A DNA stretch of 64,000 bases, taken from assembly GCF_000169155.1 (NCBI RefSeq), contig NZ_AAWL01000003.1, positions 1-64,000 of the forward strand, given 5' to 3'. The DNA is from Thermosinus carboxydivorans Nor1. Lineage in GTDB: Bacteria; Bacillota; Negativicutes; Sporomusales; Thermosinaceae. The notes under the pieces are model-generated. The model searched no databases, was not told where the DNA came from, and was given only the letters and a program-made list of their open reading frames with translations. Shown here one piece after another: positions 1 through 64,000 of the stretch. Within the stretch, counting starts at the first letter, position 1, and each line of letters opens with the position of its first letter. Made by a program: the position numbers and the translations under genes.

Positions 1-1187
1 GAATAGGGCCAGATAGTAGCGTTAAGTAGGTGTAGTCATGTAGCTATGGAAAGCACGCGGAGTATGGAAACAATAATCTTTAGAATACGGGAATGAGATT
101 GGTAGTAATGCAAACATAAAAGCAGTCCGGGACGCAAGAAGATGTAAGATGCAGAGTGGATAGTGAGTTATAGGATGGGTTACTGAGGGATATATTCAGT
201 CGTGAGCAGAGGGAATTACGGGAATAGTAAGATATCGTCGGAGCCTCATAAAGACGCTCGAGAGAAGTAAATCGGCTACAAAAGTTTTAGAAGGGGCAAA
301 TATTAGTGGCTTCTGTATACCGACATTACTGGTGTTTCCGCCCGCTCTATGATAGAAGCTATGATAAAAGGAACCGATGATACCAAGCAGTTAGCGCAAA
401 TGGCAAAAGGAGCTTTGCGTAATAAACTTGCCGATTTAGAAAAGGCGTTAAAGGGCTCTCTTGGTTACCATCAAAAAATGATGCTATCCATGCAACTAAA
501 ACATATTGAAACGCTAGATGAAAGTATTAAAGAATTGGATAAAGAAATAGCAGACCGTATGCGCCCTTTTGAAGAAGCCTTGGAGCTATTAGACACCATA
601 CCCGGTGTTAATCGGCGCAATGCAGAAGAAATCATTGCTGAGATTGGAGTAGATATGAGTCGCTTCCCATCCGCGGAGCATCTTTCATCTTGGTCAGGAA
701 TGGCTCCAGGGCATAACGAAAGCGCTGATAAGCGAAAATCAGGAAAAACCCGTAAAGGAAACCAACATCTGCGAACAACACTTGTACAATCAGCTCGCTC
801 TGCCGCCCGCCAAAAAGATACTTATCTTGCGTCTCAATACCGTAGAATCTGTTCCCGTCGTGGTTCTAACCGTGCTGCAGTAGCTGTAGGACATAGCATT
901 TTAATAATTGCCTATCATATTCTCAAGAAAAAACAGCCGTACATTGAATTAGGTGCCAACTACTTTGAACAGCGAAGTAAAGATGCTGCAATAAAAAGAG
1001 CACTTCAACTTTTACAAAACGCAGGAATTGAAATAAACCTTGAAAATATAGTTGCTTAAGATCAGTTTAAAAGTAAATCCTTCTTTACAAATGCCTACTA
1101 TAAAAAACCTATAGAGTAGGCCTTGGGATCTCTTTGTCTCTATTCGAAGTAGTTGACATAAATTTTTGAAGTGAGTTTTCGGAGTAG
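1..1187 (+). mobile_element. IS110-family element, copy 1 (left part missing)
   Basis: The stretch from about 345 to 1187 matches 1960-2802 base for base at a fixed offset of 1615, so this is a second copy of the same insertion sequence. Its right end is taken as 1187, where identity to copy 2 stops after CGGAGTAG. Bases 1 to about 340 still align to copy 2 (about 1600-1950) but with many single-base deletions, a pattern more like poor sequence at a contig end than natural decay. The left end lies outside the window. Confidence 0.85.
349..1059 (+). pseudogene. IS110 transposase, C-terminal part (copy 1)
   Basis: This open stretch encodes 236 residues identical to residues 175-410 of the transposase at 1442-2674. 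It holds the C-terminal Transposase_20 region (helix-hairpin-helix-like IPGVNRRNAEEI, then the GMAPGHNESADKRKSG segment that carries the catalytic serine region in IS110 enzymes). The N-terminal RuvC-like half is unreadable in bases 1-348 because of many apparent deletions. The copy may be intact in the real genome and only look broken here because of sequence errors at the window edge. Confidence 0.75.
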
Positions 1188-1199
1188 GGTAGACCCCCC

Positions 1200-1435
1200 A
1201 TGTCGTTAGCACGACACCAACAAAGAATGAAAACCAGGTGCATATGTAGAATAATTTTTTTGCGGCTGGCGAAGAGAGGTCGATAGCTTGCTAGTGCTTC
1301 GAGCCTGAAGGGTAGACTGAACCCCAGTTACCTGGTGCACCACAAATTGTTGCTCCTACATTTAGGAAGCACGCGGAGTAGATTACTCGTACAAGGGTTA
1401 CTGCACCAGTCGCAAAATAAGGCCGCAGAGGGGAT
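1200..1435 (+). ncRNA. Candidate IS110 bridge RNA in the left end
   Basis: The 254-base non-coding left end has several nested stems. TGTCG/CGACA lies at about 1201-1217. CGAAG pairs with CTTCG (with flanking GGC/GCC) around a ~22-base internal loop. CTGGTGCA (1332-1339) pairs with TGCACCAG (1402-1409). TGCT-CCTA pairs with TAGG-A-AGCA at about 1351-1371. The loop enclosed by the 1332/1402 stem contains CGGAGTAG (1374-1381), identical to the last 8 bases of the element's right end (1180-1187). IS110 elements are known to encode bridge RNAs in the left end whose donor loop matches the element termini. Position and loop content fit; the exact ends are a guess. Confidence 0.55.
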
Positions 1436-1441
1436 CTTCTC

Positions 1442-2674
1442 ATGAAACAAGTAATCCGCATTGTCCATGAACGCTGTTGTGGTATGGATGTTCACAAGAA
1501 GATTATCGTTGCCTGCGTTATCACACCTGACAACAAAGAAATTCGAACATTTGGCACTATGACGGACGACTTGCATGAATTAGTAAGCTGGCTTCAAAGT
1601 CACGGCTGTAGTCATGTAGCTATGGAAAGCACGGGAGTTTACTGGAAACCAATTTACAATCTTTTAGAACATACGGGAATTGAGATTTTGGTAGTCAATG
1701 CACAACACATAAAAGCAGTTCCGGGACGCAAGACAGATGTTAAAGATGCAGAGTGGATAGCTGAGTTACTACGGCATGGGTTACTGCAGGGCAGTTATAT
1801 TCCAAGTCGTGAGCAGAGGGAATTACGGGAATTAGTAAGATATCGTCGGAGCCTCATAGAAGAACGCTCGAGAGAAGTAAATCGGCTACAAAAAGTTTTA
1901 GAAGGGGCAAATATTAAGTTGGCTTCTGTAGTAACCGACATTACTGGTGTTTCCGCCCGCTCTATGATAGAAGCTATGATAAAAGGAACCGATGATACCA
2001 AGCAGTTAGCGCAAATGGCAAAAGGAGCTTTGCGTAATAAACTTGCCGATTTAGAAAAGGCGTTAAAGGGCTCTCTTGGTTACCATCAAAAAATGATGCT
2101 ATCCATGCAACTAAAACATATTGAAACGCTAGATGAAAGTATTAAAGAATTGGATAAAGAAATAGCAGACCGTATGCGCCCTTTTGAAGAAGCCTTGGAG
2201 CTATTAGACACCATACCCGGTGTTAATCGGCGCAATGCAGAAGAAATCATTGCTGAGATTGGAGTAGATATGAGTCGCTTCCCATCCGCGGAGCATCTTT
2301 CATCTTGGTCAGGAATGGCTCCAGGGCATAACGAAAGCGCTGATAAGCGAAAATCAGGAAAAACCCGTAAAGGAAACCAACATCTGCGAACAACACTTGT
2401 ACAATCAGCTCGCTCTGCCGCCCGCCAAAAAGATACTTATCTTGCGTCTCAATACCGTAGAATCTGTTCCCGTCGTGGTTCTAACCGTGCTGCAGTAGCT
2501 GTAGGACATAGCATTTTAATAATTGCCTATCATATTCTCAAGAAAAAACAGCCGTACATTGAATTAGGTGCCAACTACTTTGAACAGCGAAGTAAAGATG
2601 CTGCAATAAAAAGAGCACTTCAACTTTTACAAAACGCAGGAATTGAAATAAACCTTGAAAATATAGTTGCTTAA
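1442..2674 (+). CDS. IS110-family transposase
   Basis: This 410-residue DEDD transposase catalyses RNA-guided recombination of the element. The N-terminal RuvC-like domain shows GMDVHKK with the first acidic residue near position 15, a second acidic residue in AMESTGVYWKP (about 61), and KTDVKDAEW (about 97-105). The C-terminal Transposase_20 domain spans about 235-350, with IPGVNRRNAEEIIAEIG and GNQHLRTTLVQSA. The length is typical for the family. The ATG at 1442 follows GCAGAGGGGATCTTCTC, a reasonable ribosome binding site. The gene is intact and probably active, as copy 1 is identical over its readable part. Confidence 0.93.
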   Translation: MKQVIRIVHERCCGMDVHKKIIVACVITPDNKEIRTFGTMTDDLHELVSWLQSHGCSHVAMESTGVYWKPIYNLLEHTGIEILVVNAQHIKAVPGRKTDVKDAEWIAELLRHGLLQGSYIPSREQRELRELVRYRRSLIEERSREVNRLQKVLEGANIKLASVVTDITGVSARSMIEAMIKGTDDTKQLAQMAKGALRNKLADLEKALKGSLGYHQKMMLSMQLKHIETLDESIKELDKEIADRMRPFEEALELLDTIPGVNRRNAEEIIAEIGVDMSRFPSAEHLSSWSGMAPGHNESADKRKSGKTRKGNQHLRTTLVQSARSAARQKDTYLASQYRRICSRRGSNRAAVAVGHSILIIAYHILKKKQPYIELGANYFEQRSKDAAIKRALQLLQNAGIEINLENIVA

Positions 2675-2923
2675 GATCAGTTTAAAAGTAAATCCTTCTT
2701 TACAAATGCCTACTATAAAAAACCTATAGAGTAGGCCTTGGGATCTCTTTGTCTCTATTCGAAGTAGTTGACATAAATTTTTGAAGTGAGTTTTCGGAGT
2801 AGTGCACGGAGTGCGCGATATACATCGCACTTGGGGGTTTAGATTAATTTTAACAAATTGTTTTCCGCGTTCTCTGCGGTTTTAGGTTTCGTTTATACAC
2901 TACGGACAAGGGGGATAAGCTTC

Positions 2924-3904
2924 ATGACGAAAAAAGTAGTGATTGTGACTACCGGCGGCACGATCGCCATGCGGTATGACCCGGTGAGGGGCGGCGTTTT
3001 CCCGGCGGTGACGGGCGCCGAACTGGTTGAAGCGGTGCCGCCGCTTGCGCAGGTAGGGCCGGTGGAAGTAGTGGAGTTCGCCAATCTGCCCAGTCCGCAT
3101 ATTACGCCGCGGATCATGTGGCGGTTGGCTAAAGTTATTGACGATCTCTTGGCCCGGGACGACGTAGCCGGGGTGGTGGTAACGCATGGGACCGATACCT
3201 TGGAAGAAACGGCCTATTTCCTTGACCTGACAGTCCAGAGCGACAAGCCGGTGTGTATGACGGCGGCCATGCGCCATGCGGCCGAAATCAGCCCGGACGG
3301 CCCGAAGAATATTCTCTGCGCGGTAAAAACGGCGTTTTGCCCCGAGGCGGTTGGCCAAGGCGTATTAGTGGTTGCCAACGAAGAAATCCATGCGGCCAGG
3401 GAAGTGACCAAGACCCATGCGGCCAACCCCAAAACATTCGCGTCGCCGTTCTGGGGGCCGCTGGGCTATGTGGATGAAGACAAGGTTACTTTTCGCCGCC
3501 ATTCGCTTAAGCGGCAAAAGATTAAGCCGGCCGCGCCGGTCGATGATGTCTATCTCATTAAATTGGTAGCCGGCGCGGACGATCTTTTCTTCCGCTGCCT
3601 TGTCGACAAAGGGGCCAGCGGCATCGTCGTCGAAGGCTTCGGTCGCGGCAACGTGCCGCCAGCGGTAGTACCGGGAATTAAAGCCGCACTAGACAAGGGC
3701 ATCCCGGTGGTACTGACTACCCGCACCGCCGGCGGACGGGTCCTGGATGTGTACGGCTACGAGGGAGGAGTAAAACCGTTAAAAGCGATGGGCGTCATCC
3801 TGGCCGGCGAAATCAGCGGGCAGAAAGCGCGGATAAAGCTAATGTTAGCCCTGGGCGTGACCCGTGACCGGCAGGCGCTGGCCGGCTATTTTGATGTACC
3901 CTAA
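2924..3904 (+). CDS. L-asparaginase
   Basis: This predicted 326-residue asparaginase hydrolyses L-asparagine to aspartate and ammonia. The two signature threonine motifs are present: VTTGGTIAMRY near the N-terminus and VVTHGTDTLEETAYF at about residues 86-100. The family also expects the later MTAAMRHAAEISPDGP block, which is present. No signal peptide is seen at the chosen start, so the enzyme is probably cytoplasmic. The ATG at 2924 follows GGGGGA at a good distance; an in-frame extension to 2858 lacks such a site. The stop overlaps the convergent hexokinase stop by 4 bases. Confidence 0.92.
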   Translation: MTKKVVIVTTGGTIAMRYDPVRGGVFPAVTGAELVEAVPPLAQVGPVEVVEFANLPSPHITPRIMWRLAKVIDDLLARDDVAGVVVTHGTDTLEETAYFLDLTVQSDKPVCMTAAMRHAAEISPDGPKNILCAVKTAFCPEAVGQGVLVVANEEIHAAREVTKTHAANPKTFASPFWGPLGYVDEDKVTFRRHSLKRQKIKPAAPVDDVYLIKLVAGADDLFFRCLVDKGASGIVVEGFGRGNVPPAVVPGIKAALDKGIPVVLTTRTAGGRVLDVYGYEGGVKPLKAMGVILAGEISGQKARIKLMLALGVTRDRQALAGYFDVP

Positions 3905-5211
3905 CCGCTTTTTCTCATCATCGCTGCCGCTACCGCCGCGCCAATTCCTGAACCGTTTTTCGTCAGCCGTACCCGGATGTATCCAGCGGCATCAGGGACT
4001 AGTTCAGCCAGGGCGGCCTGCAGTATGGCGGCGTAGCCCGGCATTTTTTCATAAAGCGAACCGTCGACGGCAATGGTATGCCGCGTGTGGCCGGCGCTTT
4101 GAAGGCGGAGCAGGACGCCGGCGTAAGTGGCCGCCACCAGCCGGGCGGACCGGGCGGTGACCAAGGCGGCTATTTCTTTGAGGGCGGCGCGTTCGGCCAG
4201 CGTGGAGGCCAGGCCGAAGCGGCCGGATAACCAGTGCTCGATTCGCGTCAGGGTGCGGGAGGTGTCGGCTACCAGCAGCGCGACATCCGGCCCGCTTAAG
4301 GCGTCGGCGCGCTGCCAGATTGGCGCGGCAAAGCAGGAGCTGGCCGCGGCGAGAGATGCCGCGGCCAGCCGCACCAGCTCGCCTAAGTACCGCCCGGCCG
4401 CCATTTTTTCCAGGCGCTGCTGGCCCGGCTTGTCGCTGGCCGCATCGAGGGCGGCGTCAAAAGGGGTAAGCGGCATGGCGTCAAAATTGCCGGATTCCAT
4501 GTTGATGATCATGGGAGCAGGGGCCGCGGGTGGTGACAGCTCCAGATAGCAAGTGTTGTGGCCGGTACCGCAGATTGAACCGATGTCGGTCCAGGGGTCC
4601 TGATAGGCGGCGGCAAGCAGCGTTCCTACCGTGTCATTGATGATGGCGGCCGGCGCCAGGTGGCCAAGACCGCGCCGGGCTAAGGCCGCGCCCAAGAGTT
4701 CGCCTACGTCCTTTCCTTCCACACCGGCGGTGGCGATTTCTTTTGTCCAGTGGAGGAGGATGGCGCGGTTGGCTCCGGTCTGGCGGCAGGGGTAGGAAAA
4801 AGTGAAGCCCAGGCCGTCTGCGCTGCCTGCTGCGGTCACGGTGGCCACCTGGGCGGCCAAAAAGGCAAAAAGTTCATCGGCGTGGACTGTCGGCGCCGTA
4901 TAATCATAGCCGGCGGTCGGATCTTTGAGCGAGGCGGCTAGCGTCTGCCGCACCGACAGACGTCCGTCGCCGTGAAGATCCACGAGCAGGGTGCGGATGT
5001 TGGTGCCGCCGAAATCAAGGGCGATGAATCGCCCTTGCTCCAGGCCGGTGGGCCGGCTTAGGAAAGAAGGCAGCATTTTGAGGCAGCTCTCTCGGCCGGT
5101 CAGGCCGGCGTCCATAGCGTCGGCGAACTGGCGAGACAGGCGGGCAAGTTGGCCGGCCGACAGAGTGAAAGCGGCGCGTACGTCGTTAAGGCGCATGGTT
5201 AGATCGCTCAT
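3901..5211 (-). CDS. Hexokinase (eukaryote-type family)
   Basis: This 436-residue sugar kinase would phosphorylate glucose or another hexose with ATP in the cytoplasm. The ATP-binding motif LDFGGTNIRTLLVDL lies at about 60-75. It is followed by the sugar-binding LGFTFSYPCRQTG, the catalytic-region INDTVGTLLAAAY and GTGHNTCYLE, and the C-terminal AVDGSLYEKMPGY. This is the architecture of the hexokinase family best known from eukaryotes, not the shorter bacterial ROK or glucokinase type. The start at 5211 has GGAGGA seven bases upstream; an in-frame ATG at 5235 does not. It is followed closely upstream by the flavoprotein at 5237-6571, suggesting co-transcription. Confidence 0.88.
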   Translation of the reverse strand: MSDLTMRLNDVRAAFTLSAGQLARLSRQFADAMDAGLTGRESCLKMLPSFLSRPTGLEQGRFIALDFGGTNIRTLLVDLHGDGRLSVRQTLAASLKDPTAGYDYTAPTVHADELFAFLAAQVATVTAAGSADGLGFTFSYPCRQTGANRAILLHWTKEIATAGVEGKDVGELLGAALARRGLGHLAPAAIINDTVGTLLAAAYQDPWTDIGSICGTGHNTCYLELSPPAAPAPMIINMESGNFDAMPLTPFDAALDAASDKPGQQRLEKMAAGRYLGELVRLAAASLAAASSCFAAPIWQRADALSGPDVALLVADTSRTLTRIEHWLSGRFGLASTLAERAALKEIAALVTARSARLVAATYAGVLLRLQSAGHTRHTIAVDGSLYEKMPGYAAILQAALAELVPDAAGYIRVRLTKNGSGIGAAVAAAMMRKSG

Positions 5212-5236
5212 GGCGTCCTCCTGCAGCTCAGCCAAT

Positions 5237-6571
5237 TTAACATTCTTCCATTAGTTTTTTCGCTTCGACATACATAGCAATGCCGGCCGCCACTTTTTTG
5301 GCTTCTTTCATGGCCAGCACCACGGTGGCTGGCTCATGCACCACGTCACCGCCGGCGAAAACGCCGCGGCGGGTGGTCATGCCGTAGGGGCGTTCACGGG
5401 TGATGACATAGCCCTGCGGGTTCACTTGGATACCCGTGGTGGTCGAGACAATGCGGGCGGCAGGGCGCTGACCGACCGCGAGAATGATTTTGTCGGCGGG
5501 GAGTAGTTTAGTTTCGCCGGTGCCGCGCAGTCCGCCGTCTGCATTTTCCATTATTTCACACTCCAGCCCGGTAACACGGGTCTCACCGACAAAGCGGACC
5601 GGGCTGGCCAGCCACTCGAACTGGACGCCTTCCGCACGGGCGGCCTCGTACTCCGACTTTAACGCAGTAATGTCCGCTTCGGTGCGGCGGTAGACGACGG
5701 TGACTTGGCGGGCACCTATTCGTAGGGCGGTACGGGCTGCGTCCATGGCGACATTGCCGGCGCCGATGACCAGCACCCGGTCGCCGAGATGGATAGGGAC
5801 TTCTTTGATGTCGACTTTGCCGGCGTTAGCCAGCGATACCATGCTAAGGAAGTATGTGGCCTGCACCACACCAGGCAGCTCTTTGCCAGGGAGGTCCAGC
5901 GTTTTCGGCAGGGCGGTGCCGGTGCCGATAAAGATGGCGTCATAGCCGTCGGCAAACAGTTCATCGATGGTAATATCCGGCCCGACCAGGACGTTGGTAT
6001 TGAAGGTGACGCCCAGCCGTTCAATCTTCTTGATTTCGCGGCGGACTACCTCTTTGTTCAGCCGAAAGTCAGGAATACCGTACATGAGCACACCGCCCGG
6101 CTCCGGCTGAGCTTCAAAGACGGTAACGGCAAAGCCCATTTTGGCCAGGTCACCGGCGACGGTCAGGCCGGCGGGCCCGGAACCGATGACGGCCACCCGG
6201 CCTTTGTGCTCGCTGATTTTTTCCACAGTATCGATATCCATTTCGGCGGCAAAGTCGGCGATGAAGCGCTCCAGTTTGCCGATGCGGATGCCGCAGCCCT
6301 TTTTATTTAGGACGCAGGCAGCTTCGCACTGCTTTTCGTGGGGGCATACCCGGCCGCATACGGCCGGCAGGTTGCTGCGGCGGGCGATAATCGCACTGGC
6401 TTCGCCGATGTTGCCTTTGGCTAGCGCCTGAATAAAGGCCGGGATTTCATTTTCGATGGGACAGCCGGTGCGGCACAGCGGCTTAGGACAGTTCAGGCAG
6501 CGCTTCGCTTCGGCGATAGCTTCGCGCATACTGAAGCCTTCGTCGATTTCGGTTATTTTATCAATGCGCAT
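5237..6571 (-). CDS. Glutamate synthase small subunit-like NAD(P)H/FAD oxidoreductase
   Basis: This 444-residue protein resembles the small (beta) subunit of glutamate synthase, an electron-input module. The N-terminus carries cysteines for two 4Fe-4S clusters (CLNCPKPLCRTGCPI, then CGRVCPHEKQCEAACV). The FAD Rossmann motif VIGSGPAGLTVAGDLAKMGF follows at about residue 135, and a second nucleotide-binding motif VIGAGNVAMDAARTALRIGA (about 270) binds NAD(P)H. No large subunit is adjacent, so it may donate or take electrons from another partner. The start at 6571 has GGAGG nine bases upstream; a longer in-frame start at 6679 is unsupported. Confidence 0.9.
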   Translation of the reverse strand: MRIDKITEIDEGFSMREAIAEAKRCLNCPKPLCRTGCPIENEIPAFIQALAKGNIGEASAIIARRSNLPAVCGRVCPHEKQCEAACVLNKKGCGIRIGKLERFIADFAAEMDIDTVEKISEHKGRVAVIGSGPAGLTVAGDLAKMGFAVTVFEAQPEPGGVLMYGIPDFRLNKEVVRREIKKIERLGVTFNTNVLVGPDITIDELFADGYDAIFIGTGTALPKTLDLPGKELPGVVQATYFLSMVSLANAGKVDIKEVPIHLGDRVLVIGAGNVAMDAARTALRIGARQVTVVYRRTEADITALKSEYEAARAEGVQFEWLASPVRFVGETRVTGLECEIMENADGGLRGTGETKLLPADKIILAVGQRPAARIVSTTTGIQVNPQGYVITRERPYGMTTRRGVFAGGDVVHEPATVVLAMKEAKKVAAGIAMYVEAKKLMEEC

Positions 6572-6748
6572 GGTGCGTAAACCTCCGTTTAATGCTGTAC
6601 AAAACCAAAACTTATGTAATATGATAAACCATATACTCCAATGGGGCAACAAAGTGAATTTTTTCCCAGTTAGATACAATTGCTAGGTTTTCGGAATAGG
6701 AGAAAACGAGTTCGGGAACGATAGGTAAAAGCGAAGGAGGGAATTGTC

Positions 6749-6925
6749 ATGATGTGGGGCTATGGCTTTGGCATGTTTGGTATGATATTTTTGTTAGTCT
6801 ATTTGGTTGTTGTTGTATATTTTTTCTATTTGTTGTCGACAATCGCCCGGTCGCTGCAGCGTATTGCCGACCGGCTCGAGCGACTGCCGCTGCCGGGGGA
6901 GACTACCGAGCAAAGAGCGGAATAG
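6749..6925 (+). CDS. Small single-span membrane protein (58 aa)
   Basis: This short gene starts MMWGYGFGMFGMIF, has one strongly hydrophobic segment (about residues 9-30), then a basic amphipathic tail ending PGETTEQRAE. GGAGG lies nine bases before the first ATG, and a good terminator follows the stop closely, so it appears to be a real monocistronic gene. I do not recognise a family. The second codon is also ATG and could be the start. Confidence 0.7.
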   Translation: MMWGYGFGMFGMIFLLVYLVVVVYFFYLLSTIARSLQRIADRLERLPLPGETTEQRAE

Positions 6926-6937
6926 GGTGATAGGATT

Positions 6938-6969
6938 AATCCTCTGAAGCGTTCAGAGGATTTTAATTT
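6938..6969 (+). terminator. Rho-independent terminator
   Basis: AATCCTCTGAA and TTCAGAGGATT form an 11-bp perfect stem with a GCG loop, followed by a T-rich run. It lies 12 bases after the small membrane protein stop. Confidence 0.85.
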
Positions 6970-7033
6970 TGTATGTTCCTGCCGCTGGCAAGTTGCTATA
7001 CTATTGAATAGATGGAAAATACAGGAGGACATT

Positions 7034-7342
7034 ATGACGGAGCAGTGGGAGACGTGTACGATAACTTACGAGACGGTACGGGAGGTAAAGGGGATTTTTC
7101 CCAAAGAAACGGTCCGTTTCGTGGCAAAGGCGGCGGGTCCGCGCGGCGAGTATATCGCCGCCAAATCCAAGGCATTTGCCTTAGGGGCGTTCAATGTATA
7201 CGGCCCCAATGAGAAAAAGAAAGAGCATGCGGCGGCGCTTGAAGCAGTAGTCAAAGAACTGATCGATGATGGCTGGGAGCAAGTGCCGGAAAAAGGTCGG
7301 CCCTGGTTTAATCTGAAGTTCCGCCGGCAGGTGGAGGGATAA
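7034..7342 (+). CDS. Conserved hypothetical protein (102 aa)
   Basis: I do not recognise this soluble 102-residue protein. It has a mixed charged sequence with a helical region near EKKKEHAAALEAVVKELIDDGWEQV and ends FNLKFRRQVEG. AGGAGG lies six bases before the ATG at 7034, which decides the start. The stop is two bases before the next gene's ATG, so the two are almost certainly co-transcribed. Confidence 0.75.
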   Translation: MTEQWETCTITYETVREVKGIFPKETVRFVAKAAGPRGEYIAAKSKAFALGAFNVYGPNEKKKEHAAALEAVVKELIDDGWEQVPEKGRPWFNLKFRRQVEG

Positions 7343-7344
7343 AG

Positions 7345-7905
7345 ATGAAGGTAACGGCCGTGGCAATTGGCGACTCGATAACTTACGGCTATCCTTATCG
7401 GCCGCAGTATTCCTGGACGGCCCTGGCCGCGCGGGAACTGGACATCATTATTCTTAATAAAGGGGTATGCGGAGAGACAACCGGTGATATGCGCGCCCGG
7501 TTTACTCAGGATGTTCTGCCCCACCGGCCGCAGCTTGTAATTATCATGGGCGGGACGAACGACGCCTTTCTCCACATTCGCCCCCAGGAAGTAGCCGACA
7601 ACCTGGCCGGCATGGTGCAAGCCGCCCGCGAGGCCGGCATTGTGCCGGTGCTTGGGATGCCGATTCCGTCCAACTACCCCGAAGATGAAGTTATGCTTGA
7701 CCGGTACCGGCAGTGGCTGCGGGAATACGCCGCGCGGGAAAAGGTGGCGCTTATCGACTTTTATTTCCCCATGCTGGCGCCAGGCGGAACGGCCTTGCGC
7801 GAGGGGCTGCACGTCGACGGCGTTCATCCCAGTGAAGCCGGTTACCGGGTTATGGCCCGCGCGGCCGTGGACGCGCTTAGGCCAGTGGTGGGCGGTATGA
7901 GATAG
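7345..7905 (+). CDS. SGNH/GDSL-family hydrolase
   Basis: This 186-residue serine hydrolase belongs to the SGNH family of esterases and lipases. Block I is AIGDSITYG (nucleophile Ser near residue 10), block II has the glycine in NKGVCGETTGDM, block III is IIMGGTNDA (oxyanion Asn), and block V is DGVHPSEAGY with the catalytic Asp and His. No signal peptide is seen, so it is probably cytoplasmic. The substrate cannot be told from sequence. AGGTGGAGGG upstream overlaps the end of the previous gene. Confidence 0.88.
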   Translation: MKVTAVAIGDSITYGYPYRPQYSWTALAARELDIIILNKGVCGETTGDMRARFTQDVLPHRPQLVIIMGGTNDAFLHIRPQEVADNLAGMVQAAREAGIVPVLGMPIPSNYPEDEVMLDRYRQWLREYAAREKVALIDFYFPMLAPGGTALREGLHVDGVHPSEAGYRVMARAAVDALRPVVGGMR

Positions 7906-7907
7906 CA

Positions 7908-7935
7908 GAATTTATTATGACGGCATAATAAATTC
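7908..7935. other. 12-bp perfect inverted repeat
   Basis: GAATTTATTATG and CATAATAAATTC form a perfect 12-bp palindrome with a 4-base loop (ACGG), starting three bases after the SGNH hydrolase stop. It is AT-rich and has no T-run, so it is a poor terminator. It may stabilise mRNA or be a protein-binding site upstream of the Crp/Fnr gene. Confidence 0.5.
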
Positions 7936-8072
7936 AAATGGGGATGGTGGGGATAGACGATGCTTAAATACTAGAGGGAGCTGATGCGTTTTTGTATCAT
8001 AGTAAATAATAGTAAATACAAGAAAGTCTAATTTAAATTTTCCCGGGCAACGGGTTACGCAGGTGGCGGCTA

Positions 8073-8753
8073 ATGTCTACGAGTGTACATATTGCCTGTC
8101 CCTTTCCCTCGCATATGCAGTTATCGCCGTGGCGCCTAGACCGGCCAGAATTTGCATCTATTTTAGCCATCGTTCGGGAACAGCGGTACCAACGGGGCGC
8201 TACCTTATACACCCCTGGTACACTTTTAGACGAAATATTTATCGTAAAATCTGGGTTGCTGCGCTTATACATCATTTCGCCGCAGGGTAAGGAACTTAGC
8301 TTGCCAGCCTTTGGGCCGGGTACGATGGTGTGCGAGCAAGCCTTGTTCAACGAGAAGCTTTCTTACGCCTGTGCTGAGGCGGTCGGCGAGGTGACGGTCT
8401 ACTGCCTGAGCAAAGCTGACCTGGAGGCGGTTCTCCAGAGTGATTCCAGGCTGATGCTGTTGGCGTATAAGACGATGGCGGCAAAACTGGACTATATTAT
8501 GGCCTGTCTTCATGTTTTTATGCTCCAGGACATGGAGCAGAAGGTTTTGTGGGTGCTGCGTCAGTTGGCGGCGACCGGCCGGGGTGGCGCGGAAAAGCGC
8601 GAAGGCTTGTCGGTGAAGGTGACTCATGAACAGCTGGCCGCCATGATTGGTGCTAGCCGGTCGGCCGTGACCCAGTGTCTGGACGCTATGGCGGCGGCCG
8701 GCATCATTACGAAGTCCCGTGGCCGCATTACGCTAAGCGAATTGGCAGGGTAA
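8073..8753 (+). CDS. Crp/Fnr-family transcriptional regulator
   Basis: This 226-residue regulator has an N-terminal cyclic-nucleotide-binding-type beta-barrel (about 30-120, with FIVKSGLLRLYIISPQGKE) and a long dimer helix. The C-terminal winged helix-turn-helix is at about 175-215 (THEQLAAMIGASRSAVTQCLDAM). It lacks an N-terminal four-Cys cluster, so it is not a classical oxygen-sensing Fnr; the ligand is unknown. The ATG at 8073 has only a weak upstream site (CAGGTGG). It lies just upstream of the respiratory cluster, whose promoter carries a matching inverted repeat, so it is the likely activator. Confidence 0.88.
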   Translation: MSTSVHIACPFPSHMQLSPWRLDRPEFASILAIVREQRYQRGATLYTPGTLLDEIFIVKSGLLRLYIISPQGKELSLPAFGPGTMVCEQALFNEKLSYACAEAVGEVTVYCLSKADLEAVLQSDSRLMLLAYKTMAAKLDYIMACLHVFMLQDMEQKVLWVLRQLAATGRGGAEKREGLSVKVTHEQLAAMIGASRSAVTQCLDAMAAAGIITKSRGRITLSELAG

Positions 8754-8758
8754 ATATG

Positions 8759-8797
8759 CCACCCCGTCTTTCCATGAGGAAGGACGGGGTGGTTTTT
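8759..8797 (+). terminator. Rho-independent terminator
   Basis: CCACCCCGTC and GACGGGGTGG pair, extended inward by TTTCC/GGAAG, followed by TTTTT. It ends the Crp/Fnr gene. Confidence 0.9.
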
Positions 8798-8851
8798 ACT
8801 TTCATCGACAAATTTCGATAAATTATATAATTAAAAATATTTACGCCATTT

Positions 8852-8892
8852 GGTCATTTTTGACCGATTTTTATAGGGGTATTCGTTATAAT
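8852..8892 (+). promoter_or_regulatory. Crp/Fnr-type operator with -10 box
   Basis: GGTCA-TTTT-TGACC (8852-8865) is an inverted repeat centred near 8858.5. A perfect -10 box TATAAT lies at 8887-8892. With a start site near 8899 the repeat centre falls at about -40.5, the position used by class II Crp/Fnr activators. No good -35 box at the right spacing is seen, consistent with activator dependence. A leader with two strong ribosome-binding-like purine tracts follows before the gene at 8983. Confidence 0.6.
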
Positions 8893-8982
8893 TATAGGTG
8901 TAACTGGAAGGAGGGATATACCGGAGTGAGGAGACAAGTGTTCCGCAAATGCAATATATTTTAGAGAGAAAGGAGTGTTACA

Positions 8983-10482
8983 ATGCAGAAAGGGCTAAGA
9001 CTACGTCTGTCCGCGCTGTTTATCGTGCTGTGCATGGTTATGCTGATGGTTGCTCCGGCCTTTGCCAATGGCGTCGATGCAGCCGGCCGAGTACTCATGG
9101 CTAAGCCAGCCGCCAATGCGGCAGTAGTCTCAAACTTCGTCGGCTTTAAAAATGTGAAGTACGAAACCCTAACTGGTGAACATAAGGCCGTACAGGAAGG
9201 ATTAGTCATCCGTCAAAGCCGTATTGAAAATGGCAAGATTATCATTCCTAAGTCCGGCCTGTACTATACCACCCGGACTTCACCCCTACATGCTATGCGG
9301 GGTGAAAAAACACTTATTCTCGGTAAACTTTATACGCTGACTGACTATGGTACCCGCATTGACGTGCTAAAGAATGTGGAAATAAAGAAAGGCGAGGCTG
9401 TACCGTTTGGCGATGGCACCAAACGTCTCGAAGTTTCCAGCATCAGCCTGGATGACAACGGCTTTGAGGCGCCACGCGCTACGCTACAAATTCTAAAGCC
9501 GTCAGGAAACTATTATGGTACGCCTTTCCCCGTTGCAACCGATCCGAAGCTTATTGACATTACTACTGGCGCTTTGAAGAATGGGACGGCGAAAATGACT
9601 GGTTCCTACCTGCCGGGTGAAAAAGGCCAAAACTGGCAAGTAGAGTATTATGACACGCCGGTAGCTACCAGCGGCCAAAGTTACCTTGTTGTGGATGAAG
9701 TTTCTAAGAATAGCGTCAAGGTGAAAGAATTTGCCACCGGTGCGTTCAACTGGATGCTTATCACCGACAAAGACCCGGTAGAAATGGTGCTGGCTCCCGG
9801 TGAAACCGCCGCTCTGGGCAATTATACCGTGAAAGTGGTCAACATTACAGCCAGTACGGCTACGGTCGAGCTTATCGACAAAGACGGTTTCGTGACCCGC
9901 AAAGTCCTTGGTCCGGTTACGCCGGAGACCATGAAGTATATGCCGGCTGACGAGCTCAACCGGAACAAGATGATCATGCGCTCTTACGACGACGAAGTGC
10001 AGGTGCAGCTCGATGTGTTCCGAAATCCCTTCCGGAACGGCAAGGTGGCGCTGGTTGGCTACACTGACCTTATCAAGATCAATAATCCTGATCACTGGTT
10101 CTTTGATCGCCGTTTTGTTGCGCGGCCCGACACCTGAAGCACCTGTTCGTTGTATATCGAGTTGATGCTCGAAAATGACGAAGAGATCATACTCGATAAC
10201 ACCAACAACGTGTTTGTTGGGCCGAACGGATACTTCAAGATTGTTATTGACGAATTTGACGGCAAAGTCGTCAAAGCTTGGCATGTAGAGGACGCGAAGG
10301 GCAATAAGACTGGCAACCTGGCCGAACGGGCGCAAGGCAAAAATATCGACGTGCTCATTAATACGAGCAACCGTACGGTAGCTCACTTTGTTGGCAAAAT
10401 GGCTACCAAATTGATTGCTGAGCAAGAAGCCAAGATCGCTCAGCTCCAAGCTGAGCTGGCGGCAGCAAAAGCCGGTAAATAG
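8983..10482 (+). CDS. Candidate Sec-exported selenoprotein with U-x-x-C motif
   Basis: Reading TGA at 10135-10137 as selenocysteine gives one 499-residue protein. Residues 1-28 form a Sec signal peptide (LFIVLCMVMLMVAPAFA). The mature part is beta-rich and has no other cysteine before the TGA. Codon 385 is TGA, followed by Ser-Thr-Cys, so the product would carry U-S-T-C. The same frame stays open for 115 more codons and ends in a coiled coil (AEQEAKIAQLQAELAAAKAGK). A stem TCGAG/CTCGA with loop TTGATG starts 24 bases after the TGA, within the range of bacterial SECIS elements. The start has AAAGGAG ten bases upstream. The alternative is a nonsense mutation or two genes, but the downstream part has no ATG or ribosome site of its own at the break. 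I do not recognise the family. Confidence 0.65.
10157..10172 (+). promoter_or_regulatory. Candidate bacterial SECIS hairpin
   Basis: TCGAG (10157-10161) pairs with CTCGA (10168-10172) around TTGATG. A T-G wobble could close the loop to TGAT, with G in second position. The distance from the TGA to the loop is 24 nt. The stem is short, so it is weaker than the one at 44960-44978. Confidence 0.45.
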
Positions 10483-10503
10483 CGTCATATAATGTATAAG
10501 AGA

Positions 10504-10551
10504 GGCGCGTAAAAGAGGCCGCTCGGCGGTCTGCCGGCGGCCTCCCGCGCC
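10504..10551 (+). other. Long GC-rich intercistronic hairpin
   Basis: GGCGCG (10504-10509) pairs with CGCGCC (10546-10551), enclosing an inner imperfect stem GAGGCCGC/GGCGGCCTC. There is no immediate T-run, so it may be an mRNA processing or stability element between the UGA-containing gene and the next small gene, or a leaky terminator. Confidence 0.45.
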
Positions 10552-10571
10552 AATACTGAGGGGGGTTTTTC

Positions 10572-10760
10572 ATGAACAAGTTTTTGAAAGTCGGTGTTAT
10601 TTGCTTCATGCTGGCCACTTTCGTTGGTGGCGTTGTCAGTGCCGCCATGACGGTTGACTTCAGCGGCAAACCGGCCATCGTTGTGGCCGAAGGGGAAAAG
10701 GCCGACGACCAAAAAAAACCGCAAATGCCGACCGAAGAGGAAGACTCCTGCAAATGCTAG
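10572..10760 (+). CDS. Small secreted protein with C-terminal Cys-Lys-Cys
   Basis: This 62-residue protein begins MNKFLKVGVICFMLATFVGGVVSA, a clear signal peptide, followed by a short acidic/lysine-rich tail and ends EEDSCKC. GGGGGG lies seven bases before the ATG. I do not recognise it. Its C-terminal cysteines and its place between a candidate U-x-x-C protein and a respiratory enzyme suggest a redox or metal-related role outside the cytoplasm, but this is only context. Confidence 0.65.
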   Translation: MNKFLKVGVICFMLATFVGGVVSAAMTVDFSGKPAIVVAEGEKADDQKKPQMPTEEEDSCKC

Positions 10761-10853
10761 CCTGATGAGATGTATTTTTAGGTTGTTGACTTTAGTGCGG
10801 CAGCCTTTTTTCTTTTTTATTGTAAGACCGTCATATTTCGTCGGAGGAATGCT

Positions 10854-11531
10854 GTGGACGACATCATCCGCTATACGCAAGAGCGCAACCAGGTTTACCG
10901 CTTTTTAGCCGTGGTTATTAATACTTTGCCAGACAAGACCTTTGTCAATAACCTCTGCCAGCTGAGCGCCGATGCTTTGGTGCTGCCCGCCCAGCAGAGC
11001 GGCGACGAGCGTCTTGCTACCGGTATGGAACAGGTGGTGAAATTTTGTCAGGATAGCCAAGGAGGTGACAAGGACGCCATTGCTATAGCACTCGCCGTAG
11101 ACTGGACGCGGCTATTTCGCGGCGTCCATCCTGGCTATGGACCGCCGCCGGCCCGGGCGTCCGCTTACCGGCCTTATGACTTGGAGCAACTTACCGCCCT
11201 GTACCGTGCGCATGGCCTTAAGGTGCAGTCGCCGCGCTTTGACCCTGATTATCTGGGAGTGCAGCTTGCCTTCATGGGCCGTCTCGTTGGTGAGGAAGAG
11301 CGGTACCGGCAGCAGGGACGGTGTGGACAAACTCTAGCCAAACTGATCGGGACGCAGCAGTTATTTTTGCAGGAACATTTAGCGTGGATCCCTGACTTTA
11401 CTGCCCAGGCGAAACTCTATGCCGACTTGCCCTTTTATCCCGGCGTCCTGACTATTTTGGAAGGGTTCTTGTCTGTTGAACATTTCTGGGTTGAAGAGCT
11501 CATCCATTGTACCGAGGGAGGTATTACATGA
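10854..11531 (+). CDS. TorD/DmsD-family molybdoenzyme chaperone
   Basis: This 225-residue all-helical cytoplasmic protein would bind the Tat signal and help cofactor insertion into the molybdoenzyme encoded next. The family hallmark is present: VDWTRLFRGVHPGYGPPPARASAYRP (about 83-110), followed by YLGVQLAFMGRLVGEEE and a C-terminal helix bundle. The GTG start at 10854 has CGGAGGA upstream. Its stop TGA overlaps the next gene's ATG as ATGA, so translation is coupled, which fits a dedicated chaperone. Confidence 0.88.
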   Translation: MDDIIRYTQERNQVYRFLAVVINTLPDKTFVNNLCQLSADALVLPAQQSGDERLATGMEQVVKFCQDSQGGDKDAIAIALAVDWTRLFRGVHPGYGPPPARASAYRPYDLEQLTALYRAHGLKVQSPRFDPDYLGVQLAFMGRLVGEEERYRQQGRCGQTLAKLIGTQQLFLQEHLAWIPDFTAQAKLYADLPFYPGVLTILEGFLSVEHFWVEELIHCTEGGIT

Positions 11532-14221
11532 AACTCACCCGCCGACAGTTTCTAGGAGCATCCGCGGCCGTTGGCGCCCTTGCCCTGGCATCGGGCAAGA
11601 TTGTGAATTATTTGGATAAAGACGTCTTTGCCGTTGCTGGCGAAGAGATTAAAGAAGAAACCTGGATTCCAACGCATTGTAAGGGCTGTGCGGCCGACAA
11701 CCGCTGCCACATTCTTGTGCGGCGCGTAAACGGTGTGGTCGTCAAGATTGAGGGCAATCCGGAGTCACCTACCAACTTGGGCCGCAATTGCGCCAAGTCC
11801 AATGCCGCCCTCATGACTCTATACAATCCCTATCGCGTCAAATTTCCTGTGAAGCGTACTAATCCGGAAAAAGGACTTGGCGTCGATCCTAAATGGGTGG
11901 AGATTTCCTGGGAGGAAGCTCTGGAAACGGTGGCGACCAAACTGAAGAAGGTTCGCGCCGAGGATCCCCGCAAGTTTGTTTTCATGGTAGGCCACGCCGC
12001 CAGCTTGAACATTGATACCGACGAGGCCTTTGCCCACGCCTTCGGCACGCCTAACACCATCGTCGGAGCCACTTCCGTTGCCTGCGGTGGTTCAGCTAGC
12101 CCTATCAACGTCTTAATCAACGGTGGTTACCAGGCCCGCGCCGATATGCTTTACTGTAAGTATTTCCTCAACCTAGGTGCCAACTCCCAGCAAGGGGGCA
12201 AGGGCAATACCGAAGAAATAGACGCCTTCGTCAACGCTCGTGCCCAGGGGTTGAAAGTGGTTAATGTTACGCCGGTCATCAGTCCGTCAATTGCCAAAAC
12301 GGACGAGTGGGTGCCGATTATTCCTGGCACTACGGGCTATTTTCTCTTATCTATGATTAATGTCATCATTAATGAACTCAAGGTGTGGGATGCGCCATAT
12401 CTGAAAAACCGGACCAACGCTGGCTATCTTGTCGACGAAGACGGACTATATATCCGTACCGCCGACCAACTCGACGACAAGGTGCGGGGTCAGAAACTAG
12501 GTAAACCGATGGTCTGGGATAGCGTTGCTAACGCGGCGAAAGCTTTCGACGACCCGACGGTCCAGGACGTTGCCCTGGAAGGCGTGTTTGAAGTGAACGG
12601 CAAAAAATGCCGACCCAGCTTCCAGGTTCTAAAGGAGCATGTAAAGGGTTACACACCAGAAAAAGGCCGGGACATTACCGGCATTGCACCAGAGGTCGTG
12701 CGGCGGCTGGCCCGTGAATGGGTGGACAACGCTCAAATCGGCCGAACCATTATCATAGACGGTGTGACTTACCCCTACCGGCCGGTAGCTGTCATTGCCG
12801 AACAGGGGGCTAAGTGTCATGTGGACAATTATTTTGTCGTCCATGCCGCAAAAATTCTGGCGCAAATTGTGGGTGCCACCGATGTGCCCGGTTCGGCCAA
12901 AGCAGCCGGACGGCCCTTTGTCACAATTAATCCGGTGGATGGCATGAACACCTGCCGGGAGTTTTACTATCGACCCCTGAAAAAAGTGCCGGATAAGATT
13001 AGCCTGGAAGACCATTCGCCTATTCCTGGATCTTCGTCCGGTTTGGCCTGGATCACGATGAAGGACCCCAAGGCCTATGGGTTTGAGTATACGCCCGAGG
13101 TGCTGGGAATATGGGGAGGTAATCCGCAGGCACTGTTAGGCGACCCTAAGCATCTTGACGAAGTATTTCGCAAGTTTTCGTTTATCTTTGCTATTTCTTA
13201 TGAATTCGACGCGCCTACTGAGTATGCCGATATCGTGCTGCCGGAAAGCAGCTGGCTAGAGCGGTACGGAATAAGCGCCTTAGCGCCGCGAACCTCCTTT
13301 ACTAGTGCTTTTCGGGAAAAAGGAACTTATGGTCTGGCGCTGCAGCAGCCGGTATTGGAAAAACCGCTGTATAATACCAAAGAAGGCAATCAAATCATCC
13401 TAGAACTCAGTGAACGCCTCGGCATCCTTAAGGGACCCAATGGTGTGCTGGCGCAGCTTAATAGCGGTCTGCGCCTGGGCAAGTACAGTTTGAACGTCGA
13501 GAAGACCTATACCTGGGAAGAAATCATGGACCGGCAGTGCAAGGCCAAGACCAATGGCATGTATGACCTTGCCTGGTTCAAAAAAAATGGCTTACTCCTT
13601 GTCAAAGCCTTTGGCGTTAAAGAATATTACGGCTACTCCCGGTTTCCTAAGGCCCGTTTTCCCCTCTATATCGAGGAGTTCGCCTCCCACCGCCAGCGGC
13701 TGGAACGCGAACTGGCGGAGAAAGGGATTGTCCGGCGGCCCGGCAATGACTTTGTGTTAAAATATTTCGCCCCGCTGCCGAGTTGGGAGCCCCATCCTGA
13801 ACATAAAGCAGCGGGTGAATTCGACCTGTACTGCATTAACTATAAAAACATGCAGCATCATTTTGCTTGCAATATTAGCAATCCCTGGCTGATGGATCTC
13901 ACCGTTGCCCAGGATCCCTATTCGCTGCATATTGTTATGAACGCTGCCACCGCTCGCCAGCGGGGTTTGAAGGACGGCGACCTGGTAGAACTTACTTCTT
14001 TTACGGGTGGTAAGGTGCAGGGTAAAATCAGGACCAGCCAGGTCATCCATCATGATGTGTTGGCAATCGCCGGTGCCTACGGGCATCGTTACGCCAACAC
14101 CAATCCGGCGACAGCAGTCGGTCCGGCCTTTGTCGACCTCCTGAAATTGTCAGAGGAGTATATAAACCCGCTGAAAATCTGTCTTGACCGGGATACTAAA
14201 GTAAAGCTACAGAAGCTGTAA
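11528..14221 (+). CDS. Molybdopterin oxidoreductase, catalytic subunit (Psr/Phs/Ttr-like)
   Basis: This 897-residue enzyme starts with a twin-arginine signal (LTRRQFLGASAAVGALALASG) and so acts outside the cytoplasmic membrane. An N-terminal 4Fe-4S site follows with C51, C54, C60 and C88; the spacing C-x2-C-x5-C is two longer than the usual C-x2-C-x3-C. The likely Mo ligand lies in TSVACGGSA (about 190). The C-terminal dinucleotide-binding domain starts near 760 (PWLMDLTVAQDPYSLHIVMN). Overall it fits the complex iron-sulfur molybdoenzyme group (polysulfide, thiosulfate, tetrathionate or arsenate reductases). The substrate cannot be assigned. The ATG at 11528 has GAGGGAGG upstream and overlaps the chaperone stop. 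Confidence 0.9.
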   Translation: MKLTRRQFLGASAAVGALALASGKIVNYLDKDVFAVAGEEIKEETWIPTHCKGCAADNRCHILVRRVNGVVVKIEGNPESPTNLGRNCAKSNAALMTLYNPYRVKFPVKRTNPEKGLGVDPKWVEISWEEALETVATKLKKVRAEDPRKFVFMVGHAASLNIDTDEAFAHAFGTPNTIVGATSVACGGSASPINVLINGGYQARADMLYCKYFLNLGANSQQGGKGNTEEIDAFVNARAQGLKVVNVTPVISPSIAKTDEWVPIIPGTTGYFLLSMINVIINELKVWDAPYLKNRTNAGYLVDEDGLYIRTADQLDDKVRGQKLGKPMVWDSVANAAKAFDDPTVQDVALEGVFEVNGKKCRPSFQVLKEHVKGYTPEKGRDITGIAPEVVRRLAREWVDNAQIGRTIIIDGVTYPYRPVAVIAEQGAKCHVDNYFVVHAAKILAQIVGATDVPGSAKAAGRPFVTINPVDGMNTCREFYYRPLKKVPDKISLEDHSPIPGSSSGLAWITMKDPKAYGFEYTPEVLGIWGGNPQALLGDPKHLDEVFRKFSFIFAISYEFDAPTEYADIVLPESSWLERYGISALAPRTSFTSAFREKGTYGLALQQPVLEKPLYNTKEGNQIILELSERLGILKGPNGVLAQLNSGLRLGKYSLNVEKTYTWEEIMDRQCKAKTNGMYDLAWFKKNGLLLVKAFGVKEYYGYSRFPKARFPLYIEEFASHRQRLERELAEKGIVRRPGNDFVLKYFAPLPSWEPHPEHKAAGEFDLYCINYKNMQHHFACNISNPWLMDLTVAQDPYSLHIVMNAATARQRGLKDGDLVELTSFTGGKVQGKIRTSQVIHHDVLAIAGAYGHRYANTNPATAVGPAFVDLLKLSEEYINPLKICLDRDTKVKLQKL

Positions 14222-14241
14222 CTTGTACTAGGAGGTAAACC

Positions 14242-14847
14242 ATGGCACGGTATGGTATGGTGATCGACCTCCGGCGCTGTGTAGGCTGTTATGCCTGCGT
14301 GATGGCCTGCAAGGCAGAAAACGCTACGCCGCCGGGGGTATTTTGGAATAAAGTCTATGTAAAGGAAACGGGGCAGTACCCCAATGCCCGTATGACCTTC
14401 CTGCCCGTCTTGTGTAATCACTGCGCCAACCCTCCCTGTTTGGCTGTGTGTCCGACTGGAGCGACCTATAAGCGCCCGGATGGCATTGTGGCGCTGGATG
14501 CGGGCAAGTGTATGGGCTGTGGCTATTGTGTTGTCGCCTGCCCTTATCAGCAGCGTGTCATTACTGAGATCAAGCCCTATTATCCCAAACACGGTTTGAC
14601 GCCGCTTGAACAACATGGCTATAAAAAACACCGCTCCGGCACGGCTACCAAGTGCACTTTTTGCTTGCACCGCTTGGAGCAAGGAAAACAGCCGGCCTGT
14701 GTGGTGGCTTGTCCCGGCCGGGCCCGCATATTCGGCGATCTGGACGACCCGCAGAGTGAGGTGGCCAAGCTGCTCGGTTCAAGCTACACGACGCGCCTGA
14801 TGGAAAACATGGGAACCAGGCCGGCCGTCTACTACATTCCCGACTAA
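14242..14847 (+). CDS. Four-cluster ferredoxin subunit of the molybdoenzyme
   Basis: This 201-residue electron-transfer subunit holds four 4Fe-4S cysteine motifs in the order usual for DmsB/PsrB/TtrB: CVGCYACVMACKAEN, CNHCANPPCLAVCPTGA, CMGCGYCVVACPY and CTFCLHRLEQGKQPACVVACPGRA. It has no signal peptide and would be carried out with the Tat-exported catalytic subunit. AGGAGG precedes the ATG. It passes electrons from the membrane subunit encoded next to the catalytic subunit. Confidence 0.93.
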   Translation: MARYGMVIDLRRCVGCYACVMACKAENATPPGVFWNKVYVKETGQYPNARMTFLPVLCNHCANPPCLAVCPTGATYKRPDGIVALDAGKCMGCGYCVVACPYQQRVITEIKPYYPKHGLTPLEQHGYKKHRSGTATKCTFCLHRLEQGKQPACVVACPGRARIFGDLDDPQSEVAKLLGSSYTTRLMENMGTRPAVYYIPD

Positions 14848-14862
14848 AGGAGGCGCCGAAAC

Positions 14863-15717
14863 GTGCAGTTCGTTGTGCAGACTACCTGGGGACATCTTGT
14901 AGCATGGTATCTTTTCCTGGCCGGAGCGGGTGCGGGTGTGTATATGTTGGGAATAGGCAGTAAGCTGTGGCGGCGCGATGACAGTTTGGCCCGCACCGCC
15001 TATTTTTGGGGACCGGCTCTCGTTGCTTTCGGCTCACTGCTCCTGGTCCTTGATTTGGGGCAACCGACGCGGGCGGTGTTGGCCGTTATCCGGTTCTACT
15101 CTTCCATGATTTCTATTGGTACTATCATTCTTGCCTTATTTATCTGCCTAGGCCTTTACCAGTTTTACTGTGCCTGGGCGAAAAAAGAAGCATTACCTGT
15201 CTTTGACCGCATCGGTTTTGGACTAGCTATTGGCACGGCTACCTATACGGGCCTTTTGCTTGGCGTCGTCAAAGCAATTCCGTTTTGGAACAACCCGCTG
15301 TTGCCAGCCCTGTTCTTGTTGTCGGCATTGTCTTCCGGCGCTGGCTTGGTCCTCGTTCTGGCCGTCATTGATAAGGGCCTCCGCGGGGTGAAAGAAACGG
15401 TGATAGTCACTGTCATGCACTTGGACCTCTGGTTGTTGTTCAGCAAAGCTTTCTTGCTTACCGCTCTTCTGGTTGTAGCCGGTACTGGCAACGCGGCTAC
15501 GGTGGCCAGTGTTGACATCCTTCTCAAAGGTTCGCTTGCTCTGCCGTTCTGGGGGCTTGTCGTGTTTGCCGGTCTGGCACTTCCGCTCTATATTGAGCTG
15601 TGCAGCAAAGACCATAGCAGTAAAAACGCTCTTATCTGCGGTTTAGGTCTCTTGGTTGGGGCGTTAGCTCTGCGCTACAGCATTGTCGTGGCCGGCGTGT
15701 GGATGCCGCTGGGGTAA
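14863..15717 (+). CDS. NrfD/PsrC-type membrane anchor subunit
   Basis: This 284-residue protein has about eight hydrophobic spans (for example at 9-30, 48-66, 78-100, 125-147 and 190-212) and matches the NrfD/PsrC quinol-oxidising anchors. It begins with the TTWGHLVAWYLFLAGAGAGVYM signature of that family. The GTG start at 14863 has AGGAGG nine bases upstream. It is the last gene of the cluster; a strong terminator follows within 15 bases. It would feed electrons from menaquinol to the iron-sulfur subunit. Confidence 0.9.
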   Translation: MQFVVQTTWGHLVAWYLFLAGAGAGVYMLGIGSKLWRRDDSLARTAYFWGPALVAFGSLLLVLDLGQPTRAVLAVIRFYSSMISIGTIILALFICLGLYQFYCAWAKKEALPVFDRIGFGLAIGTATYTGLLLGVVKAIPFWNNPLLPALFLLSALSSGAGLVLVLAVIDKGLRGVKETVIVTVMHLDLWLLFSKAFLLTALLVVAGTGNAATVASVDILLKGSLALPFWGLVVFAGLALPLYIELCSKDHSSKNALICGLGLLVGALALRYSIVVAGVWMPLG

Positions 15718-15731
15718 CAATTATTGGATAT

Positions 15732-15772
15732 AAAAAAGAGCAGCTTTACCGCGAGGCAGGCTGCTCTTTTTT
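15732..15772 (+). terminator. Rho-independent terminator
   Basis: GAGCAGC (15738-15744) pairs with GCTGCTC (15760-15766), flanked by A and T runs. It ends the molybdoenzyme operon. A near-identical hairpin is at 29872-29910. The group II intron begins directly after its T-tract. Confidence 0.9.
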
Positions 15773-16639
15773 GTGCACCCGGCATGGGCACTGACTTGGT
15801 GGTGAAAGTCCACTGCAGGCGAGGCAGCACCAGCCTGCTAGCCAAAAAGCAAGGGCGCCTACCGCGAGGTGAGGTCTGAAGGAGGCCGGAGGCAAAACCG
15901 CGGCCTGATGAACAAGACCCCCATACGAGGCTGGTCCGTTCGGATGAGCTGGCGCTACACAGCAAAATCCTAGGCTGTCAAAGTACGGTAGAGTAAATGG
16001 GGCAGGCGCGGGGCGAAGGTCAGTGTTCTTACCAGGGGAGGCCTGCCAGCAAGCCAGAGAAAGCTAGCAACCCGGGCCGAGAGGTCCGGCTGAGCCGGCA
16101 GGAGTCAGCAGAGGGCAGACCTCGAGAAATTATTTGCCCGAGTAAACCATGACATTCTCATGGCCCGAGTGGCCCGGAAAGTAACGGACAAGAGAGTGCT
16201 AAAACTTATCTGTCGCTACCTCCAGGCAGGCATCATGGTTAATGGTGTGGTTGTGGATGGGGAAGTGGGTGGATATGATACTTCGTCCAGGCTGACACGC
16301 CCAGCATATTCAAGGACTTAGAAGGATGGATGCGGGGGAGACTACGCATGTGCCTCTGGAAGCAGTGGAAGCGAGTGCGAACCAAATATCGCGAACTACG
16401 CGTACTGGGACTGCCAAAATGGGTAGCACATGAATTCGCCAACGCCCGCAAAGAGCCATGGCGAATGGCCCACGGGCCAATGAACAGAGCCTTGGGCAAT
16501 GCCTACTAGCAAGTCCAGGGCCTGATGAGTTTAACCGAGCGTTACCAAATGCTTCGTCAAGCTTGGTGAACCGCCGAATGCGGACCCGCATGTCCGGCGG
16601 AGTGAGAGGGCGGGGGCTAGCCGCCCCCTTCTACTCGAT
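15773..16639 (+). mobile_element. Group II intron (IIC-like), maturase gene decayed
   Basis: The sequence begins GTGCACCCGGCATGGGC, carries the domain I-type purine-rich core, and ends with a domain V-like hairpin (CGAATGCGGACCCGCATG) and a final helix with CTACTCGAT. Placement directly after a terminator T-run is the known target choice of group IIC introns. The encoded reverse transcriptase is broken: a fragment near 16130-16260 reads VNHDILMARVARKVTDKRVL, then the catalytic domain is missing, and a C-terminal maturase fragment runs to 16509. The 3' end is approximate. The ribozyme might still fold, but mobility in cis is lost. Confidence 0.85.
16305..16509 (+). pseudogene. Group II intron maturase, C-terminal fragment
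   Basis: The frame reads FKDLEGWMRGRLRMCLWKQW, then KRVRTKYRELRVLGLPKW, and ends NRALGNAY before TAG. This is the group II intron maturase-specific (domain X) region found at the C-terminus of intron reverse transcriptases. The upstream RT fragment is in another frame and the YADD-bearing part is gone, so the gene is dead. Confidence 0.8.
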
Positions 16640-16747
16640 CTACCTATAAGGGATTGAACCCTATGAAGGAGGACGTTAAAGGAGACTCTATATAATGGAC
16701 CCATAGGTTGGACACAAAAGCAAAAAAATTAAGCTATAATAAGAGCC

Positions 16748-17149
16748 ATGGAGAAGAGAAGAGCTTACATACTAGAAGAAAAAGCTAGTATTGTCCTTCA
16801 ACTATTGAAGGAAGAAAGAACGATTTCGCAGATAGCCGCCGAAACCGGGATTCATACCACGGTACTAGCCCGCTGGAAGGCGGAAGCCATTGATAACTTG
16901 CCAAGCCTGTTTACTCGAGGCGCCAGTGAAATGGAAAAGATGTGCAAGAAATATGAAGCTGAAAAAGAAGAATTAGCAAGGCAAATTGGTCAGTTGACTG
17001 TAGAGTTAACTGGCTCAAAAAATCTTCAGAACTCAGCCAGCGTAGAAGAAAGGGATTTAGAATGCCGGGAAATCACACTAAAAAGCAGGCCGAGCTTTTG
17101 GCTGTTAACCGCACCAGCGCCTATTACCGCTCCAAAGAATGTGTCTTGA
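16748..17149 (+). CDS. IS3-family transposase OrfA
   Basis: This 133-residue protein begins with a helix-turn-helix (about 8-50: EEKASIVLQLLKEERTISQI and TGIHTTVLARWKAEAIDN) followed by a leucine-zipper-like coiled coil (EMEKMCKKYEAEKEELARQIGQLTVEL). This is the DNA-binding OrfA of IS3-like elements. The last ~30 residues do not look like OrfA and come from reading OrfB sequence in another frame, so the end is probably rearranged. Confidence 0.75.
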   Translation: MEKRRAYILEEKASIVLQLLKEERTISQIAAETGIHTTVLARWKAEAIDNLPSLFTRGASEMEKMCKKYEAEKEELARQIGQLTVELTGSKNLQNSASVEERDLECREITLKSRPSFWLLTAPAPITAPKNVS

Positions 17150-17226
17150 TAATGGGGCGCCCTACACCATATGTTAAAACAGAAGGAAAGGGCAATCTCT
17201 TAGCGAAGGAGAAAGTAACGATGTAA
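17062..17226 (+). pseudogene. IS3-family OrfB, N-terminal fragment
   Basis: The 54-codon frame reads TKKQAELLAVNRTSAYYRSKE, the conserved N-terminus of IS3 OrfB. It then passes into unrelated sequence (GRPTPYVKTEGKGN) and stops. The DDE integrase core is absent. Confidence 0.65.
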
Positions 17227-17268
17227 GCAGACAAGGCGGGTAGTCCGGGTCAGGAGTTGACAAAAGGC

Positions 17269-18309
17269 ATGTTGCAAGGGGAAAAGAAAAAATATATATA
17301 CATCATCATGGCCATCCTGGGGCTTGTATTTCTTGCCGGTTTTGCTTTAACCGTACTGTTTTCTGAGCGAACAGAGGAAAAGCCCCGGCGGGTGGCGGTG
17401 CTGATGTCAGGTGAATCGCGGAGGGGAAAACTGCTGGGGTTGCAGCAGGGATTGGCTGAACTTGGTTTTGTGGAGGGTAACCATATTGTGTATCAGATAA
17501 TCTCTGCCGGTGAAAACCGGCTGAGGCTTGCCGAACTGGCTTGGGATTTGGTGCGGGCGGAACCGGACGTTGTTGTGGCGCTGGGCGGTCTGGAAGTTGA
17601 CGCTGTGCAGCAAGCAGTAGAGCGCCGGTATAAAGAAACGGGGCGAACTGTAAGGGTGGTTTTTGCCGGGGTAGCATCGGCGGCGTCCCGGGGATTATAT
17701 CAAAATCCCCAACAACCGCGTTACATTACAGGGGTGGAAAACCTTGACGCCGAATTGTCGGGGAAAAGGCTTGAATACTTCAAGCACTTGGTACCAAGTT
17801 TGAAAAAGGTCGGTGTTGTTTATGAGCCGGGCATTGTTCCCAGTGAGCAAGGGGTGCAATTCGCCCAAGAAGCCGCCCAACTGCTGGGGGTGGAAGTGGT
17901 GAAATACCCTGTTCGTTCTCCTTATGACCTGCTTGCCCTGGAAACAACTCTCTTTCCTGGTGCTTGTGACGGATTGCTGCTCATGCCAAGTTTTATGATT
18001 GAGTCGGGGGGAGAAGTTTTATACCGCTTGTCGCTGGCCAAAAAAATTCCTGTTTTTGGGTTGCGGGTTAAAGATGCCTCAACCTATTATTTTGCATCCT
18101 TCGGCCCTCATGTATATCATCAAGGACGGCAGGCGGCCAGACTTGTGGCGAAAATGCTTAAGCAACGCTCGGCAGAGGATATTCCGGTGGAAACTCCGGA
18201 TCGGGTTGAACTTGTGATCAACGTCGATATTGCTCGGCGAATAGGTGTTACGTTAACGCCGGCTCAGTTGCATTATGCCGACCAGTTGGTAGGAAAGGAC
18301 TGCCAATGA
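17269..18309 (+). CDS. Membrane-anchored ABC-type substrate-binding protein (sensor component)
   Basis: This 346-residue protein has one N-terminal membrane span (YIYIIMAILGLVFLAGFALTVLF) and then a periplasmic-binding fold of the PF04392 type (VAVLMSGESRRGKLLGLQQGL, GVVYEPGIVPSEQGV). No ABC permease or ATPase follows. Instead a histidine kinase overlaps its stop (ATGA), so I infer it presents a ligand, such as tetrathionate or another oxyanion, to the kinase. An in-frame TTG at 17257 sits almost on AGGAG; the ATG at 17269 is the better start. Confidence 0.8.
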   Translation: MLQGEKKKYIYIIMAILGLVFLAGFALTVLFSERTEEKPRRVAVLMSGESRRGKLLGLQQGLAELGFVEGNHIVYQIISAGENRLRLAELAWDLVRAEPDVVVALGGLEVDAVQQAVERRYKETGRTVRVVFAGVASAASRGLYQNPQQPRYITGVENLDAELSGKRLEYFKHLVPSLKKVGVVYEPGIVPSEQGVQFAQEAAQLLGVEVVKYPVRSPYDLLALETTLFPGACDGLLLMPSFMIESGGEVLYRLSLAKKIPVFGLRVKDASTYYFASFGPHVYHQGRQAARLVAKMLKQRSAEDIPVETPDRVELVINVDIARRIGVTLTPAQLHYADQLVGKDCQ

Positions 18310-20171
18310 CTAAGATTGGAACCAGAGTATTAGCATACGGGCTGTTTATGGCATGGATGCCGCTCATTTTAATTTGCCTCTTTGTCATCTTTACCATCGG
18401 CCCCAGACTGGAAGCGGGAGTCGCCGAAAAAGCGGCAGCGAGCGCTCGTGTCAAAGCCGATGTGGTGAATGAACTGCTGATGGGAGTAGACAATCATCTG
18501 CAGGCTGTCGCAATGACCTCCCATGAGCGGCTGTTTACCATGGATGCCGAAAGCCGTCAAGCTTTGTTTTATGATCTGTTAAAAACAAATCCCCTGCTGG
18601 AAGAGGTGTATCTGCTGGACCAAAAAGGCAATTCAATTGCTTGGGTATCCCGGTGGCGGCCGACCGGGTCGGGCCAGCCGGAAAAAGCAGTAGTCAAACC
18701 GGAAAAAAAGAGTTCTTTTATTACCAATGTTCACAGAGAAAGTGACGGTAGGATCACATCGATGATTTGCACACCCATTCGTTCCACCGGCTGGCAGGAG
18801 ACCATCGGTTACTTGGGCGGCAAGGTGCGCTTGAGAGGCGTGGCCGACTTGGCCTTAACCGGTAATACGCAGGGACGGGAAAACAGTTTCATTGTTGATG
18901 AAACGGGTCAACTGGTCGGACATGAAGATTTTAGTCAAGTATTGAGCGGCGTCGATGTCCGGAAAAGTTTAGCGGTGCAAGAGTTCATGCAAACCTTACG
19001 CCGTGAGGAAACACCGGCAGCGGTTGGCGAAACAACAGCCAAACGATACGTGAATTATCAAGGGGCTGATGTGTTAGGCGCCTATGTTCCTGTGGGCAGC
19101 TGGGGATGGGCTGTAGTGGTAGAGAAAGAGCGGGATGAGGCGTTAAAACCGGTTAGGGATTGGATGGTGCGATTCTATTTTGTAGGCCTTTTTTTATCCT
19201 TATCGGCGGTTGGTATCAGTTATATTATTGCTAACAAAATTACCAAGCCCATTCGTGAATTAGAGCAAGGCGTAAACAAAATAGCCCGGGGAGAATGGGA
19301 TCATGACCTTCCGGGCGGCGGTGATGACGAAGTCGGCCGTCTTGTCAGTGCCTTTAACCGGATGTTAAAAGAGCAGCGGCAGAAAAAAGAATTGGAGGAA
19401 CGGCTGGTCCAAACGGACAAAATGGCCGCCCTGGGAACGGTCGCTGCCAGTGTGGCCCATGAAATAAACAATCCGCTTGCTGTTATTTCCGGATATAGTG
19501 AGGATATGCTCGATCGGCTGAGAGAAGGAGACAATGAGGCGCTGCTTGTCGATGGCGAAAAATATCTTTCCATTATTTGCGACCAGACGAAACGGTGCAA
19601 AAACATAATTCGGATGTGGCTCGATACGGCGCGTTTGCCTCAAGCTGAAAGCGAACCTGTCAATGTTGTGGAGACGGTAGAGGCTGTCCGGGAATTGCTC
19701 CTGTATCGTGCCCAAAAGAAGGGCGTTACCTTGCAAAAATGCCTAATAACGAATGGCGCCGGCGTTTTGCCGGTAGTCATAGCCAGTCGGGGACAGTTGC
19801 AGCAGGTATTGCTCAATTTGCTGATTAACGCGCTGGATGCTTGCGGCGAAGGCGACCGGGTCGCAATTCAGACCGAAGTAAGGGACCAAGAGTGTTTTCT
19901 GCGTATCATTGACTCCGGTGTGGGCATCCCCAAAGAAAACCTGTCTCGTATCGGCCAATCCTTTTTTACGACAAAACCGCCCGGACAAGGTACGGGGTTA
20001 GGAATATATATTGTTAATGAGCTGGTGAAAGGCTGGGGAGGCAGATTAGAGATTTTCAGTGAGGGAGAAGGCAAAGGGACGGTGGTCACCTTACGGCTTC
20101 CCCTCGCAAATAACGGGGGAGATCAGCATGGAAAACCAAACGTCAGCAGTGATTCATGTGTTGATCATTGA
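18306..20171 (+). CDS. Membrane sensor histidine kinase (NtrB-like)
   Basis: This 621-residue kinase has a membrane span at about 12-33 and an extracytoplasmic Cache-like sensor (about 35-285). A second span lies at about 292-312, followed by a HAMP domain (TKPIRELEQGVNKIARGEWDH) and an H-box VAASVAHEINNPLAVISGY with the phosphorylated His near 382. The C-terminal ATPase has N and G boxes (LLNLLINALDAC, GTGLGIYIVNELV). The start overlaps the previous stop as ATGA, and its end overlaps the response regulator gene by 44 bases. The three genes form one signalling operon upstream of ttrBCA. Confidence 0.92.
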   Translation: MTKIGTRVLAYGLFMAWMPLILICLFVIFTIGPRLEAGVAEKAAASARVKADVVNELLMGVDNHLQAVAMTSHERLFTMDAESRQALFYDLLKTNPLLEEVYLLDQKGNSIAWVSRWRPTGSGQPEKAVVKPEKKSSFITNVHRESDGRITSMICTPIRSTGWQETIGYLGGKVRLRGVADLALTGNTQGRENSFIVDETGQLVGHEDFSQVLSGVDVRKSLAVQEFMQTLRREETPAAVGETTAKRYVNYQGADVLGAYVPVGSWGWAVVVEKERDEALKPVRDWMVRFYFVGLFLSLSAVGISYIIANKITKPIRELEQGVNKIARGEWDHDLPGGGDDEVGRLVSAFNRMLKEQRQKKELEERLVQTDKMAALGTVAASVAHEINNPLAVISGYSEDMLDRLREGDNEALLVDGEKYLSIICDQTKRCKNIIRMWLDTARLPQAESEPVNVVETVEAVRELLLYRAQKKGVTLQKCLITNGAGVLPVVIASRGQLQQVLLNLLINALDACGEGDRVAIQTEVRDQECFLRIIDSGVGIPKENLSRIGQSFFTTKPPGQGTGLGIYIVNELVKGWGGRLEIFSEGEGKGTVVTLRLPLANNGGDQHGKPNVSSDSCVDH

Positions 20172-21525
20172 AGATGAGGATTCGTTTCGGTCGCTGCTGG
20201 AAAGTAGACTTAATCGCAAAGGATATTGCATAACCGCTACGGCCAGCGGCGAGGAGGGCCTGAAAGCGGCCCGAGAAAAGTCGTTTGATGTGGCACTGGT
20301 TGACATTCGCCTTCCGGGCATGGACGGCATCCAGGTACTCCAAGCGCTGCGGCAACTGCAGTCGCCGCCAGAAGTACTCATGATGACCGGCCATGGCACC
20401 ATTGAAACAGCCATTGAGGCCATGCGCCAAGGAGCATACCATTATCTGACCAAACCCTTGGATTTAAAAGAATTGGAACTGGTGTTGGCAAAAGCTTTGG
20501 AAAAACGCCGCCTTGCCGATCGGGTGGAAGGATTGAACCGGGCCCTGGACCGGCAGACAGGCGAGCCGGAGATAGTGGGAAACAGTCCGGCCCTGCTAAA
20601 GGTGATTGACTTGACGCGCAAAGCGGCTTCATGGGATATACCGGTTCTGATTACCGGTGAAAGCGGCACCGGTAAGGAATTGATAGCTAAAGCACTTCAT
20701 CATTGGAGCAACCGGAAGGGGAAGCCGTGGATTGCCATTAACTGCGGGACTTTACCAAGTAACTTGCTGGAAAGCGAACTGTTCGGCCATGAAAAAGGTG
20801 CCTTTTCCGGTGCTGTCGCTTCCCGCGTGGGACTGGTGGAAGCGGCCCATGAGGGCACGTTATTTTTGGATGAAATTGGTGAACTGGAGGTTGGCCTGCA
20901 GGCCAAATTGCTACGGTTTTTAGAGTCCGGCGAATACCGACGGATCGGCAATAACCGATTATTTAAAAGTAAGGTTCGCGTTGTAGCCGCCACAAACAAG
21001 AATTTGGAGGAAGCCATTGCTGCCGGGCAATTCCGGGAGGATCTCTATTACCGCCTTAGCGGCATGGTGCTGCGTTTACCGCCTTTACGGGAAAGACGGG
21101 GCGATATACCCCTCTTAGTACAATACTTCCTGAAACGCCGTTATCCGCATCGCCAGCCGCCCATCGATCCGTCGGTCTGGGAACGGCTGGAGGCATACCG
21201 CTTTCCGGGCAATGTGCGGGAACTGGCCCACATGGTAGACAGGGCGTGTATGCTGTATGATGGCGGGATGCTTAGCTGGCACCATTTCGTTGGCTTCTGT
21301 GACGATGGAGTTGACCGTTCCCGTAGTCACAAGCCGGCTGATTCGGCCTTTGTCTATCCGCCGGGGATGCCGCTGGAAGAGGTGCGGCGGAGGCACATCT
21401 TAGCAACCTTGGCCATGGTAGGGGGCAATAAAGCTGTGGCAGCAGAAAAACTTGGCATTGGACTCCGAACCTTATACCGGTATTTGGAGGAATGGAATTT
21501 GGCACAGCAGGATGAACTAACGTAA
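20128..21525 (+). CDS. Sigma-54-dependent response regulator (NtrC family)
   Basis: This 465-residue activator has a receiver domain (about 10-125) with phospho-Asp in VALVDIRLPGMDG, and an AAA+ domain (about 150-380) with Walker A GESGTGKELIAKALH. The sigma-54 contact loop is EKGAFSGAV (GAFSGA in place of the usual GAFTGA), followed by Walker B GTLFLDEIGEL. A Fis-type helix-turn-helix ends the protein (MVGGNKAVAAEKLGIGLRTLYRYL). GGGGGAG precedes the ATG at 20128. It is expected to switch on the sigma-54 promoter found at 21766-21783. Confidence 0.93.
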   Translation: MENQTSAVIHVLIIEDEDSFRSLLESRLNRKGYCITATASGEEGLKAAREKSFDVALVDIRLPGMDGIQVLQALRQLQSPPEVLMMTGHGTIETAIEAMRQGAYHYLTKPLDLKELELVLAKALEKRRLADRVEGLNRALDRQTGEPEIVGNSPALLKVIDLTRKAASWDIPVLITGESGTGKELIAKALHHWSNRKGKPWIAINCGTLPSNLLESELFGHEKGAFSGAVASRVGLVEAAHEGTLFLDEIGELEVGLQAKLLRFLESGEYRRIGNNRLFKSKVRVVAATNKNLEEAIAAGQFREDLYYRLSGMVLRLPPLRERRGDIPLLVQYFLKRRYPHRQPPIDPSVWERLEAYRFPGNVRELAHMVDRACMLYDGGMLSWHHFVGFCDDGVDRSRSHKPADSAFVYPPGMPLEEVRRRHILATLAMVGGNKAVAAEKLGIGLRTLYRYLEEWNLAQQDELT

Positions 21526-21546
21526 TTGGTTCATCCTGTTTTTATT
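21509..21546 (+). terminator. Terminator overlapping the regulator stop codon
   Basis: AGGATGAAC (21509-21517) pairs with GTTCATCCT (21529-21537), followed by GTTTTTATTT. The stop codon lies in the loop. It separates the sensor operon from ttrBCA. Confidence 0.8.
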
Positions 21547-21565
21547 TACTTTATTGGCGTGTACC

Positions 21566-21616
21566 GTCATACATCCCCATGCGCGTGCTTAAGTCCGCGG
21601 CGTGGGTATGTATGAC
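21566..21616. promoter_or_regulatory. Long inverted repeat, candidate enhancer site for the NtrC-type activator
   Basis: GTCATACATCCCCA and TGGGTATGTATGAC are inverted copies with one mismatch, separated by about 23 bases, and located 150-200 bases upstream of the sigma-54 promoter. That is the normal place for an upstream activating sequence. It is followed by TTTTTT, so a second terminator is the alternative reading. Confidence 0.5.
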
Positions 21617-21765
21617 TTTTTTGTTGTCTGCCATTTTGGCATAGGTGCAATGCTTCTTGCCAATTATGCATAAACGTTTTGTCATATTGGCAAAGATCCT
21701 TAAGTTTACGCATGCAACCATTTGTGGTTACCGCGATTTTTCCCGGTTTTGAAGGGCCGATGCAG

Positions 21766-21783
21766 TTGGCATGAAACATGCAA
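21766..21783 (+). promoter_or_regulatory. Sigma-54 (-24/-12) promoter for ttrBCA
   Basis: TTGGCATGAAACATGCAA has GG (21768-21769) and GC (21780-21781) exactly ten bases apart, the defining spacing of a -24/-12 promoter. It lies 48 bases before the ttrB start and directly downstream of a gene for a sigma-54 activator. Confidence 0.75.
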
Positions 21784-21830
21784 TATACCATACGGACGAT
21801 TCAGTGTCAGGAACGGAAAGAGGAGGAATT

Positions 21831-22646
21831 ATGGAACAAGACAAAATGAAGCGCCGCAGCTTTCTGAAAAAACTATCGACGACTTTGGCAGCGGCCGTAG
21901 CCGCTGCCCCTTCCGTAGCTTCCGCATCGATGAAGATTCCCGGTCGGGATCGCAAGGATCCCCGGTATACCGGTCAGACCGGCAAGCGGTTCGGTATGGT
22001 TATTGACTTGCGAAAATGTATTTCCTGTCAGGCCTGCACGGCTGCTTGTAAAATAGAAAACCGCGTACCTGCAGGTTACTATCGGACTTGGGTTGCCGAA
22101 TTTGAAACCGGTACATACCCGGCGGTGCGTAAAGTGTTTTTGCCTCAATTGTGCAACCATTGCAGCGAACCGGCTTGCGTTTCCGTTTGCCCCACGGGAG
22201 CCACCTTTAAACGGGATGACGGCATCGTTGTTGTAGATGATACGATTTGCTGGGGTTGCGGTTACTGCATTAACGCTTGCCCCTATGATAAGCGGTTTTT
22301 CAACCCCGTTACCAAAGTGGCTGACAAGTGTACTCTTTGTGCCCATCGGTTGGACCGGGGATTGCTGCCGGCTTGCGTCGAAACCTGTGTTGGCGGCGCC
22401 AGGATCTGCGGTGATTTAAACGATCCGAAGAGTGAAGTGAGTCAGCTGTTGCAGAAATTCCCCACCAGTGTTTTGCGTCCGTCGCAAGGTACGGGCCCCA
22501 TGGTCTTCTATATTCATCTTGACAGAAGGATTCAGGAGGTACCTGTTGCCAGCGCAGCGTTGGAAGACCTGGTTCGGAAACAAGAAGGCACCCTGCGGGG
22601 AGAATGGACGACAATTCATACGAAGGAGGCAAGCAAAGGTGAATGA
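21831..22646 (+). CDS. ttrB: Tetrathionate reductase iron-sulfur subunit TtrB
   Basis: This 271-residue subunit carries electrons from TtrC to TtrA. It starts with a twin-arginine signal (MKRRSFLKKLSTTLAAAVAA), which is typical of TtrB and absent from most DmsB-like proteins. Four 4Fe-4S motifs follow: CISCQACTAACKIEN, CNHCSEPACVSVCPTGA, CWGCGYCINACPY and CTLCAHRLDRGLLPACVETCVGGA. GGAGGAATT precedes the ATG at 21831. It is the first gene after the sigma-54 promoter and overlaps ttrC by 8 bases. Confidence 0.9.
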   Translation: MEQDKMKRRSFLKKLSTTLAAAVAAAPSVASASMKIPGRDRKDPRYTGQTGKRFGMVIDLRKCISCQACTAACKIENRVPAGYYRTWVAEFETGTYPAVRKVFLPQLCNHCSEPACVSVCPTGATFKRDDGIVVVDDTICWGCGYCINACPYDKRFFNPVTKVADKCTLCAHRLDRGLLPACVETCVGGARICGDLNDPKSEVSQLLQKFPTSVLRPSQGTGPMVFYIHLDRRIQEVPVASAALEDLVRKQEGTLRGEWTTIHTKEASKGE

Positions 22647-23883
22647 GTTTCTGACAACTCTTTGGAATATTACGCCGGATCGGCCATGGGGGATTGATAT
22701 TCCCAATTATTTTTGGTTTACCGGGTCGAGTGCGGCTGCCTTCATCATATCCAGTTTTGCCCACGTATTCGGGATGAGAAAATATAAACCCATTGCCGGG
22801 TTTTCCTTGCTTCTGGCTTTTGTACTGCTGGTGGTCGCACCTTTTAATCTGATTGACGACTTGCGGCAGCCGGGACGAGTCATTCACTTTTTCTTTTACG
22901 GTTGGGAGAACTTTCCTACCTCGCCGATGAAGTGGGGGGTATTGCTGCTGCTGGCGTATCCGCTGTTAATTTTCACTGAAGCTTGCATCATGTACCGGGA
23001 AGATCTGATAGGACGAATGCAAACTTCCCGGAACAGTATCATGAAAAAAATATACAAGTTTCTTACTTTTGGCCGTACAGCCATTAACGATACGGAGCGA
23101 AAGAAAGATCACAAGTTAAGCTATTGGCTTGGCGCTGCCGGTATACCGCTGGCCCTTTCCGTTCATGGCTATACCGGCTATATTCTTGGCGCCGTCCATG
23201 CCTTTCCGCTCTGGCATACGCCTTTAATGCCCGTACTGTTTTTGGCAAGCGCCATGGTGTCAGGCACGGGACTTCTGCTGGTGCTGCTGCCGGTCGTGCA
23301 AAAGTTCTTTTCCCCTGTTGGTAAAGTGGATCTGGCGCTAATGGCTGACTTAGGAAAATTATTGGCCTGGTTCATTGTCATCGACTTGGTAATCCGGTTT
23401 TTCTGGCTAACGTTTGCCATGCCTTTTAACGGCAGCGAAAAATATGCTCTTTATGAGTTTTTCAGCTACCATCAGTTTGACATTGTGGTCATCGAATATA
23501 TTATTGGCCTCTTTCTGCCCATGGCGGTCGGTTTCACCGCGCTACGGCAAAAGCTTTCTTTCGTCATGGCCGCAGGCTTCATCAGTGCCGCCGGCGTATG
23601 GCTTTTCCGCTGGAACACCGTCATTGGGGGTCAGGGAATGGCCAAATCTACAGGTGGATTGTTAGAGTACCATGCAGCCGTTACCGGACAGGACAGTATT
23701 GCGTCCGTATTGGCTAACGGCAGCCTGTTTGTTGCCGTATTATGTCTTGTTATGCTTCTTTTCCCTTGGGGGGATGAGATGAAACGCTATTATGAGAAAG
23801 GAGCCTATCATGGATACGAGTCGCCGAAACTTTTTGAAAGCCACGGCGGGAATAGCAGCCGTGGGAGCAATCTCGGGCTATAA
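22639..23883 (+). CDS. ttrC: Tetrathionate reductase membrane subunit TtrC (NrfD family)
   Basis: This 414-residue integral membrane protein has about nine hydrophobic spans and belongs to the NrfD/PsrC quinol-oxidising family. It begins VNEFLTTLWNITPDRPWGIDIPNYFWFTGSSAAAF. The GTG at 22639 has GGAGG upstream and overlaps the ttrB stop. Its last ~25 codons (ending HGGNSSRGSNLGL) run 74 bases into ttrA in another frame, over the Tat signal region. This is unusual and may be a natural C-terminal extension. Confidence 0.88.
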   Translation: MNEFLTTLWNITPDRPWGIDIPNYFWFTGSSAAAFIISSFAHVFGMRKYKPIAGFSLLLAFVLLVVAPFNLIDDLRQPGRVIHFFFYGWENFPTSPMKWGVLLLLAYPLLIFTEACIMYREDLIGRMQTSRNSIMKKIYKFLTFGRTAINDTERKKDHKLSYWLGAAGIPLALSVHGYTGYILGAVHAFPLWHTPLMPVLFLASAMVSGTGLLLVLLPVVQKFFSPVGKVDLALMADLGKLLAWFIVIDLVIRFFWLTFAMPFNGSEKYALYEFFSYHQFDIVVIEYIIGLFLPMAVGFTALRQKLSFVMAAGFISAAGVWLFRWNTVIGGQGMAKSTGGLLEYHAAVTGQDSIASVLANGSLFVAVLCLVMLLFPWGDEMKRYYEKGAYHGYESPKLFESHGGNSSRGSNLGL

Positions 23884-26875
23884 GGATATGCTATCTTTGG
23901 CCGCCACTTTCCGCGATCAAGGGGAGCGGGCCGCTGATCCTGTTTACGGCAATGCTTTACAACCTGAATACACCGTTAGCGAAGACGGCAAAGTAAATCT
24001 CGATCCAGGCTTTAAACTGGTCAATACCATGTGCAATGGCTGCACTACCCATTGCGGTGTCCGCGTTAAAATAGACAAAGCGACCGGCAAGGTGGTACGG
24101 GTAACCGGAAATCCATACAATCCGCTCTCCAGCCATCCGTGGCTTGAATTCAATACAGAGATCAAAGAGAGTCTTGCATGGACGGCAGGAGGCGGTGATA
24201 AGAAAACCAACCGTTCTACGGTGTGTGCCCGCGGCAACAGCGTCTTTGACAAAATTCACGATCCTTACCGGGTTTTGACGCCTCTCAAGCGGGTAGGCAA
24301 ACGGGGCGAGAACAAATGGCAACCCATTTCGCTTGAACAAGCCATCAAGGAAATCGTCGAAGGGGGAGACCTCTTTGGCGAAGGTCATGTGGACGGCCTG
24401 GCCGCCATACGAGACACCACTACCTTGATTGATCCCGATAATCCGGATTATGGTCCCAAATCGCAGCAGCTTGGTTGTATCGGCGCCGTTGATGATGGGC
24501 GGCAAAATTTTGTCGTCCAGCGGTTTCTTATGGCCTTCGGTACAAAAAATATGGCCAATCACACTTCTATCTGCGGCCTTTCAATGCGGGCCGGCAGCGC
24601 CGCTTTTCTGGGCGATTTTGAAAAGTACCCCCATTTAAAACCAGACTTTGACGAATGCGAATTTCTTATCAACTGGGGGACGGCTCCTGGGCAGGCAGGT
24701 AATCCTTTTAAATTAATGGGAAAACTGCTTGCCAATGCCCGGGCTGAAAAGAAATTACGTTATGTTACCATTACACCTATCTTAACCAACAGCGATACCA
24801 TTGCTACAGACCGTTCGACGTGGATCCCGATAAAACCGCAGGGTGATCTGGCGCTGGCCATGGGGATGATTCGCTGGATTATTGAAAACAAGCGGTATAA
24901 CGAAGCCTATTTGTCGATACCGAGTGCGGAAGCGATGAAGCAGTACAAAGAGGGCAGTTTTACCAACGCTTCCCATCTGGTGGTCGTGGAAAAAGGCCAT
25001 CCGTTAGAAGGAAAGTTTTTGTTCAAAGAAGTTCCGCCGGTTAAAGAAGGCGAGGAGCCGGGCAAGATTTTCTACTGTATTGACCACGCGACCGGAGAAT
25101 TGGCTCTTGTCACCCAGACAAGCAAAGCAAGACTAAGTGTGGATCAGAAAGTAACCATCGACGGGCAAAGCATTGCTGTAAAGTCGTCGTTTAAGCTGCT
25201 GGAAGAAGCGGCCATGCAAAAAACGCTGCACGAATACAGTGAGATTAGCGGTGTGCCCTTGAAAGATCTGATATGGCTGGCCGACGAGTTTACCAGTCAT
25301 GGCCGTAAGGTTGGGATCCATTGCCATGGGGGAACCATGCACACTACCGGATTTTATACTACCTACGCTATTCTGACGCTGACGGCTCTCGTCGGCGCTG
25401 TCGGATACAAAGGGGGCATGAGTACCGGCGGCGGCAAATTCGCTGATTGGCAAGGACCGCGGTATGATCTTTTTGCTTATCCTAATAAGCCGAAAATATC
25501 CGGCATCCGCCTGGACCGCACCCGCAGCCCTTATGAAAAGAGTAGTGAATACAAGCGCAAAAAGGCCCAAGGCAAGCCTTATCCGGCTGAAGACCAGTGG
25601 TACCCGTTTACTAACTCGGTGGAAACAGAGTTTCTTAATGCATCGATAAATGGTTATCCATACCGGTTAAAAGCGCTGCTCCTCTATAATGCTTCCTTTA
25701 TTTACGGCACATCGGGGGCCAAGTTTCTAGCGGAAAAGCTGAAAGATCCCAAGGCGTCCATTCCGCTGATTATATCAGTTGATCCTTTTATCAACGAAAC
25801 TTCGCAGTTAGCGGACTATATCATTCCTGACAGCGTTATGTATGAAACTTGGGGTGTGTTAGGACCGTGGCACGGTACGCTGACCAAAGCCAGTGTTATC
25901 CGGTACCCGGTTGTGGAACCAAGAACGGCCAAAACGGCCAATGGTGAACCGATTTGTCTGGACAGTTTTCTCATCGAACTGGGCAAGGCATTGAAACTTC
26001 CCGGCTTCGGCGATAAGGCAATTAAGGGGACGGACGGGAAGCTGTATCCATTGCATCGTCCCGAAGATGTCTATTTGCGGGTGTTTGAAAACATTGCTTT
26101 GGATGGTACGCCCGTACCGGATATTAGCGACGAAGAATTAGAGATATGCGGATTGAATGAGTGGCGTGAAAGATTACAAAACGTGTGTGGCGAAAACTGG
26201 CGTAAGGTAGCTTACATCATGGCAAGGGGCGGCCGGTATGAATCGAAGTCCAAAGCATATGATGGTGAGCTGTTGGCAAAACGCTACCCCAAGGCGATTC
26301 AAATCTATAACGAAACGGTAGGTACAACCCGCAACGCTTTAACCGGCGAGCGCTACAGCGGTGTTCCGCTGTATTACGAGCCCCGTCTTACGGACGGTAC
26401 GCCGCTGGCCCACGTTGCCGACCCGGCCCAATATCCTTTCCTGGCATTTAGTTATAAGTCTCACGTGGTATCAGCGGCCTCAGCTTCCTCCGAACAAATA
26501 CGGGAAATTCGGTATACCAACTATATTGATATTAATACAGAGACGGGTAATAAGCTGGGGCTAAAAGACGGCGACACAATTAAGCTTAGATCTCCGCACG
26601 GTACCTTAACCGGCGTCTGCCGGCTGCGGCAAGGGATCCATCCTCAAGCCGTCGGGGTTGAACATGGCTTCGGCCGCTTTGGGGAAGGCGCTGCCGACGT
26701 TGTAGTGGGAGATCAAGTGATGAAACTGTCGAAAAGCCGGGCGTCCGGCGCCTGGATTAACCAATTGGGTATGTTTGATCCAAGCCGCAAGGGCCGACAG
26801 CCTTTAGCTGATTTTGCTTGTGGTTCCAATGCGCGCCAAGCTGTTCCGGTTACAATTGAAAAAGTGAAGGCATAA
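23810..26875 (+). CDS. ttrA: Tetrathionate reductase catalytic subunit TtrA
   Basis: This 1021-residue molybdopterin enzyme reduces tetrathionate to thiosulfate outside the membrane; the length matches known TtrA. The twin-arginine signal is SRRNFLKATAGIAAVGAISG. The 4Fe-4S site has C75, C78, C82 and a fourth Cys in STVCARGN. The likely Mo ligand is the Cys in HTSICGLSMRAGS (about 250). The large inserted lobes and C-terminal GLKDGDTIKLRSPHGTLTG domain fit the Ttr branch. AAAGGAG precedes the ATG at 23810. Substrate assignment rests on the ttrBCA order, the TtrB signal peptide and overall resemblance; polythionate or related substrates remain possible. Confidence 0.88.
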   Translation: MDTSRRNFLKATAGIAAVGAISGYKDMLSLAATFRDQGERAADPVYGNALQPEYTVSEDGKVNLDPGFKLVNTMCNGCTTHCGVRVKIDKATGKVVRVTGNPYNPLSSHPWLEFNTEIKESLAWTAGGGDKKTNRSTVCARGNSVFDKIHDPYRVLTPLKRVGKRGENKWQPISLEQAIKEIVEGGDLFGEGHVDGLAAIRDTTTLIDPDNPDYGPKSQQLGCIGAVDDGRQNFVVQRFLMAFGTKNMANHTSICGLSMRAGSAAFLGDFEKYPHLKPDFDECEFLINWGTAPGQAGNPFKLMGKLLANARAEKKLRYVTITPILTNSDTIATDRSTWIPIKPQGDLALAMGMIRWIIENKRYNEAYLSIPSAEAMKQYKEGSFTNASHLVVVEKGHPLEGKFLFKEVPPVKEGEEPGKIFYCIDHATGELALVTQTSKARLSVDQKVTIDGQSIAVKSSFKLLEEAAMQKTLHEYSEISGVPLKDLIWLADEFTSHGRKVGIHCHGGTMHTTGFYTTYAILTLTALVGAVGYKGGMSTGGGKFADWQGPRYDLFAYPNKPKISGIRLDRTRSPYEKSSEYKRKKAQGKPYPAEDQWYPFTNSVETEFLNASINGYPYRLKALLLYNASFIYGTSGAKFLAEKLKDPKASIPLIISVDPFINETSQLADYIIPDSVMYETWGVLGPWHGTLTKASVIRYPVVEPRTAKTANGEPICLDSFLIELGKALKLPGFGDKAIKGTDGKLYPLHRPEDVYLRVFENIALDGTPVPDISDEELEICGLNEWRERLQNVCGENWRKVAYIMARGGRYESKSKAYDGELLAKRYPKAIQIYNETVGTTRNALTGERYSGVPLYYEPRLTDGTPLAHVADPAQYPFLAFSYKSHVVSAASASSEQIREIRYTNYIDINTETGNKLGLKDGDTIKLRSPHGTLTGVCRLRQGIHPQAVGVEHGFGRFGEGAADVVVGDQVMKLSKSRASGAWINQLGMFDPSRKGRQPLADFACGSNARQAVPVTIEKVKA

Positions 26876-26884
26876 TGGTATTAC

Positions 26885-26928
26885 AAAAAAATCCAAGACC
26901 GGTTTATAGCGGTCTTGGATTTTTCTTC
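26885..26928 (+). terminator. Rho-independent terminator after ttrA
   Basis: ATCCAAGACC and GGTCTTGGAT pair with a short loop, followed by TTTTTC. A group II intron fragment begins immediately after it. Confidence 0.88.
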
Positions 26929-27039
26929 GTGCGCCCGGCATGGGCACTGACACGGTAGAGTAAATGGGATAGGCGCGGGGCGAAGGTCAGTGCTCTTATC
27001 CGGGGAGGCCTACCGGCAAGCCGGCAACCCGGGCCGAGA
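26929..27039 (+). mobile_element. Deleted group II intron fragment
   Basis: GTGCGCCCGGCATGGGCACTGAC matches the 5' end of the intron at 15773, then jumps to the equivalent of about 15983 (ACGGTAGAGTAAATGG) and ends at CCGGGCCGAGA. So it has an internal deletion of roughly 190 bases and has lost the maturase and 3' half. It too sits right after a terminator T-run. Confidence 0.8.
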
Positions 27040-27043
27040 TTTT

Positions 27044-27712
27044 TTACGGATGCAGCCGGTATTCACAAAGATCATCGGCTACGGTGAATTCTGCTGTCGT
27101 AATGTTTTTAATGTCCTGTACCGTCAGACCGGGCACAATTTCCTTTAGCACCAATCCCTGGGGTGTTACGTTAAACACCGCCTTGTCAGTAATGATAACG
27201 TCTACTACGCCCTTGCCGGTAAGGGGCAGACTGCATTTTTTCATCACTTTGGAATTGCCCTTCTTGTCAGTGTGCTGCAAAGTGGCAACGACTTTGCGCG
27301 CTCCCCCGACAAGGTCCATGGCGCCGCCCATCCCCGGCGAATATTTGCCCGGCGCGATGGGCATAGCCCAGTTGGCGATATTCCCCTCCTGGTCCACCTC
27401 CAGGGCGCCTAGGATAGTCGTATCAACATGACCGCCACGAATAATGCAGAACGAGGTAGCCAGATCAAAAATCGACGCTCCGGGCATGAGCGTGATTGGT
27501 TGCCCGCCAGCGTTGGCGATGTCGGCGTCTTGCTCGCCCAGTTTGGGAGTGGGGCCAAACATTAGACAGCCGTTTTCCGACTGCAAAATTACGTTGATGC
27601 CGGCTGGGATATAATTTGCTACCGCTGTCGGAATGCCAAACCCTAGGTTTACCACTTCTCCGTCGCTTAGTTCCAATGCTGCTCTGCGCGCAATCATTTC
27701 TCTAAAATCCAT
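27044..27712 (-). CDS. CoA-transferase subunit B (AtoA/ScoB-like)
   Basis: This 222-residue beta subunit of a 3-oxoacid/acetate CoA-transferase carries the active-site glutamate in ILQSENGCLMFGP and the flanking VNLGFGIPTAVANY and GGHVDTTILGALEVD motifs. It moves CoA between short-chain acids in the cytoplasm. The ATG at 27712 has AAGGAGG upstream. It lies directly downstream of subunit A, forming the usual two-gene operon. The exact acids used cannot be read from sequence. Confidence 0.9.
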   Translation of the reverse strand: MDFREMIARRAALELSDGEVVNLGFGIPTAVANYIPAGINVILQSENGCLMFGPTPKLGEQDADIANAGGQPITLMPGASIFDLATSFCIIRGGHVDTTILGALEVDQEGNIANWAMPIAPGKYSPGMGGAMDLVGGARKVVATLQHTDKKGNSKVMKKCSLPLTGKGVVDVIITDKAVFNVTPQGLVLKEIVPGLTVQDIKNITTAEFTVADDLCEYRLHP

Positions 27713-27752
27713 CGTGCATGAACCTCCTTGCATAAAAATTTGGCCGAAAAAA

Positions 27753-28469
27753 TCAGCTTAAGCGGCCCGTCCGCACCCACAAGTCCTTAAAAATTTCCTG
27801 ATGCTCGGCAAAGGTGTATCCCTGCACGACCGCTTTGACAAAGATGCCGGGTGTGCCTACCCGCTCTGGTTCAATATCTCCCACTTCGACAATTTCGTTA
27901 ACTTCCGCCACTGTATAGTCGGCGGCCATGGCGAGAATGGGGTTGGAGTTAATCGACACGCCACGGTACTGGACGTTGCCCAGCCGGTCAGCGCGGTAGC
28001 CTTTGATGAAGGCGAAGTCTGCCCGGAGAGGCAGTTCCAACAGGTATTCTTTACCGTTAATTGTCAGTTTCTGCTTGCCTTCTTCCACCAGCGTCCCAAC
28101 GCCGATCGGGGTCAGCACGCCGCCTAAGCCTGCGCCGCCGGCCCGGATTTTCTCGATCCATGTGCCCATTGGATAGAACTCTACCTCTAATTCGCCGCTT
28201 TTGTAGATTTCGAGAGCTTCCGGGCATGTGCCCGTATGGGCGGTAATAAATTTTTTTACTTGTTTGTTCTTAAACAGCGGGGCCAAATCGAACCCGCCGC
28301 CGGGGTAGGAGTTGACGACGGCAATTAAGGTAAGGTCCTTGACTTGTCGTTCAACCAGTTTTTCAATACACTTCAGCGGCGCACCCACTCCCAGAAAACC
28401 GCCGATCATAATGGTAGCGCCATCATGAACCTTTTCCATGACTTTGTCCAAATCCATAACCTTGTTCAT
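27753..28469 (-). CDS. CoA-transferase subunit A (AtoD/ScoA-like)
   Basis: This 238-residue alpha subunit begins MNKVMDLDKVMEKVHDGATIMIGGFLGVGAP, the standard N-terminus, with the glycine-rich GTWIEKIRAGGAGLGGVLTPIGVGT oxyanion region at about 105-128. GAAAGGAGAGG lies upstream of the ATG. It partners with subunit B. It is preceded by a small membrane-protein frame whose stop overlaps its start. Confidence 0.9.
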   Translation of the reverse strand: MNKVMDLDKVMEKVHDGATIMIGGFLGVGAPLKCIEKLVERQVKDLTLIAVVNSYPGGGFDLAPLFKNKQVKKFITAHTGTCPEALEIYKSGELEVEFYPMGTWIEKIRAGGAGLGGVLTPIGVGTLVEEGKQKLTINGKEYLLELPLRADFAFIKGYRADRLGNVQYRGVSINSNPILAMAADYTVAEVNEIVEVGDIEPERVGTPGIFVKAVVQGYTFAEHQEIFKDLWVRTGRLS

Positions 28470-28660
28470 ATTCCCTCTCCTTTCGTATTGTTAGTATGAG
28501 CCAGCTGTTGTAGCGCTGCGTTTTTCCGGTGCTGGGCGATGAGCGTCAGCCCAATGCCGGCAATGCTTAAAACAGCGGCAATTACAAACGCTTGAGTATA
28601 ATGGCTGTTATTGAACTCCTTAACCCGTGCTACATTACGGTCCGCATTGAACATCGGCAC
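28466..28660 (-). pseudogene. C-terminal fragment of a membrane transporter (uncertain)
   Basis: This 64-residue frame has one hydrophobic span (TQAFVIAAVLSIAGIGLTLIAQ) and a polar tail. The frame stays open for a few codons upstream (FLKKADGAIVPMFNADRN) without a start, which looks like the last span of a larger, mostly deleted transporter such as an MFS protein. It overlaps the CoA-transferase start by 4 bases. The family assignment is a guess. Confidence 0.4.
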
Positions 28661-28821
28661 AATGGCGCCGTCTGCTTTTTTGAGGAAAGCGATGGTCGGT
28701 TTCCAGTGTCGGCGCGACTTCCTGTATCAACAGGCGTGGCCGGCGTAGCCTAGCAGTGGCGTATCCGCAGAAATGGCGCATCATTCGTACAACTAAGGTT
28801 ATTTTATCATAGTATCGTTAA

Positions 28822-28849
28822 TTGTGAAAATAGTTACAAATAATATAAT
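28822..28849 (+). promoter_or_regulatory. Candidate promoter for the nucleotidyltransferase pair
   Basis: TTGTGA (28822-28827) and TATAAT (28844-28849) are 16 bases apart. It lies in the otherwise gene-free stretch 28661-29056, followed by the hairpin at 28919-28968 and then the gene at 29057. Confidence 0.45.
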
Positions 28850-28918
28850 AGGCAAAATAGAGTAGAGTCCGTATAATTGTGTAAAAAGGAATTATTAAAA
28901 AAAGAGCCAATTTAAAAT

Positions 28919-28968
28919 CCTCAGTTAGAATGAAGCGCCAACAACATTCAACGAGCTGAGGGCTTTTT
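28919..28968 (+). terminator. Hairpin with T-run in the 28661-29056 gap
   Basis: CCTCAG and CTGAGG form the base, GAATG and CATTC an inner stem, followed by GCTTTTT. It may be a terminator or leader attenuator for the genes that follow. Otherwise I see nothing coding in this gap. Confidence 0.5.
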
Positions 28969-29056
28969 ACATATAAATTAGGACTTGATCCCATAAAGTT
29001 TATAAAATGTTGTAAAATATTATTAAGAAGAGATTAACGAGCAAGGACGTGAAATT

Positions 29057-29293
29057 ATGAGTGACAGTATAGACTTAAATGCTGCTCTTAATCGCACCAA
29101 AAATTTATATGTCAAACTTCCACGCGCAACTCGCCCGGCGCGGAAGTATCGCCCCATCAGCTCCCGAACTCCGGAAGAAGCCAGGGCATTGGCCCGGGCG
29201 GTATATTATTCATTGAAAAAAGCGGAAGAAACGGGGTATATCGTAAAAGTACCAGGAGGATATAAAATGTCGTGGAAACCAGAGAAAGAATAA
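29057..29293 (+). CDS. Small hypothetical protein (78 aa), possible antitoxin
   Basis: This basic 78-residue protein contains RPARKYRPISSRTPEEARALARAVYYSLKKAEETGYIVKV and looks like a small nucleic-acid-binding or regulator protein. It overlaps the following nucleotidyltransferase-like gene by 22 bases, a common arrangement of toxin-antitoxin or paired regulatory genes. The family is not recognised. Confidence 0.6.
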   Translation: MSDSIDLNAALNRTKNLYVKLPRATRPARKYRPISSRTPEEARALARAVYYSLKKAEETGYIVKVPGGYKMSWKPEKE

Positions 29294-29856
29294 TTAGAGC
29301 CGCCAATATTAAAGATCCGTTGGAACGGCAAATGACAGTGGCGGCTTTAATAGCAACCGAACTTGAAAAAAAAGGTACCAAAGTGGTCTTGGTCGGCGGA
29401 TCGGCGGTAGAATTTTATACAGCCGCAAACTATTTAACTCGGGATATTGATTTTATTGCTACAAGACCTGATGATATAAAAGAGGTTATGACTGGCTTGG
29501 GCTTCAAAAACGAAGGTGGAACATGGTATTTACCTGAAAATCCCAACATAGTCGTTGAATTTCCCAAGGGCCCGCTTGGTGGTGATTGGAATCGAGTTCA
29601 GAATGTGACGTTGCCAGATGGGACAAATGTTAATGTTATAGGCATCGAAGATATTCTAATAGATAGAGCTTGTGCAGTAAAATATTGGAATGATCCGGAA
29701 GAGTGGCTCAACTATTTGATGGTAGGAAATTTCGAGCATATAGATTGGGACTATTTAAGCAAACGTTCTCGGGAAATGGACTGCGTTGAAATTATAAATA
29801 AAAGTAAGGAATGGGCTAAAATACAGAGAGAAACTTTTTTTAACGAAAACGTATAA
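29272..29856 (+). CDS. Nucleotidyltransferase-fold protein (AbiEii/MNT-like)
   Basis: This 194-residue protein shows VVLVGGSAVEFYTAANYLTRDIDFIA (about 35-62), matching the G-S/G plus D-x-D pattern of nucleotidyltransferase toxins and related proteins. A later FPKGPLGGDWNRVQNV and IGIEDILIDRACAVKYW region is typical of the same superfamily. GTG at 29272 has AGGAGGA eleven bases upstream, inside the preceding gene. It could be the toxin of a two-gene module or a small house-keeping nucleotidyltransferase. Confidence 0.65.
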   Translation: METRERIIRAANIKDPLERQMTVAALIATELEKKGTKVVLVGGSAVEFYTAANYLTRDIDFIATRPDDIKEVMTGLGFKNEGGTWYLPENPNIVVEFPKGPLGGDWNRVQNVTLPDGTNVNVIGIEDILIDRACAVKYWNDPEEWLNYLMVGNFEHIDWDYLSKRSREMDCVEIINKSKEWAKIQRETFFNENV

Positions 29857-29871
29857 ATAAACAATTGTAAA

Positions 29872-29910
29872 GAAAAGAGCAGCTTTTGCGCGAGGCAGGC
29901 TGCTCTTTTT
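29872..29910 (+). terminator. Rho-independent terminator (near-copy of 15732)
   Basis: GAGCAGC and GCTGCTC pair with TTTTT after. The hairpin and loop differ from 15732-15772 by only two bases, so it is a dispersed copy. Confidence 0.85.
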
Positions 29911-29919
29911 ATATCATCG

Positions 29920-30159
29920 TCACTTTTCTACCGGCCCCGGCCAGTGGTTCATGCCGCCGAGGACGTTGTATACATTGGTGAAGCCGTTGTTTCGTAGTAG
30001 TTTGGTGGCCTGGCTGCTGCGGTTGCCGCTGCGGCAGATGACCAGCACCTTTTTGCGGCGAAGATCATGTAGAAATGACGCGGCTGCCGGCCGAAATTGA
30101 AACAGTGAACGACATTTCCCGGGAAATATTGTAAAAAGTGCCATGGGGTGTCGACTCAA
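29920..30159 (-). pseudogene. Truncated rhodanese-domain protein
   Basis: The C-terminal half of a rhodanese is clear: KKVLVICRSGNRSSQATKLLRNNG, with the catalytic Cys loop CRSGNRS, then YNVLGGMNHWPGPVEK. The first ~35 residues do not match the family and the usual N-terminal substrate-binding strand is missing. So the gene is probably truncated at its 5' end at the border of the CRISPR region. Confidence 0.6.
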
Positions 30160-30321
30160 TGGGGAAAATGGTGTGGTGAAGCGTAGTGAAGTAAGGGATG
30201 GATATTAATTGGGCTGAAGTAGGGAAATTTGGAATAATTTTGCAGGAAATTATGACAAAATATGGAATGGTATAAATTAGTAATATTTAGATATTTTCCT
30301 CGTTGTAAAGGGGGCTAATAA

Positions 30322-31302
30322 TTGTTTACTGATTTTCACGTTGCGCGCTACGAGGTGGTGCTGGAAGCCGGGCCGAAGGGCTTGCTGCTGCCGCCGTATA
30401 AAGGCTCTACCCTGCGCGGCGGCTTTGGCCATGTTTTTCGCCGCATTTGTTGCAGTCAGACAGAAACAGGTTGCTTGCAGTGTATGTTGGCACAAGCCTG
30501 TGCTTATGGGCAAATTTTTGAGCCGTCGCCACCGGCCGGCAGTGCTGTGCTGAAAAACCTTTCCGATATTCCCCGGCCTTTTGTCATTGAACCGCCGTTA
30601 GAGACCAAAACGCTTTACGCGCCGGGGGAACAGCTCAGGTTTGGCCTTGTTTTAATTGGACAAGCTATCCAGTATTTACCCTATTTTGTTCTAACTTTTA
30701 AGGAGTTAGGCAATATTGGGCTGGGAAAAGGGCGTTTGCCGTTTGTTTTGGCGGACTTTCGGGCAGTGATGGCCGATGGCCGGGTTGTTCCTGTTTATAA
30801 CCGGGCGACCAACATGGTGACGCCGGGTAATGCGGGCGTCACGCTGGGGGAGTTAACGGCGGGAGAGACCTTTGCGGCTGATAAACTCGTGATAAACTTT
30901 GTAACCATGACCCGGCTAAAATATGAGCACAATCTCGTTACGACGGTACCTTTTCATGTGCTTATTCGCAACTTGCTTCGCCGCATTAGTACGCTCTATT
31001 ATTTCTTCCACGGCTATCGGCAAGAAGATGTCGATTACCGGCGGCTTATTGCCGAAGCGGAGACGGTGGACACCGCCCATGCCAGCCTGCGGCTGGTCGA
31101 CTGGGAGCGTTATTCGCACCGGCAGGAAACAAAAATGAACATGGGCGGCTTGGTCGGGGAAATCGTTTATGCAGGCGACATTGCTCCGTTTTGGCCGCTG
31201 CTGAAGCTCGGGGAAGTAATCCATGTCGGTAAAGGGTGCGTGTTTGGGCTGGGCAAATATGAGGTGAAAAGCGAAAGAAGAGAGGAGGGATCAATATGCT
31301 AA
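30322..31302 (+). CDS. cas6: Cas6 CRISPR endoribonuclease
   Basis: This 326-residue protein cuts the repeat RNA to make crRNAs. It has the ferredoxin-like fold layout and the C-terminal glycine-rich loop VGKGCVFGLGKYEV. An N-terminal GSTLRGGFGHVFRR and a CXXC-type insertion (CCSQTETGCLQC) are seen. The TTG start at 30322 has AAAGGGGG upstream. It heads the interference operon and overlaps cas8b1 by 7 bases. Confidence 0.88.
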   Translation: MFTDFHVARYEVVLEAGPKGLLLPPYKGSTLRGGFGHVFRRICCSQTETGCLQCMLAQACAYGQIFEPSPPAGSAVLKNLSDIPRPFVIEPPLETKTLYAPGEQLRFGLVLIGQAIQYLPYFVLTFKELGNIGLGKGRLPFVLADFRAVMADGRVVPVYNRATNMVTPGNAGVTLGELTAGETFAADKLVINFVTMTRLKYEHNLVTTVPFHVLIRNLLRRISTLYYFFHGYRQEDVDYRRLIAEAETVDTAHASLRLVDWERYSHRQETKMNMGGLVGEIVYAGDIAPFWPLLKLGEVIHVGKGCVFGLGKYEVKSERREEGSIC

Positions 31303-32699
31303 GATATACCGGGCATCCATTTGTCGATGTGGGCATAGCGGTTATGGAAAGTCTCTTAAGGCCCAAGGAATGTCATGCGTTTACTAGAAAAGATTTAAAA
31401 TTTGCGGCTGATTGGCTGATCCGCATCTATGAGCGTAAGGATTTGAGAGGATACTTAACTGTTCATTTTCCTAATTCCGGCTGGTGTAATCCGACAATCA
31501 AAGAGGCTAAAAAGGAAGAATATATCAAAAAAGTGCTTTTCTCCTATGATGCTCCACCGCTGGAGCCAGAGCGGTCTTGTGCATTTTGCAGCAACAAGGC
31601 GCAGCTTCTGGCCGATCGTCAACATATACCGTTGCTCACAGGAGCTACTGTTTTGGTTACGGCACCTGGCGGCGTAGCCGGTTTGCCGGTATGCGGGTAC
31701 TGCTTGATGGCCGTACAGTTCTATCCTCTAGGAACTAAGAAAGTAGACGGGCGTCCGCTATTTTGGTGGACAGTCGAACCTGAGTTGACGTTTGCTTTGG
31801 TTAGTAATACTTTTGGTGAGTTTAGGCAAAGTTTAGCAGTTACGGAAGATAAGGTCATTAATTTTAAATGGCCCTACACACGTCTGATGGAAGATGCTCG
31901 CAGAGTGTTGGAAGAATATGATCTGATGGGTGAAGATAAACCTTTAGCAGATTGCATTGGGTATCACGTCACTAATTACGGGTCAGAACCTGATTTTGAG
32001 CAATACCATATCCCAAAAGAATTGCTGGAGTTTTGGCGTGACCTAAAATTTGCTCCTGAAGCAGTACGTTTAGTTCATAGTCAGATTGAAAAAAAGTCCT
32101 GGGAAGCGGAAAAGGAAAAAGGTGGTGGCAAAAAACAAAAGGCTAAACAAGGAAACCAAAGCGGTGAACATATTGTTTCGCGGCGTAACTTTTATTATGA
32201 GGCGTTAGGGCGTGCGTTTAAAGAACGCGATTGGAAGAAAGAAGTACGCAACATAGTGACAAGATTTTATCTTAATACAGAGCAAGAAAATTTACATCTA
32301 AACAATTTTCAACTATGTGAAATGTTCTTGCAAAGGGTGGGTGGCATGGAGAAGCAGCGGTTGGATATCATTAGGGATATTAGTGACCGAATAATTGAAG
32401 TTTTGGTCTTAGGCAATAACGATGTTCGGTGGTTGAACGACCTTTATAACCGGGAAATGTTACCTCAAGAGTTTTTGCGATATTTAGTCAGAGTGCAAAA
32501 GGAGTTATCCCGGTTTGGTAAACCAATTTCGTATGATAGCATTTTACTCATGTTTGACATGGCCTCTGAAGATGACGCCAATATTAAAGACGCATATCTT
32601 ATAAGGTCGTTAATGTTGATACGGATGTTTGAGCGAGTAGTTAAAGAGAAACAGGATTTGCTTGAAAAAATGAGTGATAGCGAAAGTGATGGGAGGTAG
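31296..32699 (+). CDS. cas8b1: Cas8b1/Cst1, large Cascade subunit
   Basis: This 467-residue protein is the large subunit of the type I-B (Cst/Tneap) Cascade, which senses PAM and recruits Cas3. The family name comes from two CXXC motifs, both present: CAFC (95-98) and CGYC (133-136), a probable zinc site. A lysine-rich linker (EKEKGGGKKQKAKQGNQSG) lies at about 273-290 before the helical C-terminal domain. It overlaps cas6 by 7 bases. Confidence 0.88.
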   Translation: MLRYTGHPFVDVGIAVMESLLRPKECHAFTRKDLKFAADWLIRIYERKDLRGYLTVHFPNSGWCNPTIKEAKKEEYIKKVLFSYDAPPLEPERSCAFCSNKAQLLADRQHIPLLTGATVLVTAPGGVAGLPVCGYCLMAVQFYPLGTKKVDGRPLFWWTVEPELTFALVSNTFGEFRQSLAVTEDKVINFKWPYTRLMEDARRVLEEYDLMGEDKPLADCIGYHVTNYGSEPDFEQYHIPKELLEFWRDLKFAPEAVRLVHSQIEKKSWEAEKEKGGGKKQKAKQGNQSGEHIVSRRNFYYEALGRAFKERDWKKEVRNIVTRFYLNTEQENLHLNNFQLCEMFLQRVGGMEKQRLDIIRDISDRIIEVLVLGNNDVRWLNDLYNREMLPQEFLRYLVRVQKELSRFGKPISYDSILLMFDMASEDDANIKDAYLIRSLMLIRMFERVVKEKQDLLEKMSDSESDGR

Positions 32700-32706
32700 A
32701 AAGGAT

Positions 32707-33804
32707 ATGGCATACTTATCCGGATTATTACTAATTGATTGTCCGGCTTCCGCGTTGAACAACGCCGGCAAAAAAGATGGCATGAACACCGATAACGCTA
32801 TTGCTGTTAAAGCTATTAAAAGTAAGGACGGGATTTATCCATATGTTTCAGCCCAAGCTTTCCGTTACTGGTGGCGGGAAAGTCTGAAAGACATACCGGG
32901 TTGGACAGCATCGCCTATTTACCGCGAAAGCGATATAGCCTATACTGATGCCAATCCAATCATATACGCGGAAGACGACTTGTTTGGTTATATGCGCGCT
33001 CCGTCAACTAAGAGAGATGCTCAGAAACAGCGAGAGGAAAGTAATCTTTTGGCAAACGCAACAGCGGTTGAGTCGGGCGTCACTTTAACGCGACAGTCTC
33101 CTCTTAAAGTGAGTACGTTAGTATCAGTAGCACCGCTAAAAGAAATTACCAATGATTATGGAGTAATGTCGCGGCACGAGGGGTATCCGGTGCCATTTTA
33201 TCATGAGTTTTATCGCACGACCTTACAAGGTTTATTTTCGTTGGATTTAGCTATGATAGGGCGGTTTTACCATATCCAGCGTACGGGCTATAAACACTTG
33301 GATGAAGTGCGCGTCAGTCTCGCAAAAGAAAGAGGGCTGGAAGCTTATGATAATGGCAAGGCCTATCAACTACCGATTAATGAGCGGCTTCACCGGGTAG
33401 AAATGTTGCTGAAAGGTTTAAGCCGGATTACCGGCGGAGCAAAATTGGCATTGCATTATACTGATGTTACACCTCGTCTCTGTGTGATGGCCGTGGCCAA
33501 GGGAGGCAACCACCTATTTTCGACATTTATCGGTGCAAATAATAAGGGACAAGTAATAATCAAGACCGAGGCACTTAAAGAAATTGCCCGAGTCTACAAA
33601 GAGGAGCTGCTTAGCGGTATTTACGTGGGATTACCGCAAGGATACCTGGATGAACAACGGGAGGAACTAGAGCAGGCTCTCCAGGAGATTGCGACAAATA
33701 AGGCTATCTATGGTGATCGGGTAACATTCCTAGGGCATCCACGGGAAGCGATTGAGGCTTTTATTGCCGAATTAAAACGGGAAAGTTCAGTATGGCTGGC
33801 ATAG
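32707..33804 (+). CDS. cas7: Cas7 (Cst2/DevR), crRNA backbone subunit
   Basis: This 365-residue protein coats the crRNA in Cascade. The N-terminus LSGLLLIDCPASALNNAGKK leads into the DevR/Cst2 pattern, with YVSAQAFRYWWRESL (about 47-62) and the GLSRITGGAKLALHYTD segment near 240. The ATG at 32707 has GGAGGTAGAAAGG upstream; an earlier in-frame start is unsupported. It overlaps cas5 by 13 bases. Confidence 0.9.
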   Translation: MAYLSGLLLIDCPASALNNAGKKDGMNTDNAIAVKAIKSKDGIYPYVSAQAFRYWWRESLKDIPGWTASPIYRESDIAYTDANPIIYAEDDLFGYMRAPSTKRDAQKQREESNLLANATAVESGVTLTRQSPLKVSTLVSVAPLKEITNDYGVMSRHEGYPVPFYHEFYRTTLQGLFSLDLAMIGRFYHIQRTGYKHLDEVRVSLAKERGLEAYDNGKAYQLPINERLHRVEMLLKGLSRITGGAKLALHYTDVTPRLCVMAVAKGGNHLFSTFIGANNKGQVIIKTEALKEIARVYKEELLSGIYVGLPQGYLDEQREELEQALQEIATNKAIYGDRVTFLGHPREAIEAFIAELKRESSVWLA

Positions 33805-34565
33805 TTGACGTGTTAAAGATTGAAATGAGTGCTATGACAGCCTCGTTTCGCTATCCCCATGTCATGATCGGCCGGTTACCTACTTTTGAGATGCCGCCTC
33901 CTGCTACCATCTATGGTCATCTTTGCGGGGTTTGGGGAGAATGGTTTAATCCTGGGGACCTTGAGTTTTCTTATGTTTTTACACATGGTGGTATTGGCGA
34001 AGATGTAGAACTAGGCCATATGATTGAGTTTGGTTCAGGACGAAGTGAAAAGACGCTGGGTGGGTTGCCCAAAAATATGAAAGGAAGCTTAAATCCCCAG
34101 CGTAGGCAATTTTTGTTCCGACCACGGATGACGCTATACTTAAAAGGTGACGATAAAATATTACAACGGTTGGAACAGGCTTTTAAATCGCCCGCTTTTG
34201 CTTATATATTGGGAAGAAGCCAAGATTTGGCTACTGTTCATAGCATTACATGGGCTCGACTTAAACAAGCTTCTGGGGCGTTTTTTGCCAATACCTTACT
34301 GCCGTGGACGTTGCGGCAATGGGTATCAGTTGGCAGACCGGTTTACATGCCAAAATGGATCAATTATCATAAATTGCGAGAACCGGTATTTGAACGATAT
34401 CTGGAGATTGATGACCGGCCGCTGCGAATATTTGGTGAGGGAGTAGAAGAAGATGTATTTAGCATAGAACCCTTTGCCAACCTGCTGGTAGACGAAAGTG
34501 ATACGAGAACTTTTTTAGGGCGTGAATTGCCACGGGGCGTTTGGTTTCATTCCTGGGGGAGGTAG
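33792..34565 (+). CDS. cas5: Cas5 (Cas5t), crRNA 5'-handle subunit
   Basis: This 257-residue protein caps the 5' handle of the crRNA. The N-terminal strand VLKIEMSAMTASFRYPHVMI and the PTFEMPPPATIYGHLCG motif are typical of Cas5t. The start lies inside the end of cas7 (ATGGCTGGCATAG), so translation is coupled. Its stop is eight bases before the cas3 start. Confidence 0.88.
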   Translation: MAGIVDVLKIEMSAMTASFRYPHVMIGRLPTFEMPPPATIYGHLCGVWGEWFNPGDLEFSYVFTHGGIGEDVELGHMIEFGSGRSEKTLGGLPKNMKGSLNPQRRQFLFRPRMTLYLKGDDKILQRLEQAFKSPAFAYILGRSQDLATVHSITWARLKQASGAFFANTLLPWTLRQWVSVGRPVYMPKWINYHKLREPVFERYLEIDDRPLRIFGEGVEEDVFSIEPFANLLVDESDTRTFLGRELPRGVWFHSWGR

Positions 34566-34573
34566 CTAACAAG

Positions 34574-36949
34574 TTGCTGGATAAGGGGCTTAAACAATCC
34601 CTGGGGGATATTTGGGCTAAATCGCCGCCGGGTCCTGACGAAACAGCGGCTTCCTTGGTGGATCATATTTTTGCTGTTTTGGCTCAGATGGGAGACTACA
34701 TTCGTTTATATGAAGAAGAATTGCGGTCTGTAAAACACATCGACTTGCCTCGTGTTCTGCTTTATGCCGCATTATTACACGATTTCGGCAAAATTCATCC
34801 CCGCTTTCAACAGCAGTTGCGGGGGTATTGCCGTTTTGGCCTGCGGCACGAAGTGCTCAGTCTGGCCTTTTTACAGTATCTTGACATACCGCCATTTGAG
34901 CGGGGGTATCTGGCGGCCGCAATCGTCTTACATCATAAAGGTTGGCGTACACTTACGGTAGGTGAAGGGTCAACAGTAGCTTATTATAACCGGTATGTAC
35001 CGGTTGACGCGATTGCCCCATTAGCGGAGCTAACGGCCGATTTATCCCAGGATAAAATAGGTGGCTTAAAACGGCTGCTGGCTGATAGTGCAAATATAAT
35101 TAAGAATGTGACCGGTCTGACGATTAAGCCTTATGACTATAAGCCAACATCGGCAATTGATCTGCGTACCGCAATCTACCAATCTTTTCAGGATGCCGAA
35201 ACAATTGTATTACAACTAAAAAAGCAAAATCGGGGACATCGACATGCTGCAATTGATTGGCCAAAAGCATACATCGGTTTTTTGCTTCGCGGGCTAATGA
35301 TCGCGGCTGATCACCTAGCCAGTGCGGCGAAGGTTGACTTACAAACCGGTTTTAGTAATGTAGAAGAAGTTTTGACAGCGTTAAACATAAAGCTGGATAA
35401 TCTATGGGAGCACCAACGTTTGCTTGCGAAAACCGAAGGCAATGCGATCTTGATTGCGCCGACAGGAACGGGCAAAACGGAGAGCGCTTTATTATGGGCC
35501 GCGTTGCAGAGGGATAAGAACAAGACTTGCGGGAGAGTATTCTTTCTCTTGCCTTATCGGGCGAGTATGCAGGCCATGGCCGCGAGGTTAGGGATGGTTT
35601 TTGGTAAAGATGCCGTTGCTATTATTCATGGAAAAAGCTTAATCTACCTATACGAAAAACTATTAGACCAGGAATACAGTCCCGCTAATGCCTTGGTAAC
35701 AGCTAAGCAACAAGAGGCTCTTAACAGGCTCAACGTAGCTTTTTTACGGGTCTGCAGCCCTTATCAGCTTATTAAAAGTTTTTTCGCGCAAAAAGGATAT
35801 GAAACCATTATCTGTTCGGCACTTAGCGCTCAGTTAGTGTTCGATGAGATACATGCTTACGACCCCAAAATAACTGCGATGTTACTGGTTGCTGCCCAAT
35901 TTCTATGTGAGCGGTTCAATGCTAGGGTTTTGTTTATGAGCGCAACCTTGCCTAGTCACTTGTTGCAATCGATACAAAAGATGTTTCCAAGTATAAGGGC
36001 GCCTGTAAAACCTGCGGTAGATTGGCTTAAACAGGTCAAGCGCCATAGAATATCGCGACTGCCGTTTGCTTCTCTTTCTCCGGAAACTGTTCAGCATATT
36101 AAGGCCGCTGCTAAAAATAAATCCGTTCTGGCCGTGGTCAATCGGGTTGACCGTGCTATAAGGCTAGCCAATATGCTACGAAAAGAAATTAGCGATGTAG
36201 TACTGCTACACAGCCGTTTTAATGCCCGCGACCGAAGCAGAAAAGAAAAACAGTTAGCTCCTAAACCTGGGCATGTCTTGGTAGCGACCCAGGTTGTAGA
36301 AGTTTCACTTGACATTGATTATGATATTGGTTTTTTTGAACCAGCACCTTTGGAAGCGCTATTACAACGGATGGGGCGTGTAAATCGCCACGGAAAACAG
36401 GTGCATCCTGCTGACGTGTATATTTTTAGCCCGCCGGAAGGCAACGTAACTGATGATTGGGCGAAGCCATACGATGCTGAACATCTTTCTCAAGTGCTTC
36501 AAGTAATAAACGATTTTCTAGGTAGCAGCCACTGCAGAATATGGGATGAAAGCATGACTCAAAGTCTTCTGGATAGCTCCTACCCCGAAACTTTAAAGCG
36601 TAAGCTGGCAGATGAATTAGATCGTGCTGTTTACGAGTTTGACCAGTCTTTTGCGCAACAATTGCTTCCCTATGGCCTGCAAAGTGCCGATACGCTTAAG
36701 GAACTACAAGCGCAATGGGATAGATTATTTAATGGAGTTGAGGTCTTGCCGGAAAGCTTGGTTTCGGAGGCCTATTCATGCAGTAATTATCTAGAGGTTG
36801 CCCAGCTATTAGTACCAATATCAATTGGTCAATTACGGCGGTTACAAACTTTAGGCAAAGTTTACTATGATAATACTTTAAAAGTTTCTATTGTTCAAAG
36901 TGATTATACCGCTGACTTGGGTTTAACCTTAGATGCGGAACCTGATTAG
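34574..36949 (+). CDS. cas3: Cas3 nuclease-helicase
   Basis: This 791-residue fused protein unwinds and degrades target DNA. The N-terminal HD nuclease has LLHDFGKIHPRFQ, RHEVLSLAF and VLHHKG. The helicase has Walker A APTGTGKTESALLWA (about 300), motif II VFDEIHAYDP, motif III FMSATLP and motif VI LLQRMGRVNRHG. The TTG at 34574 is eleven bases after GGGGGAGG and is the preferred start; an in-frame TTG at 34541 lies inside cas5. Confidence 0.9.
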   Translation: MLDKGLKQSLGDIWAKSPPGPDETAASLVDHIFAVLAQMGDYIRLYEEELRSVKHIDLPRVLLYAALLHDFGKIHPRFQQQLRGYCRFGLRHEVLSLAFLQYLDIPPFERGYLAAAIVLHHKGWRTLTVGEGSTVAYYNRYVPVDAIAPLAELTADLSQDKIGGLKRLLADSANIIKNVTGLTIKPYDYKPTSAIDLRTAIYQSFQDAETIVLQLKKQNRGHRHAAIDWPKAYIGFLLRGLMIAADHLASAAKVDLQTGFSNVEEVLTALNIKLDNLWEHQRLLAKTEGNAILIAPTGTGKTESALLWAALQRDKNKTCGRVFFLLPYRASMQAMAARLGMVFGKDAVAIIHGKSLIYLYEKLLDQEYSPANALVTAKQQEALNRLNVAFLRVCSPYQLIKSFFAQKGYETIICSALSAQLVFDEIHAYDPKITAMLLVAAQFLCERFNARVLFMSATLPSHLLQSIQKMFPSIRAPVKPAVDWLKQVKRHRISRLPFASLSPETVQHIKAAAKNKSVLAVVNRVDRAIRLANMLRKEISDVVLLHSRFNARDRSRKEKQLAPKPGHVLVATQVVEVSLDIDYDIGFFEPAPLEALLQRMGRVNRHGKQVHPADVYIFSPPEGNVTDDWAKPYDAEHLSQVLQVINDFLGSSHCRIWDESMTQSLLDSSYPETLKRKLADELDRAVYEFDQSFAQQLLPYGLQSADTLKELQAQWDRLFNGVEVLPESLVSEAYSCSNYLEVAQLLVPISIGQLRRLQTLGKVYYDNTLKVSIVQSDYTADLGLTLDAEPD

Positions 36950-37016
36950 GGGTGAGAGAATGTCTTTACCCGCCCATACGAAACAGGCTAAATGACATCT
37001 TTCGGGAGTAACCTCG

Positions 37017-37047
37017 AAAAAGCGACCAGCGATGGTCGCTTTTTTTA
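37017..37047 (+). terminator. Terminator between cas3 and cas1
   Basis: AGCGACC and GGTCGCT pair with an AGCGAT loop, flanked by A5 and T7. It separates the interference genes from the adaptation genes, so cas1-cas2-cas4-csa1 must have their own promoter in 37048-37158. Confidence 0.85.
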
Positions 37048-37158
37048 TTATAAAAATAAATATCGTGTAATAATTTTCCATTTTATGAGGAAGAATAAGG
37101 AAAAAGGCATTTAGAAACGAATAAGCCAGTTTTTCCAATCTTCGGATGGTGGTATTTA

Positions 37159-38166
37159 ATGCATCTATTTATCTCAAATTATGGGGCGTTTATCGGCAAG
37201 AAAAGTGAACGGCTAATGGTAAAAGAAAACGGAAAAGTGGTAGGCGAGTATCCTTTTCATGACCTTGAACACATCACCATCGACAGCCTCGGCGTTACCA
37301 TTTCCAGTGACGCTATTAAAGAATGTTCCGAACATGGGATAACCATCAGTTTCATGACTCCGGGCGGAGATTCATATGCCCTGTTGTACCAACCCACGCT
37401 TAACGGTACAGTCCTGACCCGGCGTGAGCAATTGTTCGCTTACCGGGATGAGCGAGGAATTGAGATGGCAAAGTGCTTTGTCAAAGGCAAGATTGGCAAC
37501 CAGATCAATACCGTGAAATACTTTGCCAAGTACCGGAAAACGGCTAACCCCGCGGAATATAAGGCCGTATGCAGTTTGGTGGACGAGATGGCGATGTTGG
37601 CCGGCACGCTTCCGCAAATAAAGGGAACCTGCATTGACGAGGTGCGGGGTAGTATTATGGCACTGGAAGGACGTATAAGTAACTTGTATTGGGAGTGTGT
37701 TAAACTGTTATTCTCCGGGAATGTTCAGTTTCCCGGACGGGAACATCGGGGCGCGCAGGATCCGGTTAATTCACTGCTCAATTATGGCTATGCCATTTTA
37801 GCTAATCAGGTAGAACGGGCACTTGTAATGGCCGGGCTTGACCCCTTCGGCGGTTTTTTGCATGTTGACCGCCCGGGCAAAAAGAGTTTGGTCTATGACT
37901 TTATCGAGGAATTTCGGCAACCGGTGGTGGATCGCGCGGTCATTGCCGCCGTTAATAAGGGTATGGACATAAAAATAGAAGACGGATTGCTTGATTTGGC
38001 TACGCGCAAGAGCCTCGCCGCTAAAATCATTGAACGGCTGGAGGCGAGTGAACGGTTTCAAGGCCGCAAACAGTCACTAAAAACTATCATCCAGGCGCAG
38101 GCTAGAAGGATTGCTACTTTCCTGCGCGGTGAGGCTAAGTACAAACCATTTATCTGCGGGTGGTAG
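37159..38166 (+). CDS. cas1: Cas1 integrase
   Basis: This 335-residue protein integrates new spacers. Motifs seen are the beta-domain LFISNYGAFIGKKSERL and the catalytic Glu region VRGSIMALEGRISNLYWECV. They are followed by DPVNSLLNYGYAILANQVERAL and the metal-binding His in GGFLHVDRPGKKSLVYDFIEEFR. Length and order are normal for type I Cas1. Two bases separate it from cas2. Confidence 0.95.
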   Translation: MHLFISNYGAFIGKKSERLMVKENGKVVGEYPFHDLEHITIDSLGVTISSDAIKECSEHGITISFMTPGGDSYALLYQPTLNGTVLTRREQLFAYRDERGIEMAKCFVKGKIGNQINTVKYFAKYRKTANPAEYKAVCSLVDEMAMLAGTLPQIKGTCIDEVRGSIMALEGRISNLYWECVKLLFSGNVQFPGREHRGAQDPVNSLLNYGYAILANQVERALVMAGLDPFGGFLHVDRPGKKSLVYDFIEEFRQPVVDRAVIAAVNKGMDIKIEDGLLDLATRKSLAAKIIERLEASERFQGRKQSLKTIIQAQARRIATFLRGEAKYKPFICGW

Positions 38167-38167
38167 T

Positions 38168-38437
38168 ATGAATCACTTTGTTATATATGATATTGAGGAT
38201 GATAAACTGCGGACGAAAATTTTTGAAACCTGCAAAGATTACGGCTTAAGACATGCCCAGTACAGTATGTTTTTCGGCGAACTCAATCATAACCGGCGGG
38301 AAGAGATTTTTTTAAAATTCAAGAAACTCATCGGCCGTAAAGCGGCACGACTCGTTATTGTTCCGGTCTGTGACAAAGATTTCCGGCTTGTGAAATCGCT
38401 AAACACTTACGATGAACCGGGTGAGGAAGATGCATAA
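38168..38437 (+). CDS. cas2: Cas2
   Basis: This 89-residue partner of Cas1 has the N-terminal FVIYDIEDDKLRTKIFETC strand with the conserved Asp, then LRHAQYSMFFGEL and LVIVPVCDKDF. It starts two bases after cas1. An in-frame extension to 38111 overlaps cas1 and is rejected. Confidence 0.93.
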   Translation: MNHFVIYDIEDDKLRTKIFETCKDYGLRHAQYSMFFGELNHNRREEIFLKFKKLIGRKAARLVIVPVCDKDFRLVKSLNTYDEPGEEDA

Positions 38438-39044
38438 CCTAACAGTTTCCGATATTAAACAATATATTTACTGTCCGCGCATCATCTATTTTTTATATGT
38501 ATGTCCGGTCAAGAAAAAAACTACTTATAAAATGGAAGCTGGCAAAGAGGATCACCTTATTCTCGATAAATTGGAAAAGCGCCGCACGCTGAAACGGTAC
38601 AACTTAGAGGAAGGCCAGCGGATCTTTCATATGCAGCTTGCATCGGCCCGTCTTGGGCTTCAAGGGAAACTGGACATGCATATTGCGACCGTCAGAGGAT
38701 ATTTTCCGGTGGAATTCAAGTTCACCGAACGGAGCGCTTCGCTTAATCATAAGTATCAGCTTATCAGTTATGCGATGCTCCACGAGGATCATTATGACTG
38801 CACCGTACGCTACGGGCTTTTATACCTCGTGCCGAAAAAAGAGATTATTCCGGTAGAAATTACTCCCAATGCTCGCGCTTTTGTGTATGGAATACTTGGG
38901 AAAATCCGCGATATTATCGCGACTGAGCGCATGCCGGACAAAACGCGCCATGTGGTTAAATGCCGGGACTGCGAGTACAAACGTTTCTGCGGCGATGTAG
39001 ATGACCTGAAAAAGGAGAAGAAGGTAAATGTATTTTTTAACTGA
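38430..39044 (+). CDS. cas4: Cas4 nuclease
   Basis: This 204-residue RecB-like nuclease trims spacer precursors. The iron-sulfur cysteines are in IYCPRIIYF (N-terminal) and VVKCRDCEYKRFCGD (C-terminal). The RecB active site has LGLQGKLDMHI and FPVEFKFTERS, followed by HKYQLISYAML. It overlaps cas2 by 8 bases and csa1 by 17 bases. An upstream in-frame ATG at 38412 is less likely. Confidence 0.9.
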   Translation: MHNLTVSDIKQYIYCPRIIYFLYVCPVKKKTTYKMEAGKEDHLILDKLEKRRTLKRYNLEEGQRIFHMQLASARLGLQGKLDMHIATVRGYFPVEFKFTERSASLNHKYQLISYAMLHEDHYDCTVRYGLLYLVPKKEIIPVEITPNARAFVYGILGKIRDIIATERMPDKTRHVVKCRDCEYKRFCGDVDDLKKEKKVNVFFN

Positions 39045-39948
39045 TGATGAACGGAAAATGTTTCTCAAAAAAATGCTGCCTAAGGCACGCCGCTTGGACA
39101 TCGATGAAGAACTGCGCGGCTGGAATTGGCACCAGGCGCCACTTGAGCCTGTCTATGAAGAACGATTAGCCGTCTATGAAGTCAGTAGTGGCTATTGCCC
39201 TACCAGCCGTGATTTATATTTGCGCCGTGTTCTGAAAAATAAGCTGAAGCCCAACTTTTTCATGATATCAGGCCGGGTCTTTCATCAAATAATAGTAGAT
39301 GTAATGGAGAATGCAAAAAAACAGATTTATTATCATGGCACATATGCACCGGAGAAGCTAATGGCTGCGCTGCGGCAGCCAATTGCAATCAAATGGCCTG
39401 ACGATTTGAATTTGCTTTCGGCCGAACAGAGTCAGGATATTAAGACAAAAGGAAACTTTCTGCGCGATTATGAGCAAAGCAGGATTGCGGCAAGAATTGG
39501 CGAAATATTAACGCAACAACCTTATATTGGCGCCGATTCGCTGGCTCATTTAGCGATTCCGCTGGTGTGCGAGAATAAACTGGATGGGCGGTTTCTCGGG
39601 CTTAGTCAATATCTGAGCGCCGATGCGCTAATTTTGTCCGAACCGATGATTATCGACCTCAAGTTTGGTACGCCACAAAAATATCACCGCCTATCCACTA
39701 CTGGCTATGCCTTAGCGATGGAAGCACTGTATGAGGTTCCGGTTAATTTGGGCTGTATTGTATACGGCGAGTTCCGCAACGGTCGCCTCATCGTAACCAA
39801 GGATATGCATTTGATCGACGATGAATTGCGGCAATGGTTTATTGAGTCTCGCGATAATAAAATGAGGATGATCTGTGAGGAAATTGATCCTGGTATTGCG
39901 GAGGGTTGTTATGAATATTGTCCCGGGTACGAATTTTGTCATCAGTAA
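39028..39948 (+). CDS. csa1: Csa1, second Cas4-family protein
   Basis: This 306-residue protein matches the Csa1 branch of Cas4, normally seen with type I-A loci. The N-terminal Cys lies in SSGYCPTSRDLYLRR (about 52-66). The nuclease core has DALILSEPMIIDLKFGTPQKYHRLSTTGYALAME, and the C-terminal cluster cysteines are CYEYCPGYEFCHQ. It is the last cas gene and ends 130 bases before the CRISPR array. Its presence beside a normal cas4 is discussed in the findings. Confidence 0.85.
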   Translation: MYFLTDDERKMFLKKMLPKARRLDIDEELRGWNWHQAPLEPVYEERLAVYEVSSGYCPTSRDLYLRRVLKNKLKPNFFMISGRVFHQIIVDVMENAKKQIYYHGTYAPEKLMAALRQPIAIKWPDDLNLLSAEQSQDIKTKGNFLRDYEQSRIAARIGEILTQQPYIGADSLAHLAIPLVCENKLDGRFLGLSQYLSADALILSEPMIIDLKFGTPQKYHRLSTTGYALAMEALYEVPVNLGCIVYGEFRNGRLIVTKDMHLIDDELRQWFIESRDNKMRMICEEIDPGIAEGCYEYCPGYEFCHQ

Positions 39949-40078
39949 AGTGACTTTCGCAAATACCGGTGGTTTTCGTGCAGAAAATGCTTTTGCGGGT
40001 TTTTGGAGTAGTGAAGTAAATCATGTAATGCTTGCTAACCCAGAAAATACGCGGGTTTTAGGACCGTCAACGTAGTCG
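39949..40078 (+). promoter_or_regulatory. CRISPR leader
   Basis: These 130 bases lie between csa1 and the first repeat. The opposite array end carries degenerate repeats, so the array is transcribed and grows from this side. A short direct repeat-like pair GCGGGTTTTTGG and GCGGGTTTTAGG is present. No clear promoter could be singled out. Confidence 0.6.
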
Positions 40079-41160
40079 GTTGCACCCACATTCCCCGCTT
40101 AATGGGGACTGAAAGGCTTTTATTGTCCCTTTCCGGCCAAGTACGATCTGGACGTTGCACCCACATTCCCCGCTTAATGGGGACTGAAAGGTAGCAATGC
40201 CTGGATTAAAAGTAGCTTGTAATGTAAATGTTGCACCCACATTCCCCGCTTAATGGGGACTGAAAGGTAATTGATCGCTTGTTGGGAAAGGTAAATGATG
40301 CCGTTGTTGCACCCACATTCCCCGCTTAATGGGGACTGAAAGCGGCTTTATTACGGCAATATTTTGTTCCCAGTCGTTTATGAGTTGCACCCACATTCCC
40401 CGCTTAATGGGGACTGAAAGCTCAGAGATTGAACCCCCTATCCCCATCTGCCATCCTCGGTTGCACCCACATTCCCCGCTTAATGGGGACTGAAAGATAT
40501 ATGAGTCAGGCCATTAAACTTGTATCGGATATAAGTTGCACCCACATTCCCCGCTTAATGGGGACTGAAAGCAACGCACTTTTTGAGCCGGTCAAACGTT
40601 ATGTCTTTGTTGCACCCACATTCCCCGCTTAATGGGGACTGAAAGATTGTTTTTGATGATTTGGTTAAAGCGTGTGAGGGGTTGCACCCACATTCCCCGC
40701 TTAATGGGGACTGAAAGGTAGTTGACGTTTCTACTTCTTCAGGTTATCTATCAGTGTTGCACCCACATTCCCCGCTTAATGGGGACTGAAAGGTGAGGCT
40801 GTCCGCAATCTTTTGAAGCGGCGTTTCCCAGACGTTGCACCCACATTCCCCGCTTAATGGGGACTGAAAGGTCCGACGCGCCTTCGGCGCAATTAGTTTT
40901 TTTCATGGTGTTGCACCCACATTCCCCGCTTAATGGGGACTGAAAGTATCAAAACCTACACTAACGAAGGTGAACTAGTTTTAGAGTTGCACCCACATTC
41001 CCCGCTTAATGGGGACTGAAAGTTGGTTAAATGGTGATTTAGTAAATGGTAAACGTAGTTGCACCCACATTCCCCGCCTAATGGGGACTGAAAGTCAGGC
41101 AGCTACGTTGCCCCCTCCGGCAGCCGCGGACCGTTGCACCCGCATTCCCCGCCTAATGGG
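40079..41160 (+). CRISPR. CRISPR array, 14 full repeats plus one truncated
   Basis: The 37-base repeat starts GTTGCACCC and ends GGGGACTGAAAG, with a CCCC/GGGG stem in its centre. Full repeats start at 40079, 40154, 40230, 40306, 40384, 40460, 40535, 40609, 40681, 40756, 40834, 40910, 40986 and 41058. Spacers are 35-41 bases. The last full repeat has one change (CGCCTAAT for CGCTTAAT). The terminal one at 41133-41160 has two changes and lacks its 3' end. Degeneracy marks the old end, so the leader is at 39949-40078. Confidence 0.97.
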
Positions 41161-41285
41161 CGCCAGGCCCTAGATACTGAAGACATAAAAATAGCGCCAG
41201 CCGGCCGCCAGGGCCATCAGGCGCTTGTAAATATATGGGTTTATCGCGGATCATGCAATTGCCCTCCTTGGCTAAAATTGGGCAT

Positions 41286-41312
41286 GAAAAAACCGCCCTT
41301 AAAGGCGGTAAT
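41286..41312 (-). terminator. Terminator for the minus-strand prophage genes
   Basis: On the minus strand ACCGCC and GGCGGT pair with TTTAAG in the loop, followed by TTTTTT. It lies just downstream of the immunity gene at 41318. Confidence 0.8.
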
Positions 41313-41317
41313 GATAA

Positions 41318-41515
41318 TTATTCTTTAAATTCCCAGACAACTTCTTTAACTTCATTTGGTTCAATCCACTCAACTTCAATGTTCGGATCAAGTGGATCAA
41401 ATTCAATAACAAATGCCTTATTGCCATTTCTTTCAGAAATATCAATGATCGTGCCTTCGCGCCCGTCTTTAAGGCGTACTACATCAAACATTTTTGGAAC
41501 TTTATTTGTCGACAT
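41318..41515 (-). CDS. DUF4926-like immunity protein
   Basis: This 65-residue acidic protein reads MFDVVRLKDGREGTIIDISERNG and EVEWIEPNEVKEVV, a small SH3-like fold typical of DUF4926 proteins. These are commonly found next to toxin domains and act as immunity. It overlaps the toxin gene end by 14 bases. Starts at 41515 or 41491 are possible. Confidence 0.65.
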   Translation of the reverse strand: MSTNKVPKMFDVVRLKDGREGTIIDISERNGNKAFVIEFDPLDPNIEVEWIEPNEVKEVVWEFKE

Positions 41516-42116
41516 AGGCTGTCACCATCCTTATTTCACCACTGGCTGTCTGTTCCCAGACTGTCAAGATTGTAGATGTGGCGCCATTTACACCTTGCAC
41601 TTTCATTGATACCACGTATTTGGGGTTATTACTAACCGGCGTTTGTCCTGCATATACTGCTGGAAACTTAGTTAAGCCTGACAGTATCTCTTTTTCAAGT
41701 TTTTCCCAATTACTTTCAGTATATCCTAATTCTTTCTCAAATACAATAGCCTTATGTTTTCCAACAGGATGATTGCTATTTAATGAATATGACAGCAATT
41801 TTTCCTTTATGCCTCTTGCCTGTTGAGGATCTAAGTAATTATCCGCTAGGCGTTGTAATTTAAAGTCATCCTTAGTTAAACGCGGCCGTGGATCTTCGTG
41901 CCCTTTCCATTGCCTAAGATATTGCCGCCAATCCCGACCATGTAACCATGCAATATCACCTTCAATACCAAGTAGCCGACGCCGATTGGCAGGATCGATC
42001 TTCCGCAAAAACTCGTCGCCACCTTTTTGCACCTGATCCCTTTGGCGCATACCGTCCAACACGCCGTCGAAAACTTCTTCCCAGTGGCATAAACAATGCG
42101 GATGCGCCGGTTGCAA
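41502..42116 (-). pseudogene. MuF-type phage protein tail with C-terminal DUF6883 toxin
   Basis: The frame begins QPAHPHCLCHWEEVFDG, the C-terminal signature of SPP1 gp7/MuF head-morphogenesis proteins, and an in-frame stop lies five codons upstream, so the phage part is cut off. It continues into LLSYSLNSNHPVGKHKAIVFEKELGY and ends with a beta-rich domain (IRMVTAYVDK). That matches the DUF6883 toxin type. Together with the following immunity gene it looks like a polymorphic-toxin tail left over from a prophage. No proper start is visible. Confidence 0.6.
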
Positions 42117-42175
42117 CTGGCTCTTAGCCTACACATGATGGATTGAAATAGGTGTGCTAGCCTAACATACAATGG

Positions 42176-42412
42176 ATGGTCGGTTATCGCCGATATCAAA
42201 AGTTGGCCGGCGAAATTGAAGCTCGCGACACGGAAAACCGCGCCGACTTGAGGGCGGAGCAAAGAAAAGAAATAGCGCCTGACCTTAGGTCGGACGCTAT
42301 TGTTGTTTTTGGCGGCAAGGAGTACGCTTATAGCAGTGATAGTATTGCTGCTAATACAAACGCGGCCAGATTGCAATGGAAAAAGTTATCCGGGAAAAAA
42401 CTGATGTATTAA
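42176..42412 (+). pseudogene. Phage polyvalent-protein fragment
   Basis: These 78 residues include GYRRYQKLAGEIEARDTENRADLRAEQRKEIAPD and DAIVVFGGKEY, a pattern found in large polyvalent phage proteins. It has no start context or ribosome site, and it overlaps the next broken frame, so I treat it as a fragment. Confidence 0.5.
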
Positions 42413-43074
42413 ACGCCATGTACCGACCGGAGCTTGGAGGAATCTCATTTTACTGGGGAACGCCAGGCAGAGGATAGAAGTTTAAGGGCGGCAGCGGTGT
42501 TTCTCATATTATCGCCATGCGGAATTCGGAAGGTAAGAACGGAGAAGAAATAGCCCGGAACCTCGTTGAGGTTATTGCAAAGGGGAAAATCAGCGAACCG
42601 TACGGCCCTCCAGAATGGGAAAGAGTCAATGTTTATCACGATGGACATACGGCTGTTCTGTCTTTATATAAGGATGGTCGCATTCAAACATGGCTGCTGA
42701 CGGGATGGAAAAATGATAAAGAGGATTCTGGCGTACCCGGTGAAGGTAACGATTCGACCGGGACTACACGCGCCGATCCTTCACTTACTCGTACCGGCGC
42801 GGGAGCAGAATCCTCTATTGATAATAGTATACCAAAACCGGGCGAATTGTTCCAGAACGAAAATGCCGAGCCACGAGGCATGATAAGCTGGGACGCTGAA
42901 GGCCGGGCAATAATCACGCTCTTTGAGAACCATGACCCGGCAACGCTTATTCACGAGATGGTCGGGCATTACTTCATGCAGAACCTAATTGAAATGGGCG
43001 CTAAAGAAGCCGCCCCCGACTCGCTGAAGGGTGCAATCGGTGAAGGTTATGGCAGTTTTAGGGACATGGGGTGA
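42376..43074 (+). pseudogene. Broken phage nuclease/polyvalent protein with zincin motif
   Basis: One frame runs from 42376 to 43074 with a TAG at about 42475. Before it: YRPELGGISFYWGTPGRG; after it: KFKGGSGVSHIIAMRNSEGKNG. These two halves make one continuous domain of the barnase/EndoU/colicin-like (PBECR) phage nuclease type. The rest has a linker and LIHEMVGHYFM, an HExxH-like zinc peptidase motif seen in phage polyvalent proteins. The frame ends abruptly. So it is a nonsense-mutated prophage remnant. Confidence 0.55.
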
Positions 43075-43150
43075 GGGGATGCATTGACAGCTACTTGTTC
43101 CAGGCTTATAATATCGTTACCGTTTGTAAAATCCTGGAGGTGGTGTGTCG

Positions 43151-44308
43151 ATGTGGCCGCTTTTTCTTTTATCTGCTGCTCACGGAGTTACCGATCTGTC
43201 ACAAGGTGCATTATTGGTAGCATTGCCGTATTTTAAAGCCAAATTTGGTTTGAGCTATGCGCAGGTAAGTGCCATTGCGCTGGTGCAAAACTTAACTTCG
43301 TCGGTCAGTCAGCCGCTATTCGGATATTTTACCGATAAAAAATCGCGGCCATGGCTAATGCCGGCCGGCTGTTTCCTTTCCGGGGCGGCCATGGTGGCTT
43401 CGCTGCTGGCGCCGGCTTATTGGTTGGTACTCACTTTTACTGCGCTATGTGGCTTTGGGGTGGCAGCGTTTCACCCCGAGGGGGCCAAAAGTGCCAATCG
43501 CCTGAGTGGCGCAGCCAAAGGAAAGGGAGTAAGTCTGTTTGCCGTTGGCGGCAACGCCGGATTTGCCGTCGGGTCGCTATTTATGGCCTTTTTATTGGCC
43601 GATGACCGTGCCGACCGCTTGCTCCTGTATCTGTTACCGTTTATCGTTTTGGCCGTATTGCTATATAGGCTGACCAAACTGCTACCGCGCCAGTCGCCAG
43701 ACCGGGTAGCGGTTGCCGGTGGCCTCAAGGCGGCCGTTAGCTCGCCGGTACTGATCATTTTGGGGATTGTTTTTCTGCGGGCGACAGTCACCGCTGGGAT
43801 AAGCACTTTCTTGCCTCTCTACTATGTTTCGTTTTTGCATGGCGATCCGCTCTATGCCAGTTCGCTACTTACCGTATATCTTGCCGGTGGGGCGGTGGGG
43901 ACGTTGTTTGGCGGCATCTTGAGTGACCGTTTGGGCAGCAAACGAGTCATGGTCTGGTCGATTCTGCCGGTGTCGGTATTACTGTTTATGTTTAAGTCGG
44001 TAGAAGGCTGGATTGTGTTTGTCGTCTTGGTTGTTGCCAGTGCGCTGTTGTCGGCGGCATTTGCCAGTAGTCTGGTACTGGCCCAGAACATGCTTCCCGG
44101 CAATGTGGGCATGGCCTCGGGGCTGACCATCGGTTTCAGTGTGGGGCTGGGGTCCATGGGCGTGTTGGCCTTGGGCCGGGTGGCCGACGGTTTAGGATTG
44201 CCGATGGTTTTTGACATTCTGACGGTATTGCCGGTAGCGGCCTTTATTTTGGCGCTGTTTATGAAAGAACCAGCCGCTTGCGAAGCGACAGTCCCTGAAC
44301 GGGCATAG
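43151..44308 (+). CDS. MFS transporter
   Basis: This 385-residue protein has about 12 membrane spans and the MFS loop motif FGGILSDRLGSKRVMVWS between spans 8 and 9, with FGYFTDKKSRPW between spans 2 and 3. It resembles the fosmidomycin-resistance-like (Fsr) drug exporters, but the substrate is not known. GGAGG lies ten bases before the ATG at 43151; GTG at 43145 is a less likely start. Confidence 0.85.
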   Translation: MWPLFLLSAAHGVTDLSQGALLVALPYFKAKFGLSYAQVSAIALVQNLTSSVSQPLFGYFTDKKSRPWLMPAGCFLSGAAMVASLLAPAYWLVLTFTALCGFGVAAFHPEGAKSANRLSGAAKGKGVSLFAVGGNAGFAVGSLFMAFLLADDRADRLLLYLLPFIVLAVLLYRLTKLLPRQSPDRVAVAGGLKAAVSSPVLIILGIVFLRATVTAGISTFLPLYYVSFLHGDPLYASSLLTVYLAGGAVGTLFGGILSDRLGSKRVMVWSILPVSVLLFMFKSVEGWIVFVVLVVASALLSAAFASSLVLAQNMLPGNVGMASGLTIGFSVGLGSMGVLALGRVADGLGLPMVFDILTVLPVAAFILALFMKEPAACEATVPERA

Positions 44309-44497
44309 CTGGCTTGCCGGGCTGATGGCAGCTGCGCCCAAGAAGTATGAGGTGGAGCGCTGTGTTTGATATAATCCTCGGCATTGCCAAGTATTTTTTA
44401 TGTCGACTGCACTCATAATCGCGGCAGCGTTTGTCGCTCTTATTGCTTTGAATATATTTAGGTAGAATGCAGTTTCGCTATGGCTGATAGTGATATT

Positions 44498-44824
44498 TCA
44501 CTTTTTGCCAAACCAGTAGCCGAGTAAAAACCAGATCAGGGGGTTGGCATTTGTTTGTCGTTCTTGATGGTCTGTCTTGAGTTTTTCCGGGTTTTTGATT
44601 AATTCTTCAATTTCCGCTTCGGATGGAAAGATTTGTGCTTGCATATACAAACAAAACCATAAGGTTGCAATGATGCCCATTATCCATCTACCCCAGTCTA
44701 GAGGTATTCCGATTTGGTTGAGAATTTCACCGTCAAAAGCCGCCGGGATAAGGGCGAAAACAGCGCCAAACGGTAATGAAATACAGAAAACAAATATGCG
44801 GAAGATAAAGTCAAACCAGTTCAT
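44498..44824 (-). CDS. Hypothetical membrane protein (108 aa)
   Basis: This small protein has two hydrophobic segments (FDFIFRIFVFCISLPFGAVFALI and WIMGIIATLWFCLYMQ), an acidic linker (PSEAEIEELIKNPEK), and ends PLIWFLLGYWFGKK. It is divergent from the selenoprotein gene at 44915. The ATG at 44824 follows AAAGGTGG. No family is recognised. Confidence 0.6.
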   Translation of the reverse strand: MNWFDFIFRIFVFCISLPFGAVFALIPAAFDGEILNQIGIPLDWGRWIMGIIATLWFCLYMQAQIFPSEAEIEELIKNPEKLKTDHQERQTNANPLIWFLLGYWFGKK

Positions 44825-44914
44825 TACCGGCACCACCTTTAAGTTTAATTTTATGCCGGTTTATGGCAAAATAAAAGCACTGGATTGGCATAAAACCCAA
44901 AGGAGTTGAGCAAA

Positions 44915-45274
44915 ATGCTTACTTTTTATTGCGTGCCCAATTGACAAACCTGCCGGAGGGCGAAAGCGTGGCTTTCGCAGCAGGGCATGGAGTTTGTCTT
45001 CCGCAATATTGCCAAAGAACCGCCGACCGAGAAAGAACTCAGGCAATTGGCCGAGTGCGGCGGTGTGGCGCTGGCCCAGCTTGTTAACACGAACAGCCAA
45101 ACTTACAAAAGGATTAAACCCGATCTTGGCCGCATGAGCGAAGAGGAGATCATCGGCCTGGAGCAGGCCAATCCTACTATGATGGTTAGACCCATAGTGA
45201 CCGATGGCCAAACTGTTGTCTTAGGCTTTAAAGAAAACGAGTATCAAATGTTGGTTACTAGCAGCCAATCTTAA
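44915..45274 (+). CDS. ArsC/Spx-family selenoprotein (UGA at the catalytic Cys)
   Basis: The gene starts at ATG 44915 after AAGGAG. It reads MLTFYCVPN, then TGA (44942-44944), then QTCRRAKAWLSQQGMEFVFRNI, and stays in frame to TAA at 45274 (119 residues). In the ArsC/Spx family this position holds the catalytic Cys of a C-x-x-C motif (like Y-x-P-x-C-s-T-C-R-k-A-k), so TGA codes exactly for that residue and gives U-Q-T-C. A perfect 8-bp hairpin with a GTG loop starts 16 bases after the TGA, as a bacterial SECIS should. A start at ATG 44987 after the TGA would lose the active site. Likely role: a thiol-disulfide/arsenate-reductase-like enzyme. Confidence 0.88.
44960..44978 (+). promoter_or_regulatory. 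Bacterial SECIS element
   Basis: GCGAAAGC (44960-44967) pairs perfectly with GCTTTCGC (44971-44978) around a GTG loop. The loop lies 23 bases after the TGA and has G in first position, the main requirements known for SelB-binding bacterial SECIS hairpins. It lies within the coding region. Confidence 0.85.
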
Positions 45275-45332
45275 ACTGACGTTGTTACTTTCCACTTACC
45301 GATTTCCACTTTTCCAGAAGGAGATGCTCACA

Positions 45333-45599
45333 ATGACGGCCGCAGCCGAAAAATTAAAGGCGATATGCCTGGATTTTCTCAACCAAAAGATCGATCTTTT
45401 CGACTATCTCGAAGCGTTCGCCGAAACCTACGCGGAGGTTGAGGACGCGCTCAACGACGAGGAATACGAGGTCTTTGACCAGATTAGTGAAGACAACGGT
45501 ATGGCGATTTTTGCCGATGCAGAGTATGACGCCGATTTTGCGCTGAGCGAAGAAGAACTGCGCGAGCAGGTAGCCCAGCATTTGGCCGCCTTGGGTTAA
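45333..45599 (+). CDS. Acidic hypothetical protein (88 aa)
   Basis: This very acidic, helical 88-residue protein starts MTAAAEKLKAICLDFLNQKIDLFDYLEAF. GAAGGAG lies ten bases before the ATG at 45333; an earlier ATG at 45324 is too close. It follows the selenoprotein gene by 58 bases and may be co-transcribed. No family is recognised. Confidence 0.65.
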   Translation: MTAAAEKLKAICLDFLNQKIDLFDYLEAFAETYAEVEDALNDEEYEVFDQISEDNGMAIFADAEYDADFALSEEELREQVAQHLAALG

Positions 45600-45608
45600 G
45601 GCAGCGCC

Positions 45609-46199
45609 CTAGTCAACCCCTAATATTTTATGCAGTTGGATCCCGAGCCGCAGCCCGCGCTCGGGATTTTCCATGACCAGGGCGAACGCTTTTTTTGCCG
45701 ATTCCGGGCGGGCGCTTTCAACCTGCAAAAAGATACGGCCCGGCGGCACGGCGTCATCGGCAACGCAGTCGAGGGTAAACTCGTCATCGACGACATACTT
45801 GAGCTCGTCCGCCTGACAGGCCAGCAGATAGCCACTGTTCGGCTTGGGCGAGGCGGTCACCCAGTCAATGCCCCATTTCTCGGGAATGGGGTTGGTGCCG
45901 TTGGTTTCGATGGCCACATATTTGCCGCGTGCGTGTAGGGCGGCGACCAGGGGCCCGAGGTCGTGAAGCGTCGGCTCGCCGCCGGTGATGACCACCAGCT
46001 GTGGGGCAAGGCCGGTAGCGATCTCGTCCGGCGTTAGATAAGTGGCGTTGGCGGGATCGAAGGCGTGGACGGTGTCACACCAACGGCAGCGCAGGTTGCA
46101 GCCGGCCAGGCGAATAAAGGCTGCCGGCAGCCCCATATGGGTGCCTTCGCCTTGGATGCTGGTAAAGATTTCGACAACTGGATATTTAATCGCCTTCAT
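45609..46199 (-). CDS. queE: 7-carboxy-7-deazaguanine synthase QueE
   Basis: This 196-residue radical SAM enzyme makes 7-carboxy-7-deazaguanine from carboxytetrahydropterin in queuosine biosynthesis. The iron-sulfur motif C-x3-C-x2-C is seen in LAGCNLRCRWCDTVHAFD, preceded by the TSIQGEGTHMG glycine motif; VVITGGEPTLHDLG follows. The ATG at 46199 has GGAGG upstream and overlaps the queD stop. Last gene of queCDE. Confidence 0.93.
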   Translation of the reverse strand: MKAIKYPVVEIFTSIQGEGTHMGLPAAFIRLAGCNLRCRWCDTVHAFDPANATYLTPDEIATGLAPQLVVITGGEPTLHDLGPLVAALHARGKYVAIETNGTNPIPEKWGIDWVTASPKPNSGYLLACQADELKYVVDDEFTLDCVADDAVPPGRIFLQVESARPESAKKAFALVMENPERGLRLGIQLHKILGVD

Positions 46200-46588
46200 G
46201 CTGTGACCTCCACGTAAGAGGTAGGGGTTTCCCACAGCACGACGCGGACGACGTTAACGTCTTCGTTGGCCAAGATGGCGCTGAGTTCGATGAAAATATG
46301 CCGCGCCATATTCTCCGATGTTGGGCGGAAGGGAAAACAGTCGTTCAGGACTTTGTGGTCCAGTTTGTCGACGACGCGGTCTTTGATGAGGGCGCTTAAG
46401 CGGCCGAAATCAATGACCATGCCGTCTTCCGGCCCGCCGGTGGCGACGCCGCCGTCTTTTCTTTCAACCGTTACCTCCAGTCGGTAGGTGTGGCCGTGCA
46501 TTTGCGCGCATTTGCCTTCATGGCCGGGGAGGAAATGGGCCGCGTCAAAGGTAAAAATCTTGGTGGTTCGTACAGTGGGTTGACGCAT
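46196..46588 (-). CDS. queD: 6-carboxytetrahydropterin synthase QueD
   Basis: This 130-residue enzyme makes carboxytetrahydropterin from dihydroneopterin triphosphate. Zinc-binding histidines are in FDAAHFLPGHEGKCAQMHGHTYRLEV, with the catalytic Cys between; DGMVIDFGRLSALIKD and LDHKVLND complete the family pattern. Its ATG at 46588 overlaps the queC stop by one base (TAATG). Confidence 0.93.
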   Translation of the reverse strand: MRQPTVRTTKIFTFDAAHFLPGHEGKCAQMHGHTYRLEVTVERKDGGVATGGPEDGMVIDFGRLSALIKDRVVDKLDHKVLNDCFPFRPTSENMARHIFIELSAILANEDVNVVRVVLWETPTSYVEVTA

Positions 46589-47259
46589 TATTTCATCCGT
46601 CCTCTCTTTGCCAAATAGGCGTTTAGACCGGCTACCCGCAGCCGGCACGCCGGACATTGGCCGCAGCCGTCGCCGATTACGCCATGGTAACAGGTTAGGG
46701 TATTGCTGCGGATATAATCCAGCACCCCAAGCTGGTCGGCTAGCTCCCATGTTTCGGCTTTGTTTAGCCACATCAGGGGCGTATGGATGACAAACTGATA
46801 GTCCATGGCCAGCTGGATGGTGACATTAAGCGATTTGATAAATGCGTCCCGGCAGTCCGGATAGCCGCTGAAATCGGTCTCACAGACCCCGGTAACGATA
46901 TGCCGGATGTTTTTTTGCCGGGCCAATACGGCGGCAAACGATAAAAACAAGAGATTGCGTCCAGGCACGAAGGTTGTCGGCAGACCGCCGTTTTCCCCGG
47001 CTTTGACCTCAATATCGGCGCGCGTTAGCGCACTGGGCGCGAGCTGATTTAATAAAGACAGGTCGAGAATGGTATGCGCGATACCCTGTTCGGCGGCTAT
47101 TTTTTGCGCGCACTCAATTTCCGCCCGGTGCCGCTGTCCGTAATCAAAGGTTACCGCCTCAACTTCTTGGAAATGTTTCATAGCCCAAAACAGACAGGTA
47201 GTACTGTCCTGGCCCCCGCTGAAAACAACCAGGGCATTTTCTTTATTTAATCCGAACAT
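46588..47259 (-). CDS. queC: 7-cyano-7-deazaguanine synthase QueC
   Basis: This 223-residue ATP-dependent enzyme makes preQ0. The PP-loop [13 protein letters not shown] is at about 14-26, and the zinc cysteines are near the C-terminus ([19 protein letters not shown]). GGAGG lies upstream of the ATG at 47259. It is first in the queCDE operon; no preQ1 riboswitch was seen upstream. Confidence 0.95.
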
Positions 47260-47349
47260 GCAGCATACCTCCGCGCTATTACAGCAATTTCACATCAATT
47301 ATAAGTTTTCTTGGTTAGTATGCCAAGAGCGGTGCCAACATTTTCGAGA

Positions 47350-47386
47350 TGTCCTTGGACTGATATTCTCAAGTTGTCCTAGGACA
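47350..47386. promoter_or_regulatory. Two 12-bp palindromes upstream of queC
   Basis: TGTCCTTGGAC(T) at 47350-47361 and TGTCCTAGGACA at 47375-47386 are near-identical palindromes 25 bases apart, about 90-125 bases before queC. They look like a tandem repressor or activator site, of unknown regulator. Confidence 0.45.
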
Positions 47387-47399
47387 TAAATAAACCGCC

Positions 47400-48854
47400 T
47401 TATGGTTCCCCAGGCAGCGGCGGCGTGGTTGGCGGCGGTTTGCGGTGGCTGGCGCCTTGTTCGTAGCCGTAGGCGATTTCGATAAGTATTCCTTCGCTCC
47501 ACGGGCGGCCGAGAAATTCGATGCCGACCGGGACGCCGATTTTGGCGGTTTCAGTCGGCGGAGAGAAGCCGCCGGGAACGACGATGGAAGGAAAGCCGGT
47601 GACTGCGCCGAGGCTGCCGTTGCGGTCGACCTGCACATAGCCGCCGGTGGGAACGACCAGCCGCTTCTGGTGGGGGAACATGATGGCATCCAAATTATTA
47701 TCGACCATGATTTTCATTATTCGCTGCCTAAGGGCGGCGCGCTTGGCCAGGCGAAGGCGGTATTGGTCGTCCTGCTCCAGCGCTTGGGCTTGTTTGATGT
47801 TGGCGTCGATGCCGGGATGATACTTGCCGGAAGCGATAATCTCGGCAAGCGATTTTACCGGCGTGTTGGCATCCGGAGCAGAAAGATAAGCGTTAAGGTG
47901 AGGTTTCAGGTCGTAAAGATGCACGCTGATTTCAGCGGCAATTTTTCCCGCGTCAAGGTCAGGTGTGTCAAGGCCTATGGCGGTTGCACCGAATGCTTTC
48001 AGTTCTTCTACGGCCCGGTCGGCAACTTTGTTTACTTCAGCGTGAACCGGTTCTTTGCCGAAAAAGCTGCGCAGGATGCCGATACGTTTACCTTGCAGTC
48101 CGTTTGCTTTCAAATGCACAGTATAGTCTTGTTCGGCATGGCCGATGCTCCAGACGGTAGCTTCGTCCGCCGGGTCATAACCGACCAAAACGTTCAGCAG
48201 TTTCGTGGCGTCACTAACGGTGCGGGCCATCGGGCCAGCGGTGTCCTGGGTAAAAGAATAGGGGATTACGCCGGCGCGGCTGATTAGTCCAAGGGTGGGG
48301 CGGATGCCGACGATGCCGCAGGCCGACGCGGGGGAACGGATGGAGTTTACCGTGTCAGTGCCGATACCGAGCAGGCCGAAGTTAGCGGCAAGTGCCGCCC
48401 CCGTTCCGCCGCTAGAGCCGCCCGGGGTACGGGTAAGGTCGTAGGGGTTGAGTGTTTGGCCAAGGATGGAGCTGACGGTTTCGCCCCAGATGGCAAATTC
48501 ATGGAGGTTTACTTTCGCCAGAATAATGGCGCCGGCGGCGCGCAGTTTTTTGGTTACAGTTGCATCCTCAGGCGGCACATAGTCCGCAAGGCTTAACGAC
48601 CCGCCCGTAGTCGGCATATCTTTGGTGTTGACATTGTCTTTAAGCAGGACGGGGATGCCATGCAGGGGGCCGACCAGTTTACCGGCAGCGGCCAGTTTAG
48701 CGTCCAAGGCGGCTGCTTCTGCCAGTGCATTGGGGTTTATGTAAATGACGGCGTTGAGTTTCGGACCCTGTTTGTCGTAAGCGTCAATCCGCCGCAAATA
48801 CCATTGGATCAGGTCTACCGTGGTTAAGTTACCGGACAAGTACGCTTGATGCAC
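47400..48854 (-). CDS. Amidase (amidase signature family)
   Basis: This protein of about 484 residues belongs to the amidase signature family. The catalytic Lys lies in GIPVLLKDNVNTK (about 67-79), and the Ser-cisSer region in TPGGSSGGTGAALAANFGLLGIGTDT. The typical N-terminus (SFHLEETTISDVHQAYLSG) is encoded upstream of the GTG at 48854, but no ATG, GTG or TTG is in frame before a stop, although GGAGGA sits at about 48897-48903. So the true start may be a rare codon (such as ATC or ACG), or the 5' end is damaged. Confidence 0.85.
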   Translation of the reverse strand: MHQAYLSGNLTTVDLIQWYLRRIDAYDKQGPKLNAVIYINPNALAEAAALDAKLAAAGKLVGPLHGIPVLLKDNVNTKDMPTTGGSLSLADYVPPEDATVTKKLRAAGAIILAKVNLHEFAIWGETVSSILGQTLNPYDLTRTPGGSSGGTGAALAANFGLLGIGTDTVNSIRSPASACGIVGIRPTLGLISRAGVIPYSFTQDTAGPMARTVSDATKLLNVLVGYDPADEATVWSIGHAEQDYTVHLKANGLQGKRIGILRSFFGKEPVHAEVNKVADRAVEELKAFGATAIGLDTPDLDAGKIAAEISVHLYDLKPHLNAYLSAPDANTPVKSLAEIIASGKYHPGIDANIKQAQALEQDDQYRLRLAKRAALRQRIMKIMVDNNLDAIMFPHQKRLVVPTGGYVQVDRNGSLGAVTGFPSIVVPGGFSPPTETAKIGVPVGIEFLGRPWSEGILIEIAYGYEQGASHRKPPPTTPPLPGEP

Positions 48855-49113
48855 ATCGCTGATGGTTGTTTCTTCAAGATGAAAAGACGTAAAGATTCCT
48901 CCCTTATCCTCGGCCTATCTTTACTAAAATAAAAAATAAAAGTTATTTTTGATTTCTACGCCGCCTGCCCATTTCCTTTTTCTGTAAAAAATAAATAGTG
49001 CGGCGTGTGGCGCGGGTAACGCAGCATCTTGCCAGCCTGCCGGAATAGCTGCCAATAAGGGTCATGGTGTAAAGCGCCGCGTAAAACTGAATTTTAGAAA
49101 AACACATCTCGAC

Positions 49114-49142
49114 TTGATTTTTGGAAACTTGTCCACTACAAT
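49114..49142 (+). promoter_or_regulatory. Promoter of the glycine riboswitch operon
   Basis: TTGATT (49114-49119) and TACAAT (49137-49142) are 17 bases apart, upstream of the riboswitch. Confidence 0.65.
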
Positions 49143-49174
49143 AATGCTTGTTATCTGGATAACTAAATATGCCG

Positions 49175-49370
49175 GATGATGCTAAACGGAAGAGCGGCCG
49201 TAAGGCCCGCCGAAGGAGTAAAACTCTCAGGCGCTTTTTTAAGCGGGAACCGTTAGCGGACGGGACTCTGGAGAGACCCTGCAAAAGGGCGCCGAAGGGG
49301 CAATGCGGAGAGCTTTACGCTGTCCGCTAAATCTCTCAGGCAAAAGGACAGAGACGCACGGCAGGCCAAA
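49175..49370 (+). ncRNA. Tandem glycine riboswitch
   Basis: Two glycine aptamers are seen. The first has GCCGAAGGAGTAAAACTC and CTCAGGCGC (about 49208-49233). The second has GGACTCTGGAGAGACC, GCCGAAGGGGCAA and CTCTCAGGCAAAAGGACAGAG (about 49264-49353). These core blocks are characteristic of the family. A terminator hairpin follows, so glycine probably controls read-through into the symporter gene. Confidence 0.93.
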
Positions 49371-49413
49371 CTGACCGGTCGTTTGGCATTTGCATTTTCA
49401 TCGCGTCTTGTCA

Positions 49414-49452
49414 CCAGAGTCAAATCGCAGGATTTGGCTCTTTTTATTTTTC
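49414..49452 (+). terminator. Riboswitch expression-platform terminator
   Basis: AGAGTCAAATC and GGATTTGGCTCT pair with a GCA loop, followed by TTTTTATTTTT. It lies between the aptamers and the symporter start. Confidence 0.85.
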
Positions 49453-49475
49453 TACGATAAAAGGAGATGGTGACA

Positions 49476-50864
49476 ATGGATTGGCTAAAACTACTGGATG
49501 AAATTGATAGTTTTGTGTGGGGGTCGCCGCTGCTTATTTTGCTTGTCGGCACCGGGATTCTGCTTACGCTGCGGCTGCGCCTTTTGCAGGTTGTACGGCT
49601 GCCGCTCGCGCTCAGGCTCATTTTTTCCGCCAAAAACGACGGTGCCGGTGATGTCAACAGCTTCGGCGCCTTATGTACCGCTCTGGCGGCTACGGTTGGC
49701 ACTGGGAACATTGTCGGCGTGGCGACGGCTATTTATGCCGGCGGCCCGGGAGCGCTCTTTTGGATGTGGATGGCCGCCTTTTTCGGCATGGCCACCAAAT
49801 ATGCCGAGGGGCTGCTGGCCGTGAAGTTTCGGTCGGTCGACGCCAACGGGGAAATCGCCGGCGGTCCGATGCACTACATTGAAAAGGGGCTTGGTGCGCG
49901 GTATCGTCCGCTAGCCGTGATGTTCGCGGCCAGCGGCGTATTGGTCGCCTTTTTCGGTATCGGTACCTTTCCCCAGGTCAATGCCATCGTTGATAGCGTG
50001 CAGTTGACGTTTGGCGTGCCGGTGCCTGTTACTGCCGGCATTATCACCCTGCTGGTCGCGATGATTACCTTAGGCGGCCTGCAGAGTATTGCCAGTGTTT
50101 CCGAGAAAATCGTGCCGTTTATGGCCGTGTTTTATGTAGCGACGTGTATAGGCGTGTTGGTCGTATTTGCCGACAAACTGCCGGAAGCCGTGCGGCTGGT
50201 TGTATCCAGCGCGTTTACCGGCACGGCGGCGACCGGTGGCTTTATGGGAGCCACGGTGATGATGGCCATTCGTAATGGCGTGGCTCGCGGTGTGTTTTCC
50301 AACGAGTCTGGTTTGGGCAGCGCCCCAATTGCTGCGGCCGCAGCCAAGACCAAGTGGCCGGCCGAGCAAGGTCTTATTTCTATGACCGGTACATTTATTG
50401 ACACCATCATTATTTGTACCATGACCGGGTTGGTGCTTGTCGTGACTGGTGCCTGGCAAAGCGGCCTCAAAGGCGCGGCGTTGACCCAGCAGGCCTTTGC
50501 CGCCGCTTTTCCGGTGGCTGGGTCGTACGTGTTGACCTTCGGTCTGGTGCTGTTTGCTTTCACGACCATTCTTGGCTGGAACTATTACGGCGAGCGCTGC
50601 TGCGAATATTTGTTCGGTGTTAAAGGCATCAAACCGTATCGCTGGACGTTCATCGCCTTGGTAGCGGCCGGCGCGTTTCTCAAACTGGAAACCATCTGGC
50701 TCATCGCCGATATTGTCAACGGCCTGATGGCCCTGCCCAACCTGGTTGCCTTGCTGGGCTTATCCGGTGTGGTCGTCCGGGAAACAGAGCGGTACCTTGC
50801 GTATCTGCGGATCGAGGAAGCAGAAACTGAGGCAATGCCTGCAGTTGAAGATGTTCAGGGTTAA
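49476..50864 (+). CDS. Sodium:alanine/glycine symporter (AGCS family)
   Basis: This 462-residue membrane protein has about ten spans and the AGCS signatures TVGTGNIVGVATAIYAGGPGALFWMWMAAFFGMATKYAE and FSNESGLGSAPIAAAAAK. It imports small neutral amino acids with sodium. Control by a glycine riboswitch points to glycine as substrate. GGAG lies upstream; an ATG at 49467 sits on the ribosome site, so ATG at 49476 is preferred. Confidence 0.93.
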   Translation: MDWLKLLDEIDSFVWGSPLLILLVGTGILLTLRLRLLQVVRLPLALRLIFSAKNDGAGDVNSFGALCTALAATVGTGNIVGVATAIYAGGPGALFWMWMAAFFGMATKYAEGLLAVKFRSVDANGEIAGGPMHYIEKGLGARYRPLAVMFAASGVLVAFFGIGTFPQVNAIVDSVQLTFGVPVPVTAGIITLLVAMITLGGLQSIASVSEKIVPFMAVFYVATCIGVLVVFADKLPEAVRLVVSSAFTGTAATGGFMGATVMMAIRNGVARGVFSNESGLGSAPIAAAAAKTKWPAEQGLISMTGTFIDTIIICTMTGLVLVVTGAWQSGLKGAALTQQAFAAAFPVAGSYVLTFGLVLFAFTTILGWNYYGERCCEYLFGVKGIKPYRWTFIALVAAGAFLKLETIWLIADIVNGLMALPNLVALLGLSGVVVRETERYLAYLRIEEAETEAMPAVEDVQG

Positions 50865-50879
50865 AGAAATGCCTTAAAG

Positions 50880-51767
50880 CTATTTTGGGGTATTGGTGTA
50901 AGCTGCGTAGAGTTCCCTGGTGGTAATAAACTCGACAAATGCTTTAACCGGTAACAAATTTAAGGCCGAGTGCCGGCACAGTAGCCAGGTTCGCCGCACC
51001 AAGGGCTCGCCGTTTTGCCAGAAGAGTTCTTGCGTAAACAAGGACGGCTGGTTATCCAGTCCGATCGCGGGCAAAATCGCCCAGCCTAAGCCACTGTGAA
51101 CAAGTTGGATGCAAGTGTCCATCTTGTCGACTTCCATGGTGATGTGCGGCGGACAGGAGTAACGCTCGTGCCACCAGTTTTCGATCATCGCTTGTAAGGA
51201 TGAGTCGGTGTTATAACTAATGCCTGGATAAGATGGTAGCTTATCCAGGCTTATTTTTTTGTGGGTGGCCAGACAGATGGGTTCTTCTCGCAACAATATT
51301 TTCGTTTCCGGCCAGGAATAATCGCCGCGGAGAATGGCGACGGCTATTTCTTCTTTATGTAATAATTTGTTGATTTGGTAGCTTAACCCGGTTTTGACGG
51401 TAATTTCAATGTCGGGGAATTGCTCGACAAAAGTTTTAAGAATGGTCGGCAGTTGGTAGTGGGCGAAAATAGATGATACGCCCAGCCGTAACGTCCCTTG
51501 AATGGTATTTTCCATGTTTGCCAAGTGGTCTTTGACAAGTTGCAGGCGTTGCAGCATTTCTTCAGCATATTTGCGCAGATATTCCCCTTGTGGTGTCAAA
51601 AACACGCCACTGGTTGAACGGTGAAAAAGTTTGGTTTTAAATTCGGCCTCCAAATTTTTTAAGCGGTAGGTGAGGGCGGGCTGGGATATATATAACCGCT
51701 CGGAGGCTTTGGTGATATTTTTTTCCTCACAGATGGTTTTCAGGATAAGCCAGTCTTTATCGTCCAC
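50880..51767 (-). CDS. LysR-family transcriptional regulator
   Basis: This 295-residue regulator has a winged helix-turn-helix at the N-terminus (LKTICEEKNITKASERLYISQPALTYRLKNLEAEF) and a substrate-binding domain in the rest. It is divergent from the PrpF-type gene at 51914, and the 146-base gap is AT-rich with LysR-like half-sites (GTTGCAA). So it probably controls the tricarboxylate genes. The GTG at 51767 follows GAGGTGG; a TTG at 51785 is possible. Confidence 0.9.
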   Translation of the reverse strand: MDDKDWLILKTICEEKNITKASERLYISQPALTYRLKNLEAEFKTKLFHRSTSGVFLTPQGEYLRKYAEEMLQRLQLVKDHLANMENTIQGTLRLGVSSIFAHYQLPTILKTFVEQFPDIEITVKTGLSYQINKLLHKEEIAVAILRGDYSWPETKILLREEPICLATHKKISLDKLPSYPGISYNTDSSLQAMIENWWHERYSCPPHITMEVDKMDTCIQLVHSGLGWAILPAIGLDNQPSLFTQELFWQNGEPLVRRTWLLCRHSALNLLPVKAFVEFITTRELYAAYTNTPK

Positions 51768-51913
51768 GGCGCCCACCTCGGTCAATTATTGTTGCAATAA
51801 AAAAATTTGATTGTAACGAATAAAATGCAAATATTTCACTTATAACACTTATTTTACTATACTGATTATCGAAATTAAATAATATTTTTTTACAACTTGC
51901 AAGGAGGAGTAAC

Positions 51914-53062
51914 ATGGGGGCGAATGTCAGAATTCCGGCCGTTATTATGCGGGGGGGCACCAGCAAAGGCGTTTACTTGATGGCCGACGACTTGCCGGCC
52001 GATCCGGCGGTTAGGGACAAGGTCATTCTCAGTATTTTTGGCAGCCCGGACATACGGCAAATTGACGGCCTGGGTGGGGCAGACCCGCTTACCAGTAAAG
52101 TGGCGATCATTTCGCCGTCGCGGCGCGAAGGTGTCGATGTCGATTATACGTTTGGCTATGTCGGCATTAAAGAGGCGGTTGTCGATTATGACGGCAACTG
52201 TGGCAATATTTCGTCGGGGGTGGGACCGTTCGCGATAATGAAGCGGCTGGTGCCATGCGTTGAACCGATAACCAAAGTCCGGATTTATAATACCAATACC
52301 AATAAAGTTATCGAAGCCGAGGTGCCGGTCAAAGACGGCGAGGTCGTCACCGAAGGGGATTACGCCATTGACGGGGTGCCGGGTACGAGTGCCAAAATTA
52401 TTTTGAATTTTTTGAATTCAGAAGGATCAAAGACCGGAAAGTTATTGCCTACCGGCAACCCGGTTGACGAGATAACGTTGGCGACCGGGAAAAAGGTGCG
52501 CGTAAGCATGGTGGATGCCGCCAATCCGGCCGTTTTCGTCAAAGCTGAAGATATTGGGTGCAGTGGGAAAGAGTTGCCCAAGGATACGGAGACAAATCCG
52601 GCCATACTGGCAACAATGGAAGATATTCGGACGACGGCAGCAGTGATGATGGGTTTGGCCGCCGACAAGGCTCAGGTTGGGCCGGCCGTGCCGAAAGTAG
52701 CGTTTGTCGCTGCGCCGCAAGACTATTTTACTGTGACTGGGACGAGAGTTGACGCCAGCCAAATTGATCTATTGGCGCGCACCAAGGCGCTGGCGGTAAT
52801 GCACAAAGCCTATGCGGTGACAGGTGGGATTTGCGTGGCGACGGCGGCGCTGATTGAAGGCACGGTCGTCAACGAGGTTGTGGCCAAGCGTGCCAAGGAA
52901 ACCGGCATAGTGCGGGTCGGCCATCCGTCTGGGGTTTTGGATTTCGAAATACGGCTCGAACGGAGCGGGGCTGGTTTAACGTTGACAAAAGCGGGAGTGG
53001 GGCGCACGGCCCGTTGGATCATGGACGGCTATGTATATGTTCCCCGTAGGGTTTTTGGTTAA
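51914..53062 (+). CDS. PrpF-family isomerase (aconitate/methylaconitate-type)
   Basis: This 382-residue protein belongs to the PrpF family of diaminopimelate-epimerase-fold isomerases. It has IPAVIMRGGTSKGVYL at the N-terminus, the active-site region YDGNCGNISSGVGPFAI (about 95-112) and a later PTGNPVDEITLATGKKVRVSMVDAANPAVFV. Family members interconvert cis/trans isomers of aconitate, methylaconitate or itaconate. GGAGG lies upstream. Its place with an aconitase-like hydratase and citrate lyase suggests aconitate. Confidence 0.9.
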   Translation: MGANVRIPAVIMRGGTSKGVYLMADDLPADPAVRDKVILSIFGSPDIRQIDGLGGADPLTSKVAIISPSRREGVDVDYTFGYVGIKEAVVDYDGNCGNISSGVGPFAIMKRLVPCVEPITKVRIYNTNTNKVIEAEVPVKDGEVVTEGDYAIDGVPGTSAKIILNFLNSEGSKTGKLLPTGNPVDEITLATGKKVRVSMVDAANPAVFVKAEDIGCSGKELPKDTETNPAILATMEDIRTTAAVMMGLAADKAQVGPAVPKVAFVAAPQDYFTVTGTRVDASQIDLLARTKALAVMHKAYAVTGGICVATAALIEGTVVNEVVAKRAKETGIVRVGHPSGVLDFEIRLERSGAGLTLTKAGVGRTARWIMDGYVYVPRRVFG

Positions 53063-53205
53063 AGTTTAATATGCATGCATGATCTGCCGGATCTGCTGCA
53101 TGGGCGCTGGTGATGTTAGATTGTCCGGTAGTTGATAATGTATTTGAATGTGCAGATAAAACTGGTGCGAGTTTATGCTAAGCAGATTTTTAGGGAGGGA
53201 AGAAA

Positions 53206-54609
53206 ATGCGAAGTAATTTGTTGAGGGGCCTAATTTGTTTATGCGTGCCATTGTTGATTTTGGCCATTCCGGTGCCAACGGGATTATCGGTTCTTGCCTG
53301 GCAGCTTCTGGCGGTATATATCGGCGCTATACTGGGGCTTATGCTAAAACCGGTGCCGGAAGCTGTTGTTCTGCTTACGGCTATTGCAGTGGTCGGTATT
53401 GTCTATAAAAATATTGGCATGGCATTGTCTGGTTACGCTGATCCCACAGCTTGGCTGATTTTCGCCGCATTTATGATTTCGATATGTTTTATTGAAACCG
53501 GGTTAGGTCGCCGGATCGCATACTTATTAATCAGGTATATTGGGAAATCAAGTTTGGGGCTAGGTTATGTGGCGGCTTTTGCTGATTTGTTTTTTGCGCC
53601 GGCAATACCTTCTAATACCGCTCGTACCGGAGGTTTGGTCTTTCCCATTTTTCAAAGTTTGGTGCTTACGCTTGATTCGAAACCTGGGCCTACAGCTCGC
53701 CGCATTGGTTCTTACCAGATGCTAGTTATGTACAATATTAGTCTAGTTACTGCAGCTATGTTTATTACGGCAGGAGTTATTCATCCTCTAAATCTTACTT
53801 TTGCTAAAAATATATTACATGTTGAAATTTCCTGGATTGAGTGGGCGGTAGGCATGTTTGTGCCAGGTATTCTTACTTTGTTGGCAGTACCATATCTTAT
53901 ATATAAAATTTATCCGCCTGAAATTAAAAGTATAAATAATCGGGAAATAGCAAACAAAGGCTTGCAGGAGCTTGGGCCTATAACTTCACAGGAAAAACGG
54001 CTACTCATACTCTTTGTTATAGCTTTATTGGGATGGTCGACCAGTATTATTACCAAAATAAATGCTACTGCTATCGCAATTGGTATTGTGGCGGCCAGCG
54101 TCTGGTTAGGTATAGTGAAGTGGAAGAGTTTGCTTGCTTGCGAACAAGCATTTAACACTTTTTTATGGTTTGCCGGTATTGTATCCCTGGCTAATGGTAT
54201 GGGAAAAGAAAAGTTGTTTAGTTGGCTTGGGCAAGTGATTGCTAATAACTTTAATATTGCCGGATTGAATCAGTACTTGGTATTGTTTGGAATTTTGTTT
54301 ATCAGTATAATTGTCCGTTATTTGTTCGCCTCAACGGCTGCGTACGTGGCAACACTGATACCGGTGTTTTATACGCTCGGAGCTCTAGCCCATTTACCGG
54401 CTAAACCGTTGGTTTTGATTATGGCGGCATCATCAATGCTGGGAAGTGTTATGACCCATTATGGTAACGCCTTGGGGCCTATTCTATTTGGTACGGGTTA
54501 TGTCGAACAAAGTGCATGGTGGAAAATTGGCCACATTGTAACAATAGTGGGAATGGTTATCTGGTTAATCGCCGGTGCGGCATGGTGGAAAATTTTAGGG
54601 ATGTGGTAA
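53206..54609 (+). CDS. DASS-family (SLC13) di/tricarboxylate transporter
   Basis: This 467-residue protein has about 12 spans and belongs to the divalent anion:sodium symporter family. Signature blocks are SNTARTGGLVFPI (about 142-154) and the C-terminal ASTAAYVATLIPVFY with MTHYGNALGPILFGTGY. GGGAGGG precedes the ATG. It is likely to import citrate, aconitate or a related acid. Confidence 0.88.
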   Translation: MRSNLLRGLICLCVPLLILAIPVPTGLSVLAWQLLAVYIGAILGLMLKPVPEAVVLLTAIAVVGIVYKNIGMALSGYADPTAWLIFAAFMISICFIETGLGRRIAYLLIRYIGKSSLGLGYVAAFADLFFAPAIPSNTARTGGLVFPIFQSLVLTLDSKPGPTARRIGSYQMLVMYNISLVTAAMFITAGVIHPLNLTFAKNILHVEISWIEWAVGMFVPGILTLLAVPYLIYKIYPPEIKSINNREIANKGLQELGPITSQEKRLLILFVIALLGWSTSIITKINATAIAIGIVAASVWLGIVKWKSLLACEQAFNTFLWFAGIVSLANGMGKEKLFSWLGQVIANNFNIAGLNQYLVLFGILFISIIVRYLFASTAAYVATLIPVFYTLGALAHLPAKPLVLIMAASSMLGSVMTHYGNALGPILFGTGYVEQSAWWKIGHIVTIVGMVIWLIAGAAWWKILGMW

Positions 54610-54767
54610 CGCAGAACTAATCATTGATGCGCTGGGCAAAACCGTACGGTAAAAAACTGTCATCTATGCTTCGGCCTAGGCAATGCCTGGGGCTAAAGAA
54701 TTGCGGACGTAACAATTTGCAGATGCCATGATAGATAACTTGTAAGATTTTGGAGGCGAAAGCTACA

Positions 54768-57110
54768 GTGGTTGAACTAGTTGCGAAAGGCGTTTATCTG
54801 TTAAAAGGACGCGTGCTTATGGAGGATGCGGACAGGCGAAGCCTGGACGAGTTAAACAATATCCTGGGGCAGGCCGGATGCGAGCCGCTGACGGTCAGAC
54901 ATATTGACCGCGACACGGCGCGCAAAGGCACCATTGCCTATCAAATACTGGCCAATCACAATACAAGCGGCAACTGGCGCGACTTGAAGTTGCGCTTCGA
55001 TGCGCTGACGTCGCATGACTTAACCTATGTCGGGATAATATTGACGGCCCGGGCCAGCGGTCTTAAAGAGTTTCCCGTGCCTTATGTCCTTACCAATTGC
55101 CACAACAGCCTGTGCGCGGTCGGCGGGACGATTAACGAGGACGACCATGTATTTGGCCTGTCCGCCGCCCGTAAATATGGCGGGATTTTTGTTCCGGCGC
55201 ATCAGGCGGTCATCCATCAATACATGCGGGAAATGATGGCCGGTTGCGGGAAAATGATATTGGGGTCGGACAGCCATACCCGCTACGGGGCCTTGGGGAC
55301 GATGGGCATCGGCGAAGGCGGTCCGGAGCTTGTCAAACAGCTGCTTGGCAAAACTTATGACATTGCTTATCCTGAAATCGTAGCCGTTTATTTGGAAGGG
55401 CAGCCGCGCCCGGGCGTCGGGCCGCAGGACGTGGCGCTGGCGATCATCCGGGCGGTGTTCAAAAACGGGTTTGTGAAAAACCGGGTCATGGAGTTTGTCG
55501 GCCCGGGCGTGGCCAATCTTTCGGTCGATTTCCGCAGCGGCATCGACGTGATGACTACCGAGACGGCGTGCCTTTCGTCCGTTTGGTGTACCGATGACCT
55601 GGTCGCGGAGTATTATAAGATCCATGGCCGTCCGGGCGACTACCGCCGGCTGGAACCTGGGGAAGTGGCCTACTACGACCGGTTGGTTAAAGTAGACCTG
55701 AGCCGGATTGAGCCAATGATTGCGCTGCCGTTTCATCCCAGCAACGCCTGGACAATTGCCGAACTCAACCGGCACGCTGTCGAGATTCTGCGCGAGGTCG
55801 AGGCGGAAGGGCAAAAGCAGCTAGAAAATCCCAACCTAACCTTTAATCTGACGCATAAACTGGTCGACGGCCGGCTGAAAGTCGATCAAGGCGTGGTCGC
55901 GGGATGTGCCGGCGGCAGTTTTGAAAATATCGTGGCGATGGCGGAGATTTTGCAAAAGCCTATTACAGATAGTAGGTTTTCGCTCAGCATTTATCCGGCG
56001 AGTCAGCCGGTATATCTGGAACTTCTCAATAACCGCTCGCTGGAAAAATTGATGGTGGCCGGCGCGGTCGTCCATACCGCTTTCTGTGGGCCGTGCTTCG
56101 GCGCTGGCGATATTCCTGCCAATCATGGCTTGAGTATCAGGCATACTACCCGCAATTTCCCGCACCGGGAGGGATCGAAACCGGGTAACGGGCAACTGGC
56201 GGCCGTAGCGCTGATGGATGCACGCTCAATCGCCGCGACGGCGGCCAACGGCGGTATTCTCACCCCAGCCACCGAAGTTTGTACTGCATCGCCGACGAAA
56301 CCGTACTATTTCAACAAACAGGTTTATACTAACCGGGTTTATCACGGTTTTGGCCGGCCATGTCCTGACGAAGAGCTGGTGTTTGGGCCCAATATCGCTG
56401 ATTGGCCCAAGTTTCGTCCGTTGCCGGAAAACTTGCTGCTGAAGGTGGCAGCGGTGATTCATGATCCGGTTACTACCACCGACGAGCTCATTCCGTCGGG
56501 TGAAACGTCGTCATTACGGTCAAACCCGGTTAAACTGGCCGAGTTCACGTTGGCCCGTAAAGACCCGGGATATGTCGGCCGGGCCAAAGCCGTCCAGGCA
56601 CAAGAGCTGAAGCGGCAAAAACTGGTTGCCGAGGGTGGCGATGTAGCCGCACTGGCGGAAGTTTTCGGGCCGCTGTTGGCGCGGGAAACTGACAAAACAA
56701 GCGAGCGATTGCATCGGCTTATCGAAACAACCGGCCTGGGCAGCGTCATCTTCGCCGTCCGTCCCGGCGACGGCTCGGCACGGGAGCAGGCGGCGTCCAG
56801 CCAGCGGGTGCTGGGCGGGGACGCCAATATTGCCATCGAGTACGCGACCAAGCGCTATCGGAGCAACCTCATCAACTGGGGGATGTTGCCGTTTACGATC
56901 GAACCTGGCCAGGAACAAAACCTGGCGGTCAATGACTGGCTATATATTCCCGGTATTCGCCAAGCGGTAGCCAATGGGCAAGAAAGCGTGCCTGCCGTAA
57001 TTCTCAAGCCGGCCGGCGAAATACCCCTTGAATTGAAACTGGAAGATTTGACGGGCGAGGAACGGGAAATAATCCTCGCCGGCTGCTTGATCAACTATTA
57101 TGCCAAATAA
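54768..57110 (+). CDS. Aconitase-family hydratase (AcnD/YbhJ-like)
   Basis: This 780-residue protein belongs to the aconitase superfamily. It has [13 protein letters not shown] and [20 protein letters not shown] (about 160-180), and the iron-sulfur Cys residues are in [10 protein letters not shown] and [13 protein letters not shown]. The C-terminal swivel domain follows. It would hydrate aconitate-type acids, probably giving citrate or isocitrate. The GTG at 54768 follows GGAGG eleven bases upstream; the in-frame TTG at 54750 overlaps it. It ends 55 bases before a terminator. Confidence 0.88.
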
Positions 57111-57164
57111 TTATTCATGGCCTTGCATGCTTTGTAATGATTTCAGGTAGAATGGGATATTTGC

Positions 57165-57193
57165 AACCCTTTGCTTCGGCAAAGGGTTTTTAT
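57165..57193 (+). terminator. Rho-independent terminator
   Basis: AACCCTTTGC and GCAAAGGGTT pair with a TTCG loop, followed by TTTTATTTT. It ends the hydratase operon. Confidence 0.93.
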
Positions 57194-57208
57194 TTTGGCG
57201 GCCTTTAT

Positions 57209-57235
57209 GACCAGTACGACCAAAACGACCAAAAA
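57209..57235 (+). promoter_or_regulatory. Three 9-bp direct repeats upstream of citMHS
   Basis: GACCAGTAC, GACCAAAAC and GACCAAAAA follow one another without a gap, about 115 bases before the transporter start. They may be a regulator-binding array. Confidence 0.4.
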
Positions 57236-57350
57236 GGCTCTCGCTGCGGCTGGCATGCAGTAAACTGTAAATGGATTAAAACGCATGAGGGAGGGTGAGA
57301 ATGGGGCAAATAGACGAAAAATTCAAACCGTTAAAAATAATTCAGGGGGG

Positions 57351-58679
57351 ATGAATGTGTCGACATTGGCTATCATCGGTTTTGTGATGGTATGTGTGTT
57401 CATGTACCTGATTATGTCCAAACGACTGTCCGCCATGAACGCCCTAATTTTGGTACCGCTGTTGTTCGGTATTGGCCTTGGGCTTGCCGGTATGGCGCCA
57501 CTAGGTAAGCTAGGCTCAATGGTAATGGATGGGATCAGGAAAGCGGCGCCAACCGGTATCATGATTATGTTTGCTATTTTATATTTCGGGACCATGATCG
57601 ACGCCGGTCTGTTTGATCCGCTGATTAACAAGATTCTGAAGGTAACGCACGGCGACCCGTTAAAAGTTATTGTCGGTACTGCCCTGTTAGCCGGCATCGT
57701 ATCGCTGGATGGCGACGGCGCCACCACGTACATGATCGTGACGTCGGCAATGCTGGCCGTCCATAAACGAATTGGTATAAATCCGATCATTTTGCCTACC
57801 GTAGCCATCATGCAAAACGGGGTTATGAACATTCTCCCCTGGGGTGGGCCGACCGGTCGGGTCATGAGCGCGCTGGGCCTAGACGCATCGCAGGTGTTTG
57901 TGCCGATGATCCCTGGGATGGTTGTGGGAACAATATGGGTAATGTTTTGGGCCTATTTGTTGGGAATGAAAGAACGGGCCCGGCTGGGAACAGTTACCAT
58001 GGCAGAAGCCGCGGCTGCGCAGGAGTATGTCGTGGAACTGGACGAAGACAGCGCCAAACTCAAACGGCCGCATTTGTTCTGGGCTAACCTTGGTTTAACC
58101 GCTTTGCTGATGGCAGCGCTTGTTTCGGACAAATTCCCGCTCGCCGTTCTGTTCATGGTTGGCACGGCGCTGGCCCTTATGATTAACTACCCCAACCTCA
58201 AAACCCAACAGGAACTGATCATGAAGCACGGTATGAATGCCATCCCGACCGTTTCGCTGGTTGTTTCCGCCGGCGTGCTGATGGGGATCATGTCGGGGAC
58301 CAAAATGGTCGATGCCATGGCCAATTCGCTCACCTCGTCCATACCCGCATCCATGGGCAGCCATATCGCCTTAATCACCGCCTTGGCCGGTTTGCCGTTT
58401 GACTACTTCTTGTCCAACGACGCTTTCTACTTCGGCATTGTCCCGATCCTGGCCAAAACGGCGGCAAATTACGGGATTGGTGCGGCGGAGATCGCCCGGG
58501 CTTCACTTATTGCCCAAGGTTGTCATCTCCTGAGCCCGCTGGTTGCTTCGACTTATCTTCTGTGCGGCATGTCTGGGGTCACGCTCGGTGACCTGACCAA
58601 GAGTGCCTTGCTGCCGTCGATTGGGACGTCGCTGGTGATGCTCGCCACTGCCCTTGCATTAGGGTTGTTCCCAATTTAG
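57351..58679 (+). CDS. CitMHS-family citrate transporter
   Basis: This 442-residue protein has about 11 spans and fits the CitMHS family (proton symporters of metal-citrate). Motifs include SLDGDGATTYMIVTSAML and PWGGPTGRVMSALGLD, and the C-terminal SLIAQGCHLLSPLVASTYLL. The ATG at 57351 is directly after GGGGGG; the GTG at 57357 might be used. It would import citrate for the lyase encoded downstream. Confidence 0.88.
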   Translation: MNVSTLAIIGFVMVCVFMYLIMSKRLSAMNALILVPLLFGIGLGLAGMAPLGKLGSMVMDGIRKAAPTGIMIMFAILYFGTMIDAGLFDPLINKILKVTHGDPLKVIVGTALLAGIVSLDGDGATTYMIVTSAMLAVHKRIGINPIILPTVAIMQNGVMNILPWGGPTGRVMSALGLDASQVFVPMIPGMVVGTIWVMFWAYLLGMKERARLGTVTMAEAAAAQEYVVELDEDSAKLKRPHLFWANLGLTALLMAALVSDKFPLAVLFMVGTALALMINYPNLKTQQELIMKHGMNAIPTVSLVVSAGVLMGIMSGTKMVDAMANSLTSSIPASMGSHIALITALAGLPFDYFLSNDAFYFGIVPILAKTAANYGIGAAEIARASLIAQGCHLLSPLVASTYLLCGMSGVTLGDLTKSALLPSIGTSLVMLATALALGLFPI

Positions 58680-58859
58680 CATCTACGTTTTACCTAAGGC
58701 AAGGCAATAACGACCAGCCTACTTTGTTATTCTTGGAACAAAATAGGATAAAAAAATTTAATGGCCGTAAATAAAACCCGGATATTTTACTGATAAACCG
58801 CATTTTATTACACTTAATTTTAGATAATCTTTATAAGCCGCACAAGTGCAATGTTAACG

Positions 58860-58893
58860 ATTGGGGAATATCTGAGAGCGGATATTCCCCAAT
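58860..58893 (+). other. Perfect 13-bp hairpin before citD
   Basis: ATTGGGGAATATC and GATATTCCCCAAT pair perfectly with an 8-base loop, without a T-run. It is in the 282-base gap between citMHS and citD and may be a processing site, an attenuator or a protein site. Confidence 0.55.
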
Positions 58894-58961
58894 TGATCGC
58901 TAACTAGCCTTGCCCGCCGGCGATGGCCGGCCGTGGCTTACCATGCAAGGAGGTGGCGTTT

Positions 58962-59234
58962 ATGCCGACAATCACTCATCCCGGTCAGGCGGGAACGGTC
59001 GAATCGAGCGATATCCTGATTATTATTGCGCCGGCGGCGCCGGCAAGCGGCGTGACGATTGAATTGACCAGCCCGGTGAGCAAGCAGTACGGCCGGCAGA
59101 TCAAAGCCGTTATTCTGGAAACGTTAGCCGCCGAGGGCGTAACCGATGTCATCGTTACCGCCCAGGACAAAGGGGCGCTGGACTGCACGATCCGCGCCCG
59201 CGTTAAAACGGCTATTGCCCGGGCGCTGGCATAG
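58962..59234 (+). CDS. citD: Citrate lyase acyl carrier protein CitD
   Basis: This 90-residue gamma subunit carries the phosphoribosyl-dephospho-CoA group. The Ser used for attachment lies in HPGQAGTVESSDILI (about 5-19); the C-terminal VTDVIVTAQDKGALDCTIRARVKTA matches CitD. AGGAGG precedes the ATG at 58962. First of the citDEF operon. Confidence 0.93.
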   Translation: MPTITHPGQAGTVESSDILIIIAPAAPASGVTIELTSPVSKQYGRQIKAVILETLAAEGVTDVIVTAQDKGALDCTIRARVKTAIARALA

Positions 59235-59248
59235 AGGGGGGGCAGATT

Positions 59249-60121
59249 ATGGACAGATTACGGAGGACAATGATGTTCGTCCCCGGCAACAATCCGGGGA
59301 TGGTACAAAACGCCGGCATTTACGGCGCCGATACCATTATTTTTGACTTGGAGGACTCGGTGGCGGTAACCGAGAAAGATGCGGCCCGTCACTTGGTGCA
59401 TAGCGCGTTGACGGCCATCAAATATCCGTGCGAGGTGGCGATACGTATCAACCACATTCAGACGCCCTATGGGCGGGACGACCTGGCGGTAATTTTGGCC
59501 GCCAAACCGGATTTGATCCGGTTGCCGAAAGCGGAGACGGCCGACGATATCCGCGCGGTCGATGAGATCATCACGGCGGCGGAAACAGCCCACGGGTTTG
59601 CGCCTGGTTCGATTAAAATGATGGCCGCCATCGAAACAGCCAAAGGTTTGCTGGCGGCGTACGAGATCGCGACGGCCAGCCCGCGGATGGTGGCGATTGC
59701 CATTGGTGGCGAGGATTTCATTGCCGACCTCAAAACGACGCGCAGCAAGAGCGGCATTGAACTGCAAGCCGCCCGTAGCCAGCTGGTGCTGGCCGCGCGG
59801 GCAGCTGGTATCCAGGCCATTGACACCGTCTTCAGCGATGTCAATGACGAAGAAGGGTTCATTGCCGAAACCGAAATGGTTAAGCAGCTCGGGTTTGACG
59901 GCAAGTCGGTAATCAATCCCCGGCAGATCAAGCTGGCGAACAAGGTGTTTACACCGTCGCTACCAGAAATTGAAAAAGCCAAACGCGTTTTGGCGGCGTA
60001 CGAGGACGCCTTGGCGCGTAAGTCGGGCGTCATCGCGCTGGATGGCAAGATGATTGACGCGCCCATTGTCGCGCGGGCGCAGCGGACGCTTGCGTATGCC
60101 GCCGCTGCCGGCGTTATCTAG
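59249..60121 (+). CDS. citE: Citrate lyase beta subunit CitE
   Basis: This 290-residue lyase subunit cleaves citryl-ACP to acetyl-ACP and oxaloacetate. Signature sequences are MFVPGNNPGMVQNAGIYGADTIIFDLEDSVAVTEKDAAR and IRLPKAETADDI, with metal-binding acidic residues in AAIETAKGL and GGEDFIADL. GAGGGGGGC precedes the ATG. It lies 15 bases after citD. Confidence 0.95.
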   Translation: MDRLRRTMMFVPGNNPGMVQNAGIYGADTIIFDLEDSVAVTEKDAARHLVHSALTAIKYPCEVAIRINHIQTPYGRDDLAVILAAKPDLIRLPKAETADDIRAVDEIITAAETAHGFAPGSIKMMAAIETAKGLLAAYEIATASPRMVAIAIGGEDFIADLKTTRSKSGIELQAARSQLVLAARAAGIQAIDTVFSDVNDEEGFIAETEMVKQLGFDGKSVINPRQIKLANKVFTPSLPEIEKAKRVLAAYEDALARKSGVIALDGKMIDAPIVARAQRTLAYAAAAGVI

Positions 60122-60132
60122 GAGGTGTAGGC

Positions 60133-61671
60133 ATGATTAATGCGATTGGCAGGGAAATTCCTGATACAATAACCGGTTTCAACCAAGTACGGCCGTATGC
60201 CGGACCGTTTGCGCTCATGCCGGAGGGGCGGGCGACTGGGCCGAAACTGAGCGTTAACAAGCCGCGGTCGGAAAAACTGGTGGCGTCGATCGAGCAGGCG
60301 ATTGAGGCCGCCGGCCTCAAAGACGGCATGACTATCTCGTTTCACCATCATTTCCGCAATGGCGATTATATCCTTAACATGGTCGTCGAGGCCATCGCCC
60401 GCAAGGGCATCAAGGGGCTGACGCTGGCGCCGAGCTCGCTTAACGATGTCAACGACGCGATCATTCCTTATATCGAGCAGGGCGTCATTACTGCCATTGA
60501 GACCAGCGGCGCCCGCGGCAAATTGGGCAAACTCATTACTGCCGGCAAGTTGGCCAAACCGGCCATTATCCGCTCGCATGGTGGCCGGGCCAGAGCTATC
60601 GAGTGCGGTGAACTGCACATTGATGTCGCGTTTATTGGGGCGCCATGCTGTGACACTCATGGCAACATCAACGGCATTGAAGGTAAATCGGCGTGCGGTT
60701 CGCTCGGGTATGCCATGGTGGACGCGGCCTATGCCGACAAGGTGGTCGCCATTACCGACAATCTGGTAACCGCGCCACTTTATCCCATCAGCATTCCTCA
60801 GACGCAGGTGGACTATATCGTCGTCGTCGACAGCATCGGTGATCCCAAAGGCATCGCCTCGGGTGCGCTCAGGATCAGCCGCGATCCACGCGAGCTTCTA
60901 ATTGCCGAGTATGCGGCAACGGTAATTGAGTATTCGGGCTATTTCAAGGACGGCTACTCGCTCCAGCTGGGCAGCGGGGGCGCGTCGCTGGCCGCTGCCA
61001 AGTTCATCAAGGAAAAAATGGTGGCCCAGGGCATTACCGGCAGCTTCGGCGTTGGCGGGATTACCGCGCCGTTTGTCGAGATGTTGGAACAGGGGCTGTT
61101 TAAGGCGATGTACGACGTCCAGGACTTTGACATCGTTTCCATTCAGTCGCTGCGCAAAAACCCCAACCACCTGGAAATGTCGGCGTCGTTTTATGCCAAT
61201 CCCCATAACCGGGGGCCGATTGTCAATAACCTAGACGTGGTTATTTTGAGCGCAACCGAGGTTGACGTCGATTTCAACGTCAACGTCATTACTGACTCCA
61301 ATGGGGTCATCATGGGCGCGTCCGGCGGCCATAGTGACACTGCCGCAGGAGCGGCGCTCGCCATTGTGGTGGCGCCGCTGCTCAGGGGACGGCTGCCGAT
61401 GGTGCGTGACAAGGTGCATACCGTGGTCACGCCAGGGGAAACGGTGGACGTCATTGTCACCGAGCGCGGGGTGGCCGTCAATCCGCGTCGCCAGGATCTG
61501 GTCGATCGCCTTAAGGACGCGCCAGTGCCGGTGATGAACATCGAGGATTTGCAAAAAATCGCTTACGATTTGGCAGGCAAACCCGATCCCATCCCGGTTG
61601 GCGACGAGGTGGTCGCCGTGGTCGAGTACCGGGACGGCAGCATCATCGACGTCATCCGCAAGCCGCTTTAA
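60133..61671 (+). CDS. citF: Citrate lyase alpha subunit CitF
   Basis: This 512-residue CoA-transferase-type subunit moves the citryl group onto the acyl carrier. It starts MINAIGREIPDTITGFNQVRPYAGPFA and has the typical SFHHHFRNGDYILNMV and GGHSDTAAGAALAIVVAPL motifs. AGGAGG precedes the ATG. With CitD and CitE it completes citrate lyase. The accessory genes citC, citX and citG are not in this window. Confidence 0.95.
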   Translation: MINAIGREIPDTITGFNQVRPYAGPFALMPEGRATGPKLSVNKPRSEKLVASIEQAIEAAGLKDGMTISFHHHFRNGDYILNMVVEAIARKGIKGLTLAPSSLNDVNDAIIPYIEQGVITAIETSGARGKLGKLITAGKLAKPAIIRSHGGRARAIECGELHIDVAFIGAPCCDTHGNINGIEGKSACGSLGYAMVDAAYADKVVAITDNLVTAPLYPISIPQTQVDYIVVVDSIGDPKGIASGALRISRDPRELLIAEYAATVIEYSGYFKDGYSLQLGSGGASLAAAKFIKEKMVAQGITGSFGVGGITAPFVEMLEQGLFKAMYDVQDFDIVSIQSLRKNPNHLEMSASFYANPHNRGPIVNNLDVVILSATEVDVDFNVNVITDSNGVIMGASGGHSDTAAGAALAIVVAPLLRGRLPMVRDKVHTVVTPGETVDVIVTERGVAVNPRRQDLVDRLKDAPVPVMNIEDLQKIAYDLAGKPDPIPVGDEVVAVVEYRDGSIIDVIRKPL

Positions 61672-61709
61672 ACCGCTAGCAAAACTTACCCTAACAACAA
61701 TTGACAGGC

Positions 61710-61776
61710 GCCAATCGCCCCGCGCCGGCAGGAATATGCCGCCAGGCATTGAATTTTTGGCAGCGGGGTGATTGGC
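61710..61776 (+). promoter_or_regulatory. Hairpin over the sensor-kinase start
   Basis: GCCAATCGCCCCGC (61710-61723) and GCGGGGTGATTGGC (61763-61776) pair with one mismatch. The 3' arm contains the GGGGTGA ribosome-binding sequence and a GTG codon, so it may lower translation of the kinase compared with citF. Confidence 0.5.
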
Positions 61777-63366
61777 TTGCTTTTTGAAAAAAACATGAAA
61801 TTACGCACGAAAATTTTATTGCTCAGTCTAGCCACCATGTGCCTAACGTTGGCCCTGGTGGGTGTGCTGGTTTATAATTTGGTGTCCGACCATGTTCAGA
61901 CCAGTGTCGGTAACCGGGCCCTGGCCATTGCCCGGGTTGTCGCCCGGGTACCGACCGTGCAGGAGGCGATTATGTCGGACAATCCGTCGGCGGTGCTGCA
62001 GCCGTTCGCCGAGCGGTGGCGGGAGGCGACCGGAGCGGCGTTTATCATTATCAGCAACATGCAGGAAGTGCGCTTGTCATATCCTGTTCCGTCCATGGTG
62101 GGCACGCCGATGGCGCCCTGGATCGACCGCGAGCCGGTGCTCAGGGGCGAGGAATACGTGTATATTGCTCAGGGGAATCTTGCCCCGTCGCTGCGCGCCA
62201 ATGCGCCCATTTATGCTCCTGACGGCAGCCGCCAAATCGGGTTTGTTTCAGTGGGCTTTTATTTAGACGATATTTATACCATCACGCGCAAAACGGTCGA
62301 AAAACTATTGGTTGTGTTGGTCGTGGCGGCGGCTGTGAGTTCGGTCGGCGCTGGCCTCTTGGCCAGAAACGTCAAACAGGCGACGTTTGGGCTGGAACCC
62401 CGGGAAATTGCTACCATCCTTAAGGAGCGGGAGGCGACGCTGGAGGCCATTCGCGAGGGGGTTATCGCCGTCGATACCCAGAAAATCATTCGTGTCATTA
62501 ACAATGAGGCGGCGCGGATTCTGGGTGTTGATGCCGACGCCAGCCGGGGACTATTAATCGACCAGGTGTTGCCTGACAACCGGCTGGCCGACGTGCTGCG
62601 CGAGGCCCGGCCGATCCAAGACGAGGAGCAACGGGTCGGCGAAATCATTATTATGGCTAACAGTGTGCCCATCGTGGTCGATGGTAAGGTCGTCGGCGCA
62701 GTGATTAGTTTTCGCGACCGGACGGAAATCAATCGGCTGGCGGAGGAGTTGACTGGCGTCCATCGCTTGGTGGATGTACTCAGGGCGCAGGCCCATGAGT
62801 TTAAAAATAAGCTGCACACCATTGCCGGCCTGATTCAGCTTGGACGCTATGACGAAGCGGTTAACTTCGCCATCGACAGTCAACTGAGCCAGCAAGGCCT
62901 GTTTACGCAACTTGCTCAGATTAAGGATGCAGTCATCTACGGCCTGTTGGTCGGCAAGACCAGTCAAATGAAAGAGCAGGGGATTGAGTTTACGATCGAC
63001 CCTGACGCCAGCCTGGAGCAGCTCCCGGTCAATGTTGCCAGCGGCGACATTGTATTGATTCTGGGGAATTTGCTGCAAAACGCGGTGGAAGCGCTTGCTG
63101 CAAGTTCGCACAAGGCGGTGTGGGTCAGTATCAGGCAGCAGGCCGACAAGCTAATGATCATCGTCCGTAACTCCGGCCCGACGATTGATGAAACGCTGGC
63201 CGCCCACATGTATAAGCGCGGCGTGACGACCAAGCCGACCGGCAGTGGCCTGGGGCTGGCGCTGGTGGCGGAAAAGCTTAAGCTGGTTGGTGGCGCGATT
63301 ACTCACCGCAATTTGGAGCCGACCGGGGTTGAGTTTACTGTTGTCATACCATACGGGCGGGGGTGA
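61777..63366 (+). CDS. CitA/DcuS-type sensor histidine kinase
   Basis: This kinase of about 529 residues has a span near the N-terminus (ILLLSLATMCLTLALVGVLVYNLV), an extracytoplasmic single Cache/PAS-like sensor (about 30-165), and a second span (LLVVLVVAAAVSSVGAGLLA). A cytoplasmic PAS domain follows (EAIREGVIAVDTQKIIRVINNEAA), then the SpoOB-type H-box AQAHEFKNKLHTIAGLI and an ATPase (LGNLLQNAVEAL). This layout is that of citrate/C4-acid sensors. TTG at 61777 follows GGGGTGA; GTG 61768 or ATG 61795 are alternatives. Its stop overlaps the next gene (TGATG). Confidence 0.88.
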   Translation: MLFEKNMKLRTKILLLSLATMCLTLALVGVLVYNLVSDHVQTSVGNRALAIARVVARVPTVQEAIMSDNPSAVLQPFAERWREATGAAFIIISNMQEVRLSYPVPSMVGTPMAPWIDREPVLRGEEYVYIAQGNLAPSLRANAPIYAPDGSRQIGFVSVGFYLDDIYTITRKTVEKLLVVLVVAAAVSSVGAGLLARNVKQATFGLEPREIATILKEREATLEAIREGVIAVDTQKIIRVINNEAARILGVDADASRGLLIDQVLPDNRLADVLREARPIQDEEQRVGEIIIMANSVPIVVDGKVVGAVISFRDRTEINRLAEELTGVHRLVDVLRAQAHEFKNKLHTIAGLIQLGRYDEAVNFAIDSQLSQQGLFTQLAQIKDAVIYGLLVGKTSQMKEQGIEFTIDPDASLEQLPVNVASGDIVLILGNLLQNAVEALAASSHKAVWVSIRQQADKLMIIVRNSGPTIDETLAAHMYKRGVTTKPTGSGLGLALVAEKLKLVGGAITHRNLEPTGVEFTVVIPYGRG

Positions 63367-64000
63367 TGGCTGTGGACGATATCCGTGTCCTGATTGTCGA
63401 GGACGATCCGATGGTGGCCGAAATCAATAAAAAATTTACCGAGGCGGTCACCGGGTTTACCGTGGTCGGCGTCGTTAAAGACGGCGCGGCGGCGCTGGCG
63501 TTTGTTGCCCAAAAGAGTGTAGACTTAATAATTCTTGACAATTATCTGCCCGAGAAAACAGGTGTGGAGGTACTGGCCGAACTGCGGCGCCGCGATCAGC
63601 CGGTCGATGTCATTATGGTGACGGCGGCTGACGACAGCAAGACGGTTAGTCGGATACTCCGCCAAGGAGTGGTCGGCTATATCGCCAAGCCGTTTAAGTT
63701 TGAGCGCTATCGAGCCGTACTGGAAGCATACCGCAGTTTTCGCGAAAAGACGTTGAAAAAGACCAATTTGGCTCAAGAGGATATTGACGAGATGTTTTCT
63801 GTGCGCCAACGGTCCGCGGGGCCGGACGACATTCCCAAAAATTTCAGTCAGCAGACGATGAATTTGATCATTGACTTTCTCGCCAATCAAACCGCGCCTC
63901 TCTCGGCCGAGGAGATTGCGGCGGGGGTCGGCATCTCGCGGGTAACGGCGCGGCGCTACCTGGAATACTTCGTCGACCTGGGCCGGGTGCAGCGGACAAT
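63366..64000 (+). CDS. CitB/DcuR-type response regulator (cut at the window end)
   Basis: At least 211 codons are seen. The receiver domain starts IRVLIVEDDPMVAEINKKF, with phospho-Asp in LIILDNYLP and the conserved Lys in YIAKPFKFERY. The C-terminal helix-turn-helix begins LSAEEIAAGVGISRVTARRYLEYFVDLGRV and runs off the window. ATG at 63366 overlaps the kinase stop by one base. Expected to activate the citrate genes. Confidence 0.9.
   Translation, partial: MAVDDIRVLIVEDDPMVAEINKKFTEAVTGFTVVGVVKDGAAALAFVAQKSVDLIILDNYLPEKTGVEVLAELRRRDQPVDVIMVTAADDSKTVSRILRQGVVGYIAKPFKFERYRAVLEAYRSFREKTLKKTNLAQEDIDEMFSVRQRSAGPDDIPKNFSQQTMNLIIDFLANQTAPLSAEEIAAGVGISRVTARRYLEYFVDLGRVQRT

Follow-up and report, generated by a model that had tools for sequence, protein, structure and literature searches.

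A probable exported selenoprotein encoded beside a Tat-exported molybdoreductase, with an extended RNA structure after its UGA codon

Many annotated proteins end at a misread UGA. The window (the whole stretch of 64,000 nucleotides of Thermosinus carboxydivorans Nor1 analyzed here) raises this question for a gene located just upstream of molybdoreductase genes: does its in-frame TGA terminate a protein or encode selenocysteine (Sec), and what could an exported selenoprotein do in such an operon? The frame that starts at ATG 8983 runs through 384 codons to the TGA at 10135-10137 and then continues for 114 residues to the TAG at 10480-10482 (Table 1). The initial annotation had given the TGA and the number of codons open before it correctly; its count of 115 open codons after it has to be reduced to these 114 residues. 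Our analysis indicates that this UGA almost certainly encodes Sec, in other words that the gene is a selenoprotein gene. The predicted product carries a clear signal peptide (about residues 1-28) followed by a beta-rich body, the Sec domain covering about residues 345-470. As already noted in the initial annotation, no Cys precedes the TGA in the mature protein: its only Cys or Sec residues are U385 and C388, C17 falling within the signal peptide. The extracytoplasmic location proposed at first is retained on the basis of this signal peptide, and we infer both this location and Sec decoding in the cell from sequence.

Table 1. Positions in the window of the candidate selenoprotein gene, its RNA structures and the neighboring genes.
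Feature	Position	Strand	Remarks
Crp/Fnr-family regulator, upstream of the operon	8073..8753	+	PF00027 and PF13545
Predicted exported selenoprotein	8983..10482	+	499 aa with UGA read as Sec
UGA, predicted Sec385, motif PDT-U-STC	10135..10137	+	TGA/Cys column in homologues
Long hairpin, candidate SECIS core	10154..10199	+	nt 20-65 counted from the U of UGA
Small hairpin UCGAG/CUCGA	10157..10172	+	alternative fold to the long hairpin
Invariant 7-bp hairpin CCAACAA-CGUGU-UUGUUGG	10202..10220	+	nt 68-86
Small exported protein, 62 aa, flexible acidic tail ending C-K-C	10572..10760	+	
TorD-type chaperone	10854..11531	+	PF02613, 1e-14
Tat-exported molybdoenzyme catalytic subunit	11507..14221	+	PF00384/PF04879/PF01568
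Iron-sulfur (ferredoxin-type) subunit	14242..14847	+	PF13247; DsrO/ArrB/TtrB-like
NrfD/PsrC-type membrane quinol subunit	14863..15717	+	PF03916, 5e-37

Homologues came from searches of different scopes. A protein search of 100 relatives gave a sole match, in G010 (58% identity, one internal TGA), a scan of GTDB contigs gave one in a Bacillota MAG (locus L011, genome G764), a sample of the phylum yielded one in another class (locus L021 of G738) and a divergent form in G748 (locus L022), and a protein search of plasmids yielded those of Paracoccus versutus and P. ferrooxidans (L019 and L020). Additional searches of the class and of the phylum revealed no further members of the family, and none was found in a scan of viral contigs. 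The window, G010, L011 and L021 share the TGA column (57-70% identity for the last three), and the R-P-D-T-U-S-T-C-S surrounding Sec385 is identical in these four sequences. The forms from G748 and Paracoccus have a frame without interruption and a Cys exactly at this column, within the motifs Y-P-I-A-C-P-V-G-H and W-P-V-T-C-P-T-G-H, respectively. Thus, no homologue ends at the TGA and the column holds only Sec or Cys in the six aligned sequences, four genomes having TGA there and two divergent lineages Cys. These Sec/Cys pairs span Bacillota and Paracoccus. Since the TGA is shared by four independent genomes, a sequencing error, which the initial annotation had kept in mind, is ruled out. Reading the UGA as Trp was rejected because homologues carry Cys there, and an antisense ORF (9502-10488) was rejected as a real gene because this long antisense frame is not retained across homologues.

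The initial annotation had also seen in U-S-T-C the U-x-x-C motif usual in redox selenoproteins. C388 is present in every Sec form but is a Gly in both Cys lineages. Therefore, the U-x-x-C pair is not a conserved chemistry of the family and, judging from the aligned sequences, it is restricted to the Sec branch.

The window genome carries a tRNA-Sec (anticodon UCA) gene, adjacent selA and selB genes, and a selD with its own in-frame TGA. Both selB and selD are also found in G010, G738, G764 and G748, and selB is carried by both Paracoccus plasmids searched. In the five genomes tested for SelD (L036-L040), the protein has an in-frame TGA within the motif G-U-A-A-K. We propose that the SelA/SelB/SelD/tRNA-Sec system of this genome would decode the UGA at 10135 as Sec, under the guidance of an RNA element that extends over roughly 90 nt after it and comprises a long hairpin and then an invariant short one.

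The coding sequence is constrained on both sides of the TGA. The pN/pS ratio is 0.17-0.23 for codons +32 to +87, indicating purifying selection, and 0.21-0.40 upstream of the UGA; the downstream value is equal to or lower than the upstream one. In codons +1 to +30, 105 identical codon pairs were observed, compared to 53 expected for the conserved residues from each gene's own codon usage. This synonymous constraint peaks at a z of 8.6 (15-codon window), whereas windows away from the UGA do not exceed 3.9. The same test applied to SelD (from the four Sec genomes and G748) shows no comparable excess after its UGA. Therefore, the constraint found in this family is unusual even for a selenoprotein, and the role of the RNA element may go beyond that of a SECIS.

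A conserved RNA structure lies directly after the UGA and does not take the standard bSECIS form in all four Sec sequences; a search of Rfam gave no match at the UGA. Its long hairpin contains 16 pairs, 95% of which are formed across the four sequences, with three pairs changed on both sides, and its arms fall in codons +7/+8 and +19/+20, which are synonymously frozen. Pairing reaches 97% over the complete structure, compared to 33-48% in slid controls; the shuffle control is modest with only four sequences (14/500). The folding energy is lower than that of synonymous shuffles in each of them (fractions of 0.004, 0.002, 0.024 and 0.002). The 20-mer of the second hairpin is identical in the four Sec genomes, with one copy per genome, whereas neither G001 nor the Cys-form genome G748 contains it; since this helix is invariant, it provides no evidence from covariation. 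The small hairpin described in the initial annotation does exist, with its loop 24 nt past the UGA (a loop UGAU can form 25 nt past it), but it is not the conserved element, which is larger and corresponds to the long and invariant hairpins. The small hairpin falls within the published limits of bSECIS only as a borderline case and only in the window, where its probability is 0.55 compared to 0.45 for the long hairpin; this probability is about 0 in the three other sequences, and its 3′ arm is synonymously variable. The synonymous constraint matches the long and invariant hairpins and not the small one. The window gene resembles the bSECIS consensus in having a hairpin directly after the UGA, but the conserved structure of its family extends further, and a second invariant hairpin comes after it. 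Such an unusually constrained element offers a test of the flexibility of bacterial Sec recoding signals.

Two other readings of the UGA and of its RNA element have to be weighed against these data. The UGA could be a true stop, the 110-codon ORF that starts at TTG 10150 being a separate gene or a remnant. Standard translation with table 11 indeed ends at this codon, and start-like codons occur shortly past it (TTG at +5 and ATG at +10). However, the TGA is retained in four genomes, the distant homologues are single continuous ORFs with Cys at its column, and frozen codons flank it, so that a true stop seems extremely improbable. The second reading accepts Sec decoding and adds that the element would be a selenium-responsive regulatory structure, acting in translational coupling or mRNA stability besides its SECIS role. 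It would account for a second invariant hairpin lying outside the usual SECIS range and for a constraint far exceeding that at the SelD UGAs of the same genomes, and the downstream genes of the operon could be coupled to read-through. Against it, the element is located directly after the UGA, where a SECIS must be, and the hairpin cannot be a terminator because no T-run follows it. We regard this additional regulatory role as unlikely.

Most characterized selenoproteins are thioredoxin-like. No thioredoxin-like domain was detected in this one by sequence match to Pfam, NCBIfam or PDB; the protein matches no model of Pfam, NCBIfam (20.0) or PDB, the PDB profile search giving only chance-level matches (KaiB, E 0.15). 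Two of its homologues show a weak, sub-threshold similarity to S_layer_N/Big_6, and the AlphaFold2 models of the complete protein and of its Sec domain, each built from a two-sequence alignment, were poor (pLDDT of 41 and 38). A survey published in 2026 lists 119 families and subfamilies of prokaryotic selenoproteins (PMC13188914), many of which have models in NCBIfam 20.0; the window protein has no counterpart in its Table 1, although a description elsewhere in the literature is possible. These results agree with the undescribed family suggested by the initial annotation: on this evidence, the protein very probably belongs to an exported selenoprotein family that was previously uncatalogued and has no curated model. 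It shares with catalogued prokaryotic selenoproteins an in-frame UGA, Sec/Cys homologue pairs and a host possessing SelA/B/D and tRNA-Sec, and many of them have a U-x-x-C as it does; it differs from them in that Sec pairs with C-P-x-G-H in the Cys forms and not with C-x-x-C. The DsbG-like selenolipoprotein of the Rcas_1661 family (NF041057) and other exported UxxC selenoproteins are likewise extracytoplasmic and have a U-x-x-C, but these proteins are thioredoxin-like whereas the window protein is predicted to be beta-rich and matches no thioredoxin-fold model.

The catalytic subunit encoded downstream has Cys193 as its Mo ligand according to the alignment (numbering from the listed TTG start), a residue type also found in the PsrA/PhsA/SrrA-ArrA-TtrA clade (PMC7331816). 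Its best NCBIfam model is PhsA, with 178 bits for a cut-off of 694, and it clears the cut-off of no curated substrate model. It shares with PsrA/PhsA/SrrA, ArrA and TtrA a Tat signal, the Cys ligand, FeS and NrfD partners and a TorD chaperone, but differs from them by scores far under the curated cut-offs and by the accompanying selenoprotein and C-x-C-tailed protein. These three proteins (selenoprotein, C-x-C protein and molybdoenzyme) are found together in the four Sec genomes, small exported proteins ending in C-x-C also adjoining the selenoprotein in L010, L011 and L021. The window molybdoenzyme shares 72-74% identity with its counterparts in L011 and G010, a conservation higher than that of the selenoprotein. 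Out of 380 genomes belonging to the class, G000 and G010 alone have an orthologue of this molybdoenzyme, and they are also the two that possess the selenoprotein; the next-best molybdoenzymes of the class (33% identity, in G017 and G022) have no C-x-C protein nearby. The G010 operon has a Crp/Fnr-like gene on its downstream side. The G738 molybdoenzyme, by contrast, is TtrA-like and is associated with a cytochrome b subunit.

The gene of this TtrA-like enzyme (L021, 11290-14355, minus strand) has itself an in-frame TGA at codon 256 (HGST-U-GG), which aligns with the Mo-ligand Cys193 of the window enzyme; by this alignment, it apparently encodes a Sec-ligated TtrA-type enzyme, within a clade that is listed as having a Cys ligand.

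The initial annotation proposed that the selenoprotein may work with the neighboring reductase. The conserved operon and the co-occurrence are consistent with this proposal, and we consider it likely that both proteins of the operon cooperate. The neighboring genes suggest that the selenoprotein would be a selenol partner or carrier in a quinol-linked pathway that reduces a sulfur or selenium compound. In the mechanism that we favor, the mature beta-rich protein would sit outside the cytoplasmic membrane, and its single reactive selenol (Cys in distant relatives) would work with the exported C-x-C-tailed protein and with the quinol-linked Tat-exported molybdoreductase. It would either reduce an S/Se-containing substrate or product of this reductase, or accept this compound and pass it on as a Se-S/persulfide-type adduct. 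Taken as a whole (exported selenoprotein, reductase partner and S/Se chemistry), this explanation appears reasonably likely, the chemistry being put forward less firmly than the partnership. The molybdoenzyme probably acts on sulfur or selenium compounds. Several leads point in this direction: PhsA is the family nearest to the window catalytic subunit, the enzyme of G738 is TtrA-like, and Cys forms lie near an ExtM-like cytochrome (G748) or near genes of TusA, DsrE, cysteine desulfurase, selA and selB (Paracoccus). Overall, the family is firmly linked to one molybdoenzyme. The data suggest that selenium chemistry takes part in anaerobic respiration outside the membrane, and they define an operon in which this can be tested. 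However, the Cys forms of Paracoccus and G748 have no molybdoenzyme next door, and therefore the partnership with a reductase is not universal.

Alternatively, the selenoprotein could act independently of the catalysis carried out by the reductase: co-expressed with the operon, it would scavenge or sense metal(loid)s or oxidants at the cell surface. This would fit its beta-rich nature and its weak S_layer_N/Big_6-like similarity, the existence of Cys forms without molybdoenzyme and the variation of the molybdoenzyme type between genomes (PhsA-like or TtrA-like). The co-occurrence with a molybdoenzyme that is 72-74% identical and the constant adjacency of the C-x-C protein argue against such independence, which we consider unlikely. 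Cooperation with the reductase could also take a more specific form, in which the C-x-C tail would be a swinging arm that moves between molybdoenzyme and Sec protein with a covalently bound S/Se intermediate, as a reductive counterpart of SoxYZ. The GGCGG arm of SoxY resembles a terminal C-x-C tail, and a short exported protein with a flexible acidic linker and a terminal C-x-C is present in the four Sec genomes; the G-C terminus of a small exported protein encoded near the G748 Cys form and the TusA/DsrE neighbors in Paracoccus would also agree with a carrier. The likeness to SoxYZ is nevertheless limited to a small exported protein with a terminal Cys arm beside a molybdoenzyme system: no sequence relation to the window proteins was detected, neither the selenoprotein nor the 62-aa protein matches SoxY or SoxZ in Pfam, no sulfur-oxidation genes were identified in the operon, and the direction in the window is presumed to be reductive. 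Moreover, such a tail might just as well act as a dithiol reductant or form a metal site. This carrier version of the favored explanation is thus doubtful. Equally tentative is the broader picture of an extracytoplasmic respiration in which molybdoreductase, C-x-C arm protein and selenol protein would pass on a covalently bound S/Se intermediate, and in which the selenoprotein would be made by means of a recoding element of two hairpins that departs from the standard bSECIS.

Other genes were observed around the members of the family. On the large Paracoccus plasmids (L019 and L020), the Cys form is surrounded by selA, selB, trxB and genes encoding TusA, DsrE, a SufS-type cysteine desulfurase and a TusA-MetE fusion. 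Beside the Cys form of G748, the region 9328-11057 of L022 encodes a multihaem cytochrome distantly resembling ExtM of selenite/tellurite reduction operons, as well as an exported protein of 99 aa, predicted as coiled-coil, whose last two residues are G-C. Downstream of the window operon, the region 17257-21525 encodes an ABC_sub_bind substrate-binding protein, a sensor kinase and a sigma-54 response regulator, and an ABC_sub_bind protein is encoded directly after the NrfD gene in L011 (13486-14484). Elsewhere in the window, an ArsC/Spx-type protein (44915-45274, plus strand; TIGR01617 above its cut-off) has a UGA at 44942-44944 within the motif C-V-P-N-U-Q-T-C. The hairpin of its gene, GCGAAAGC-GUG-GCUUUCGC, has its loop 23 nt past this UGA, which is the textbook geometry of a bacterial SECIS.
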